Under the pieces are notes generated by a model. It saw only the letters and a program-made list of their open reading frames with translations, had not been told where the DNA came from and did no database searches. A stretch of DNA of 38,733 bases. Origin: a virus. Made by a program: the position numbers and the translations under genes. Each line of letters opens with the position of its first letter. The stretch's first letter is position 1. The stretch spans positions 1 to 38,733 of IMG/VR virus record IMGVR_UViG_3300006030_000012. One strand, given 5' to 3'. Shown piece by piece: positions 1-38,733 of the stretch.

Positions 1-100
1 TCCGATCCCGCTGCCGTCCTTCAACGTCGACGCTCTCATGGGCCTCACGCTTGGCATGTTAGGTCTCGGAGGGCTGCGAACCTACGAGAAGGTTAAGGGC
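1..100. repeat. Terminal direct repeat, left copy (circular overlap)
   Basis: These 100 bases are identical to 38634-38733. The repeat lies inside the holin coding sequence, and joining the two ends restores one uninterrupted holin reading frame. This is what a circular or circularly permuted genome looks like after assembly, giving a unique length of 38,633 bp. A real short packaging repeat cannot be excluded from sequence alone, but its position inside a gene makes it less likely. Confidence 0.95.
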
Positions 101-112
101 GTTGCGCGGTGA
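1..112 (+). CDS. Holin, 3' end (continues from 38356-38733 across the junction)
   Basis: This is the C-terminal part of the 3TM-type holin that begins at 38356. Reading starts at base 2 (P-I-P-L-P-S-F-N-V-D...) and ends at TGA 110-112 with the residues KVKGVAR. The segment encodes the last hydrophobic helix (around ALMGLTLGMLGLGG) and a short basic tail. The stop overlaps the GTG start of the endolysin by four bases (GTGA), so lysis proteins are translationally coupled. Confidence 0.85.
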   Translation, partial: PIPLPSFNVDALMGLTLGMLGLGGLRTYEKVKGVAR

Positions 113-645
113 AAGAAAATTGGGATGCCGCATTCAAGGCCACGCTGAAGCATGAGGGCGGGTTCGTGAACCACCCGAAGGATCCTGGCGGCATGACAAA
201 CCTCGGCGTCACGAAGCGCGTGTGGGACGACTACACCGGACGCCGTGCGACCGAAGCCGATATGCGCGCGCTGACGCCGGAGAAGGTGAAGCCGCTCTAC
301 AAGAAAAACTATTGGGACAGGGTCGCCGGCGACGAGCTGCCGTCCGGCATCGACTTCGCCGTCTACGACTTTGCCGTCAACTCCGGCCCGTCTCGAGCGA
401 TCCGGATCGCGCAGAAGATCACCGGCACGAAACAAGACGGCGTCATGGGTCCGGCAACGCTCGCAAGGATCAGAGCGTACTGCGACACATACGACGCCGA
501 GACGTTCGTCATCACCTACCAGCACGAGCGGCTGGCCTTCCTGCAGAGCCTGTCGACGTTCCAGACGTTCGGCAAGGGTTGGAGCCGGCGCGTTGCTGAG
601 GTAGAAGATCAGGGCGTTGCTCTTGCGAGAACAGAGGTTGTGTGA
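109..645 (+). CDS. Endolysin, GH108-type N-acetylmuramidase
   Basis: A peptidoglycan hydrolase of 178 residues that would cut the glycan backbone at lysis. The N-terminus carries the family signature: H15-E16-G-G followed by NHPKDPGGMTNLGVT (residues 21-35). Glu16 is the expected catalytic acid in glycosyl hydrolase family 108. The C-terminal half (TKQDGVMGPATLARI, about 107-121) looks like the companion peptidoglycan-binding domain. No signal peptide or membrane anchor is visible, so it should depend on the adjacent holin for access to the wall. It starts with GTG overlapping the holin stop and ends at a TGATG overlap with the next gene. Confidence 0.92.
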   Translation: MKENWDAAFKATLKHEGGFVNHPKDPGGMTNLGVTKRVWDDYTGRRATEADMRALTPEKVKPLYKKNYWDRVAGDELPSGIDFAVYDFAVNSGPSRAIRIAQKITGTKQDGVMGPATLARIRAYCDTYDAETFVITYQHERLAFLQSLSTFQTFGKGWSRRVAEVEDQGVALARTEVV

Positions 646-2603
646 TGCCGCTTGCCCCGATCAGCCTCCCTCCCGGTGTTGTTAAGCCTGCTACGGCGTT
701 GCAGGCCAAGGGCCGCTATTGGGACGCCAACCTCATCCGCTGGCAGGCAGCGAAGCTGCAGCCGATCGGTGGCTGGCAGCGCATTACGTCGTCTCCTCTC
801 GACAGCCCCGCGCGCACGATCACGTCCTGGGCAAACAACGACAACAGCGCCTACGCGGCGATCGGCTGCGAGACGAAGCTTTATGTGCTGAACGGCAGCA
901 CGTTTACAGACATCACGCCAGACAACTACGTCGCGCCCGACAGCACGCTCGTCGGTCCGTATGGCGCCTACGATTACAGCGACCTGCTGTACGGTCTCGA
1001 CATTGGCACGGTGTCGATCTCGACTGCCGTGCGGTCGTCGAATGTAGTAACAATCACCACATCGACGCCTCACAGTTTTATCGTGGGGGTCGATGTCGTC
1101 ATTGCTGGCGTTTCAACCAGCTCGTTCAATGGCACGTTTGAAGTCGCCAGCGTGCCGTCGTCGACCACGTTTACGTTTTCGCAGACGGCAGCGAATGCGT
1201 CGTCGTCGGGCGGAACAGCGGAGCTGACGGAAGCCGATCGTCGCCCGTTTTCGGCGTTCTTCACGCGTGAGTTCACCTGGACGATCGACAACTGGGGCGA
1301 AGACATCCTCGCCGTGGCATCGAGCGACGGTCGTCTCTTGCATTGGAGCGTCGGCGAACCGCAGGCGCATGTTGTCGGATATTCCGACATCGTGACAGCG
1401 GCGCGCGTTTCTAACGTCGTCACGGTGACGACAGACTTCCATCACGGATTGAGTACGGGCGATCAAGTCACGATCTCCGGCAATTCTGTGTCTGCGTTCA
1501 ATGCGACGTGGACTGTTGCGTCTGTCCCGTCTGACACGACGTTCACGTTCTCCAACAGCGGAACAGACACAACAGGCAGCGGCGGATCTCTAACAGTTCC
1601 CAACGTCCCGACAAGCAATCGTGGCGTGATCGTGACGCAGGAGCGGCACGCTGTGCTGTTCGGTTGCGGCGGCAACAGCCGGCGCATCGCCTGGTCGAAC
1701 CGCGAGGATTACAACAACTGGAACTTCGCAGACGCAACAAATACGGCAGGCTTTCTTGACCTTGAGACCGAGAGCGAGATCGTCATGGCCGCGTCGGTGC
1801 GTGAAGGCGTGCTGATTTGGACGGACGACGAAGCCTGGCTGATGCGGTACGTCGGCCTGCCTTACGTCTACGGCATCGAGCGGATCGGCTACGGCTGCGG
1901 GCTGATTGCGCCGCGGTCGTTTGCGACGTTTGCCGGTCGCTGCATCTGGATGGGCCGCGAAGGCTTCTGGATCTACGACGGCGGCTATGTGAAGCCGCTG
2001 CCGTGCGACGTTGGCTCCTATGTGTTTGAGAACATCGACCCGTCCTCCGGCATCATTCACACAAACGGATCCGAGAACAACGTCTTCCCTGAAGTGTGGT
2101 TCTGGTATCCGGAGATCGGCAGCGCAGTGCCGAACCGCTACGTCGCGTTCAACTACGCCGAGAACTGGTGGACGATCGGCGAGATGACGCGCACTGCAGG
2201 CTGCGGCGCGGGAGTGTTCGACTACCCCGTATGGGGCGACGAAGCCGGCGAGATCTACTTCCATGAGAACGGATGGACGGCGGCAGGCGCGTCTCTGGTC
2301 GGCCACAGATGGGCCGAGAGCGGCGCTCTGAACCTGCAGCAAGGCAACGGCATGACGTTCATTCGCCAGGCTCTGACGGACAGCGGATACGGCTACAACT
2401 CGACGGCGCTGACGTTCTTCTCGACGTTCACGCCGGAGGGCGCCGAGACGACGAGCGGACCCTACGCGCCGCGGTCTGACGGCTACACAGACACGCGCGT
2501 CACGGGCCGAGACTTCCGCATCAAGCTTGAGGCGACGCACGACAGCAACTGGAGCGTCGGCGAAATGCGTCTCGACCTTGTCCCGGCAGGAGGGCGCAGG
2601 TGA
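645..2603 (+). CDS. Large virion protein with two FCCH-like beta repeats (tail hub/stabilisation candidate)
   Basis: A 652-residue protein, probably a structural component near the tail. The N-terminal LPPGV...KGRYWDANLIRW...GGWQRI is a pattern I associate with podovirus structural proteins of alphaproteobacteria. Two related beta segments of about 68 residues sit at about 128-195 and 251-319, each of the form VxSNVVTxTT...G..V.I.G...FN.T..VASVPS.TTFTFS. Databases often label such segments ubiquitin-activating E1 FCCH domain. The rest is rich in aromatic and beta-propeller-like sequence, comparable in kind to P22 gp10-type hub proteins, though homology is not demonstrated. The ATG at 645 (TGATG with the endolysin stop) is preferred over GTG 642. 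Confidence 0.6.
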   Translation: MPLAPISLPPGVVKPATALQAKGRYWDANLIRWQAAKLQPIGGWQRITSSPLDSPARTITSWANNDNSAYAAIGCETKLYVLNGSTFTDITPDNYVAPDSTLVGPYGAYDYSDLLYGLDIGTVSISTAVRSSNVVTITTSTPHSFIVGVDVVIAGVSTSSFNGTFEVASVPSSTTFTFSQTAANASSSGGTAELTEADRRPFSAFFTREFTWTIDNWGEDILAVASSDGRLLHWSVGEPQAHVVGYSDIVTAARVSNVVTVTTDFHHGLSTGDQVTISGNSVSAFNATWTVASVPSDTTFTFSNSGTDTTGSGGSLTVPNVPTSNRGVIVTQERHAVLFGCGGNSRRIAWSNREDYNNWNFADATNTAGFLDLETESEIVMAASVREGVLIWTDDEAWLMRYVGLPYVYGIERIGYGCGLIAPRSFATFAGRCIWMGREGFWIYDGGYVKPLPCDVGSYVFENIDPSSGIIHTNGSENNVFPEVWFWYPEIGSAVPNRYVAFNYAENWWTIGEMTRTAGCGAGVFDYPVWGDEAGEIYFHENGWTAAGASLVGHRWAESGALNLQQGNGMTFIRQALTDSGYGYNSTALTFFSTFTPEGAETTSGPYAPRSDGYTDTRVTGRDFRIKLEATHDSNWSVGEMRLDLVPAGGRR

Positions 2604-2845
2604 CAACGTACCCCGCGCCACAGTCGACACTTCCGTCTCCTCCGGAGCGGTACGAGCAATCCTATTTCGCGCTGGTACTCAACACCCTTTCGCGTTCGAT
2701 CGCGGCAGCTGTGTTGAGGGACCAGGCGGTTGCGTCGGTCCTACTTCAATCTCCTAACGGTTCAGTCTATAAGGTTGAGGTAGATAACAGCGGCAACTTG
2801 ACGACAACGGCGGTGCCACTTGGTCAACAGGGATCGCCTCCTTAA
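2600..2845 (+). CDS. Small hypothetical virion-cluster protein
   Basis: An 81-residue protein starting with GTG inside the stop of the preceding structural gene (GTGA overlap). It has a proline-rich start, a helix with ERYEQSYFALVLNTLSRSI, and a C-terminal beta segment (SVLLQSPNGSVYKVEVDNSG). Small proteins of this shape commonly follow the large hub-type gene in podovirus genomes and are probably structural, but I do not recognise a named family. Its end overlaps the possible TTG start of the next gene. Confidence 0.6.
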   Translation: MTTYPAPQSTLPSPPERYEQSYFALVLNTLSRSIAAAVLRDQAVASVLLQSPNGSVYKVEVDNSGNLTTTAVPLGQQGSPP

Positions 2846-3200
2846 CCGGATGCAGAAGGCTCTGCGGCTCGCCGCAGACACGCATGCTCTGGAAGACATC
2901 ATCGAAGCCCTCAAAAGAGGGGAGATGCAGGCCTTCCACAATGACAGGGCGATCGTCATTACCGAGATCGCTCAGTCTCCCCGCAGGAAGTTCGTTCACG
3001 TCTTCATGTCTGCCGGGGATCTTGATGGAGTTCTCGAGCTGATGCCTCAGATTGAGGAATGGGGCAAAAGCTTAGGTGCCGAGTTCGCTCGGGCATCTGT
3101 CCGGCCAGGATACGAGCCGATCCTCAAGGCTCGGGGCTGGAAAAAGACGATGGTCGTTATGGAATATCACCCGAAGGGGGCAGACAATGGGCGGCAGTAG
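2820..3200 (+). CDS. GNAT-fold-like internal virion protein (T7 gp13-like candidate)
   Basis: About 126 residues from TTG 2820, or 116 residues from ATG 2850. The second start lies 4 nt after the previous stop, while the first overlaps the previous gene. Neither start has a strong Shine-Dalgarno sequence. The pattern MQ.ALRLAADTHALEDII...I.EIAQSPRRKFVHVFMSAGD...ARASVRPGYEPILKARGWKKTMVVMEY reads as an alpha/beta acetyltransferase-like fold ending in the usual GW...MV.M strand. T7-like phages carry a GNAT-like protein (gp13) in this position that is needed for virion assembly rather than as an enzyme. The same role is inferred here. Confidence 0.6.
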   Translation: MVNRDRLLNRMQKALRLAADTHALEDIIEALKRGEMQAFHNDRAIVITEIAQSPRRKFVHVFMSAGDLDGVLELMPQIEEWGKSLGAEFARASVRPGYEPILKARGWKKTMVVMEYHPKGADNGRQ

Positions 3201-4134
3201 CGCACCGGCAACCACGACACAGGTCACGAAGACGGAGCTTCCGGCGTGGCTTGAAGGCACGACGAAAGAGAACATCGCCATTGCCGATGCCATCTCGAAG
3301 CGTCCGTATGAGGCATACGGCGGGCAGATGACGGCAGGCTACGCGCCGGAGCAGCTGGCGGCGTTGCAGTACGCGCAAGAGGGTGTCGGCATGACGACGC
3401 CGCTCTATCAGCGCGCAGCAATGGCAGCGAACGACGCGGCAAGCTTCAACCCGATGCAGGTGCAGTCGCAGAACTTTCTGCAGGGCGACATTGGCGCCTA
3501 CATGAACCCGTTCACGCAGAACGTCGAGAACGCGGCGCTGCAGCGGCTCGACAGTGCGACACGCCTCGGCGTCAACCGGATCGGCGACCAGGCTCGATCG
3601 GCTCGCGCGTTCGGCGGATCTCGTCAGGCTCTGGCCGAAGGCGCCGCGATCGGCGAAGCGGCACGCAGTGCAGGTGAGCTATCAGCTAACCTCCGCTCGC
3701 AGGCGTTTAATACTGGCGCCGCGCTTATGCAGACAGATCAAGGGCGTGCGCTGCAGGCGCAACTTGCTAACCAGGCGGCGGGCCTTCAAGGCCAGCAGCT
3801 CGGTCTCAGTGCCGCCGGCCAGCTGCAGAACATCGCGCAAGGCGCACAGCAGGCTCGTCAGGTCGATGCGGCCTCTCTTGAAGCTGTCGGCCAGGCCAAG
3901 CAGGCGCAGCAGCAGCAGATGCTGGACGAGGCCTACAACCGCTGGCTGGAAGCGCGCAACTACCCGATCGAGATGCTCAACCTGCGTCTCGGCGCGACGA
4001 CTGCCACGCCTTACGGCTCGACGCAGACGACGACAGGAACGCGCACGGGTGGCGGATCTGGCAGCAACTTCTTGTCTGGTCTCGGCGCAGCTGCGTCGAT
4101 TGGCGCGTCTCTGGCTTCGATCATAGGTTTCTGA
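3187..4134 (+). CDS. Internal virion / DNA-ejection protein candidate
   Basis: A 315-residue protein from ATG 3187, preceded by the purine-rich AAGGGGG at about 3174-3180. The N-terminus (LPAWLEGTTKENIAIADAI...YGGQMTAGYAPEQLAALQYAQ) is typical of proteins in the ejection cassette of podoviruses. It is followed by a long Gln/Ala-rich helical region (about 100-270) and a C-terminal Gly/Ala hydrophobic segment (NFLSGLGAAASIGASLASIIGF) that could insert into a membrane. Composition and position next to a tail lysozyme and other long helical proteins suggest it travels in the virion and helps deliver DNA. No catalytic motif is seen. Confidence 0.6.
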   Translation: MGGSSAPATTTQVTKTELPAWLEGTTKENIAIADAISKRPYEAYGGQMTAGYAPEQLAALQYAQEGVGMTTPLYQRAAMAANDAASFNPMQVQSQNFLQGDIGAYMNPFTQNVENAALQRLDSATRLGVNRIGDQARSARAFGGSRQALAEGAAIGEAARSAGELSANLRSQAFNTGAALMQTDQGRALQAQLANQAAGLQGQQLGLSAAGQLQNIAQGAQQARQVDAASLEAVGQAKQAQQQQMLDEAYNRWLEARNYPIEMLNLRLGATTATPYGSTQTTTGTRTGGGSGSNFLSGLGAAASIGASLASIIGF

Positions 4135-4823
4135 TGACGGTATGCCTTCAGTTCTCCGGCGGTAAAGACAGCCTCGCCTGTCTCTACCTTCTGCGCGACC
4201 AGTGGGACACGCTCAAGGTGGCGTGGCTTAACACTGGCGCGTCCTATCCGGAGATGGAGGCCTACATGCAGATGTGGAAGGAGCGGCTCCCCGGCTTCGT
4301 CGAGGTTCGCTCTAACCAGCCTGAGCAAGTTAAAGAGTACGGGTGGCCCGCAGACGTTGTGCCGATCAACAGCACGGCGATGGGGCAGTCCGTATCAAAC
4401 CAGCGCGGTCCTCTTATTCAGCCCTACTTAGCATGCTGCATGTCGAACATCTGGCTTCCGTTGCACAAGGCCATGATCGACATGGGCGTGACGACGATCA
4501 TCAAGGGGCAACGCATAGAAGACGGGCGCAAGTCTCCGGTTCGGAACGGCGATGTGATCGACGGCATCACGTTTCTGATGCCAATCGAGAACTGGACGAC
4601 GGAGCAAGTGTTTGACTACCTCGACGAAGTCGGCGCCGATCTCCCGCCAGGCTACGGCCTCGGCGAAAAGACAGGGCGCGACTGCTGGGATTGCACGGCG
4701 TACCTCGACGAGAACAAACGGCGCATTGAAAACCTGCCAGAAGAGCGTAAAGCTGAAGTTAAGCGGCGTCTCGGTTTGATCGGACAGGCTATCCGCGAAC
4801 AGTGGAGTGCACACTATGAGTAA
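4134..4823 (+). CDS. CysH/PAPS-reductase-like PP-loop ATPase
   Basis: A 229-residue adenine-nucleotide alpha-hydrolase of the phosphoadenosine phosphosulfate reductase superfamily. The PP-loop SGGKDS is at residues 8-13, followed by the family-typical LNTGASYPEM (about 33-42). A second half contains IKGQRIEDGRKSPVRNG and a Cys pair, GRDCWDCTAYLDE. Family members either reduce PAPS to sulfite or act in sulfur transfer or DNA phosphorothioation (DndC-like). The canonical CysH C-terminal ECGLH motif is not seen, so a reductase role is unproven. The gene sits between two virion genes with stop/start overlaps on both sides, so it is expressed late with structural proteins, which is odd for a metabolic enzyme. 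Confidence 0.85.
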   Translation: MTVCLQFSGGKDSLACLYLLRDQWDTLKVAWLNTGASYPEMEAYMQMWKERLPGFVEVRSNQPEQVKEYGWPADVVPINSTAMGQSVSNQRGPLIQPYLACCMSNIWLPLHKAMIDMGVTTIIKGQRIEDGRKSPVRNGDVIDGITFLMPIENWTTEQVFDYLDEVGADLPPGYGLGEKTGRDCWDCTAYLDENKRRIENLPEERKAEVKRRLGLIGQAIREQWSAHYE

Positions 4824-5556
4824 CGCTCCAATCGTATATCGCAGGCTTCGTGAGCTTGGCTACTCGCCAGCGCAGGCTGCTGGTGTCATTGGGAACCTGC
4901 AGCAAGAAAGCGGATCTCGTCTCGACCCGAATGTTGTAGGAGACAAGGGAACCGCTTTCGGCATCGCTCAATGGCGCGGTCCTCGCTTTGAGGAGCTGCA
5001 GCGGTTTGCTTCTCAAGCGAATAAGGATTGGCGCGATCCTGTTCTTCAAACTGACTTCATTGATTACGAGTTGAAGAACAGCGAACGGCGCGCTGGTGAT
5101 TTGCTGCGATCGGCGAAAACTCCAGAAGAGGCCGTTCGAGCATTCGTTGCGTTTGAGCGTCCTGCAGGTTTTCGTTGGGGCGCTCCCGAAGGCGCTCACG
5201 GATTTGATAACCGCTTGAAGTTTGCTCTGTCATTCAATCCGGATGGCACAGCAACCGCAGCAGCTCCGGCTCCGGTCTACAGACAAGACATGGCGACGGC
5301 AGCGCGCTGGCTCGGCAACAAGATCCTTCCGGATCAGATCGACGCGCCGCAGCCGCTGACGCCGGAAGAAGTGAAGACGCAAGACGCGGATCTCGCGCAG
5401 TCTGCCGGTTACGCAAAGGCGGCTGGCGGTCTGCTCAACCTGGCGAAGCTCCTACAAGAGAAGCCTGAACCCGAAGAAGAAATGATGCCGGCACCGATGC
5501 CGGAACGGCGGCGCGTTGCATTTCGTCCGCTCCCGACAATGAGAGGGCTGCTCTAA
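4816..5556 (+). CDS. Virion-associated (tail) lysozyme, Phage_lysozyme2-like
   Basis: A 246-residue protein from ATG 4816, with GGAG at 4804-4807. The N-terminal domain (YRRLRELGYSPAQAAGVIGN, then LQQESGSRLDPNVVGDKGTAFGIAQW) matches tail lysozymes that open a small hole in peptidoglycan during DNA entry. The Glu in LQQES is the expected catalytic residue. The C-terminal 100 residues are Pro/Glu-rich (EKPEPEEEMMPAPMPERR) and probably serve to anchor it in the particle. It overlaps the CysH-like gene by 8 nt (ATGAGTAA) and the next gene by TAATG. It is distinct from the endolysin at 109-645, which acts from inside. Confidence 0.8.
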   Translation: MSNAPIVYRRLRELGYSPAQAAGVIGNLQQESGSRLDPNVVGDKGTAFGIAQWRGPRFEELQRFASQANKDWRDPVLQTDFIDYELKNSERRAGDLLRSAKTPEEAVRAFVAFERPAGFRWGAPEGAHGFDNRLKFALSFNPDGTATAAAPAPVYRQDMATAARWLGNKILPDQIDAPQPLTPEEVKTQDADLAQSAGYAKAAGGLLNLAKLLQEKPEPEEEMMPAPMPERRRVAFRPLPTMRGLL

Positions 5557-6977
5557 TGGTTGATTACGCACAATACGTCGCAGACCTTTACCAGAAAGAG
5601 CTGGGGCGCACGCCAGATGCTGGCGCTCAAGGTTGGATCGACGCTCTTGCATCTAATGCGATGACGCCGGCACAAGTGCAGGCCGCGATCGACGCATCAG
5701 CCGAAGGCTCCGTGTACGACGCCTATCAGTCAGAACTTGGTCGCGCGCCGGATGAAGGTGGTCGCGCGTCTTGGACGGGTGCGGTCAGCGGCGGCATGAC
5801 AGAGCAGCAGCTCATCGACCAGATCCGCCAGAGCCAGGAATACCAGCAGCTGGCGACAGAGCAATACGGTGGCCTGCTTGGAGACGTGTACAAGAAGGAA
5901 CTTGGACGCACGCCAGATGCCGGCGGTCTCGCATCGTGGTCTGCGGGCCTGCGTTCTGGCGCAGTAAAGCCTGGCGATCTTGCGGCGCAATTTAATGCGT
6001 CGCCGGAAGGTTATGTGTATGACCTGTACACGCAGATGTTCAACCGCGGATTGGACCCGTCTGCGTATCAGTGGGTCGATGCGCTCAACAGCGGCGCGCT
6101 GACGCGGGAACAAGTCAGACAGGGCCTGATGAACTCTCCCGAGTATCAGAGCCTGTACGGCAACAAAAATCCGACACAGGCGCCGAAAACCCCCACGACA
6201 CAGCCGAGACTTCCGACCGTCAATCAGGGCAACATCAACCCGTATGGTCCGAACACGCGCATGGCGACAGGCCCGTACAGCTCTGTCAGCGTGTTCGACA
6301 ACTACACGCCGATGCGCCCGCTGCCGTCTCCAAAGGACCAGCCGTTCGGCTTTCTGTACGACACAATCAATCAGCGCCTTGGGCGCGATGTGTCTGCGCG
6401 CGGTTTGCTCGACGATGTGACCGGCATGCAAAACGCGGCTGCTATTCAAGGCAACGGGGTATCGACGCCGGTTACTTCATACAACCAATACGCCGCAAGC
6501 GCGCAGCAGCAGACGCCGGCATCGACAGGCGGCTACGCTGGCGGCGGATCGACCGGAGGCTACACCTATCAAGATGTCCCGCCTGGCCCGACGAACTCGA
6601 CCTACGATCAGTGGGCTGCAAGTCAGTCGAACCCCAACCTTGTTGGCGGTCTGCTGGGCGCGCAAAGCCTCGTCAAGAACGCGTACAGCGAGCTGCTTGG
6701 GCGCACGCCTGACGATGCCGGCTTCACGTCGTGGTCGAACGCTGTCTACGGCGGGATGACGCAGCAGCAACTCTACGACGCGATCAGAGCAAGCGCAGAG
6801 TATCAATCGCGCATCAACCCAGTGCAGCCTACTTACGCAACGCCTTACATGTTTGATTATCTAGGAAGCGGAGCTGGTAACGGCGGCGACGGCAACGGTG
6901 GCGGAGCCTACGGCGGCGGATCAGGCGACAGCGCGTCTGGTTCTCCGGCAGGCGATGGTGGCGGGGTGATGGGCTGA
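5556..6977 (+). CDS. Virion protein with about five DUF4214 repeats
   Basis: A 473-residue protein built from repeated units of the pattern LY...LGRTPDAGG...W...L..G.MT..Q....I..S.EY. Units sit at about 5-50, 51-99, 107-152, 153-200 and a separate one near 370-418. The pattern corresponds to DUF4214, a helical repeat known from bacterial surface proteins and some phage virion proteins. The middle (205-365) is low-complexity Pro/Gln/Ser, and the C-terminus is extremely Gly-rich. Placed between the tail lysozyme and long helical ejection-type proteins, it is probably part of the particle. A carbohydrate- or surface-related function is only a guess. Confidence 0.7.
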   Translation: MVDYAQYVADLYQKELGRTPDAGAQGWIDALASNAMTPAQVQAAIDASAEGSVYDAYQSELGRAPDEGGRASWTGAVSGGMTEQQLIDQIRQSQEYQQLATEQYGGLLGDVYKKELGRTPDAGGLASWSAGLRSGAVKPGDLAAQFNASPEGYVYDLYTQMFNRGLDPSAYQWVDALNSGALTREQVRQGLMNSPEYQSLYGNKNPTQAPKTPTTQPRLPTVNQGNINPYGPNTRMATGPYSSVSVFDNYTPMRPLPSPKDQPFGFLYDTINQRLGRDVSARGLLDDVTGMQNAAAIQGNGVSTPVTSYNQYAASAQQQTPASTGGYAGGGSTGGYTYQDVPPGPTNSTYDQWAASQSNPNLVGGLLGAQSLVKNAYSELLGRTPDDAGFTSWSNAVYGGMTQQQLYDAIRASAEYQSRINPVQPTYATPYMFDYLGSGAGNGGDGNGGGAYGGGSGDSASGSPAGDGGGVMG

Positions 6978-7477
6978 TGAACTACTACGACATCATGCGC
7001 CAACGCGCGCAGGACGAACGTGCCCGCCGGCTGCAGCAGACTTCTCTTGATGTCAGTATGGGCGCCAAGCCTGTCGGCATCATGCCGCTCAACAAGCTCG
7101 GCCCGAAGCTGCTGCCGCAGATGATGGGCGGCAGAGAAGTTGGACCGGCTCGCACGCCGGAGCAGTTCGGTCCTCCAATGCCTGCGGCGTTCAATGTTCT
7201 TGGCTACACCAAGGGCTTGAAAGACGCTGGCCCCGAAGCGCAGGCATACGCCGATCAATTTGCTGGCGGCGATCTGTCGAAGGTAAAGGCTCGCATGATC
7301 AACATCGACGGCGAGATGAAAAACGATTACTACACTCGGGGTCTTCTAGATGCGCCGATGATGCCTGAGCCGGGTTCTGCGCCAGACGCATCGACGGGCG
7401 GCTATGGACCGCCGCAGCCTGACACGATGGATCGTTTCAGAATGTGGCTTGGCGGATTATTTGGAGGAGGTGCCTGA
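6977..7477 (+). CDS. Hypothetical protein of the ejection cassette
   Basis: A 166-residue protein starting with ATG overlapping the previous stop (TGATG). The N-terminus is a charged helix (MRQRAQDERARRLQQTS), followed by Pro/Gly/Met-rich sequence and an amphipathic C-terminus (DRFRMWLGGLFGGG) that could contact membrane. I do not recognise a family. Its strict coupling on both sides to virion genes argues for a structural or ejected protein. Confidence 0.6.
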   Translation: MNYYDIMRQRAQDERARRLQQTSLDVSMGAKPVGIMPLNKLGPKLLPQMMGGREVGPARTPEQFGPPMPAAFNVLGYTKGLKDAGPEAQAYADQFAGGDLSKVKARMINIDGEMKNDYYTRGLLDAPMMPEPGSAPDASTGGYGPPQPDTMDRFRMWLGGLFGGGA

Positions 7478-8841
7478 TGGCCGGTCTTCTCGACTTTATC
7501 ATGGGTTCCGGTGACTATGCAGATCCGGAAAAGATCGACCCGCGCTACGGCGTCCCGATGTCGGATGTTCGCCAGGCTGCGCTGAACTCGATCGGCAACA
7601 TGGGCGCGATCCTTATGGCTGCGGGTCAGCGTATGGAGCCAGCGCAACGTGCTGCGTATCTCGCGCAACTCGGCCAAGCCGGATCAGGCTTCAACACCGA
7701 TATGTATAACGCGGCACAGCGCCGCTTGATGCAGGCGCAGTATCAGACGCGCATGGAAGAAATGCAGGACGACAAACGGATCCGCGAAGATCTTAAAGAT
7801 CCGGAAGCGTTCCAGCAGAAATATGGGTTCAACCCAGCAGGTCTTGGCGTGTCTGACGTTCGTCAGGCAATCCGCACGATCCGCACGCGTGACCCGAACG
7901 AGACGCTTCTTCGTAATTTGCAGATCCAGAAGACGCAGCGCGAGCTGGCTCAACCAGAAACGAAAGAAGTTGGTGGAGTTCTTTACGAGCGTCAGGGCGA
8001 CAAGTGGGTCAAGATTACGGAAGCAAAGCCGACAGGCGGTCTTGAAGGCGAAGACAACGCGCTCATCATGCAAGGCGCCCAAAACGCTGAGATTGCCAAG
8101 ACGCCGCAATATGCGGCTGCATTTGTGCGCCGGTACGGTCCCGAGACGGTTATCCGTAACGGCGAGGTCGTGCAGATCATTAAGCCGATCCCGCCAGGTA
8201 TACCTCGCCCTGCGGGCTTTGATACAGCCGGGGCCGGTGCGCCGGCAGTAGGAGGATCCACGCAAGACCAAGGCGGCGGTGAAACTCGCACTGTCTCTAC
8301 CGGCGGCGGCGGATCTGTAAGTGTCACAAGCACGCAGCCGAAGGCGCTGTCTCCTGCCGAAGTGCAACTGCGCTCGGAAACCGAAGCAAATCTTTCTAGC
8401 TTGCGTGAAGCACAAACCGCTCTAACTGATGCAAGCGAATACAGCAAGAAGGCATATGCTGGTCCGTTCGCAACTCAGCGCGGATCGGTCGCTGGCTTAA
8501 CAGGGATGAACACTGACGCTGCTATCGCAACGCGAGAGTTCAATGCAATTATGACGGGGCAGGCATTGAGCCAGCTGCGTGTAATTTTCGGCGGCAACCC
8601 GACAGAAGGCGAACGCAAGATCCTTCTCGATATGCAAGCAAGCGCGCAGATGAGCCAACCGGAACGTGAGGCTCTTCTTAATCGCGCGCAACGTGCTGTC
8701 GAAATGAGAATGAAAGATACGGAGCGTAAGTTGCAGTCGATCGTTCGCGGCGACTATAGCCAAGTGCAGCGCGGGTATACACCTCCGGCTGCTGCTCCAT
8801 CTGCGCCTGCTCTTCCCCCAGGCTTTGAGGTGATCCGCTGA
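7477..8841 (+). CDS. Large helical virion protein, ejection candidate
   Basis: A 454-residue protein from ATG 7477, which overlaps the previous stop and follows a strong GGAGGAGG. An in-frame start at 7444 lies inside the upstream gene and lacks such a site. The N-terminus has a hydrophobic stretch (MAGLLDFIMG), then long helices (AAQRRLMQAQYQTRMEEMQDD at about 76-96), a Gly/Thr-rich linker at about 255-290, and further helices. These features and the position before the 618-residue protein resemble the gp14-gp16 or gp7-gp20-gp16 ejection sets of podoviruses. Homology cannot be shown by eye. Confidence 0.6.
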   Translation: MAGLLDFIMGSGDYADPEKIDPRYGVPMSDVRQAALNSIGNMGAILMAAGQRMEPAQRAAYLAQLGQAGSGFNTDMYNAAQRRLMQAQYQTRMEEMQDDKRIREDLKDPEAFQQKYGFNPAGLGVSDVRQAIRTIRTRDPNETLLRNLQIQKTQRELAQPETKEVGGVLYERQGDKWVKITEAKPTGGLEGEDNALIMQGAQNAEIAKTPQYAAAFVRRYGPETVIRNGEVVQIIKPIPPGIPRPAGFDTAGAGAPAVGGSTQDQGGGETRTVSTGGGGSVSVTSTQPKALSPAEVQLRSETEANLSSLREAQTALTDASEYSKKAYAGPFATQRGSVAGLTGMNTDAAIATREFNAIMTGQALSQLRVIFGGNPTEGERKILLDMQASAQMSQPEREALLNRAQRAVEMRMKDTERKLQSIVRGDYSQVQRGYTPPAAAPSAPALPPGFEVIR

Positions 8842-10697
8842 TGAGCAACGTAGCGATCAATCGTGAAACCGGCGAAATCCTCATTGTTGATCCCGAAGGG
8901 AAGTGGGTTCCGGCGCCGCGCGCTGTGAACCCGCAGACCGGCGAGCAGCTCTATAACGACGGTTCACGCTGGCTCGCCGTCCCTGCGGCTCCGCAGCCTG
9001 AGCGCACGCCAGGCGAAAGCCTTGCACGCGGCACTGGATTGGCTACTCGATCGCTGGGTCCAATCCTTGCCGGTGCTGGCGCTGGTGCAGCTGGCGGCGC
9101 ATTGATTGGCGGTGTTGGAGCTGTACCAGGAGCGATCGCTGGCGCTGCATCTGCCGCTCTCGCGCAGCCTCTGTCTGATCTTGCTGTTTCGGCGTACAAC
9201 TATTTCGCCAACAAGCAGCAGCCGACGCCGTCACAGGCGATGGAACGTGGCATGACGCAAATGGGTCTGCCTGAGCCTCAAACGGCAGGCGAGCGTTTGG
9301 CATCGACTGCCCTGCGTGCGACTGCCGACACAATGACGGGCGCCCGCACAGCGCGCATGGTTGCTGATGCGCTGCCGATGACTTCGCAGGTTGCCAAGCC
9401 TGTGATGAACACGCTGGCAGCTGCTCCAAATCAGCAGATCGTTTCGTCTGCGCTTGGTTCAACTGCTGCTCAAGGCGCAATCGAAGCTGGAGCCAATCCG
9501 CTTGCTGCATTGGCCCTTGGTGGAGCAGCCGGCTCGTTGCCATTCCTTGCACGCCCCGGCAACCTTTTGCCGAACATGAGCAGCGATATTCGTCGCGGCA
9601 ATGTGCAGTTGCTGCAAGAAGCTGGCATTCCCATTACGCCAGCTCAAGAACTTTACAACCCGTTTGCAAGCACGATGGAAACCGTCATGCGTTATCTGCC
9701 GACATCTGCTGCGAAAGTGGCAGGCGTCGAAGACAAGCAGATGCGCGCGTGGACGAAAGCTGTGAATAAACAGTTCGGCCTCGACAGTGATATTGCAACG
9801 CCTGAAGTTCTTGACGCCTATCAGAAGGCATGGGGTCAGCGCGCCGATACGCTTGAGCGTGCGACGTCTCTCCGTCCTGATGACAAGTTCGCGCAAGAAA
9901 TTGGCGGCATGCGGCAGCAATACACGCGTGGTCTCGACGAGACGAACTTCAACCTGTTTGATCGCCAGCTCAATCGTATTGCGGAGTTCGTTAACGCGCG
10001 CTCGCAAGGCGCAGAGCTGCCTGGCACGAACTTCCGCGTCATCGACAGCGAACTGCGTGCTGAGATCAACGCATCGAAGAACAGCGCAAATGCCGCGGAT
10101 CGTGAATATGCGCGTGCCTTGGAGCGTCTGCAAAGTAGCTTCTACGGCCTGATGGAGCGTTCTGCAAAAAGCACGAAGCTGCTGCCGAACGGTCAGCCCA
10201 TTGACTTCAATCTTGCCGATGCCTGGAAGAACTTGAACCGCGACTACGCTCGCTTTGCGCGCGTTAGAGAGGCAATGGGTAGCGCGTCAGGAACAGATAA
10301 GCTCAACACGGGCTTCATCCCGCCGAAAGCCTTGGCGCAGGCAGAGCGGTCGTCGATCGGGCCAGAGGCGTATGCCACATCTGCCGACCCGTTTACGCAG
10401 TTCATCCGCGCTGGCGAAGCGGTTATTCCGAACCCGACGCCGAACAGCGGCACAGCGCAGCGGTCTTTCGCTCAAGACCTGATCACGGGCGGCAAGCGCG
10501 GCGCACCGGCAGTGGCAGCGGGTGGAGCAGCACAAGCTGCCGGCATCTCGCTACTCGATCCGACGCTCTCCCTGGCGCTACCATATGGTGTGTCGCGTGC
10601 GTGGTACGCGCAGCGCCTGCCGAACGATGTGCAGGGGCTTCTGGCGGCACGCTCGATCGAGGCGACGGACAAGGCCCGCAAAAAGGAAAAGGATTAA
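8841..10697 (+). CDS. Large internal virion protein with glycine-zipper segment
   Basis: A 618-residue protein and the last gene of the late operon. Residues about 73-108 form an Ala/Gly-rich hydrophobic stretch (PILAGAGAGAAGGALIGG and onward) with glycine-zipper spacing, suited to insertion in a membrane. A second such stretch lies at about 215-235, and the remainder is helical and charged. It is the largest protein of the ejection-type cassette and may form part of the channel through which DNA enters the cell. It ends with a lysine-rich tail, and a strong terminator follows 27 nt after the stop. Confidence 0.6.
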   Translation: MSNVAINRETGEILIVDPEGKWVPAPRAVNPQTGEQLYNDGSRWLAVPAAPQPERTPGESLARGTGLATRSLGPILAGAGAGAAGGALIGGVGAVPGAIAGAASAALAQPLSDLAVSAYNYFANKQQPTPSQAMERGMTQMGLPEPQTAGERLASTALRATADTMTGARTARMVADALPMTSQVAKPVMNTLAAAPNQQIVSSALGSTAAQGAIEAGANPLAALALGGAAGSLPFLARPGNLLPNMSSDIRRGNVQLLQEAGIPITPAQELYNPFASTMETVMRYLPTSAAKVAGVEDKQMRAWTKAVNKQFGLDSDIATPEVLDAYQKAWGQRADTLERATSLRPDDKFAQEIGGMRQQYTRGLDETNFNLFDRQLNRIAEFVNARSQGAELPGTNFRVIDSELRAEINASKNSANAADREYARALERLQSSFYGLMERSAKSTKLLPNGQPIDFNLADAWKNLNRDYARFARVREAMGSASGTDKLNTGFIPPKALAQAERSSIGPEAYATSADPFTQFIRAGEAVIPNPTPNSGTAQRSFAQDLITGGKRGAPAVAAGGAAQAAGISLLDPTLSLALPYGVSRAWYAQRLPNDVQGLLAARSIEATDKARKKEKD

Positions 10698-10714
10698 ATC
10701 CAACCTATTGCAAA

Positions 10715-10726
10715 CCGTTACCCGAA
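10715..10726 (+). repeat. 12-bp direct repeat R1 (CCGTTACCCGAA)
   Basis: Identical to R2 at 10907-10918, with its first ten bases also found at 12010-12019 (R3). R1 lies between the last late gene and its terminator, and R2 abuts the stop codon of int. The pair brackets the likely attP region, the usual layout of integrase arm-type sites, but binding is inferred. Confidence 0.6.
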
Positions 10727-10751
10727 CCCCCTGCAAAGGGGGTTCTTTTTT
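10724..10751 (+). terminator. Rho-independent terminator of the late operon
   Basis: A perfect 8-bp stem, GAACCCCC (10724-10731) pairing with GGGGGTTC (10738-10745), with the loop TGCAAA, is followed directly by six T. It sits 27 nt after the 618-residue virion gene and faces the convergent integrase gene. Confidence 0.93.
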
Positions 10752-10920
10752 GCGTTTCTCGCACGACGGACTGCACGAAAATCAACCAGATAGCACACGA
10801 GGTCCGTTCTCACATAAAGGTTAGATAGTCCTCTAACCCCATTGATTTCATTAAATGTTAGTGGCGGCTTTACTCGGATCGTGTAACCGGATTGGGTAAA
10901 ATGTACCCGTTACCCGAAAA
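10752..10920. other. Non-coding region, candidate attP, between late terminator and int 3' end
   Basis: There is no credible gene in these 169 bases. The region is AT-richer than its surroundings and bracketed by the 12-bp repeats R1 and R2. It holds a hairpin GGTTAG-N8-CTAACC (10819-10838) which, read on the minus strand, is followed by TTTAT and may end int transcription. It also holds a dyad GGGTA-N5-TACCC (10894-10908) touching R2. Position next to the int 3' end matches lambda-type attP. No tRNA-like core could be recognised. Confidence 0.5.
10907..10918 (+). repeat. 12-bp direct repeat R2 (CCGTTACCCGAA)
   Basis: The second copy of the repeat at 10715-10726, two bases from the int stop codon. 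It overlaps the right arm of the dyad GGGTA-N5-TACCC, so this side of the putative attP is the more structured. Likely an integrase or excisionase site by position. Confidence 0.6.
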
Positions 10921-11997
10921 TTAGCCATTTACGATGCGGTCGATGCTGTCGGCCAGAGCCTGGTCGTCGCCGGTCAGGACGCCGGCATAGACGGTCAGCG
11001 TCACCTCGACGTTGGCATGCCCCAGGCGCTCGCTGACGGCCTTCAGCGGCATCTTCTCTCGCAGGAGGTGGGTGGCGTGAGCGTGGCGGGTCGAGTGCAA
11101 GCAGTAGCCTTCGTCCAGGCCGATCGCACGCAGGGCGTCCTTGGTGCAGCTGGACATATAGGCCAGCGTCGGGCGATCGCCCCAGACGGTCTGCAGGACG
11201 TGCTTGTCCGGCTTGCCCGCGGCAGCACGCAGCTCCTCGACGAGCGACTTGGGCATCCGGATCGACCGTATCGACTTCGCTGTCTTGGGCTTCTTCTCGT
11301 ACTCGGCATTGCCGACGCGAACGACCGTGCGGGCGACGTGGATGATGCCGGCCTCGAGGTCGATGTCTGACCAGCGCAACGCGCACATCTCGCCGCGACG
11401 CATGCCGGTGTGCAGGGCGAGGCGGATCATGCGGCCCAGGAACGGCTTGTCGGCAGCGTGCGCCAGCAGGGCCTTGATGTGGCGCTTCTCAAGCGGCTTG
11501 CGGCTTTCGCTGGAACCTTTCGGCGCCGAGACGCGTTTCATTGGGTTTTTCGCCAGCACGCCGGCTTCGATCGCCTGGTTGAACATCGCCTTCAGATGGT
11601 GATGCGTGATCGTCATCGTGCCTTCTGCGACGGCACGGATCCGCGACAGGTAGAACGTCTCGATGTCCTCCTTCGTCAGCGAGCGCAGCGGGCGCGTGCC
11701 GTACATGGCGAAGAACGGCTTCATCAGGTTTTTCTGGCTCTGCTCGGTGACTTCCGAGATCTGCTTCAGCGCGAGGCGATTGGCCTGCCACTTCGTCCAG
11801 TGCATCTCGACGCTGTCGTCGGTGATCTGGACGAGGTCGCCGGTCTGGTGCTGCTTGAGGATCTCGACCTTGCGGGCGTCGGCGTCGAGGCGCGTGCCTT
11901 TTAGGGTCTCGGTGCGGAACTTCCGCTGGCCGCTTTCCTGCGTCTCGATGCGGATGCGGAACACGCCAGGGCTGCGTTCAAAGATCGTCACGTTCAT
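10921..11997 (-). CDS. int: Tyrosine recombinase integrase
   Basis: A 358-residue site-specific recombinase that inserts and excises the phage. It has an N-terminal beta-rich arm-binding region (1-60), a SAM-like core-binding domain (about 65-155) and a catalytic domain with the full set of residues: Arg200 in HTGMRRGEM, Lys238 or Lys241 in KPKTAKS, His301 and Arg304 in HSTRHAHATHLL, His327 in RLGHANV, and nucleophile Tyr337 in LTVYAGVL. It is the only minus-strand gene. On the minus strand a GGGAGGAGAG site lies just before the ATG, and its promoter (12022-12050) contains the phage-wide dyad. There is no recognisable excisionase next to it. Confidence 0.97.
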   Translation of the reverse strand: MNVTIFERSPGVFRIRIETQESGQRKFRTETLKGTRLDADARKVEILKQHQTGDLVQITDDSVEMHWTKWQANRLALKQISEVTEQSQKNLMKPFFAMYGTRPLRSLTKEDIETFYLSRIRAVAEGTMTITHHHLKAMFNQAIEAGVLAKNPMKRVSAPKGSSESRKPLEKRHIKALLAHAADKPFLGRMIRLALHTGMRRGEMCALRWSDIDLEAGIIHVARTVVRVGNAEYEKKPKTAKSIRSIRMPKSLVEELRAAAGKPDKHVLQTVWGDRPTLAYMSSCTKDALRAIGLDEGYCLHSTRHAHATHLLREKMPLKAVSERLGHANVEVTLTVYAGVLTGDDQALADSIDRIVNG

Positions 11998-12008
11998 GGG
12001 TCTCTCCT

Positions 12009-12019
12009 CCCGTTACCCG
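12009..12019 (+). repeat. Repeat R3 (CCCGTTACCCG) in the int leader
   Basis: An 11-bp match to the left-extended R2 (10906-10916). It lies between the int promoter -10 and the int Shine-Dalgarno, about where transcription should begin, so a protein bound here (integrase itself is the obvious candidate) would block int expression. Confidence 0.5.
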
Positions 12020-12021
12020 CA

Positions 12022-12050
12022 ACAATAGTTGACTTGTGCGCTAGACGCAA
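12022..12050 (-). promoter_or_regulatory. int promoter with overlapping 17-bp dyad operator (site A)
   Basis: Read on the minus strand there is a -35 TTGCGT (12050-12045), a spacer of exactly 17, and a -10 TATTGT (12027-12022), leading to int with a leader of about 17 nt. The 17-mer 12034-12050 on the minus strand is TTGCGTCTAGCGCACAA, a close relative of the dyads at 13019, 16319 and 26929. The operator covers the -35, so bound protein would exclude RNA polymerase. The divergent gene at 12111 could be affected by the same site. Confidence 0.7.
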
Positions 12051-12110
12051 GCGGTTTGTGTGGCACGCACAGCTGTGGCATAAAGAGCCGGTTTATTAGG
12101 AGATCAGCCT

Positions 12111-12857
12111 ATGGCCGGCATACTCGACCAGATGATTGGCGCCTGGCAGGGCCTCGGCGCGAAAACTCACGAAGACGTTTTCAAGTATCTGGTCGCCGGC
12201 GGCATGAAGCCCGACCAGGCGATGCGTGAAGCGAACCGCATCGCCGGCAAGATCGAGACGCGTCAGGGCCTGCTTGAAAGCGTCGTACCGCAAGATGCGA
12301 TCGACGTGGGCCTCATGGTCGCAGGCGGTCCTGGTGGAAAGATGGCTCGCCGCGTTGCTGGCGGCGCGATCGCCGCGATGAACCCCGAAGACGCAGAAGC
12401 CGGCGTCGCAAAGACTGCAGCCAAGAAGGCGACAGGCGCCGTGAAGGGCGCGATTGAGACAGCTGCGACGACGTTTGACGAGCTGAAGACATTCCTTGCC
12501 GACAAATACCCCAATCTAAAAATCGACCTCTCGCAAAAGAAAGACGGCCCAATAACGGTCAATCGCATTGTTGTGCCAGAGGGTGAAAGAGGTCAGGGCA
12601 TAGGGTCGTCTGCTATGCGCGACATCACTGCGTTTGCTGATCAACAGGGTCAGAAGGTAACGCTAACTCCAGACGCCTCACTCGGTACGCCAAAAGGGAA
12701 GCTGATTGATTGGTACAGCGACCTTGGCTTTGAGATGAACAAGGGCCGCAAAAAAGACTTCGAGATTTCTGAGCTGATGTACCGCGAGCCGGCAGCTGCT
12801 GCACCTAACGTCGCGCGCGCTCGCCTGCTCGACCAGGAGATGGACCCCGGCTATTGA
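12111..12857 (+). CDS. GNAT acetyltransferase fused to a virion-like N-terminal region
   Basis: A 248-residue protein. The C-terminal half (about 118-228) has the acetyl-CoA-binding pattern VVPEGERGQGIGSSAM (residues about 153-168), followed by a helix and a GFEM strand as in GNAT N-acetyltransferases. The N-terminal half (GAWQGLGAKTHEDVFKYLVA, then DVGLMVAGGPGGKMARRVAGG) resembles hydrophobic, helical parts of ejection-type proteins. It starts at ATG 12111 after TAGGAG and is a single-gene transcript with its own terminator, opposite int. It may be a lysogenic-conversion gene or an ejected effector. The substrate is unknown. Confidence 0.7.
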   Translation: MAGILDQMIGAWQGLGAKTHEDVFKYLVAGGMKPDQAMREANRIAGKIETRQGLLESVVPQDAIDVGLMVAGGPGGKMARRVAGGAIAAMNPEDAEAGVAKTAAKKATGAVKGAIETAATTFDELKTFLADKYPNLKIDLSQKKDGPITVNRIVVPEGERGQGIGSSAMRDITAFADQQGQKVTLTPDASLGTPKGKLIDWYSDLGFEMNKGRKKDFEISELMYREPAAAAPNVARARLLDQEMDPGY

Positions 12858-13018
12858 TCTGGGGTCTGTCTTAATTCATCCTTCCCAAGCGGGTCGAGTT
12901 CTACTCCCCGCGCGGCGTGGCTCTCCAGCACGCTTAGGGGCCTGTGGCGGGTTTTCCTCTCTCCTCCCGACGCCACAGGCCCCGACCCTTTTTGGGCCAT
13001 CTATGCGAAACATGGGCG
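12858..13018. other. Intergenic region between the GNAT gene and the early promoter
   Basis: There is no gene in this stretch. It holds the strong hairpin terminator at 12937-12993 and otherwise GC-rich unstructured sequence. The following bases belong to promoter site B. Confidence 0.6.
12937..12993 (+). terminator. Long-stem terminator after the GNAT gene
   Basis: A perfect 13-bp stem, GGGGCCTGTGGCG (12937-12949) with its complement at 12971-12983, has a 21-nt pyrimidine-rich loop and is followed by GACCC and five T (12989-12993). It isolates the GNAT transcript from the early operon. The T tract is not directly at the stem base, so a processed structured RNA is an alternative. Confidence 0.75.
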
Positions 13019-13046
13019 TTGCGTCTAGCGCGCAAGGCGTTACTGT
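13019..13046 (+). promoter_or_regulatory. Early promoter with dyad operator (site B)
   Basis: The -35 TTGCGT (13019-13024), a spacer of 16 and the -10 TACTGT (13041-13046) precede the gene at 13074 by a short leader with GAGAGGAGAG. The dyad TTGCGT-CTAGC-GCGCAA occupies 13019-13035, one base from the perfect form at 16319. It drives the early operon. Confidence 0.7.
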
Positions 13047-13073
13047 GGCCTGACAATTTGAGAGGAGAGAGAC

Positions 13074-13160
13074 ATGGAACTTCGTATCCCACACATCCTG
13101 CTAGTCGGGCTTTTCTATTCGATCCTGATGATGATCGTCGCGGAGAACTGGTTGCCATGA
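13074..13160 (+). CDS. 28-residue membrane peptide, first gene of the early operon
   Basis: ATG GAA CTT CGT... to TGA, preceded by AGAGGAGAGAG at optimal distance. The peptide begins MELRIPHILLVGLFYS and ends MMIVAENWLP, a single transmembrane helix with a short charged N-terminus. The stop overlaps the next start (ATGA). A strong ribosome site, promoter proximity and coupling make it a likely real gene despite its length. Small early membrane peptides often act in superinfection exclusion or host membrane modulation, but nothing here specifies the function. Confidence 0.65.
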   Translation: MELRIPHILLVGLFYSILMMIVAENWLP

Positions 13161-13354
13161 AGGCCATTGAGATTAAACGCAACGACGACGGCACCTGGAC
13201 GGTCCTCTACTTTGGGAAAGAGGCCGGCTACATCGAACCGATCCGCTACAGCAAGGCAGAGAAGGGCTACCGCGCGGTCTCCGTGCATGGTCGCCTTGAC
13301 CACACCTACACGCTGGAAGGCGCCAAGCAATTCGTGATTGAGAACTACGCATGA
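13157..13354 (+). CDS. Small hypothetical early protein
   Basis: A 65-residue protein, MKAIEIKRNDDGTWTVLYFGKE..., with alternating beta strands and a final helix (LEGAKQFVIENYA). It is coupled to the membrane peptide upstream (ATGA) and to the DnaA-like gene downstream (ATGA). No family recognised. Confidence 0.7.
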   Translation: MKAIEIKRNDDGTWTVLYFGKEAGYIEPIRYSKAEKGYRAVSVHGRLDHTYTLEGAKQFVIENYA

Positions 13355-13785
13355 CCAACTGGACAGAACACTACAAGGCGGTGCGCCAGCGGCTGAACCA
13401 GGCCGCGCAGATCAAAAGAGCGACGCCGAAGAAACCAATCGAAGACTATGTGATGCCGACCCCGCTTCCGGAAGTTTCGGAGAGCGTTGAGCAGATCCAG
13501 AGGCGGCGGATGAAGGGATGTCCTTTGTCGATGCGCCGTCAGGCGATCGTGCTGCCAGTGCTAGAGGAGTTCGACCTGACATGGGAGCGTCTATGGCAAA
13601 AAGATCGACGCGCGGTCATGCACATACCGCGTCGCCAGGTGTGGCTGAAGCTGTGGGAAGACGGAATGTCGATCGCGCAGATCGGGCGCATGACGCAGAG
13701 AGATCACACGACAGTCCTATGGGGGCTGCGGGCGGTGAAAAAGGAACAATCGGAGGAGAAAGCATGCACTACCGGGACACACTAA
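13351..13785 (+). CDS. DnaA domain IV-like DNA-binding protein
   Basis: A 144-residue protein. Residues about 85-131 match the DnaA C-terminal DNA-binding domain: a helix with IPRRQVWLKLWEDGMSIAQIG followed by QRDHTTVLWGLRAVKK (116-131), the DHTTV signature that reads the TTATCCACA box. There is no AAA+ ATPase domain, so it cannot open DNA like DnaA. It could bind DnaA boxes to start phage replication, to compete with host DnaA, or to regulate. The N-terminal 50 residues are basic and unfamiliar. It lies in the early operon directly upstream of a DUF6378-like gene. Confidence 0.8.
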   Translation: MTNWTEHYKAVRQRLNQAAQIKRATPKKPIEDYVMPTPLPEVSESVEQIQRRRMKGCPLSMRRQAIVLPVLEEFDLTWERLWQKDRRAVMHIPRRQVWLKLWEDGMSIAQIGRMTQRDHTTVLWGLRAVKKEQSEEKACTTGTH

Positions 13786-14159
13786 AGCAGGCGCTCGACG
13801 TAATGGACGAGCGTCAGCAGAAATACTCGACGCCAGAAATCAACTTTGCGCGGATCGCGTCGCTGGCGTCGATCATGCTCAATCGCAACGTCACGCCATA
13901 CGAGATCTCGATCATTCACCTCTGCACGAAGCTGGGCCGGCACATCGAGACGCCGACTTATCACGATAACGTCCTAGATGGCGTCAACTACCTGGCGTTC
14001 GCCGGCACGTTTGCGGGCGCGCATTTTGATGGTCGCGGGGAGGTCAGGCGCGCGGAGATCGTCCGCGGGATGGAAGACGCGCTGTTGGCAGAGCTAGCAA
14101 AGCAGGCCCCGATACTGAGTGACCAGGAGCTTGCGACGTTGAAGGAGACCGCAGCATGA
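13764..14159 (+). CDS. DUF6378-like protein (MazG-related helical fold)
   Basis: A 131-residue protein from ATG 13764, preceded by CGGAGGAG. The pattern (R..KY..PEINFARIASLASIML, then TPYEISIIHLCTKLGRHI, then DNVLDGVNYLAFAGTF) matches small phage proteins of the DUF6378 type, helical relatives of MazG-like nucleotide pyrophosphohydrolases. The acidic metal-binding residues are not obvious, so catalytic activity is uncertain. It overlaps the previous gene by 22 nt and the next by ATGA. Confidence 0.65.
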   Translation: MHYRDTLKQALDVMDERQQKYSTPEINFARIASLASIMLNRNVTPYEISIIHLCTKLGRHIETPTYHDNVLDGVNYLAFAGTFAGAHFDGRGEVRRAEIVRGMEDALLAELAKQAPILSDQELATLKETAA

Positions 14160-14395
14160 CATCGCTGGTTCAACGGTTTGAGCACCTTGCCCGCACCTCA
14201 CAGGATCCTGTCGACGCGCAGGCGTTGCGTGATGCTGTCGAGGCAATTCAAATGTGCGAGAGGGCGCTTCAGTTCTATTCCTGCAACTGTACTCGTCTGT
14301 GCAACGAGGACGAGTACAAAAGCACAAATTGCGGCATACGAGCGAACCGCACATTGAAAGCGTTGGCAGATGGCCGAACAAACCATCACAGCTGA
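14156..14395 (+). CDS. Small Cys-containing hypothetical early protein
   Basis: A 79-residue protein coupled to its neighbour by ATGA. A helical N-terminus (LVQRFEHLARTSQDPVDAQALRDAVEAI) precedes a Cys cluster (CERALQFYSCNCTRLCNEDEYKSTNC) that could bind zinc. Function unknown. Confidence 0.6.
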   Translation: MTSLVQRFEHLARTSQDPVDAQALRDAVEAIQMCERALQFYSCNCTRLCNEDEYKSTNCGIRANRTLKALADGRTNHHS

Positions 14396-14624
14396 CTTTG
14401 ACCAAGATCCGCGGATCCGCGCGGCGCAGATCGCAAACGTCGTTGTCACGCTTGCGGAGCGGGTCGCTGACGCAACGAACACGCCGGCTTGCGGCGTGTT
14501 TCAAGAGATCATCAAGCTGTGTGTCGGCAGCATGTACATGCACGACCACGGCGGATGCGCCGAAGCATTACTGACCGCCATCCTGAAGGTTGGCGACATG
14601 CCAGACAACGTAAGCATCAACTGA
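14370..14624 (+). CDS. Small hypothetical early protein
   Basis: An 84-residue, mostly helical protein (RIRAAQIANVVVTLAERVADATN; ACGVFQEIIKLCVGSMYM). It overlaps the preceding gene by 26 nt in another frame, and the downstream peptide gene follows after GAGGAGAGAACG. No family recognised. Confidence 0.6.
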   Translation: MAEQTITADFDQDPRIRAAQIANVVVTLAERVADATNTPACGVFQEIIKLCVGSMYMHDHGGCAEALLTAILKVGDMPDNVSIN

Positions 14625-14634
14625 GGAGAGAACG

Positions 14635-14793
14635 ATGCGTAAATATCTAACAGCCTGCGGCCTTGCCGCGTTCCTGCTGCTTCCGTCGATTGCAGTCGCC
14701 TGCTCGACTGTCACCTACTTTGTAAACGGCAAGACGATCGTCTGCGTGACGTGCTGCAACAACGGCAGCAACTGCTCGACAGTCTGCTCTTGA
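14635..14793 (+). CDS. Cys-rich secreted peptide with lipobox-like signal sequence
   Basis: A 52-residue ORF preceded by GAGGAGAG. Residues 1-22 are a classical signal sequence: basic start (MRKY), hydrophobic core (LAAFLLLPSIAVA), then Cys23. LPSIAVAC fits a lipobox of the [LVI]-x-A-C kind, so the peptide may be lipidated in the periplasm. The mature part holds seven Cys in 30 residues (VCVTCCNNGSNCSTVC among them). Phage-encoded small lipoproteins are known to mask receptors against superinfection. That role is a guess here. It was found by reading between annotated-size genes. Confidence 0.65.
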   Translation: MRKYLTACGLAAFLLLPSIAVACSTVTYFVNGKTIVCVTCCNNGSNCSTVCS

Positions 14794-14802
14794 GGTTCAG
14801 CA

Positions 14803-15042
14803 ATGATCAACAACTTCCACGCCTGGTTTAAGGGCGCCAAGCGCGGCTCAAAGTACACCTACCATCGCGGCGATCTTGCGTTCGATCGGTACTCACCGTC
14901 TCGGCACGAGCCGACAGTAAAGCAGCGCGAGCTGGGGTTTCTGGCCGACATGGCCTACGAGCTTTACTACCAGCGCGACATTCTGCTGGTGCAGAAGAAG
15001 CACGCCGTCAACGACTACGAGTACATCGCGGTGAAGAGATGA
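14803..15042 (+). CDS. Small hypothetical early protein
   Basis: A 79-residue protein, basic and aromatic-rich (NNFHAWFKGAKRGSKYTYHRGDLAFDRYS). It starts 9 nt after the Cys-rich peptide, preceded by GAGGTTCAGCA, and ends at an ATGA overlap with the next gene. No family recognised. Confidence 0.6.
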   Translation: MINNFHAWFKGAKRGSKYTYHRGDLAFDRYSPSRHEPTVKQRELGFLADMAYELYYQRDILLVQKKHAVNDYEYIAVKR

Positions 15043-15263
15043 CTGACATTGTGGAACACATGCGGTTCTTGTTTAACAAGATGGACCAGAACGAGCACAA
15101 GATAGCCTACGAAATTTTCGGCAAGAGCATCGCGGAGATCGACAGGCTGCGGCGGGACAAGGAAAGGGCGCTTGCGGCGTTGCGTTTCGCTGCCCGCGCA
15201 AAGTATGACGAGGAGGCTGTGCGCTATGCCGCAGAGGTTGCGATCGAGGAGATTACGATATGA
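15039..15263 (+). CDS. Small hypothetical early protein, coiled coil
   Basis: A 74-residue protein, almost entirely charged helix (FGKSIAEIDRLRRDKERALA and onward). It overlaps both neighbours by ATGA. It could be an oligomerisation or partner-binding peptide. No family recognised. Confidence 0.6.
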   Translation: MTDIVEHMRFLFNKMDQNEHKIAYEIFGKSIAEIDRLRRDKERALAALRFAARAKYDEEAVRYAAEVAIEEITI

Positions 15264-15448
15264 GTGGATGCTCATCTTGCCGCTTCTACCGCGGCACGAC
15301 TGTCGGCTACTGCCACCGCTACCCGCAGCTGACGAAGGCCTCGTCGATGCACTGGTGCGGCGAGTATCAGGCGCCGGATGCGCCGAAGGTCGAGCCTTCA
15401 CAAGTTAAAGATCAAAAAAAAACTAAGTTAAATATGAGACCAGCGTAA
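15260..15448 (+). CDS. Small zinc-ribbon-like protein
   Basis: A 62-residue protein with Cys/His pairs CSSCRFYRG...YCHRYPQ...HWCGEY, a compact pattern expected to bind one zinc, as in many small phage proteins. After residue 45 the tail becomes lysine-rich and is encoded by AT-rich DNA containing nine consecutive A (15414-15422), quite unlike the surrounding composition. The homopolymer could allow frameshifting or be an assembly weak point. Confidence 0.65.
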   Translation: MSGCSSCRFYRGTTVGYCHRYPQLTKASSMHWCGEYQAPDAPKVEPSQVKDQKKTKLNMRPA

Positions 15449-15468
15449 TCATTTAGGAGGAGAGGACA

Positions 15469-16281
15469 ATGACAATCACACCAGGCGTGTACACCGGGAT
15501 GCCGGCGCCGGACTACCATGCGATCGACGCGCTCTCTGCGAGCGGTGCGAAGCATTTACTACGATCGCCCGCGCACTATCTGGCGCAGAAGGAAAAGCCG
15601 ATGGAGCCAACGGCGTCGATGCGTCTCGGCACGGCAGTCCACACGATGATCCTCGAGCCGGAGAAGGCGGACATTGAGATCGCGCGGGCGCCGAAAGTCG
15701 ACAAGCGCACGAAGGTCGGCAAGGAAACGATCGAGCTGTTTGAGCGCGAACACCAGGGCAAGCTGATCCTCGACGCCGACGTGTTCGACAAGGCTGCGGC
15801 AATCGCGGAAGCAGTAGCAAAGCATCCGGTTGCACGCGATCTTCTGAAGGATGGGCAGTCGGAAGTGTCGATGCTGTGGAAGGCCTACGGCGACACGCCG
15901 TGCAAGGCCCGCTTCGATTACTACCGCGGCGACGGCATCGTCGACATCAAGACGACGCAGGACGCGTCGCCCGAAGCTTTCGCGCGCAGCATTGCGTCGC
16001 TGAAGTACCACATGCAGGCGGCGCACTACCTGCAGGGCTATCGTGAAGTCACCGGCTGGGATGCTGAACACTTCACGTTCATTGCCGTCGAGAGCGAGGC
16101 GCCTTACGCGATCGGCATCTACACGCTGGACGAACCGTCGCTGCAGTCTGGCCGCATGTTGATGGAGAGGGCCGCGCTGGCCTTCCAGCGGGCCAATGAT
16201 CCCACCGAGTGGAAGGGCTACCCCAGGCAATCGACGACGCTGTCGGTGCCGTCCTGGGCGCTTCTCGACCCGTCCTGGTAA
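15469..16281 (+). CDS. RecE-type 5'-3' exonuclease (PD-(D/E)XK)
   Basis: A 270-residue protein similar to the catalytic domain of exonuclease VIII and its phage relatives. Visible motifs are H58 in GTAVHTM, E132 in SEVSM, D150 in CKARFD, and D159-x-K161 in IVDIKTTQDAS, the metal-binding PD-(D/E)XK core. It would resect double-strand ends to give 3' single strands for annealing-type recombination during replication. A strong TAGGAGGAGAG lies before the start. No RecT/Bet annealase is recognisable downstream. The SSB-like protein at 18432 may be the partner. It is the last gene of the early operon. Confidence 0.88.
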   Translation: MTITPGVYTGMPAPDYHAIDALSASGAKHLLRSPAHYLAQKEKPMEPTASMRLGTAVHTMILEPEKADIEIARAPKVDKRTKVGKETIELFEREHQGKLILDADVFDKAAAIAEAVAKHPVARDLLKDGQSEVSMLWKAYGDTPCKARFDYYRGDGIVDIKTTQDASPEAFARSIASLKYHMQAAHYLQGYREVTGWDAEHFTFIAVESEAPYAIGIYTLDEPSLQSGRMLMERAALAFQRANDPTEWKGYPRQSTTLSVPSWALLDPSW

Positions 16282-16286
16282 ATCGC

Positions 16287-16295
16287 TGTGGATAA
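16287..16295 (-). promoter_or_regulatory. Perfect DnaA box upstream of promoter C
   Basis: TGTGGATAA is the reverse complement of the consensus TTATCCACA. It lies in the non-coding 16282-16375 segment, about 25 bp upstream of dyad C. The related promoter D has TTGGATAA in the same relative place. The phage encodes a DnaA domain IV-like protein, so phage or host DnaA binding could tune the promoter. Confidence 0.6.
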
Positions 16296-16318
16296 CATTG
16301 CGTGCTTGGCGCTCGTAA

Positions 16319-16347
16319 TTGCGTCTAGCACGCAAGGCATTTAGCGT
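16319..16347 (+). promoter_or_regulatory. Promoter of the HTH gene with perfect dyad operator (site C)
   Basis: The -35 TTGCGT (16319-16324), a spacer of 17 and the -10 TAGCGT (16342-16347) precede the gene at 16376. The dyad TTGCGT-CTAGC-ACGCAA (16319-16335) is a perfect 6+6 inverted repeat over the -35. An upstream half site TTGCGTGC starts at about 16298. The first gene downstream encodes the HTH protein, so this would be an autoregulatory operator. Confidence 0.72.
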
Positions 16348-16375
16348 CTGCGGCACAATCAGGGAGGGTCGGTTG

Positions 16376-16594
16376 GTGACCAGCATATCTATCGACAGCG
16401 GCGATGACATCGTCGAGTTTATTGAACGGCAGCGGGTCCGGCTTGGCATGTCACAGCGCAAGCTGTGCAGCGAAGCCGGCCTGTCGCATGGCGCCTATTG
16501 GTTCGTGAAGAACGGCAGCGGTCTGCATCTCGAGACCGCTTTACGGCTCTTGGAAGCGGTCGGCGCGGAGATGGTTGTGGAGATTGAGCCGTGA
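16376..16594 (+). CDS. XRE-family HTH protein, candidate phage repressor/Cro
   Basis: A 72-residue protein from GTG 16376, preceded by AGGGAGGG. It is a single helix-turn-helix domain: DIVEFIERQRVRLGMSQRKL, then CSEAGLSHGAYWFVKNGSG, then LHLETALRLLEAVGAEMVV. There is no C-terminal dimerisation or LexA-like protease domain, so it would bind as a Cro/C2-like dimer and is not a RecA-cleavable repressor. It is the only XRE-type regulator I can find in the genome and sits 40 bp behind the perfect dyad at site C. The stop overlaps the methyltransferase start (TGATG). Confidence 0.82.
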   Translation: MTSISIDSGDDIVEFIERQRVRLGMSQRKLCSEAGLSHGAYWFVKNGSGLHLETALRLLEAVGAEMVVEIEP

Positions 16595-17922
16595 TGCGCT
16601 TCCTTTCCGTCTGCTCCGGAATTGAGGCGGCGTCTGTCGCTTGGCATCCGATCGGCTGGAATGCGCTGGCCTTCAGCGAGATCGAAGCGTTCCCGCGCGC
16701 TGTGCTGGCACATCACTATCCCGACGTTCCGCTGCACGGTGACTTCACTGTTCTGCGGGACCAGCAATGGATCGCAGACGCCGACGTGCTGGTCGGCGGA
16801 ACACCCTGCCAAGCGTTCAGCGTGGCGGGTCTTAGACAGTCCCTACAGGACGACCGTGGAAATTTAACGCTTGAGTATGTGAGGCTGGCAGATGCAGTTG
16901 ACGATCTTCGACGCGCTCGCGGAGAGCAACCCGCCATCGTCGTGTGGGAGAACGTCCCAGGCGTCCTCAGTGTCAAGGACAACGCCTTCGGGTGCTTCCT
17001 TGCGGCGCTTGTCGGCAACGATGCCCCCGTCGTCTACACAGGGAAGCGATGGACAAACGCTGGTCTGGTTATTGGACCCAAAAGAGCAGCAGCGTGGCGG
17101 GTTCTCGACGCTCAATATTTCGGAGTGGCCCAACGACGCCGTCGTGTGTTCGTTGTCGCAAGTGCTCGAGACGGGTTCGATCCAGCCGAGGTTCTTTTTG
17201 AGCGCGAAGGCGTGCCAAGGAATACTCCGCCGAGCCGCAGCACGGGGAAAGCGGCTCCCACAATCCCTGCACGAAGCTCTGCAGGCGGTGGCCTTGGGAC
17301 CGACTTCGACTGCGACGGAGGACTAATCGCAAGTACATTGAAAGCAAATAACGGCGGCGGTGGATTTGGCAGCGATCCGTCAGAGACATTTGTGCCTGTG
17401 GCGTTTCACCCCACGCAAGACCCGATCACCTCAACAGATGGCACTACGCATGCGCTTGGCTGCGGCTCAAGCGGAGGGCAGGCGAGTGTGGCAGTGGCGT
17501 TCGATCTGCGTGGCCGTGAAGGTGGGGCGCAGTTAGAAGGTCCGCATGACACGGCAAACATTCGTGCGGCATCCGGTGGTTCGTCGCGGAGTTATGTGGC
17601 TCAAGCGTTCGACATTCTTGGCACGCCTGCTACAAACGCTGGCAGAGAAACAGATATACACACGGCGCTACGCGCACGCGCTCCTGGCGCAAGCGAAAAC
17701 AGCACGACAACCGTCATCAGCCAAAGCATGGCTGTCCGTCGCCTTACTCCACGCGAGTGCGAGCGGCTGCAGGGCTTCCCCGACGACTACACGCTGATCC
17801 CGGTCCGCAACAAACCAGCCGCTGATGGGCCTCGCTACAAGGCTCTTGGAAACAGCATGGCCGTGCCGGTGATGCACTGGATCGGCAAGCGCATTCAGAA
17901 GCATGTGGAGGCTATTCAATGA
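16594..17922 (+). CDS. dcm: C5 cytosine DNA methyltransferase
   Basis: A 442-residue modification enzyme that transfers methyl from SAM to cytosine C5. Motif I is SVCSGIEAASVAW (5-17). Motif IV is GGTPCQAFS with the nucleophile Cys72. Motif VI is ENVPG (119-123). Motif VIII is QRRRRVFVV, motif X ALGNSMAVPVM near the C-terminus. The target-recognition region (about 215-375) is unusually Gly/Ser-rich with echoing segments (VAFHPTQDP, VAFDLRGRE). No restriction enzyme gene is nearby, so it is an orphan enzyme, probably for anti-restriction. ATG 16594 is chosen over GTG 16591. A second long ORF overlaps it in another frame. Confidence 0.95.
   Translation: MRFLSVCSGIEAASVAWHPIGWNALAFSEIEAFPRAVLAHHYPDVPLHGDFTVLRDQQWIADADVLVGGTPCQAFSVAGLRQSLQDDRGNLTLEYVRLADAVDDLRRARGEQPAIVVWENVPGVLSVKDNAFGCFLAALVGNDAPVVYTGKRWTNAGLVIGPKRAAAWRVLDAQYFGVAQRRRRVFVVASARDGFDPAEVLFEREGVPRNTPPSRSTGKAAPTIPARSSAGGGLGTDFDCDGGLIASTLKANNGGGGFGSDPSETFVPVAFHPTQDPITSTDGTTHALGCGSSGGQASVAVAFDLRGREGGAQLEGPHDTANIRAASGGSSRSYVAQAFDILGTPATNAGRETDIHTALRARAPGASENSTTTVISQSMAVRRLTPRECERLQGFPDDYTLIPVRNKPAADGPRYKALGNSMAVPVMHWIGKRIQKHVEAIQ
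16892..17326 (+). CDS. Overprinted ORF inside dcm (144 residues)
   Basis: A 435-nt ORF in a different + frame, wholly inside the methyltransferase. ATG 16892 follows GTGAGG at good distance. The product starts MQLTIFDALAE and later reads LVWLLDPKEQQRGG, ISEWPNDAVVCSLSQVLETG, and RFFLSAKACQGILRRAAARG. I recall this pattern as a recurrent predicted phage protein annotated beside C5 methyltransferases. That recurrence could be the mere shadow of conserved motifs VI-VIII in the main frame, or a genuine overlapping gene. No function is known to me. Confidence 0.4.
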   Translation: MQLTIFDALAESNPPSSCGRTSQASSVSRTTPSGASLRRLSATMPPSSTQGSDGQTLVWLLDPKEQQRGGFSTLNISEWPNDAVVCSLSQVLETGSIQPRFFLSAKACQGILRRAAARGKRLPQSLHEALQAVALGPTSTATED

Positions 17923-18380
17923 TCGTCGGCATCGACCCAGGCGCATCTGGCGCGGTCGCAATTTTTGACCCCGAAGCTGGCACGCTAGAGGTTTATGACA
18001 TGCCTACCGTTCAAGTAGAGCGAGGCGGCAAGACAAAGCGTGAAATTAGTGCGCCTCTGTTGGCGCACATTCTGCGCGACGACGACTGCATAGCGTGGTT
18101 AGAGAAAGTTGGAGCCATGCCAGGGCAGGGCGTCAGCTCAATGTTCCAGTTTGGTCGCAGTGTCGGAACTGTTGAAGGCGTTCTTGCGGCGTTACAGATG
18201 CCTTTGAATTACGTCACGCCGCAAGCGTGGCAGAAGGCGGTCGGTGTCCGCGGCGGCAAGGACGGATCTCGGCTTCGCGCAATCGAGCTGTTCCCCAAAT
18301 ACGCAAACCTGTTCGCCCGTAAGAAAGACGACGGGCGGGCGGAAGCTGCGCTGATCGCCTGGTACGGGGCGACGCGCTAA
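17919..18380 (+). CDS. RuvC-like Holliday junction resolvase
   Basis: A 153-residue protein of the RNase H fold. GIDPGASGAVAIFD gives catalytic Asp6, WLEKV gives Glu62, and KKDDGRAEAALIA gives Asp137/Asp138, the usual acidic set. It would cut four-way junctions made by phage recombination and clear branches before packaging. Coupled to dcm by ATGA. After its stop there are 51 nt without a gene before the SSB-like gene. Confidence 0.88.
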   Translation: MIVGIDPGASGAVAIFDPEAGTLEVYDMPTVQVERGGKTKREISAPLLAHILRDDDCIAWLEKVGAMPGQGVSSMFQFGRSVGTVEGVLAALQMPLNYVTPQAWQKAVGVRGGKDGSRLRAIELFPKYANLFARKKDDGRAEAALIAWYGATR

Positions 18381-18431
18381 TCAATCCCGGCCACGGGGAT
18401 CAGTGGCATTCTGGTTTAAGGTGAAACGGTT

Positions 18432-19058
18432 ATGGCTTTAGGGTTCAACACAGAAGCACGCTCAGGCGGCGACATCCTCCCGATCGTGAAGTTCGACGCG
18501 AAGAGCGGCGACTTCATCGCACGCAATCGCATCCAGGGCGGCGACGGCATGTGGGAGAACATCGAGGAAGAGGTCGCGCTGCCGTTCAAGGCCGTCTTCG
18601 ACTTCGCCAACATCGAGGTCGGCTGGCTGTCGTTCTCGTCGGGCGCTCCCGACTTCCACATGGTCAAGTACGGCGAGCGCATGCCGGCGCAGCCGTCGCC
18701 CGAACACAAGCAGGCCTTCCGGATCCGGATCTATTCAAAGGCTCTCGGCCTGCGTGAGTTCTCCCACAGCTCCAAGACCATGCTGCGGGCCATCGACGCT
18801 CTCCACAATCAATTCCTGGCCGACCAGGCGGCGAACCCCGGCAAGGTTCCCGTCGTCGAGGTCAGCGGCCTTGAGACCGTTAAGGTGAACAGCCCGCAAG
18901 GGGAATTGCGTTTCAAGGCGCCGAAGTGGTCGATCGTTTCGTGGGTCGATAAGCCCGAGGCGATGGATGGCGCTGCAGCTGCTCCCGCTCCTGCGCCGGC
19001 TCTTAAGCCTGCTCCGGCGCCAAAGCCTGTTGCGGCGGAAGATCAAGATGAGTTCTGA
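18432..19058 (+). CDS. Single-stranded DNA-binding protein candidate
   Basis: A 208-residue protein preceded by AAGGTG. Residues 1-175 are beta-rich with many aromatics and basics, compatible with an OB fold. Then comes an Ala/Pro linker (AAAAPAPAPALKPAPAPKP) and an acidic end closed by phenylalanine (AAEDQDEF). This three-part plan, with an acidic C-terminus ending in Phe, is shared by SSB proteins and T7 gp2.5. It sits after a RuvC-like resolvase and downstream of a RecE-type nuclease, which supports a recombination/replication role. Sequence homology to known SSBs is not evident by eye. Confidence 0.6.
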   Translation: MALGFNTEARSGGDILPIVKFDAKSGDFIARNRIQGGDGMWENIEEEVALPFKAVFDFANIEVGWLSFSSGAPDFHMVKYGERMPAQPSPEHKQAFRIRIYSKALGLREFSHSSKTMLRAIDALHNQFLADQAANPGKVPVVEVSGLETVKVNSPQGELRFKAPKWSIVSWVDKPEAMDGAAAAPAPAPALKPAPAPKPVAAEDQDEF

Positions 19059-19362
19059 TGCAACAAAGCTGCGGGACTACGTTTTGGCCCGCAGTATTCC
19101 AGAGCCGAACACAGGCTGCTGGCTTTGGATGCTTTCTGACGGAAGTCACAAGTATCCACAGGGATACAACGGAAAGACGGTGGCACTTGCTCACCGCCTC
19201 TCCTACGAAGCCTTTAACGGGGCTATTCCTGAAGGGTTCGACGTCGACCATAAGTGCCGAGTGCGCGCATGCGTAAACCCGGACCACTTAGAAGCGACAA
19301 CGCCTTTTGCAAACAGACGCAGGCAGTTTGGTTATGAATGCAACGCGGTCGAAAACACCTGA
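19048..19362 (+). CDS. HNH endonuclease, probably truncated by frameshift
   Basis: A 104-residue protein from ATG 19048, overlapping the SSB-like gene by 11 nt. The core ALAHRLSYEAFNGAIPEG, then VDHKCRVRACVNPDHLE (about 72-88) is the HNH_3 type nuclease found in homing-endonuclease-like phage genes. Relatives usually continue after NPDHLE with a zinc ribbon CxxGHxx...CRxC. Here the frame ends at ENT, and the ribbon is encoded at 19334-19444 in the +1 frame. Confidence 0.8.
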   Translation: MSSDATKLRDYVLARSIPEPNTGCWLWMLSDGSHKYPQGYNGKTVALAHRLSYEAFNGAIPEGFDVDHKCRVRACVNPDHLEATTPFANRRRQFGYECNAVENT

Positions 19363-19444
19363 CACATGCCCACACGGGCATCCGTATGTGCGCGTCAGCG
19401 GCAAGCTCGTATGCCGCGAATGCAAGCGTATGAGAAGTCAGTAA
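19334..19444 (+). pseudogene. Detached zinc-ribbon tail of the HNH gene (or separate 36-residue peptide)
   Basis: An ORF from ATG 19334 overlapping the HNH 3' end in the +1 frame. It contains CPHGHPYVRVSGKLVCREC (residues 12-30), the CxxGH...CxxC ribbon normally fused to HNH_3 domains. There is no convincing ribosome site. The simplest reading is an indel around 19320-19345 that split one gene. A programmed shift or an independent peptide is possible. Confidence 0.55.
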
Positions 19445-19450
19445 ATAAAA

Positions 19451-19482
19451 AAGGGCAGGCTCACGGGTATGGCCTGCCCTTT
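19451..19482. terminator. Terminator hairpin before the primase-helicase gene
   Basis: A 10-bp stem, AAGGGCAGGC (19451-19460) with GCCTGCCCTT (19472-19481), has an 11-nt loop. The A-rich flank on the left (AAATAAAA) gives a T tract on the minus strand, while the plus strand has only TTTAG. It works best leftward but probably reduces readthrough both ways. Confidence 0.7.
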
Positions 19483-19517
19483 AGTTGTCCGCACCAGGGG
19501 AGAAAGAGTAGCGCGGA

Positions 19518-21674
19518 ATGTCCGAAGCAGTAACACAACAAAAACCGAAAGACATCAGCGAGCATTCGATGAAGCTCGCATTCGCTGTGGGCGGGCGCAC
19601 CGATGTCGCCCTCACAGTGAAGGACTACACGTTCCAAAAGCTCGCCGCTCGCCTGCGTTCGCCACGCCAAGGCGCCAAGGACGGCAGCTACTACATCCGC
19701 GGCGGTGATCTCGTCGCGCCAAAGCGTGCGGATGAAAACCTCCGCAGCGCAGAACTTCTGATCCTGGACGGTGATAGTCGGATCGACCCCGAGACCGGCG
19801 AGATCCTGTCCGGCGCTCCGCCGATGCCGGAGGTATGTCTAGAGCTTCGCGCTATGGGCATCGCCTACATCGCCCACACGTCGCACAGCTACAAGCCAGT
19901 GAACGGCGGCGGTCAGCCGCATTGGAAGTACCGGATCGTCATCCCGGCGCGTCTGAAGTCACAGGCAGAGCTGCAGGCTTGCGTCCAGTGGATCCTCGCG
20001 CAGCTGCACAGCCGCGGCGTGTGGCTGGCCGACGTGACTGAGAACAGCAAATGGTCGCAGCCGTGGTATCTGCCGCGCGTCGAGCAGCCTGACGCGTTCC
20101 TGTTCGACGTGAACGAGGGCGGTCACGCCTTCCCGGTCGGCGAGGCGATGGCCTGGGCTAAGGAACGAGCCAAGCGAGAGCAGGTCGAGCAGTCGATCGT
20201 CGTTGCTGCACCTGCGAAGGCGTCAAGCGACATTGACCAGTTCAACAAGGCGCATGGCCTCGAGTGGGTCCGATCGAAGCTTGAGAGCCAAGGCTATAAG
20301 TTCGTCTTCAAGGACGGAGACAAGTATCGCTACATCAGGCCAGGCTCAGAGAGCGGGACGCCTGGTGTCGTCGTCTTCCGCGGCGCCCGTGGTGATTATT
20401 GCGTGTTCAGTCACCACGGCGCTGCGGATCCCCTGTCGAACAAAGTCTCGGATCCGTTCGATCTCGTCGCGATCTTCGATCATGGGGGCGATCGCAAGGC
20501 CGCAGCGCGGGCCGTGCTGCCCAAGGCGCCAAGCGTGATTGAGCAGCTGGGGATCCTGTCGGGCCAGCAACCGCAACCTGTGCCGCAACCTGCGCTGCAA
20601 TCCGTACAGGTCGAGCAAACGCAACAAACGAAACGGCGCATTGACCTGGTGCCGTGGCACGACCTGCAGGACGTGAAGGTCAAGTGGCTCGTTAAGGACA
20701 TGCTTCCGGCCAAGAGTTTCGCCGCAATCTACGGCAGGTCTGGCGCAGGAAAATCGTTCTTCGCCATGTACCTAGCGGCAATGGTTGCATCAGGACGTGA
20801 AGCGTTCGGCCTAAGTGTCGAGCAGGGCGATGTCGTCTACCTGGCGCTGGAAGGCGGCGCCGGCTTACGCCGCAGGCGCGACGCGCTGATGCAGCGGTAC
20901 GACCTGCCGGATGATCTGCCTGTTCACTTCGTTAAGGCGCAGATGAACCTCCGCAGCACGCTCGACGACCTGCATGCGCTCATTGAGGTCATCCGCGAGC
21001 GGGGACTGCAGCCTGCCGTGATCTTCATCGATACGCTCGCCAGGGCATACGCAGGCGGCGAGGAGAACTCGTCAGCCGAGATGATGCAGTTCGTCAGCGT
21101 CATGGCGGCGCTGCAGGATGCGCTGGATTGTGCGGTCTGCGTCGTCCACCACAGCGGCAAGGACGAAACACGCGGCATGCGTGGATCCTCGGCGCTCCTA
21201 GCGGCGGTCGACGCCGAACTCGAGCTGACACGCATCAGTGACGACGACGCTACGGAGCCGGTCTGCACGGTCAAGTCGACAAAGCAGAAGGACGGCATGG
21301 ACGGCCTTTCCTGGTCGTTCCGTCTCGACCTGATGCACGTCTCTCCGCTGGATCCAGACGCCACATCTCTCGTCGTTCATCCGCTTAACGAGGCCCATGA
21401 GCCGAAGCGTCGCAAGCGGGCGTCAGGCACACAGAAGACGCTCCTCGACGCGCTGCAGATGGCGATCGCAGAGCAGGGTAAAGAGGTCGGATTGGACCAA
21501 ATCCCGCGGCATCAGAAGGTCGTCAACATTGAGGTTTGGCGCACATATTTCGACACGATGACCCATTTACAGGGTGACAGTGCGCGGCGGACGTTCGATC
21601 GTGAGGTGCCAAAGCTCGGACAAGCCGGACATATAAGCATGTGGGCGAAATGGTGTTGGATTTCAGAGGCTTAG
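19518..21674 (+). CDS. Primase-helicase (AEP-like N-terminus, RepA/AAA_25 helicase)
   Basis: A 718-residue replication protein. The N-terminal region has LLILDGDS (80-87), AHTSHSY (119-125) and KYRIVIP (137-143), spaced like an archaeo-eukaryotic-type primase. The helicase domain has Walker A GRSGAGKS (406-413) and Walker B VIFID (501-505), then VVHHSGKD and RGSSAL, typical of hexameric RepA-like helicases. The C-terminus (about 640-718) looks like a winged helix and is similar in style to the next protein. The two activities on one chain suffice for a self-contained replisome start. Its 3' end contains the first two iterons of the candidate origin. Confidence 0.85.
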   Translation: MSEAVTQQKPKDISEHSMKLAFAVGGRTDVALTVKDYTFQKLAARLRSPRQGAKDGSYYIRGGDLVAPKRADENLRSAELLILDGDSRIDPETGEILSGAPPMPEVCLELRAMGIAYIAHTSHSYKPVNGGGQPHWKYRIVIPARLKSQAELQACVQWILAQLHSRGVWLADVTENSKWSQPWYLPRVEQPDAFLFDVNEGGHAFPVGEAMAWAKERAKREQVEQSIVVAAPAKASSDIDQFNKAHGLEWVRSKLESQGYKFVFKDGDKYRYIRPGSESGTPGVVVFRGARGDYCVFSHHGAADPLSNKVSDPFDLVAIFDHGGDRKAAARAVLPKAPSVIEQLGILSGQQPQPVPQPALQSVQVEQTQQTKRRIDLVPWHDLQDVKVKWLVKDMLPAKSFAAIYGRSGAGKSFFAMYLAAMVASGREAFGLSVEQGDVVYLALEGGAGLRRRRDALMQRYDLPDDLPVHFVKAQMNLRSTLDDLHALIEVIRERGLQPAVIFIDTLARAYAGGEENSSAEMMQFVSVMAALQDALDCAVCVVHHSGKDETRGMRGSSALLAAVDAELELTRISDDDATEPVCTVKSTKQKDGMDGLSWSFRLDLMHVSPLDPDATSLVVHPLNEAHEPKRRKRASGTQKTLLDALQMAIAEQGKEVGLDQIPRHQKVVNIEVWRTYFDTMTHLQGDSARRTFDREVPKLGQAGHISMWAKWCWISEA

Positions 21675-21858
21675 ATATTCCGGACATTTACCGGACAAAT
21701 AAGCGGACAAGTTTTGGCGAGATTAAATATCCGGACGGACACGGATACAACACTAGGAAGTATCCGGTGTCCGGAATTAATCGGGGAGCAGATGAAGGAA
21801 GGTGTTGAGGGGATGAGAGACGCAATGGACAAATCGGACAATATGGACATAGTGGACA
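21617..21858 (+). repeat. Iteron-like GGACA repeat array, candidate replication origin
   Basis: Direct copies of YGGACA start at 21617, 21626, 21681, 21692, 21704, 21736, 21826, 21835, 21844 and 21853. CGGACG is at 21732 and an inverted TGTCCG at 21768-21773. The last four are spaced exactly 9 bp, the first two also 9 bp, and the middle group 11-12 bp. Short AT tracts (ATATAAG, AAATAAG, GATTAAATAT, GAATTAAT) lie between them. The array spans the end of the primase-helicase gene and the 210-bp gap before the next gene. Such iterons beside a replication gene are the hallmark of origins. Confidence 0.65.
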
Positions 21859-21884
21859 GTGCTTCAAACGAAGGAGAACTGACC

Positions 21885-22163
21885 ATGAGGATCACACATA
21901 AGCCAGGTGCGAAGAAGGAGCCAGCAGTCACGTTCAGGCGCTGGCAGGCGCTGAAGGCGATCAAGGCTGCACACGACAAGGAAGCAGCAGACGTGGTGTC
22001 GGAGCGGGAATGGAGATCTGTGTTTTACGAGACCACGGACGCGCAGGGTGACAACAAGCGCAAGGCGTTTGAACGGTCTATCGCTGCGCTCGTCGCAGCT
22101 GGCTATGTCGAACAAGTGGATCGGTTCTCGTATCGGCTGGTGGAGGGTGCATGGGCCGAGTGA
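21885..22163 (+). CDS. Small winged-helix-like protein beside the iterons
   Basis: A 92-residue protein from ATG 21885, chosen because AAGGAG lies 9 nt upstream. Longer in-frame starts (TTG 21714, ATG 21792) would force the iterons to be coding. The sequence (TFRRWQALKAIKAAHDKEAA, then REWRSVFYE, then FERSIAALVAAGYVEQVDRFSYRLV) has the helix-helix-helix-beta pattern of a winged helix and resembles the C-terminal end of the preceding primase-helicase. It could be the iteron-binding initiator or a loader. This is inferred from position. Confidence 0.6.
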   Translation: MRITHKPGAKKEPAVTFRRWQALKAIKAAHDKEAADVVSEREWRSVFYETTDAQGDNKRKAFERSIAALVAAGYVEQVDRFSYRLVEGAWAE

Positions 22164-22693
22164 TGGAACGAGCGATGATGCCGCTGCCGATCGACCGCGG
22201 TCCGGTCCAGGATGCGCTTGAGCCGCTGGATCGGGTCGCCATTGAGATGGAGGGTAAGTGGGGCGTCGGGCGTTTACTGCGGCTCGTCACGCCAGAGATG
22301 GCGGCGAAGTTCTCGTCGGCCAGGGAGAAGTTAAACGACGCAATCCGTGACAACGATCTTGAGGCCGTCGTCAGTAAGGCAGCGGTCCTGATCCGTGGCT
22401 GGCATGCGCTCGACAAGGCTGCGACCGAAGCGGGGCATAAGACGTATCCCGAAGGCGTCTGGTCAGCGAAGCACAGAGGCACGACATACACGATCTGCCT
22501 CGATCGGGCTGACGTGAACAAGGTCGCCAAGGACGCAGCCGATCCGGCACACGTCGTCACGCTGGCAGAGCTGCTGCTGGTGTGGGATGAGTTTCAGGGG
22601 AAGCGGGTTATATCGGAAACGAAGAGCCTGTTTCCTGGCGCGACGGTCGAACGGGTAAGCATCAAAGACATGGACGACGATATTCCGTTTTAG
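22151..22693 (+). CDS. Replication-associated protein with an SSB-type C-terminal tip
   Basis: A 180-residue protein from ATG 22151 (GGAGGG just upstream). An alternative ATG 22163 overlaps the previous stop. The body is helical (EMAAKFSSAREKLNDAIRDN and WHALDKAATEAG) and not an OB fold. The chain ends KDMDDDIPF, which reproduces the conserved last residues of bacterial SSB that dock PriA, RecQ, RecO, ExoI and the Pol III chi subunit. It may recruit or decoy those host factors at the phage fork. It lies last in the replication operon before promoter D. Confidence 0.7.
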   Translation: MGRVMERAMMPLPIDRGPVQDALEPLDRVAIEMEGKWGVGRLLRLVTPEMAAKFSSAREKLNDAIRDNDLEAVVSKAAVLIRGWHALDKAATEAGHKTYPEGVWSAKHRGTTYTICLDRADVNKVAKDAADPAHVVTLAELLLVWDEFQGKRVISETKSLFPGATVERVSIKDMDDDIPF

Positions 22694-22718
22694 GCTTGGA
22701 TAACATCATCGTGCTTGT

Positions 22719-22748
22719 TTACTTCGTACACGCAAGCTGCCTTATTAG
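22719..22748 (+). promoter_or_regulatory. Promoter region with degraded dyad (site D)
   Basis: TTACTT-CGTAC-ACGCAA (22719-22735) keeps only the right half of the operator. TATTAG (22743-22748) is a possible -10. Upstream, TTGGATAACAT (22696-22706) matches the TGGATAACAT found upstream of site C. It lies in the only gap between the replication and packaging genes. Weaker than the other four sites. Confidence 0.45.
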
Positions 22749-22780
22749 CCATGAGATGTTCTCGTGGTTAAAGGTGGTGG

Positions 22781-23233
22781 ATGTCAGAGGAAGTATGGAA
22801 GCCAGTTCCTTCAAAGCCTGGTGTGATGGCCTCGTCTTGGGGGCGGATTAAGTTGCCAGAAAGAACGGCTGAGATGCCTAAAGGCGGCACTAGGATCTAC
22901 CGCACAAAACCGATCTATGGTGCAAAGTCCAGATCGTCTAAAACGGCAAGGCACGAATATCGTTCGATTGGTAGCCGTACTTTTGGGAACATGAAGGTTC
23001 ACAAATTAGTTTGCGAGGCGTTTCATGGTCCGAAGCCGTTTGATGGCGCCGTGGTGATCCACATTGACGAGAACGCGCTAAACAACCGGCCAGAGAACTT
23101 AAAATGGGGAACTATGAAAGAGAACATGAACGCCGAGGGGTTTAAGCAGTATTGCCGTTCTCGAACTGGAGAGAACAGCCCGAGGGTTAAGGCAATGCGA
23201 AACAGGGAGCAGCGCAATGACCAACGTCTTTGA
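22781..23233 (+). CDS. HNH homing-endonuclease-like protein (NUMOD4 type)
   Basis: A 150-residue protein preceded by AAGGTGG. The N-terminus EEVWKPVPSKPGVMASSWGRIK is the NUMOD4 motif. The nuclease part reads KVHKLVCEAFHGPKP, then VVIHIDENALNNRPENLKWGT, an H-N-H arrangement with His in IHID. The DNA is noticeably less GC-rich than neighbouring genes, suggesting recent arrival as a selfish element. It lies just before the packaging genes, a position where HNH proteins in some phages assist terminase. It overlaps the next gene by 17 nt. Confidence 0.85.
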   Translation: MSEEVWKPVPSKPGVMASSWGRIKLPERTAEMPKGGTRIYRTKPIYGAKSRSSKTARHEYRSIGSRTFGNMKVHKLVCEAFHGPKPFDGAVVIHIDENALNNRPENLKWGTMKENMNAEGFKQYCRSRTGENSPRVKAMRNREQRNDQRL

Positions 23234-23429
23234 GGACGGCACAGAACGGTCACAGGAAGAGCTGGACGAGTATCTCGCCGGCATCATGGATAACTACCTC
23301 GCAGAGTGTGAGGCGTCGCCTGTGCGGTTCCTGGCAGTCACAAACAACGGACGGACATACAAGGTCAGGATGGAGAACAACGTGATCTGGTTTCCGTCCC
23401 TGGCAATCAAGGCGAGGAAGAAGCAGTGA
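23217..23429 (+). CDS. Small hypothetical protein upstream of terminase
   Basis: A 70-residue protein with an acidic helical N-terminus (TERSQEELDEYLAGIMDNYLA) followed by beta strands (VRFLAVTNNGRTYKVRMENNV). It overlaps the HNH gene and is coupled to terS by a GTGA overlap. No family recognised. Confidence 0.6.
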   Translation: MTNVFEDGTERSQEELDEYLAGIMDNYLAECEASPVRFLAVTNNGRTYKVRMENNVIWFPSLAIKARKKQ

Positions 23430-24109
23430 GCGAGGCGCAGGCCAAGATCGGGCGACCGTCGATTAGGTCGCGCGAGCTGATGCTCGAAATATGCGGGCGA
23501 ATTACTGAGGGCCGATCGCTGATCAGCATCGCACGCGACGAGGATATGCCGGCGCACTCTGCAATCTGGCGCTGGTTGAGCGAGGATGAAGAGTTCAAGG
23601 AGAACTACGCGCGCGCGATCCAGGCGCGAGCGATCAACCACGCCGAAGAAATAAGCGAGACAATTCAACAGGTTAAGCGGGGCGAGCTTCCGCCTGACGT
23701 TGGCCGCGTGACGATCGACGGCATGAAGTGGGTGGCTTCTCGTTTGTTGCCAAAGGTTTACGGTGACAAGCAGATCGTCGAGGCGAACGTCACGCACACG
23801 CATCAGCTGCATCTCGATGCGTTGCGCGCGCTGTCCGCGCGTCGATCGGGTAACGATGTCGGGTACATCGAGGGCCAAGTCATTGATATTACTGACGATC
23901 CAACCTTTTCGGGTGAAAGGCAGGATGCCTCGGTGCCGGCGATCGGGGCGGATCCGGCGGGCGCCGGAGGCCCCCCCGGCGGGGGCCTAGTACCGGGGGC
24001 CGGTCTCGCGCCGCCTACCGCTACTCGTACACGCAAAAAACGATCAGACCCCCCACCCCCCGGCACACCGAAACGCCGGCCCGCCAAAAAACCAAAAAAC
24101 GAAAAATGA
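23426..24109 (+). CDS. terS: Terminase small subunit, Sf6-like
   Basis: A 227-residue DNA-recognition subunit of the packaging motor. The N-terminal half has the Sf6-type pattern: LMLEICGRITEGRSLISIAR, then HSAIWRWLSEDEEFKENYAR, then WVASRLLPKVYGDK. The C-terminal 75 residues are Gly/Pro-rich and end in a highly basic tail (KKRSDPPPPGTPKRRPAKKP), which may bind DNA non-specifically. It starts with GTG coupled to the previous stop. A GC-rich perfect hairpin lies in its 3' third. Small terminase genes often contain the pac site. Confidence 0.85.
   Translation: MSEAQAKIGRPSIRSRELMLEICGRITEGRSLISIARDEDMPAHSAIWRWLSEDEEFKENYARAIQARAINHAEEISETIQQVKRGELPPDVGRVTIDGMKWVASRLLPKVYGDKQIVEANVTHTHQLHLDALRALSARRSGNDVGYIEGQVIDITDDPTFSGERQDASVPAIGADPAGAGGPPGGGLVPGAGLAPPTATRTRKKRSDPPPPGTPKRRPAKKPKNEK
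23968..23988. repeat. Strong GC inverted repeat in terS
   Basis: AGGCCCCC (23968-23975), loop CCGGC, GGGGGCCT (23981-23988): a perfect 8-bp all-but-two-GC stem. It encodes part of the Gly/Pro-rich linker. It could be a packaging-recognition structure or a result of low-complexity coding. Confidence 0.5.
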
Positions 24110-24456
24110 CGATCAGCTGGTTCCGGTACGTCAGGCATCACGACGTGCCTGCGCGCCAGGCGGAAGGCTGGGAGGTTGCCGCTGATTTGGGACCGACGCA
24201 TGGACAATGGTCGGTCCTAATGCAATGGTGCCGCTCGGGAAACCCGCCGGGATGTGAGACGGACGAACCGGATGCCGCAGCCGCCCCTATCGAAGCCGAT
24301 TGCGGAAGAGACGATCAATGCGTTGCTGAAGGCAATGCGCGCCGGCCACACGAAGGACAAGGCGATCCACCTGGCTGCGGCGAAGCTGGGGATCAGCACC
24401 GCGACGATCTACACGCGGCTGCGGGCGAATGGGCCGATCCAGCGGGCGCATCCTAA
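24106..24456 (+). CDS. Small hypothetical protein, 3' part overlapping the phosphoesterase gene
   Basis: A 116-residue frame. The first 46 residues (MTISWFRYVRHHDVPARQAEGW, then GPTHGQWSVLMQWCR; read as separate segments) look like a small phage protein seen next to terminase genes. From 24254 the frame runs out of phase through the start of the phosphoesterase gene, giving a Cys/Gly/Asp-rich tail of low plausibility. Either a loss of the original stop extended it or translation ends effectively here. Coupled to terS by an ATGA overlap. Confidence 0.55.
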   Translation: MTISWFRYVRHHDVPARQAEGWEVAADLGPTHGQWSVLMQWCRSGNPPGCETDEPDAAAAPIEADCGRDDQCVAEGNARRPHEGQGDPPGCGEAGDQHRDDLHAAAGEWADPAGAS

Positions 24457-25324
24457 GCTTTATCAGAAGTTTTTAGACGCCATCGTGCCGGTTGCGCGCG
24501 AGGTTGAGTTTGCGCCTGCCGTAAAGCCGCGGGTGACGGTGCGGGCCGGCGCCCAGCCCGATGGGGAGACGATTAGGGTCTGCGCGATCGGCGATGTGCA
24601 TGACAGCCCGACGCAGGACAAGCAGCGGTTCAAGTGGTTTGGGCGGCACATTGCGGCGACGCGGCCCGACAAGGTTGTGCAGATCGGTGACTTTGGAGAC
24701 TTCCACAGCTGCTCGAGCCATGAGCCGGTCGGATCTTTGAGCGCGGCTCTCAAGCCCTCCTACCGCCGAGATTTGGACAGTTTGGAAGAGGCTCTGACAC
24801 TTATCCACAAGGAAATTGCAGGCGGGAATATCGCCCTGCACCTGGTCGAAGGGAACCACGAGGACCGTGTTTACAGGTTCCAGGATCTGCATCCGGAAGC
24901 TGACGGCATGTTCGTCGAGGCGATGCACGACGTGCTGGCGCGGTTCGATTGGCGGTTCAAGTCGTATGGCGAGTTCCTGTTTATTGCTGGGGTCGGGTTT
25001 GTGCATGCGCCGAAAACGATTATGGGGCGCGCGTACAGTGGGAAGAACTCAGAGCAGCAGATTGGGAACGATGCGCTGTTTTCGATCGTGTGGGGCCACA
25101 CGCACCGCGCGGTGTTCAAGCAGGTTCCGAAAATTGGCCCGTCGCAGCACATTGAGGTTCTGAACGTCGGCAGCGCGATGCCGCAGGGCTATGTGGCGCC
25201 CTACGCTGGCACGGCGACGACGGGCTGGACCTACGGCGTGTTCGATCTTGAGCTGCGTGGCGGTCACATTGTGGGCCACCGCTTCATTGGCATGGACAGT
25301 CTGCGTGAGATGTACAGAGACTGA
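24254..25324 (+). CDS. Calcineurin-like metallophosphoesterase with N-terminal HTH
   Basis: A 356-residue protein from GTG 24254 (ATG 24272 is an alternative). Residues 15-70 contain a helix-turn-helix-like stretch (AAAKLGISTATIYTRLRANG). The phosphoesterase signatures follow: GDVHD (113-117), GDFGDF, EGNHED, and WGHTHRAVF, giving the Asp, Asn and His ligands of a two-metal site. Family members cut DNA, RNA or phosphoesters. The placement between the small and large terminase genes suggests a job in DNA processing or packaging, but the substrate is unknown. Confidence 0.85.
   Translation: MRRTNRMPQPPLSKPIAEETINALLKAMRAGHTKDKAIHLAAAKLGISTATIYTRLRANGPIQRAHPKLYQKFLDAIVPVAREVEFAPAVKPRVTVRAGAQPDGETIRVCAIGDVHDSPTQDKQRFKWFGRHIAATRPDKVVQIGDFGDFHSCSSHEPVGSLSAALKPSYRRDLDSLEEALTLIHKEIAGGNIALHLVEGNHEDRVYRFQDLHPEADGMFVEAMHDVLARFDWRFKSYGEFLFIAGVGFVHAPKTIMGRAYSGKNSEQQIGNDALFSIVWGHTHRAVFKQVPKIGPSQHIEVLNVGSAMPQGYVAPYAGTATTGWTYGVFDLELRGGHIVGHRFIGMDSLREMYRD
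24801..24809 (+). promoter_or_regulatory. Perfect DnaA box inside the phosphoesterase gene
   Basis: TTATCCACA, matching the consensus exactly, on the plus strand. It lies in coding sequence and may be chance. It is listed because the phage carries its own DnaA domain IV-like protein. Confidence 0.4.
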
Positions 25325-25334
25325 GGAGCTGGCA

Positions 25335-25547
25335 ATGGACGAGGAAGACGAAGTGGTCGTAGTTGGGCAGGATAGCGAGCTGGCGCAGCTGGCTGGCGCG
25401 TTGTGTGAGCTTGCGCAGCAAGTCGATGTGACGCGCGACGACGACGCGCGGATCTACTTGTTGCAGGCAATGGCGGGGATTACCTACATGCTTAACCCGC
25501 CGAAGGGGGAGGTTCATGTCATCGACGGCGGAAAAGCCAAGCGGTAA
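25335..25547 (+). CDS. Small acidic hypothetical protein upstream of terL
   Basis: A 70-residue protein preceded by GAGGAG. A very acidic N-terminus (MDEEDEVVVV) is followed by one long helix (LAQLAGALCELAQQVDVTRD) and a basic end. It overlaps the terminase start by 32 nt. No family recognised. The location suggests a packaging accessory. Confidence 0.65.
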   Translation: MDEEDEVVVVGQDSELAQLAGALCELAQQVDVTRDDDARIYLLQAMAGITYMLNPPKGEVHVIDGGKAKR

Positions 25548-26925
25548 CGATTTCGTTGCGTTCATCGAGCGTTACGAGAACGATCCGATCGGGTTTGTCG
25601 AGAATGTTCTCGAGGCGAAGCCATTGCCCTGGCAGAAGGACTTTCTGCAGGCGATTGCGCGCAAGGAGCGACGGATCTCGGTGCGAGCCGGCCACGGCGT
25701 GGGCAAGTCGACGGCGTGTTCCTGGGCGCTGATTTGGCACATGACGACGCGTTTTCCGCAGAAGAGCGTGGTGACGGCGCCGACATCCGCCCAGCTGTTC
25801 GATGCTCTGTATTCGGAGCTGAAGGCTTGGATCAACAAGCTGCCGCCCGTGCTGCGCGACAGCTACGAAGTGTTCTCCGATCGCATTGTGCTGAAGGGAG
25901 CGCCGGAGAGTTCGTTTATTTCGGCCAGGACTAGCTCGAGCGAGAGGCCGGAGGCGTTGGCCGGCGTCCATTCCGAACACGTTTTGCTGGTGGTGGACGA
26001 AGCATCAGCCGTTCCGGAGGCGGTTTTCGAGGCGGCGGCTGGTTCGATGTCTGGTCATTCGGCATCGACAATTCTCATCAGCAACCCGACGCGAAATTCG
26101 GGTTTGTTTTACAAGACGCATCACGATCTTGCATCTGATTGGTATCGGATGCACGTCTCTTGTTTGAATATTCCGCTCGTTTCTGCTGACTTCGTCTCGC
26201 AGATCAAGGCGACATACGGAGACGAGAGCAACGCGTTCCGGATTCGCGTCCTTGGGGAGTTCGCGCTTGCGGATGACGACACCCTGATCCCCGCGGAGCT
26301 GGTCGATGGAGCCATTTCACGCGACATCAGCATTAATTCTTCTGAGCCTCTTGTTTTTGGTCTCGACGTGGCGCGTTTTGGTAGCGATCGGACCGCTTTG
26401 GTGAAGCGGAAAGGCAACGTCGTCATCGAAGTGAAGAGCTGGGGCGGTCTCGACACGATGCAAGTTGTCGGCGCGATCGTGAACGAGGCGAAATTGGACC
26501 GGCCCGACGAGATTTGCGTCGACACGATCGGTCTCGGATCCGGTGTCGCCGATCGGTTGCGCGAATTAGGCATGAATGTGCGTGATGTGAACGTCGCCGA
26601 GAGTTCGGCGATGAACCCGAACGCAAACAAGCTGCGCGACGAGCTATGGTTGGCGGTGAAGGAGTGGCTTGCGACGAAATCTGTGAAATTGCCGGCAGAT
26701 GATCAGCTGCGGCATGAGCTGGTGGCGCCTCGATACACGTTTACGTCAAGCGGCAAGGTGCAAGTTGAGAGCAAAGACAGTATGAGAAAGCGCGGCATGC
26801 GTTCGCCTGACTTGGCAGACGCGTTGTGCTTGTCGTTTGCGTCGAATGCGGCGATGGTTGGCGGGCGTGCGCCCAAGTGGGTGCCTGGTCAGGCTCTCAA
26901 GCGCCATATCAGAGGCGTGGTCTAG
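25516..26925 (+). CDS. terL: Terminase large subunit
   Basis: A 469-residue packaging motor ATPase and nuclease. Walker A is GHGVGKST (59-66), Walker B VLLVVDE (156-162), with the coupling motif ILISNPTR (186-193). The nuclease domain opens with FGLDVARFGSDRTAL (Asp about 284), and further acidic residues follow in CVDTIGLGSGV and PDLADALCLSF, as in RNase H-like terminase nucleases. GGGGGAGG lies before the ATG. The gene is directly followed by promoter site E, so head genes can be transcribed separately from it. Confidence 0.95.
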   Translation: MSSTAEKPSGNDFVAFIERYENDPIGFVENVLEAKPLPWQKDFLQAIARKERRISVRAGHGVGKSTACSWALIWHMTTRFPQKSVVTAPTSAQLFDALYSELKAWINKLPPVLRDSYEVFSDRIVLKGAPESSFISARTSSSERPEALAGVHSEHVLLVVDEASAVPEAVFEAAAGSMSGHSASTILISNPTRNSGLFYKTHHDLASDWYRMHVSCLNIPLVSADFVSQIKATYGDESNAFRIRVLGEFALADDDTLIPAELVDGAISRDISINSSEPLVFGLDVARFGSDRTALVKRKGNVVIEVKSWGGLDTMQVVGAIVNEAKLDRPDEICVDTIGLGSGVADRLRELGMNVRDVNVAESSAMNPNANKLRDELWLAVKEWLATKSVKLPADDQLRHELVAPRYTFTSSGKVQVESKDSMRKRGMRSPDLADALCLSFASNAAMVGGRAPKWVPGQALKRHIRGVV

Positions 26926-26928
26926 TGT

Positions 26929-26957
26929 TTGCGTCAGGGACGCAAGCAACGTATTTT
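26929..26957 (+). promoter_or_regulatory. Late/head promoter with perfect dyad operator (site E)
   Basis: The -35 TTGCGT (26929-26934), a spacer of exactly 17 and the -10 TATTTT (26952-26957) begin 3 nt after the terL stop. The dyad TTGCGT-CAGGG-ACGCAA (26929-26945) is a perfect 6+6 inverted repeat whose central five bases differ from the other sites, so the arms are what is conserved. The first downstream gene starts at 26981. Confidence 0.75.
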
Positions 26958-26980
26958 CGGCGCAACATGAGGGCCGAGCC

Positions 26981-27367
26981 ATGAATGGATTGCTTGATCT
27001 TGAACGCCTAGACGAGTTGATGAGCGACCGAAACAGCGCCATTCAGCAGATGCCTCTTGATTACGAAAAGCTGCTCAATTCCGGCGCGCTTCGCATTACG
27101 CAGCCTGGGACCGTTATGGGTTCGCCAGCTGGCGACAGCGATCCGGAAAGCTATTCGATCGTGAGCGCATATAACGATGCCGGCCCTAACAGTGTTACAC
27201 GCGGGTGGGCAGATAAACCTGAGAGCTACGCATCTGCACTGCAGGCGTTAAGAGAAAACAGCTCAGGTCCGCTCTACGACGGGAAGTACCGCCAGATGCT
27301 GTGGAGCGCACAGCAAAAAGGCCTGACGAATTACTTTTTGCCAGATCGCCGCAGATTAGGAAGGTAA
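26981..27367 (+). CDS. Hypothetical protein, first gene behind the late promoter
   Basis: A 128-residue protein from ATG 26981 with GAGGG upstream. The N-terminal helix (NGLLDLERLDELMSDRNSAI) is followed by a Ser/Gly/Tyr-rich middle and a basic tail (LPDRRRLGR). No family recognised. It is expressed first from the head operon, hence probably a morphogenesis or control protein. Confidence 0.6.
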   Translation: MNGLLDLERLDELMSDRNSAIQQMPLDYEKLLNSGALRITQPGTVMGSPAGDSDPESYSIVSAYNDAGPNSVTRGWADKPESYASALQALRENSSGPLYDGKYRQMLWSAQQKGLTNYFLPDRRRLGR

Positions 27368-27370
27368 GTC

Positions 27371-27838
27371 ATGGAAGAAGAAGAGATGCAGGGCGGTCAA
27401 TGCCCGATTGCGACGCGCGACATCACGATCAACCTGCAGAACCGCGGGAAGGCGATCGACAAAGCCAACTATGGCCCGATGAACCCGCGCGAGCCGAACG
27501 ATCGGTATTGGCAGCAGCTGGCGGCGAAGTGGGACGTTCCGGTCGAAGAGGCCAAGACGATGCGCTGCGGCAACTGCGCGGCGTTCAATCAGACACAGAA
27601 GATGATGGCCTGCATTGAGCAGGGCCTCGGAGGAAGAGGGCAAGCCGATGACCCTATGGAAACGATGGAAGCAGGCAATCTCGGATTTTGCGAGATCTTT
27701 GACTTCAAGTGCGCCGCCGAGCGCACCTGCGACGCCTGGATCGTCGGAGGCCCCATCACCGACGAAGAAGAGGGCGACGAGTACGGCGAAGCCGAAGAAG
27801 GATCCGAAGAGGACGAAAGCTACAACGAAGAGGACTAA
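27371..27838 (+). CDS. Cys-rich phage protein with acidic tail
   Basis: A 155-residue protein. A conserved-looking core has MRCGNCAAFNQ and later GFCEIFDFKCAAERTCDAW, giving a set of Cys suited to binding zinc or an iron-sulfur centre. This arrangement is common in an unnamed phage protein found between terminase and portal. The last 30 residues are almost all Glu/Asp (TDEEEGDEYGEAEEGSEEDE). Such tails can mimic DNA or bind basic proteins. Function unknown. Confidence 0.7.
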   Translation: MEEEEMQGGQCPIATRDITINLQNRGKAIDKANYGPMNPREPNDRYWQQLAAKWDVPVEEAKTMRCGNCAAFNQTQKMMACIEQGLGGRGQADDPMETMEAGNLGFCEIFDFKCAAERTCDAWIVGGPITDEEEGDEYGEAEEGSEEDESYNEED

Positions 27839-27841
27839 GTC

Positions 27842-28537
27842 TTGAAAGTAGCGATCTGCATACCGGCACGGGAGACGGTGTGTTCTGGCTTTGCGAAAGA
27901 CCTGGCGATGTTGACTGCCAACATCTACGCAGGTCTTCCGCAAGGCGGCACGTTCAACGTCAACATTCTCAGCGGCACGCTGATCGCCGATCAGCGTCAG
28001 AACTTGGTCCGCAAGGCGTTTGCGGCCGACTACGACTATGTGCTGTTCCTCGACGCAGACATGCGGTTTCCGGCGAACACGTTCTGGCAGCTGCAAAAGC
28101 ACGACAAGGACATCGTCGCGGCGAACTACCCGACGCGCCGGATCCCCGTTAAGACCGTCGCGTTCCGTGATTTTGCGAACCTCGAGTGCATCTACACGGA
28201 CGGCGACAGCACGGGGCTAGAAGAGGTCGATGCAGTCGGCATGGGCTGCATGCTGATCAAGATGGACGTGTTTCGGAAGTGTCCTCTGCCGTGGTTCAAC
28301 CTGGCCTGGTTGCCGTCCGGCAACGTGTGGGTCGGCGAGGACATCTACTTCTGCAAGCTTGCTCAGGCTAACGGGTTCAAGGTCTACATCGACCACGACC
28401 TGTCGAAAGACATGAAGCATATCGGCACGATGGAGTTCACACACGACCATGCGGTCGAGTGCCGGCCCGACGAGCCGCAAGACATCGCAGATGCCGCGCA
28501 AAAAATGGAGGCGCTCAATGAAGAAGTCGAAATCTGA
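27842..28537 (+). CDS. Glycosyltransferase family 2-like (GT-A)
   Basis: A 231-residue protein starting with TTG 27842, behind GAGGA. MKVAICIPARE opens a nucleotide-sugar-binding fold, and YVLFLDADM contains the metal-binding DxD (Asp71-Ala-Asp73). VDAVGMGCMLIKMDVF and VGEDIYFCKLA supply the acceptor-side acidic residues. It would transfer a sugar to an unknown acceptor. Being in the head operon just before a SAM methyltransferase and the portal, a capsid or DNA decoration role is possible but unproven. Confidence 0.8.
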   Translation: MKVAICIPARETVCSGFAKDLAMLTANIYAGLPQGGTFNVNILSGTLIADQRQNLVRKAFAADYDYVLFLDADMRFPANTFWQLQKHDKDIVAANYPTRRIPVKTVAFRDFANLECIYTDGDSTGLEEVDAVGMGCMLIKMDVFRKCPLPWFNLAWLPSGNVWVGEDIYFCKLAQANGFKVYIDHDLSKDMKHIGTMEFTHDHAVECRPDEPQDIADAAQKMEALNEEVEI

Positions 28538-28676
28538 GAAGAAGATCAGCAAGGTGATGACAGAGTTCGGAGCCGGAAAGCTGCACAGCGGCTCGAAAAA
28601 GGGTCCGGTCGTGAAGTCACAGAAGCAGGCGATCGCCATTGCCTTGTCAGAGGCAGGCAAGAGCAAGAAGAAGTGA
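28518..28676 (+). CDS. DUF6496-type small basic protein
   Basis: A 52-residue Lys-rich protein. KVMTEFGAGKLHSGSKKGP, then VVKSQKQAIAIALSEAGKSKKK matches the short conserved phage family DUF6496. GGAGG lies before the start. It overlaps the glycosyltransferase by 20 nt and the methyltransferase by a GTGA. Function unknown, nucleic-acid binding likely from charge. Confidence 0.75.
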   Translation: MKKSKSEKKISKVMTEFGAGKLHSGSKKGPVVKSQKQAIAIALSEAGKSKKK

Positions 28677-29242
28677 AGCACTTCTACGACCAGGTCGACG
28701 GCTGGTTCAATTTTTCGCGCCCCTACCGAGAAGCGGTCAAGGGCGCGAAAGATGGCGCGATCTTTGTCGAATTGGGGTGCTGGAAAGGCAAGTCTGCGTC
28801 TTTTCTTGGCGTCGAAATCGTCAACAGCGGCAAGTCGATCGCGCTGCACTGCGTCGACCATTGGGGCGGATCGAATGAGCCTGCTCACAAGACTGACCCC
28901 GATCTTGAGCGCGTTTTTGACATCTTTAGAGAGACGATGGAGCGCATCGACGGCCTCGACCTGCATGTGCATCGCATGCCGTCTGCGCCGGCAGCTCACA
29001 AGTTTGAGGACGGATCTGTCGACTTCGTCTGGATTGACGCGGGCCACGAATATGAGGATGTCATGGCTGACATCGAGGCGTGGTGGCCTAAGTTGAAGGC
29101 CGGCGGCGTCATGGGCGGTGACGATTACCCGATGGATGGTGTAAAGAAAGCTGTAGATACAGTTTTCGCGGGGCGCGAAGTCGGCTCAGAAAATGGCTGG
29201 CAGTGGTGGCGCGTTCGCAAGAAGGGACAACGCGATGAATGA
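28673..29242 (+). CDS. SAM-dependent methyltransferase, class I (Methyltransf_24-like)
   Basis: A 189-residue protein starting with GTG. FVELGCWKGKSASFLG is the SAM-binding motif I. LHCVDHWGGS supplies the acidic loop, and FVWIDAGHEYEDVMADIEAW, then LKAGGVMGGDDY resemble sugar or macrocin-type O-methyltransferases. With the glycosyltransferase two genes upstream it forms a plausible glycan-building pair inside the head operon. The acceptor is unknown. Confidence 0.8.
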   Translation: MKHFYDQVDGWFNFSRPYREAVKGAKDGAIFVELGCWKGKSASFLGVEIVNSGKSIALHCVDHWGGSNEPAHKTDPDLERVFDIFRETMERIDGLDLHVHRMPSAPAAHKFEDGSVDFVWIDAGHEYEDVMADIEAWWPKLKAGGVMGGDDYPMDGVKKAVDTVFAGREVGSENGWQWWRVRKKGQRDE

Positions 29243-31430
29243 CATGCTCCCCGGCAAGTACGACCCGAGCTACACGCCGATCCCGAAGCCGCGCGTTCTG
29301 AACGGAGACACGGGCCTTCTCGTTCCTGACCAGGGGCCGATCGACGACGAAGAGTTCGCCTTTATTCTGCGCCAGGCGATCGAGAACGCTCAGAGCTACA
29401 TCGACAGCTACCTCGCGCCCGAGCGCGAAGCGGCGATGGCGTACTACCTCGGCGACAAGTTCGGCAACGAGGAAGACGGGCGCTCGCAGGTCGTTCTGAC
29501 GGAAGTGCGCGACACGATCCTGGCGATGCTGCCGTCGCTGCTGCGGATCTTCACGGGTCCGGAGAAGGTCGTCGAGTTCGTGCCGAAGATGCCGGAAGAC
29601 ATCGAAGCCGCCGAGCAGGCCACAGACCTGATCAATTACATTTTCATGCAGGAGAACCCCGGCTTCAGGATCCTGCACGACGCCATGAAGGACGCTTTGA
29701 TCCTCAAGACCGGCGTCATCACCTGGTACAAGGTCGACGACGAGAGCGTCGAGTATTACTCGTACTCCGGTTTGACGGCTGACGAAATGATGATGATCCA
29801 GAACGAGCCTGGGGTCTTCATCGAAGAGATGCTTGAGGAGTTCGACGCGTCGATCGGCGTGCCGTTCTATTCGCTGCGGATCCGCAAGACGAAGCGCACG
29901 CCGCGCTACGTCGTCGAGTGCATTCCGCCCGAGCAGTTCCTAATCGACAGCGAAGCGACCAATATCGACGACGCGATCTATGTCGGGCGCCGCAAGCTGG
30001 CGACGGTCTCCGAGCTGGTGGCGATGGGCTACGACCGCGACATCATCGAGCAGAACGCCGGCACGGGCGGCTTTGAAGAGAACCTTGAGGTTCTTGTCCG
30101 CAATCCGGCAGATCAGTCGTTTTTTGGCATCACAAACGCAACAGACGAAACGACCGATCGCGTTTTCTACGTCGAAAGCTATGTGCGGGTCGACAAGGAC
30201 GGCGACGGCATCGCCGAGCTGCACAAAGTCTGCTCTGTCGGCAATGGCGCCTACATCTTGCATGACGAGGTCGTGCAGCATGCGCCGTTTGCAATCCTCT
30301 CGCCGGATCCGACGCCGCACACGATTTTCGGTCAGTCGATCGCCGACCAGACGATGGATCTGCAGCTGATCAAGTCGACGATCATGCGCGCGACCCTCGA
30401 CAGCCTGGCGCAGTCGATCCATCCGCGCATGGCAGTGGTCGAGGGCCAAGTGAACCTCGACGACGCCATGAATACGGAAACTGGCGCCCTGGTGAGAGTG
30501 CGTCAGCCTGGCGCGATCGCTCCTCTTGTCGAGCCGTTTGTCGGCCAAGCCGCCCTCGGCGTGCTGGCCTACATGGACGAGATCAAGACGCAGCGCACGG
30601 GCATCTCGCGCGCCTCGCAGGGCCTTGATGCAGACGTGCTGCAGTCGACCACCCGCGCGGCTGTCCAGGCGCAGCTGTCGTCGTCCCAGGAGCGCATCGA
30701 GATGATCGCGCGCCTGTTCGCTGATGGCTTGAAGCGGTGCTTCCAGGGCCTTCTGAAGCTCGTCGTGCAGCACCAGGACAAGCCGAAGATTGTCCGCTTG
30801 CGGAATAAGTTCGTCCCGATCGACCCGCGCGGCTGGGACGACGGCATGGACATGACGGTCAACATTGCCCTTGGCCGCGGCTCCGACGACCAGCGCATGG
30901 CCTTCCTGATGCAGATCATCCAGCAGCAGAAGGAGATCATCCAGGTCTACGGGCCGTTCAACCCGCTCGTCGATCTCAACCAGCTGCGCGATGCTCTGGC
31001 CGAAGTGACACAGCTTGCCGGCTTCCAAGATCCGACGAAGTTCTGGAAAGAGATCAACCCGCAAGAAGTGCAGGCCTACATGCAGCAGATGGCCGGCAAC
31101 AAGAAGCAGGATCCGGCGGAGATGCTGGCCGGTGTCGAGGCCGAGAAGATCAAGGCGGACATCCTGATCAACGCCGCTAAGCAGGAACTCGAGCGCAACA
31201 AGGCGATGGCCCAAGCCGACATCGAGCGCGACAAGCTCTTCGTCGACGCCATGATTCGCGCGACAGAGCTGCAGGCTAAGTACGGCACGCAGGTCGACAT
31301 CGCCATGATCAAGGGCGAGGTCGATCGCCAGCGTGAAGAAATTCGTGCCATGTTCAGTGCGGCGCAGACGCAACAGGTTGCGCCGGAGCCGCAACCCATG
31401 CCGATGCAGATGCCACCGATGGGGATGTGA
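29235..31430 (+). CDS. Portal protein, P22-like size class
   Basis: A 731-residue portal forming the ring through which DNA enters and leaves the head. ATG 29235 is used (ATGAATGA overlap, GAAGGGA upstream) rather than the earlier in-frame start. Typical segments are REAAMAYYLGDKFGNEEDGR, VVLTEVRDTILAMLPSLLRI near the N-terminus, and VESYVRVDKDGDGIAELHKV in the middle. The C-terminal 100 residues form a long helix (DILINAAKQELERNKAMAQA) consistent with a barrel, ending in Gln/Met/Pro-rich sequence. The length fits P22-type portals more than T7-type ones. Confidence 0.9.
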   Translation: MNDMLPGKYDPSYTPIPKPRVLNGDTGLLVPDQGPIDDEEFAFILRQAIENAQSYIDSYLAPEREAAMAYYLGDKFGNEEDGRSQVVLTEVRDTILAMLPSLLRIFTGPEKVVEFVPKMPEDIEAAEQATDLINYIFMQENPGFRILHDAMKDALILKTGVITWYKVDDESVEYYSYSGLTADEMMMIQNEPGVFIEEMLEEFDASIGVPFYSLRIRKTKRTPRYVVECIPPEQFLIDSEATNIDDAIYVGRRKLATVSELVAMGYDRDIIEQNAGTGGFEENLEVLVRNPADQSFFGITNATDETTDRVFYVESYVRVDKDGDGIAELHKVCSVGNGAYILHDEVVQHAPFAILSPDPTPHTIFGQSIADQTMDLQLIKSTIMRATLDSLAQSIHPRMAVVEGQVNLDDAMNTETGALVRVRQPGAIAPLVEPFVGQAALGVLAYMDEIKTQRTGISRASQGLDADVLQSTTRAAVQAQLSSSQERIEMIARLFADGLKRCFQGLLKLVVQHQDKPKIVRLRNKFVPIDPRGWDDGMDMTVNIALGRGSDDQRMAFLMQIIQQQKEIIQVYGPFNPLVDLNQLRDALAEVTQLAGFQDPTKFWKEINPQEVQAYMQQMAGNKKQDPAEMLAGVEAEKIKADILINAAKQELERNKAMAQADIERDKLFVDAMIRATELQAKYGTQVDIAMIKGEVDRQREEIRAMFSAAQTQQVAPEPQPMPMQMPPMGM

Positions 31431-31687
31431 TGTCGACCTTTGAACAGGAAGAACTCTGGCGCGAGGCCAAGAGCCTCGCAAACAGCCGAGCGGCAATGGA
31501 AGTGATCCGGCGCATTGAGCAGCGCCTGATTGATGAATGGTCGAACTCTGACCCCGAAAAGTACGACGAACGCGAGGCGTCATATCACCTCGTCCGCGCT
31601 GTTCGCACATTTCGGGACGAGCTTGCGGCGCTGGCGAGTGAGCCAGACGTGACCGCGTTCAACCGTCGCTTGAAGGGCGACCGATAA
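31430..31687 (+). CDS. Small hypothetical protein between portal and scaffold
   Basis: An 85-residue helical protein (LWREAKSLANSRAAMEVIRR, then YHLVRAVRTFRDELAALAS). ATG 31430 overlaps the portal stop and is preferred to GTG 31427. Proteins of this size and place recur in related phages. Function unknown. Confidence 0.65.
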   Translation: MSTFEQEELWREAKSLANSRAAMEVIRRIEQRLIDEWSNSDPEKYDEREASYHLVRAVRTFRDELAALASEPDVTAFNRRLKGDR

Positions 31688-31699
31688 GGGAGTAAATAC

Positions 31700-32737
31700 A
31701 TGAGTGGAGCCGAGCAGTCGCAGCCCAGCGAAATCGGCATTGCAGAAGCAGCAGACCGCATGGCGGCACTGATGGGAGCCTCTGAGGCCGAACCCACACC
31801 CGCTAAAAGTCAGCCTGCCCCTGCCGCGACCGAAGAGGTCGAGGCGTCTGCGGAAGATGTCGAAGAGACGCCTTCTGAGGATGGAGAGGCCGCAGAGACC
31901 GACGAGGTCGAAGCGTCATCCGACGAAGATGCGACAGAAGCCGCAGAGGACGACGAAGATGGTTCGGAAGGTGAGCTTTCAAATGACACGCTCGTAACCG
32001 TCAAGATTGACGGCAAGACGCAGCAGATCACTCTGAAGGAAGCACGGGAAGGCTATCAACGGCAGTCCGATTATTCGCGTCGAATGAATGTTCTCCGTCA
32101 GGAGCAACAGGCAGTCGAAGCGGTTCGCCAGCAAGTATTAGTTGAGCGATCGCAGTACGAGCAGATGCTCCCCGTCCTGCAGCAGCAGCTCCAGCAGCTG
32201 ATGCCGCAAGAACCTGATTGGGAAAAGCTGCATCGTGAAGATCCGCTGAACTACCCGCTGATCAGAGACCAGTGGCGCGACTACCAAGAGCGCCTCGCTG
32301 CGACGAGAGCCGAACAGGAACGTCTCAGCTATCTGCGTCAGCAAGAAGAGCAGATGCGCGTTCGCCAGGTCGTTCAAGAGGGCCAGAAGTGGCTCGTCGA
32401 GAAGGTGCCTGAGTGGCGCGATCAAAAGAAGTGGGACGACGCGCGTAGCAAGCTGAAGGACTATGGCCGCAAGGTCGGCTATACGGACGAAGAACTCGCG
32501 CAAGCATACGACCCACGCGCTCTTTTAGTTCTCGACAAGGCTCGCAAGTATGACGAGCTGATGGCTAATCGGCCCAAACCTGTGAAGCAGGAAGGCCCCA
32601 AGCCGTTGAAAGCGGGAACCGCGGCATCTACGCCGCGCAAGGCGACCGAAATAACGCGAATGAAACAACGTCTCGCTAAAACTGGCAGCGTCGATGACGC
32701 CGCTGCATTTTTCGGTCTACTAGACAGCAGGAGGTAA
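31700..32737 (+). CDS. Scaffolding protein
   Basis: A 345-residue protein preceded by AGGGAG. The first 93 residues are extremely acidic and Ala/Ser-rich. VTVKIDGKTQQITLKEAREG, then YQRQSDYSRRMNVLR (about 97-131) is a segment common in podovirus scaffolds. A long Gln/Glu coiled coil (130-240) and a basic C-terminus that would touch the capsid shell follow. Its position directly before the major capsid gene is standard for a scaffold. Confidence 0.82.
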   Translation: MSGAEQSQPSEIGIAEAADRMAALMGASEAEPTPAKSQPAPAATEEVEASAEDVEETPSEDGEAAETDEVEASSDEDATEAAEDDEDGSEGELSNDTLVTVKIDGKTQQITLKEAREGYQRQSDYSRRMNVLRQEQQAVEAVRQQVLVERSQYEQMLPVLQQQLQQLMPQEPDWEKLHREDPLNYPLIRDQWRDYQERLAATRAEQERLSYLRQQEEQMRVRQVVQEGQKWLVEKVPEWRDQKKWDDARSKLKDYGRKVGYTDEELAQAYDPRALLVLDKARKYDELMANRPKPVKQEGPKPLKAGTAASTPRKATEITRMKQRLAKTGSVDDAAAFFGLLDSRR

Positions 32738-32741
32738 GCCA

Positions 32742-33722
32742 ATGGCTTCCGTTTCTAAAGTAACGACGTATGACGCGTCGAATGCGATCCGCGAGGATCT
32801 CGCCAACATCATCTACGACATCTCCCCGGTTGATACGCCGTTCATGTCGAACGTCGGTCGTGACACCGCATCGAACACTTACTTCGAGTGGCAGACCGAT
32901 GAACTCGCTGCCGCAGCCGCGAACGCAGCCGTAGAAGGTGCAGACGCCGGCAATGCCGACTTCGATGCCACTCTGCGCGTGGCGAACTACGCACAGATCT
33001 CGACCAAGGTCGTCTCGGTGTCGAACACCTCTGATGCCGTCAACACTGCCGGCATGAAGACCGTCATGGCCTACCAGCAGGCCAAGAAGGCAAAAGAGCT
33101 GAAGCGCGATATGGAGTTCGTTCTCCTCCGCAACCAGGCTGCTTCTGCCGGTAACAACTCGACGGCTCGCAACACTGCAGGCTTGCCTGCGTGGCTGCAG
33201 ACGAACGTCCAGGCTAACGCCGCGACGAAAGGCACGATGTCTGGCGCCGGCGGCAACGGCTACCCGAACGCTGCGTGGACGAACCTCTCGACCTCGACCG
33301 ATGTCGCGTTCACCGAAGCGATGCTCAAGACTGCCCAGCAGCAGGCTTGGTCGCAGGGCGGCAATCCGTCGATCCTCATGGTTGGCCCGTACAACAAGAC
33401 CGTCGCCTCGGCGTTTGCTGGTCTCGCAGAACAGCGCGTGACCTACAACCAGGTCAAGCCGCTCAAGATCATTGCAACCGCCGATGTCTACCTCGGCGAT
33501 TTCGGTGAGCTTGCGATCGTTCCGAACCGCTTCCAGCCCGAGAACTTCGCGTTCGTTCTTGATCCGGAATACGCCTCGGTCTCGTACCTGCGTCCGTTCC
33601 GCGTCATCGACATCGCCCCGACAGGCGACAGCGTGAAGAAGGAACTCGTGGTCGAGTACGGCCTCCGCGTGAAGAACGAGAAGGCTCACGCGATCATCGC
33701 CAACCTCACGACCTCGGCGTGA
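32742..33722 (+). CDS. Major capsid protein, SU10-type
   Basis: A 326-residue coat protein behind a strong AGGAGG. The opening (YDASNAIREDLANIIYDISP, then VDTPFMSNVGRDTASNTYFEWQ) is characteristic of the SU10/DUF5309 major capsid family with the HK97 fold. Further segments include RDMEFVLLRNQAASAGNN and VYLGDFGELAIVPNRF. It is followed by a hairpin terminator that probably limits readthrough and keeps capsid mRNA most abundant. Confidence 0.92.
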   Translation: MASVSKVTTYDASNAIREDLANIIYDISPVDTPFMSNVGRDTASNTYFEWQTDELAAAAANAAVEGADAGNADFDATLRVANYAQISTKVVSVSNTSDAVNTAGMKTVMAYQQAKKAKELKRDMEFVLLRNQAASAGNNSTARNTAGLPAWLQTNVQANAATKGTMSGAGGNGYPNAAWTNLSTSTDVAFTEAMLKTAQQQAWSQGGNPSILMVGPYNKTVASAFAGLAEQRVTYNQVKPLKIIATADVYLGDFGELAIVPNRFQPENFAFVLDPEYASVSYLRPFRVIDIAPTGDSVKKELVVEYGLRVKNEKAHAIIANLTTSA

Positions 33723-33730
33723 TGAATAAG

Positions 33731-33757
33731 GAGGGCGGGGCAACCCGCCCTCTCTTT
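33731..33757 (+). terminator. Terminator after the major capsid gene
   Basis: GAGGGCGGG (33731-33739), tetraloop GCAA (GNRA type), CCCGCCCTC (33744-33752), then TCTTT. A 9-bp perfect stem with a short T tract. Incomplete termination would still allow the adaptor and tail genes to be expressed. Confidence 0.85.
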
Positions 33758-33771
33758 ATCGGAGAGGATTG

Positions 33772-34098
33772 ATGGCGGAAGAGTTTGCGCCTGGCAGTTT
33801 CAATCTCGGCAGTGACGAGTTCACCGGCTCGATGACAAAGATGCACATCACGCCTGACGGCAAGATGCACATCGAGAACATTTACCAAGTTGACCAGATC
33901 GTCGAGCAGGCGAAAGCCGAACGCGATGAAGTTTCTCGCACGTCAAAAACGGGCGACATGGTGAAGGTGGCAAGCCTTCCAATGCACGTTTATCTAGAAC
34001 TTCTCCAGCGCAACGTCATTGGCGATAAGCCGGCGATGCGTCGCTGGTTGGCCTCTGATGAGGCTGCTCCGTATCGCACGCACTGGATGAAGAGCTAA
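33772..34098 (+). CDS. Conserved hypothetical protein after capsid gene
   Basis: A 108-residue protein from ATG 33772 behind GGAGAGG. The N-terminus has GSMTKMHITPDGKMHIENIY, the middle a charged helix (DQIVEQAKAERDEVSR), and the end YLELLQRNVIGDKPAMRRWL then EAAPYRTHWMKS. I recognise the general pattern from podovirus head-tail regions but no assigned role. Stop overlaps the adaptor start (TAATG). Confidence 0.65.
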   Translation: MAEEFAPGSFNLGSDEFTGSMTKMHITPDGKMHIENIYQVDQIVEQAKAERDEVSRTSKTGDMVKVASLPMHVYLELLQRNVIGDKPAMRRWLASDEAAPYRTHWMKS

Positions 34099-34715
34099 TG
34101 GCGACGATCACGAACTACACGACGCTGCAAAGCACGATCGCCGACTATCTGAACCGCGCGGATCTGACGGCTCAGATCCCGACGTTTATTCAGATGGCCG
34201 AAGCCGACATGAACACGCGTCTCCGCACGCGCGAGATGATCGTGCGGGCAGAGGCGACGAGCAACAATGAATACGTTCAGCTGCCGTCCGATTGGGTTGA
34301 GGCGATCAACCTGCACATCGTCGACGGCAAGCAGCCGCTGCGGTTCGTGACGCTCGACGAAGCCGATCGCATCGTCGCCGAGAAATACTACACGCAGGTC
34401 ATCGCGTATTCGCTGATGAACGGCGCTCTTGAGCTGGTCCCTGCGCCTGGCGCCGATGTCGACATCGAGATGATCTACTACGGAAAGATCCCGGCGCTCT
34501 CAGCTCAACAGGCAACGAACTGGCTTCTGACGAAGGCGCCAGACGTTTACCTGTACGGATCTCTCTTGCACGCGCAACCGTTCCTCATGGACGACCAGCG
34601 CATGCCAGTCTTCGCAACTCTTTACAACTCTCGTATCGAAGCCCTAAACGAAGAGAGCATGAAATCAACCCACAGCGGTTCGCCGCTGGTTGCTAGAGCC
34701 AGGAGGGTCTACTAA
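34098..34715 (+). CDS. Head-tail adaptor protein
   Basis: A 205-residue protein. TLQSTIADYLNRADLTAQIP, then TFIQMAEADMNTRLRTREMI, with the later QLPSDWVEAINLHI and WLLTKAPDVYLYGSLLHAQP, is the recognisable pattern of the phage adaptor family that docks under the portal in SU10- and P22-like particles. Overlaps the next gene by one base. Confidence 0.82.
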   Translation: MATITNYTTLQSTIADYLNRADLTAQIPTFIQMAEADMNTRLRTREMIVRAEATSNNEYVQLPSDWVEAINLHIVDGKQPLRFVTLDEADRIVAEKYYTQVIAYSLMNGALELVPAPGADVDIEMIYYGKIPALSAQQATNWLLTKAPDVYLYGSLLHAQPFLMDDQRMPVFATLYNSRIEALNEESMKSTHSGSPLVARARRVY

Positions 34716-35107
34716 TGGCCGGATTGAGTAACTACGCTGAAGACCTCGTCCTAGACTGGCTCTTCACTGCAAACGCCGCAACGCGCCCGACTTCGTGGTA
34801 CGTCGCGCTTTACACGGTGGCGCCAGGCGAAGGCGGCGGCGGTACTGAAGTGGCCGGCGGATCCTACGCGCGCCAGGCTGCGACGTTCACTGTGTCTGGA
34901 ACGGCGCCCACAACGGCATCGAACAGCGGCGCCATTGAGTTCCCGACCGCAACAGGCAGCTGGGGAACGATCGTCGCTGCAGGCGTATTCGACGCGTCTA
35001 CCTCTGGCAACCTGATCGCATTTGCAGACCTGACGGCGTCAAAGACGATCTCGTCTGGTGACGTGTTGCGCTTCAACGCCGGCACTCTGACGATCACGTT
35101 GGACTGA
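34715..35107 (+). CDS. Gp80-like tail fibre/structural protein
   Basis: A 130-residue beta-rich protein. GLSNYAEDLVLDWLFTANA, then RPTSWYVALYTVAPGEGGGG and SYARQAATFTVSG match the small phage structural family often labelled putative tail fibre (gp80). AGGAGG precedes the start. The last strands (LIAFADLTASKTISSGDVLR) fit the same fold. Confidence 0.7.
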   Translation: MAGLSNYAEDLVLDWLFTANAATRPTSWYVALYTVAPGEGGGGTEVAGGSYARQAATFTVSGTAPTTASNSGAIEFPTATGSWGTIVAAGVFDASTSGNLIAFADLTASKTISSGDVLRFNAGTLTITLD

Positions 35108-35110
35108 TAG

Positions 35111-35875
35111 ATGTCTGACTATGGCGTCGCAAATTACGGCGATGGGCTATATGGCGAAGGCTATGTAGTCACTGCTGCCGTAGCTATTGCGGCGTCATCT
35201 GCAGCTGCAGCCTCGGCCACCTATCTGGCCGGGGCGTCTGCAGTTTCTGCGTCTCAATCGACCGCTGCAGCTGATGCTGTCAGGGTCGTTGACGTCACGT
35301 TCCAGGCGGCTGTCACGACATCGACAGCCGCGGCTGCTGCTAACACGCAGCTGCCTTCGTGTCACATCGTTGCCACATCGAGCATGTCGGCAGCGGCACA
35401 GCGGTTGGCATCAGCCGCTGCGGCGATCGTGTCGTCGTCAACTATGGCGGCAATCGGCCAGCGCGTGTCGGAAGTGCAGGCGGCTGCGGCTAGTACGTCA
35501 AGCGGTGCGGCTGATCCGTACATCGCAACGCTCGCCGCCGCTGATATTGTCATCTCGAGCAGTGCGGCAGCAGCTGCAGTTCGTGTTCTTAGTGCAGCCG
35601 AAGCGATTGTCGTTCAGAGCGCCGCAAGCGCCGGCGCAGTCGCCGACTTCTCGGCGCAGGAAAGCATCACGATCACGTCGTCGATGTCGGCAGGCGTGAT
35701 CCGCATCCAGTTCGGCGGGGCGTCAATCGTCATCACGTCGAACATGGTGGCAAATGGACGGTATCTGTGGGAGAAAGAAACCGTCGACCCCGATATTTGG
35801 GCGTCTCAATCTGTGGCGCCTGCCGCGTGGACCGTTCTTCCGTCGAGCAGCGCAAGCTGGCAGGCGGTTAACTGA
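35111..35875 (+). CDS. Ala/Ser-rich repetitive tail protein
   Basis: A 254-residue protein. It opens with DYGVANYGDGLYGEGY. Residues 20-215 are a degenerate repeat of about 30 residues, each like AxxIVxSSSMxAxAxRVxxAxAA, predicted to form alternating strands. It closes with PDIWASQSVAPAAWTVLPSS, a Trp-containing end seen in some phage tail proteins. Probably a fibre or spike stalk. No catalytic motif. Confidence 0.6.
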   Translation: MSDYGVANYGDGLYGEGYVVTAAVAIAASSAAAASATYLAGASAVSASQSTAAADAVRVVDVTFQAAVTTSTAAAAANTQLPSCHIVATSSMSAAAQRLASAAAAIVSSSTMAAIGQRVSEVQAAAASTSSGAADPYIATLAAADIVISSSAAAAAVRVLSAAEAIVVQSAASAGAVADFSAQESITITSSMSAGVIRIQFGGASIVITSNMVANGRYLWEKETVDPDIWASQSVAPAAWTVLPSSSASWQAVN

Positions 35876-35887
35876 GGGAGCCGATAG

Positions 35888-36790
35888 ATGGCTGACAGTT
35901 ATACAACCAACCTAAACCTCACAAAGCCAGAGGTTGGCGGAAGTCGTGACACCTGGGGAACCAAGGTCAATGGCGACCTAGACAGCATTGATACCGTCTT
36001 TAATGCGGCTGGCAACGGCACGTCTGTCGGCCTCAATGTTGGCACTGGCAAGACGCTGACGATCAATGGAACCGTCAGCGCGACGACGGCAGTCAATCTC
36101 GACACAGGTCTTGTTATCAACGAGAGCGGCGCCGACAAGGATGTCCGCATCGAAGGCGACACTGACGCAAACCTTCTCTTCACCGATGCGTCGACCGATC
36201 GCGTCGGCATTGGCACAAACACCCCATCAGTAAAGCTTGACGTTGCCGGACCAAGTGGGGTTATCGCCCGTTTTAAGTTTGCTACTGGCGGATCTGCACA
36301 AATCCAAAGCTACTCGGGTGGTGTTGAGTTCACAACGCCAGATGCAGATGCCTATTACGGATCTGCTTTTGCCACAGGTGCTGTGCGTATTTACTCCGGT
36401 AACGCAGAGCGTATTCGTCTGGCAAGCGATGGAAAAGTAGGAATTGGAACGCAGTCTCCCGCAGCGATCTTAGACGTTGGCGGAAACATCGCGCAGAACG
36501 CTGTCGCCGTATCTGCGTCTGCTGTCGACTGCTCTGCAGGAAACTACTTCACGAAGACTGCAACCGGCGCATTGACCTGGACGTTTACAAACGTCCCGGC
36601 ATCTCGCGCGGTTGCCTTTGCTCTTGCGCTAACAAACGGTGGCGCCGGAACACAAACATGGCCGGCTGCAGTTGTGTGGAACGGTGGATCTGCTCCTACG
36701 CTTCAAACAAGCGGAACTGACATCCTGGTATTCATTACGAGTGACGGCGGCACAACGTGGCGCGGCGTTCGCGCATGGAAGCAGGCGTAA
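35888..36790 (+). CDS. Tail fibre protein
   Basis: A 300-residue protein. The N-terminus ([20 protein letters not shown], then [14 protein letters not shown]) is a common attachment domain of podovirus tail fibres. The stalk includes [20 protein letters not shown], a typical fibre repeat (VGIGT.SP...LDV) that occurs twice (again [14 protein letters not shown]). The C-terminal 100 residues ([20 protein letters not shown] and onward) would form the receptor-facing tip or the base for the next protein. Confidence 0.8.
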
Positions 36791-36794
36791 GACA

Positions 36795-37616
36795 ATGAAC
36801 GCTCAACTTCTTGAACTTATTTCTGGATCAAGCAGCAATGACGCTGCTCCTCCAGGTCAAGAGGCATACACAACGCCTGGTACTTATACATGGGTTGCAC
36901 CGTCTGGCGTGACAAGCGTGTGCGTTGTTTGCGTTGGTGGCGGCGGCGGCGGCGCAAGCAGCGGGAATAATCCCGGTGGCGGTGGCGCACTTGCGTATGC
37001 GAACAACATAAGCGTCACTTCAGGCTCTTCATATACCGTTGTCGTTGGCTCTGGAGGCGGGGTTGGAAGCGACGGAGGTAACTCAAGTTTTAATGGAACT
37101 ACAGTAAGAGCGGGGGGTGGCGCCCGAGGTGTAGGTACAAGCGCAGCATCTACCGCTGCCGGAGGTTCTGTTCTAAATGGGTCGGGCGGCGCTGGAGGCC
37201 CAGCTAACGGAGGCAACGGTGGCAGCGGTGGCGGCGGTGGTGGCGCTGGTGGTTACTCGGGAACTGGCGGTACTGGAGGAGGTGCCGGCTATGACGGAAC
37301 AGCTGGAAGTGGTGGCGGTGGCGGCGGCGGCGGCTCTGGAAACGGGAGTTTTGGTGGTGGCGGCGGCGGCGTTGGCATTTTAGGCCAAGGGAGTAACGGA
37401 TCTGGTGGTGCTTTTAATTCTGACGGTGGAGCAGGTTTTACTGGTGGCGGAGGGTCCGGCGGAAGCAGAGCGTCTACTAAAAACGGCGGTGCTTATGGCG
37501 GCGGCGGCGCTGGTGGATACAGCTCCAATCTATCAGGTGTTGGAGCAAATGGCGCTGTGAGAATAATTTGGGGCGCAGGACGCGCCTTCCCTTCAACTAA
37601 TACGGGGAACGTCTAA
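36795..37616 (+). CDS. Glycine-rich distal fibre/adhesin protein
   Basis: A 273-residue protein from ATG 36795; a longer in-frame start at 36639 lies inside the fibre gene. The N-terminal 50 residues include YTTPGTYTWVAPSGVTSVCV, the typical entry to a Gly_rich domain. Residues about 55-255 consist of runs of three to eight Gly with Ser, Ala and Asn, as in phage tip adhesins that build polyglycine-helix sandwiches and recognise receptors through short loops. It ends GAVRIIWG, the usual closing strand of the family. Repetitive coding DNA could recombine and change specificity. Confidence 0.7.
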   Translation: MNAQLLELISGSSSNDAAPPGQEAYTTPGTYTWVAPSGVTSVCVVCVGGGGGGASSGNNPGGGGALAYANNISVTSGSSYTVVVGSGGGVGSDGGNSSFNGTTVRAGGGARGVGTSAASTAAGGSVLNGSGGAGGPANGGNGGSGGGGGGAGGYSGTGGTGGGAGYDGTAGSGGGGGGGGSGNGSFGGGGGGVGILGQGSNGSGGAFNSDGGAGFTGGGGSGGSRASTKNGGAYGGGGAGGYSSNLSGVGANGAVRIIWGAGRAFPSTNTGNV

Positions 37617-38101
37617 TGTTCATTCAAATTAAGGACGGCCAACCTTTCGGTTATCCGGTCACAGACGAAAACCTTCGCGCGCTAATCCCGCCGAACGTCT
37701 CACTGCCTCAGTATCCGCTGACGGTTGATGTTCTCCCGTTTGGTTTTGCGTTGTACGAGTACGCACAAAAACCTGAGTTCCCGCTTTCAGACTTTAAGGT
37801 TGTGGAAGAAGGAACTCCGGTCTGGACGAGAGACGATATTCGCGGAGAATACGTTACTCAAGTCTGGATTGTCCGCGACATGACGCCAGCAGAGCAGCAG
37901 GCTGCGATTGACTATCAATGGTCAGTTGTTCGCAACGAGCGCGACAGCAAGCTGCAGGCATGCGATTGGACGCAGCTTCCCGACGTGCCATTGACGCCGG
38001 CTCAAGTCGAACAGTGGCGCGTGTATCGCCAGCAGCTCCGTAATGTCACAAACCAGCCTGATCCGTTTAACATTACCTGGCCGGTTGCGCCGCAGGCATA
38101 A
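37616..38101 (+). CDS. Tail fibre assembly chaperone-like protein
   Basis: A 161-residue protein. The C-terminal third (VVRNERDSKLQACDWTQLPD, then VPLTPAQVEQWRVYRQQLRN) is the signature of the phage tail assembly chaperone family (RD..L..CDWTQLPD), usually located just after fibre genes. It would assist folding or attachment of the fibre and Gly-rich tip. Coupled by a TAATG overlap. Confidence 0.82.
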   Translation: MFIQIKDGQPFGYPVTDENLRALIPPNVSLPQYPLTVDVLPFGFALYEYAQKPEFPLSDFKVVEEGTPVWTRDDIRGEYVTQVWIVRDMTPAEQQAAIDYQWSVVRNERDSKLQACDWTQLPDVPLTPAQVEQWRVYRQQLRNVTNQPDPFNITWPVAPQA

Positions 38102-38125
38102 CGAGTTGCGTATGGAGCAACGGCG

Positions 38126-38359
38126 ATGGATTTGCAAAACGTCCTCAACTTTTCGATCGGTGCGGTCCTCGCCGCTCTAGGTTGGTTCGCCCGTCAACTG
38201 TGGGACGCCGTCGCGGCGCTCCGCGAAGATGTAAGAAGCCTTGAGCGGGATCTCCCTCGGCACTATGTGCGGAGGGATGACTTTCTTGAGGCGATGCGCC
38301 GCATAGAGGACATGGTCGGGAAGATCTTCGACAAGCTCGACGGGAAACAAGACAAATGA
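38126..38359 (+). CDS. Small membrane protein of the lysis module (one TM plus coiled coil)
   Basis: A 77-residue protein. Residues about 6-25 form one transmembrane helix (VLNFSIGAVLAALGWFARQL), followed by a charged coiled coil (LREDVRSLERDLPRHYV and FLEAMRRIEDMVGKIFDKLD). It lies immediately before the 3TM holin (ATGA overlap), so it may be a holin partner, antiholin or spanin-like protein. There is no lipobox. Confidence 0.65.
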   Translation: MDLQNVLNFSIGAVLAALGWFARQLWDAVAALREDVRSLERDLPRHYVRRDDFLEAMRRIEDMVGKIFDKLDGKQDK

Positions 38360-38733
38360 CATTCGGGATCGGGGAAGCAGTTGCTGCCGGCCTAAAGGTC
38401 ATCGACAAGTTCGTCCCTGATCCGCAGGCCAAAGCCAACGCCGAGAAAGAGTTGCGCGAAAGCCTGCAGGCCTGGGACAAGACGCAGACAGACGTCAATG
38501 CCGAAGAGGCCAAGCACGAAAGCATCTTCGTCGCCGGCTGGCGCCCAGCTCTCGGCTGGACGTGTGCCTTCGCGTTTGCATTCATCTATGTGATCGGCCC
38601 GATGATCACCTGGCTGTCGACAATGGCCGGCAATCCGATCCCGCTGCCGTCCTTCAACGTCGACGCTCTCATGGGCCTCACGCTTGGCATGTTAGGTCTC
38701 GGAGGGCTGCGAACCTACGAGAAGGTTAAGGGC
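38356..38733 (+). CDS. Holin, 3TM type, 5' part (continues at 1-112)
   Basis: Starts with ATG 38356 and is open to the window end. After joining to the left end the full protein is 129 residues. A soluble N-terminus (VIDKFVPDPQAKANAEKELR, then ESLQAWDKTQTD) precedes GWRPALGWTCAFAFAFIYVIGPMI, cut here to the motif GWRPxLGW and a hydrophobic helix, the pattern of the 3TM holin family also found in gene transfer agents. It would make the lesions through which the GH108 endolysin reaches the wall. Confidence 0.87.
   Translation, partial: MTFGIGEAVAAGLKVIDKFVPDPQAKANAEKELRESLQAWDKTQTDVNAEEAKHESIFVAGWRPALGWTCAFAFAFIYVIGPMITWLSTMAGNPIPLPSFNVDALMGLTLGMLGLGGLRTYEKVKG
38634..38733. repeat. Terminal direct repeat, right copy
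   Basis: Identical over all 100 bases to 1-100. It marks the circular closure of the sequence. Confidence 0.95.

Follow-up and report, generated by a model that had tools for sequence, protein, structure and literature searches.

A repeat array behind the winged-helix end of a phage RepA-type primase-helicase is a probable replication origin whose repeats covary with recognition-helix residues

An array of short direct repeats that begins in the last codons of a phage primase-helicase gene and continues just behind it is very probably where the phage's own primase-helicase docks to begin genome replication, a reading made without data on binding or initiation. The array lies in the window analyzed here, a stretch of 38,733 bases that is the complete record of an uncultivated phage contig. 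The features on which the argument draws are as follows.

19518–21674, + strand: primase-helicase of 718 residues, with an N-terminal domain, a RepA-type SF4 helicase and a C-terminal winged helix
21405–21671, + strand: C-terminal winged helix, the proposed iteron reader (AF2 model, Foldseek, VIA-align)
21585–21590, + strand: the two codons for R690 and R691, which occupy specificity positions -1 and 0 where the recognition helix (residues 687-702) begins; from covariation and models
21617–21631, + strand: two CGGACA iterons, 9 bp apart, in the last primase-helicase codons, kept in relatives with different codons
21681–21709, + strand: three direct CGGACA iterons at 11-12 bp spacing, beside AT tracts
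21730–21775, no strand: imperfect inverted repeat (hairpin) with an iteron at 21736-21741, an inverted iteron at 21768-21773 and a CACTAGG centre
21826–21858, + strand: second array, that of the 92-residue gene, with four YGGACA copies at an exact 9-bp period, shared only by relatives L010 and L018
21871–21876, + strand: AAGGAG, ribosome site of the 92-residue gene
21885–22163, + strand: stand-alone winged-helix protein of 92 residues, a paralogue of the primase-helicase C-terminus

The earlier note on this DNA had taken eleven copies of the repeat within 21617-21858, ten of them direct YGGACA and one inverted, for the iterons of a candidate phage origin. Every copy lies where it had been placed, with spacings of 9 bp at 21617/21626 and 11-12 bp at 21681/21692/21704 and an exact 9-bp period at 21826/21835/21844/21853. 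The array does begin inside the primase-helicase gene, since its first two copies precede the stop codon at 21672-21674, and it ends 26 bp upstream of the ATG at 21885, which the AAGGAG serves. The further claim, that these are the iterons of an origin, draws its support from homology and covariation and not from experiment. Chance clustering is ruled out by dinucleotide shuffles (YGGACA occurs 10 times within 242 bp, and no more than 4 times in any of 200 shuffles), and because the motif is not enriched across the whole 38.7 kb (37 found, 40 expected), the array is a local one. All copies in the main array are CGGACA, and three of the four in the second array are TGGACA. An iteron-type origin calls for a beyond-chance cluster of short direct repeats next to or in an initiator gene, and the window meets this description.

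Absence of the repeats from close relatives had been named as the outcome that would refute the origin reading. Eighteen close relatives were fetched, and all 16 that extend past the helicase gene keep an array at this place, with CGGACA in most, GGGACA in L011, L017 and L021, and CGTGACA in L022. Because a DNA-level search of the phage collection gave one weak match only, we used protein-based searches; the roughly 480 loci collected, from bacterial genomes as well as viral contigs and phage records, were reduced to 298 non-redundant cases. An array, defined as a single hexamer occurring at least six times in the 310 bp around the helicase stop codon, is present in 202 of these 298 relatives, compared with 3 of 298 helicase-internal and 3 of 274 downstream control stretches; 200 of the 202 also exceed their own shuffles, and these show 72 different core hexamers, varying by lineage. 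Re-anchoring on the winged helix gave 18 more stretches with at least six copies (two of them, L252 and L365, doubtful), and at 16 of these 18 rescued loci the reading frame continues for 51-146 codons past the winged helix, with the array directly behind the winged-helix codons and in coding DNA. Judged by its position at these long-frame loci, the array follows the DNA-binding domain and not the stop codon. No clear array was found behind the winged helix in 80 of the 298 relatives. A marine clade (L286-L335) has the C-terminal winged helix and no recognizable array behind the gene, and its origin may lie elsewhere. A two-by-two table of array presence against winged-helix presence is not significant (p 0.07), because the domain is present in almost every relative and anchoring on the stop codon had overlooked some arrays.

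Alignment of relatives had also been suggested as a way of seeing whether the repeats persist while the codons drift, and they do. In-gene copies in CGGACA relatives read GGA CAx (Gly-Gln or Gly-His), while the in-gene copy is GGG ACA (Gly-Thr) in L011, L021 and L060 and CGG ACA (Arg-Thr) in L057. The lineage's own motif is held at the same place in another codon phase, which points, from codon comparison alone, to selection on the DNA at these copies. Array and protein also change together on a larger scale. Between L022 and the window the helicase domain is 98% identical and the winged helix 29%, the array has gone from CGGACA to CGTGACA, and the gene after the array is again the same; L022 is a natural domain swap in which winged helix and array have been exchanged together. 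L021 and L010 share an N-terminus (97%) and differ in helicase, winged helix and array. Second copies of the winged helix lie beside the helicase gene at L284:955-1312 and L078:5056-5490, one of them apparently frameshifted, and are possibly remnants of cassette exchange.

The helicase domain of the primase-helicase matches Pfam AAA_25 (E 4.7e-41, residues 387-550), and the only solved sequence relative is RSF1010 RepA (1G8Y; phmmer E 7.5e-7), with whose structure the core aligns in VIA-align at Z 19.9 and 3.6 A over 228 residues. A RecA-fold core homologous to RepA is what marks a hexameric SF4 helicase of the RepA (RSF1010) type, and it is present. The N-terminal domain contains a conserved DxD (D84 and D86, invariant) and in the window has no Pfam or PDB sequence match. 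Its position is occupied by Prim-Pol PF09250 in L060, L067 and Rhizobium phage 16-3 (L103), at E 1e-21 to 1e-30, and L085 has a weak Toprim match there; because relatives carry these domains at the same place, a primase role is likely by analogy, although not shown. This N-terminal module (19518-20240 in the window) is exchanged among relatives as Prim-Pol, the weak Toprim match or the window-type DxD domain, and helicase, winged helix and array stay in place while it swaps (L060, L067, L103 and L085 compared with the window). The array of Rhizobium phage 16-3 (L103) is of the GTGACA type.

At the other end of the protein, the last 95 residues give an AF2 model (pLDDT 85) with the order helix, strand, helix, helix and two strands. 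The winged-helix profile has no meaningful match among PDB sequences; the model matches CRP/NtcA, ORC1 and other winged helices in Foldseek and VIA-align. The fold is common and by itself uninformative on function. Winged helices are typical repressors, and the best Foldseek matches are the DNA-binding domains of CRP/NtcA, so the array might instead be a transcriptional operator, through which the winged helix represses or activates downstream genes while replication starts elsewhere; the one promoter-like match between 21400 and 22200 (21826-21853) also falls on the second array, which precedes a winged-helix gene. A single such match, however, is no more than chance would give (0.5 expected), and the main array is tied to the helicase's winged-helix end in dozens of lineages whatever gene follows, and in other loci lies inside coding DNA. 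We consider an operator improbable. Returning to the origin reading, the earlier note had left open which protein binds; from the covariation we assign the main array to the C-terminus of the primase-helicase, binding itself being inferred.

This assignment can be followed to individual residues of the recognition helix. Position 0 was defined as the residue two before the conserved aromatic of that helix (R691 of A-R-R-T-F in the window), with R690 at position -1. Among winged-helix pairs that are 75-100% identical, those with different motifs have different residues at position 0 in 97% of cases, and those with the same motif in 2%. Above 75% identity, the pairs that differ in motif belong mostly to one clade, and the pair counts are therefore not independent; taken by clade, position 0 differs in 95% (different motif) versus 18% (same motif) in the CGTNAC clade, and outside it, at an identity of at least 60%, position -1 or 0 differs in 86% versus 7%. 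Within one clade, Q at position 0 goes with CGTGAC (5/5), T with CGTCAC (8/8) and V with CGTTAC (2/2), and M with CGTAAC after AAAR and with CGTCAC after SAAR or SSAR. In other clades residues -1 and 0 pair KK with GGG (12 clusters), QK with CGG (3), RQ with GTG (8) and EK with GAG, and between L168 and L172, which are 93% identical, a change from K to Q accompanies the change from GGGACA to CGGACA. When residues -1 and 0 were used to predict the base triplet in a leave-cluster-out test, 44 of 75 cases were correct (shuffles: mean 18.7, maximum 29), the best result among the adjacent residue pairs tried. The code is not one-to-one, as M at position 0 occurs with either CGTAAC or CGTCAC and RQ is not confined to a single motif. 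It appears from these comparisons that two adjacent recognition-helix residues track the variable iteron bases by a largely readable rule. A Mantel-Haenszel scoring over all pairs, whose first motif rule omitted the CGTNAC clade, was dropped because it favored near-invariant columns through rare outliers; the stratified close-pair and leave-cluster-out tests replaced it.

A second conserved element, absent from the earlier note, lies at the center of the main array, where 21730-21775 is predicted to form a single-stranded DNA hairpin of -13.2 kcal/mol (z -4.0). Across 200 arrays, the iterons converge on a center of 6-45 nt in 194, the longest stem of the center averages 5.9 pairs versus 3.2 in shuffles, and CT[AT]0-4AG occurs in 145 against 25.7 expected. 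In the window and L013 the inner arms are CGGATAC/GTATCCG, and in L005 and L020 they are CGGACAC/GTGTCCG. Both arms have thus changed together while the direct iterons of the window are still CGGACA, which suggests, on the strength of these four loci, that base pairing itself, and not protein binding alone, is maintained. A stable hairpin behind a gene could also be the intrinsic terminator of the replication operon, with the repeats incidental to it; there is no T tract and no terminator-like match, however, the stem is built of inverted iterons around a center whose sequence is conserved across lineages, and the repeats exceed controls, so that we give a terminator almost no credence. Nor do we favor a partition or incompatibility site (a parS-like or handcuffing locus) over a start site. 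Short direct-repeat arrays do serve as parS or incompatibility loci, and parS direct repeats downstream of repA have been described (PMC7157519), but no partition gene was recognized among the neighboring ORFs searched, the array covaries with the winged helix of the helicase itself, and the conserved hairpin center fits an origin better; a partition role for the main array seems very unlikely.

The 92-residue protein would add a second reader to the origin proposed here. The profile of the primase-helicase C-terminal domain matches it (E 2.3e-8) and its L010 orthologue (1.4e-11), and BLASTP aligns it to the primase-helicase C-terminus at 38% over 39 aa; this paralogy was not part of the earlier note. 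The window, L010 and L018 are the only genomes with the second array and alone among close relatives carry the 92-residue gene. The recognition helix of the protein reads NKRKAF, and RK at positions -1 and 0 accompanies GGG or CGG iterons in ten clusters and other motifs in a few. Comparison of the gene with that of L010 (36 synonymous and 27 nonsynonymous differences) suggests that it is maintained. On these grounds the 92-residue copy is the most likely reader of the second array, and most likely its binding, which is inferred in the absence of binding data, tunes its own expression or origin firing. Upstream of the gene its reading frame stays open across the second array as far as in-frame ATGs at 21825 and 21792, which had not been noted before, and the 9-bp period therefore keeps step with the codons as well, placing GAC at every third one. 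The second array could accordingly be a coding repeat (DxxDxxDxxD) of an N-terminally longer product and not a binding site, the frame being in phase from ATG 21792 or 21825 in both the window and L010. We regard this as unlikely without dismissing it: the strong ribosome site serves ATG 21885, and in L010 the third copy stays CGGACA even though its leading codon has changed from ATG to ACG.

We propose that the primase-helicase uses its C-terminal winged helix to bind the CGGACA iterons just 3' of its own gene, and that this binding would load rings of the RepA-type helicase onto the DNA. The spacers, which are AT-rich, would open together with the central inverted repeat, and at the exposed hairpin or single-stranded site the N-terminal domain could synthesize the first primer. 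Winged helix and array would move and change as one cassette, with two adjacent recognition-helix residues setting the variable bases, and the second array (21826-21858) would be the site of the 92-residue winged-helix copy, probably an autoregulator or a brake of initiation. The array, its conservation, the covariation, the cassette swap and the fold are observed; binding, loading, priming and the role of the 92-residue protein are inferences, and that replication starts at the array is inferred from architecture and precedent. With that understood, we hold with good confidence that 21617-21775 is the origin of a self-loading initiator working as in this whole scheme, the role of the second array included. 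More tentatively, and as a possibility that we would not rely on, winged helix and array may form an exchangeable origin-identity cassette under diversifying selection, which would prevent cross-firing among co-infecting phages and prophages by means of a compact residue-to-base code, with stand-alone copies such as the 92-residue protein acting as origin-specific brakes or superinfection-exclusion factors.

A change of GC skew had been proposed as a check of the origin. In five related genomes skew rises from about 0.06 or less left of the array to 0.13-0.14 right of it, which fits an origin but is only suggestive, since gene bias is possible and could be shared among related genomes. Third-position GC skew per gene was uneven and is not counted as evidence. 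Elsewhere in the window, an ORF at 36639-37616 contains densely packed GGCGGC repeats, with 10 direct copies close to 37.3 kb, has a third-position GC skew of -0.36 and probably encodes a glycine-rich structural protein. A calcineurin-like phosphoesterase gene (24254-25324) lies between the genes for the small (23426-24109) and large (25516-26925) terminase subunits.

The origins of most metagenomic phages are unknown. Looking right behind the winged-helix codons of RepA-type primase-helicases gives a candidate origin in more than 200 phages and prophages without any experiment, and the natural variation links about 25 base triplets to recognition-helix residues, a rare data set for the DNA-recognition code of winged helices. 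Binding assays could test the code directly, and it could become a basis for programmable replicons that are orthogonal to one another. Within the open-access literature, to which our search was confined (closed journals and preprints were outside its scope), we found no description of the array family or the code, and the residue-to-base code and its scale look new.

Iterons and initiator specificity residues also co-diversify between strains in geminiviruses, whose Rep differs from the phage system in being a rolling-circle HUH endonuclease without homology to it. Closer in design are SaPI Rep and SCCmec Cch2, whose C-terminal domain binds short iterons that lie immediately 3' of the gene encoding it (PMC7581432, which cites Ubeda et al. 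2007). They share with the phage system as proposed a self-loading helicase, C-terminal iteron binding and a primase fused or adjacent, and differ in having helicases of the DUF927 or D5/Primase_Cterm type, whereas that of the phage is a RecA-fold RepA-type SF4 enzyme; a conserved hairpin center and a cross-lineage residue-to-base code are not described in the available part (PMC7581432). Iterons of the AAGTGG(G) type in L406, L407 and L470 (the last in Kluyvera) resemble the AAGTG given there for SCCmec Cch2, and the helicase family differs. P4 alpha is likewise a primase-helicase whose C-terminal origin-binding winged helix reads iterons (PMC4234260), but its primase is of the Toprim type. 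Of what characterizes the self-loading initiators of the SaPI-Rep and P4-alpha kind, the phage protein has the C-terminal DNA-binding domain with an array downstream (origin function being inferred) and lacks an SF3/AAA+ helicase of those families; its helicase is of the AAA_25/RepA type, making it a functional analogue and not a member. Mycobacteriophage RepA origins (PMC7157519) were set aside because they involve a different RepA family. ORF904 of pRN1 joins primase, helicase and a C-terminal winged helix in one protein, as is inferred for the phage, with a stem-loop directly downstream of the gene that is required for replication, but the helicase is SF3, the plasmid is archaeal and no iterons were found (PMC4234260). 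In the IncQ plasmid RSF1010, with oriV, ssiA and ssiB, a RepA-related helicase works with iterons and stem-loops, and iteron reader (RepC), helicase (RepA) and ssi-specific primase (RepB') are all plasmid-encoded, as the proposed counterparts of the phage are self-encoded (PMC4234260); they are three separate proteins where the phage has one fused polypeptide, and the phage iterons are hexamers to heptamers. By analogy, the phage system would unite features of SaPI, pRN1 and RSF1010 in a single polypeptide with a RepA-type helicase.
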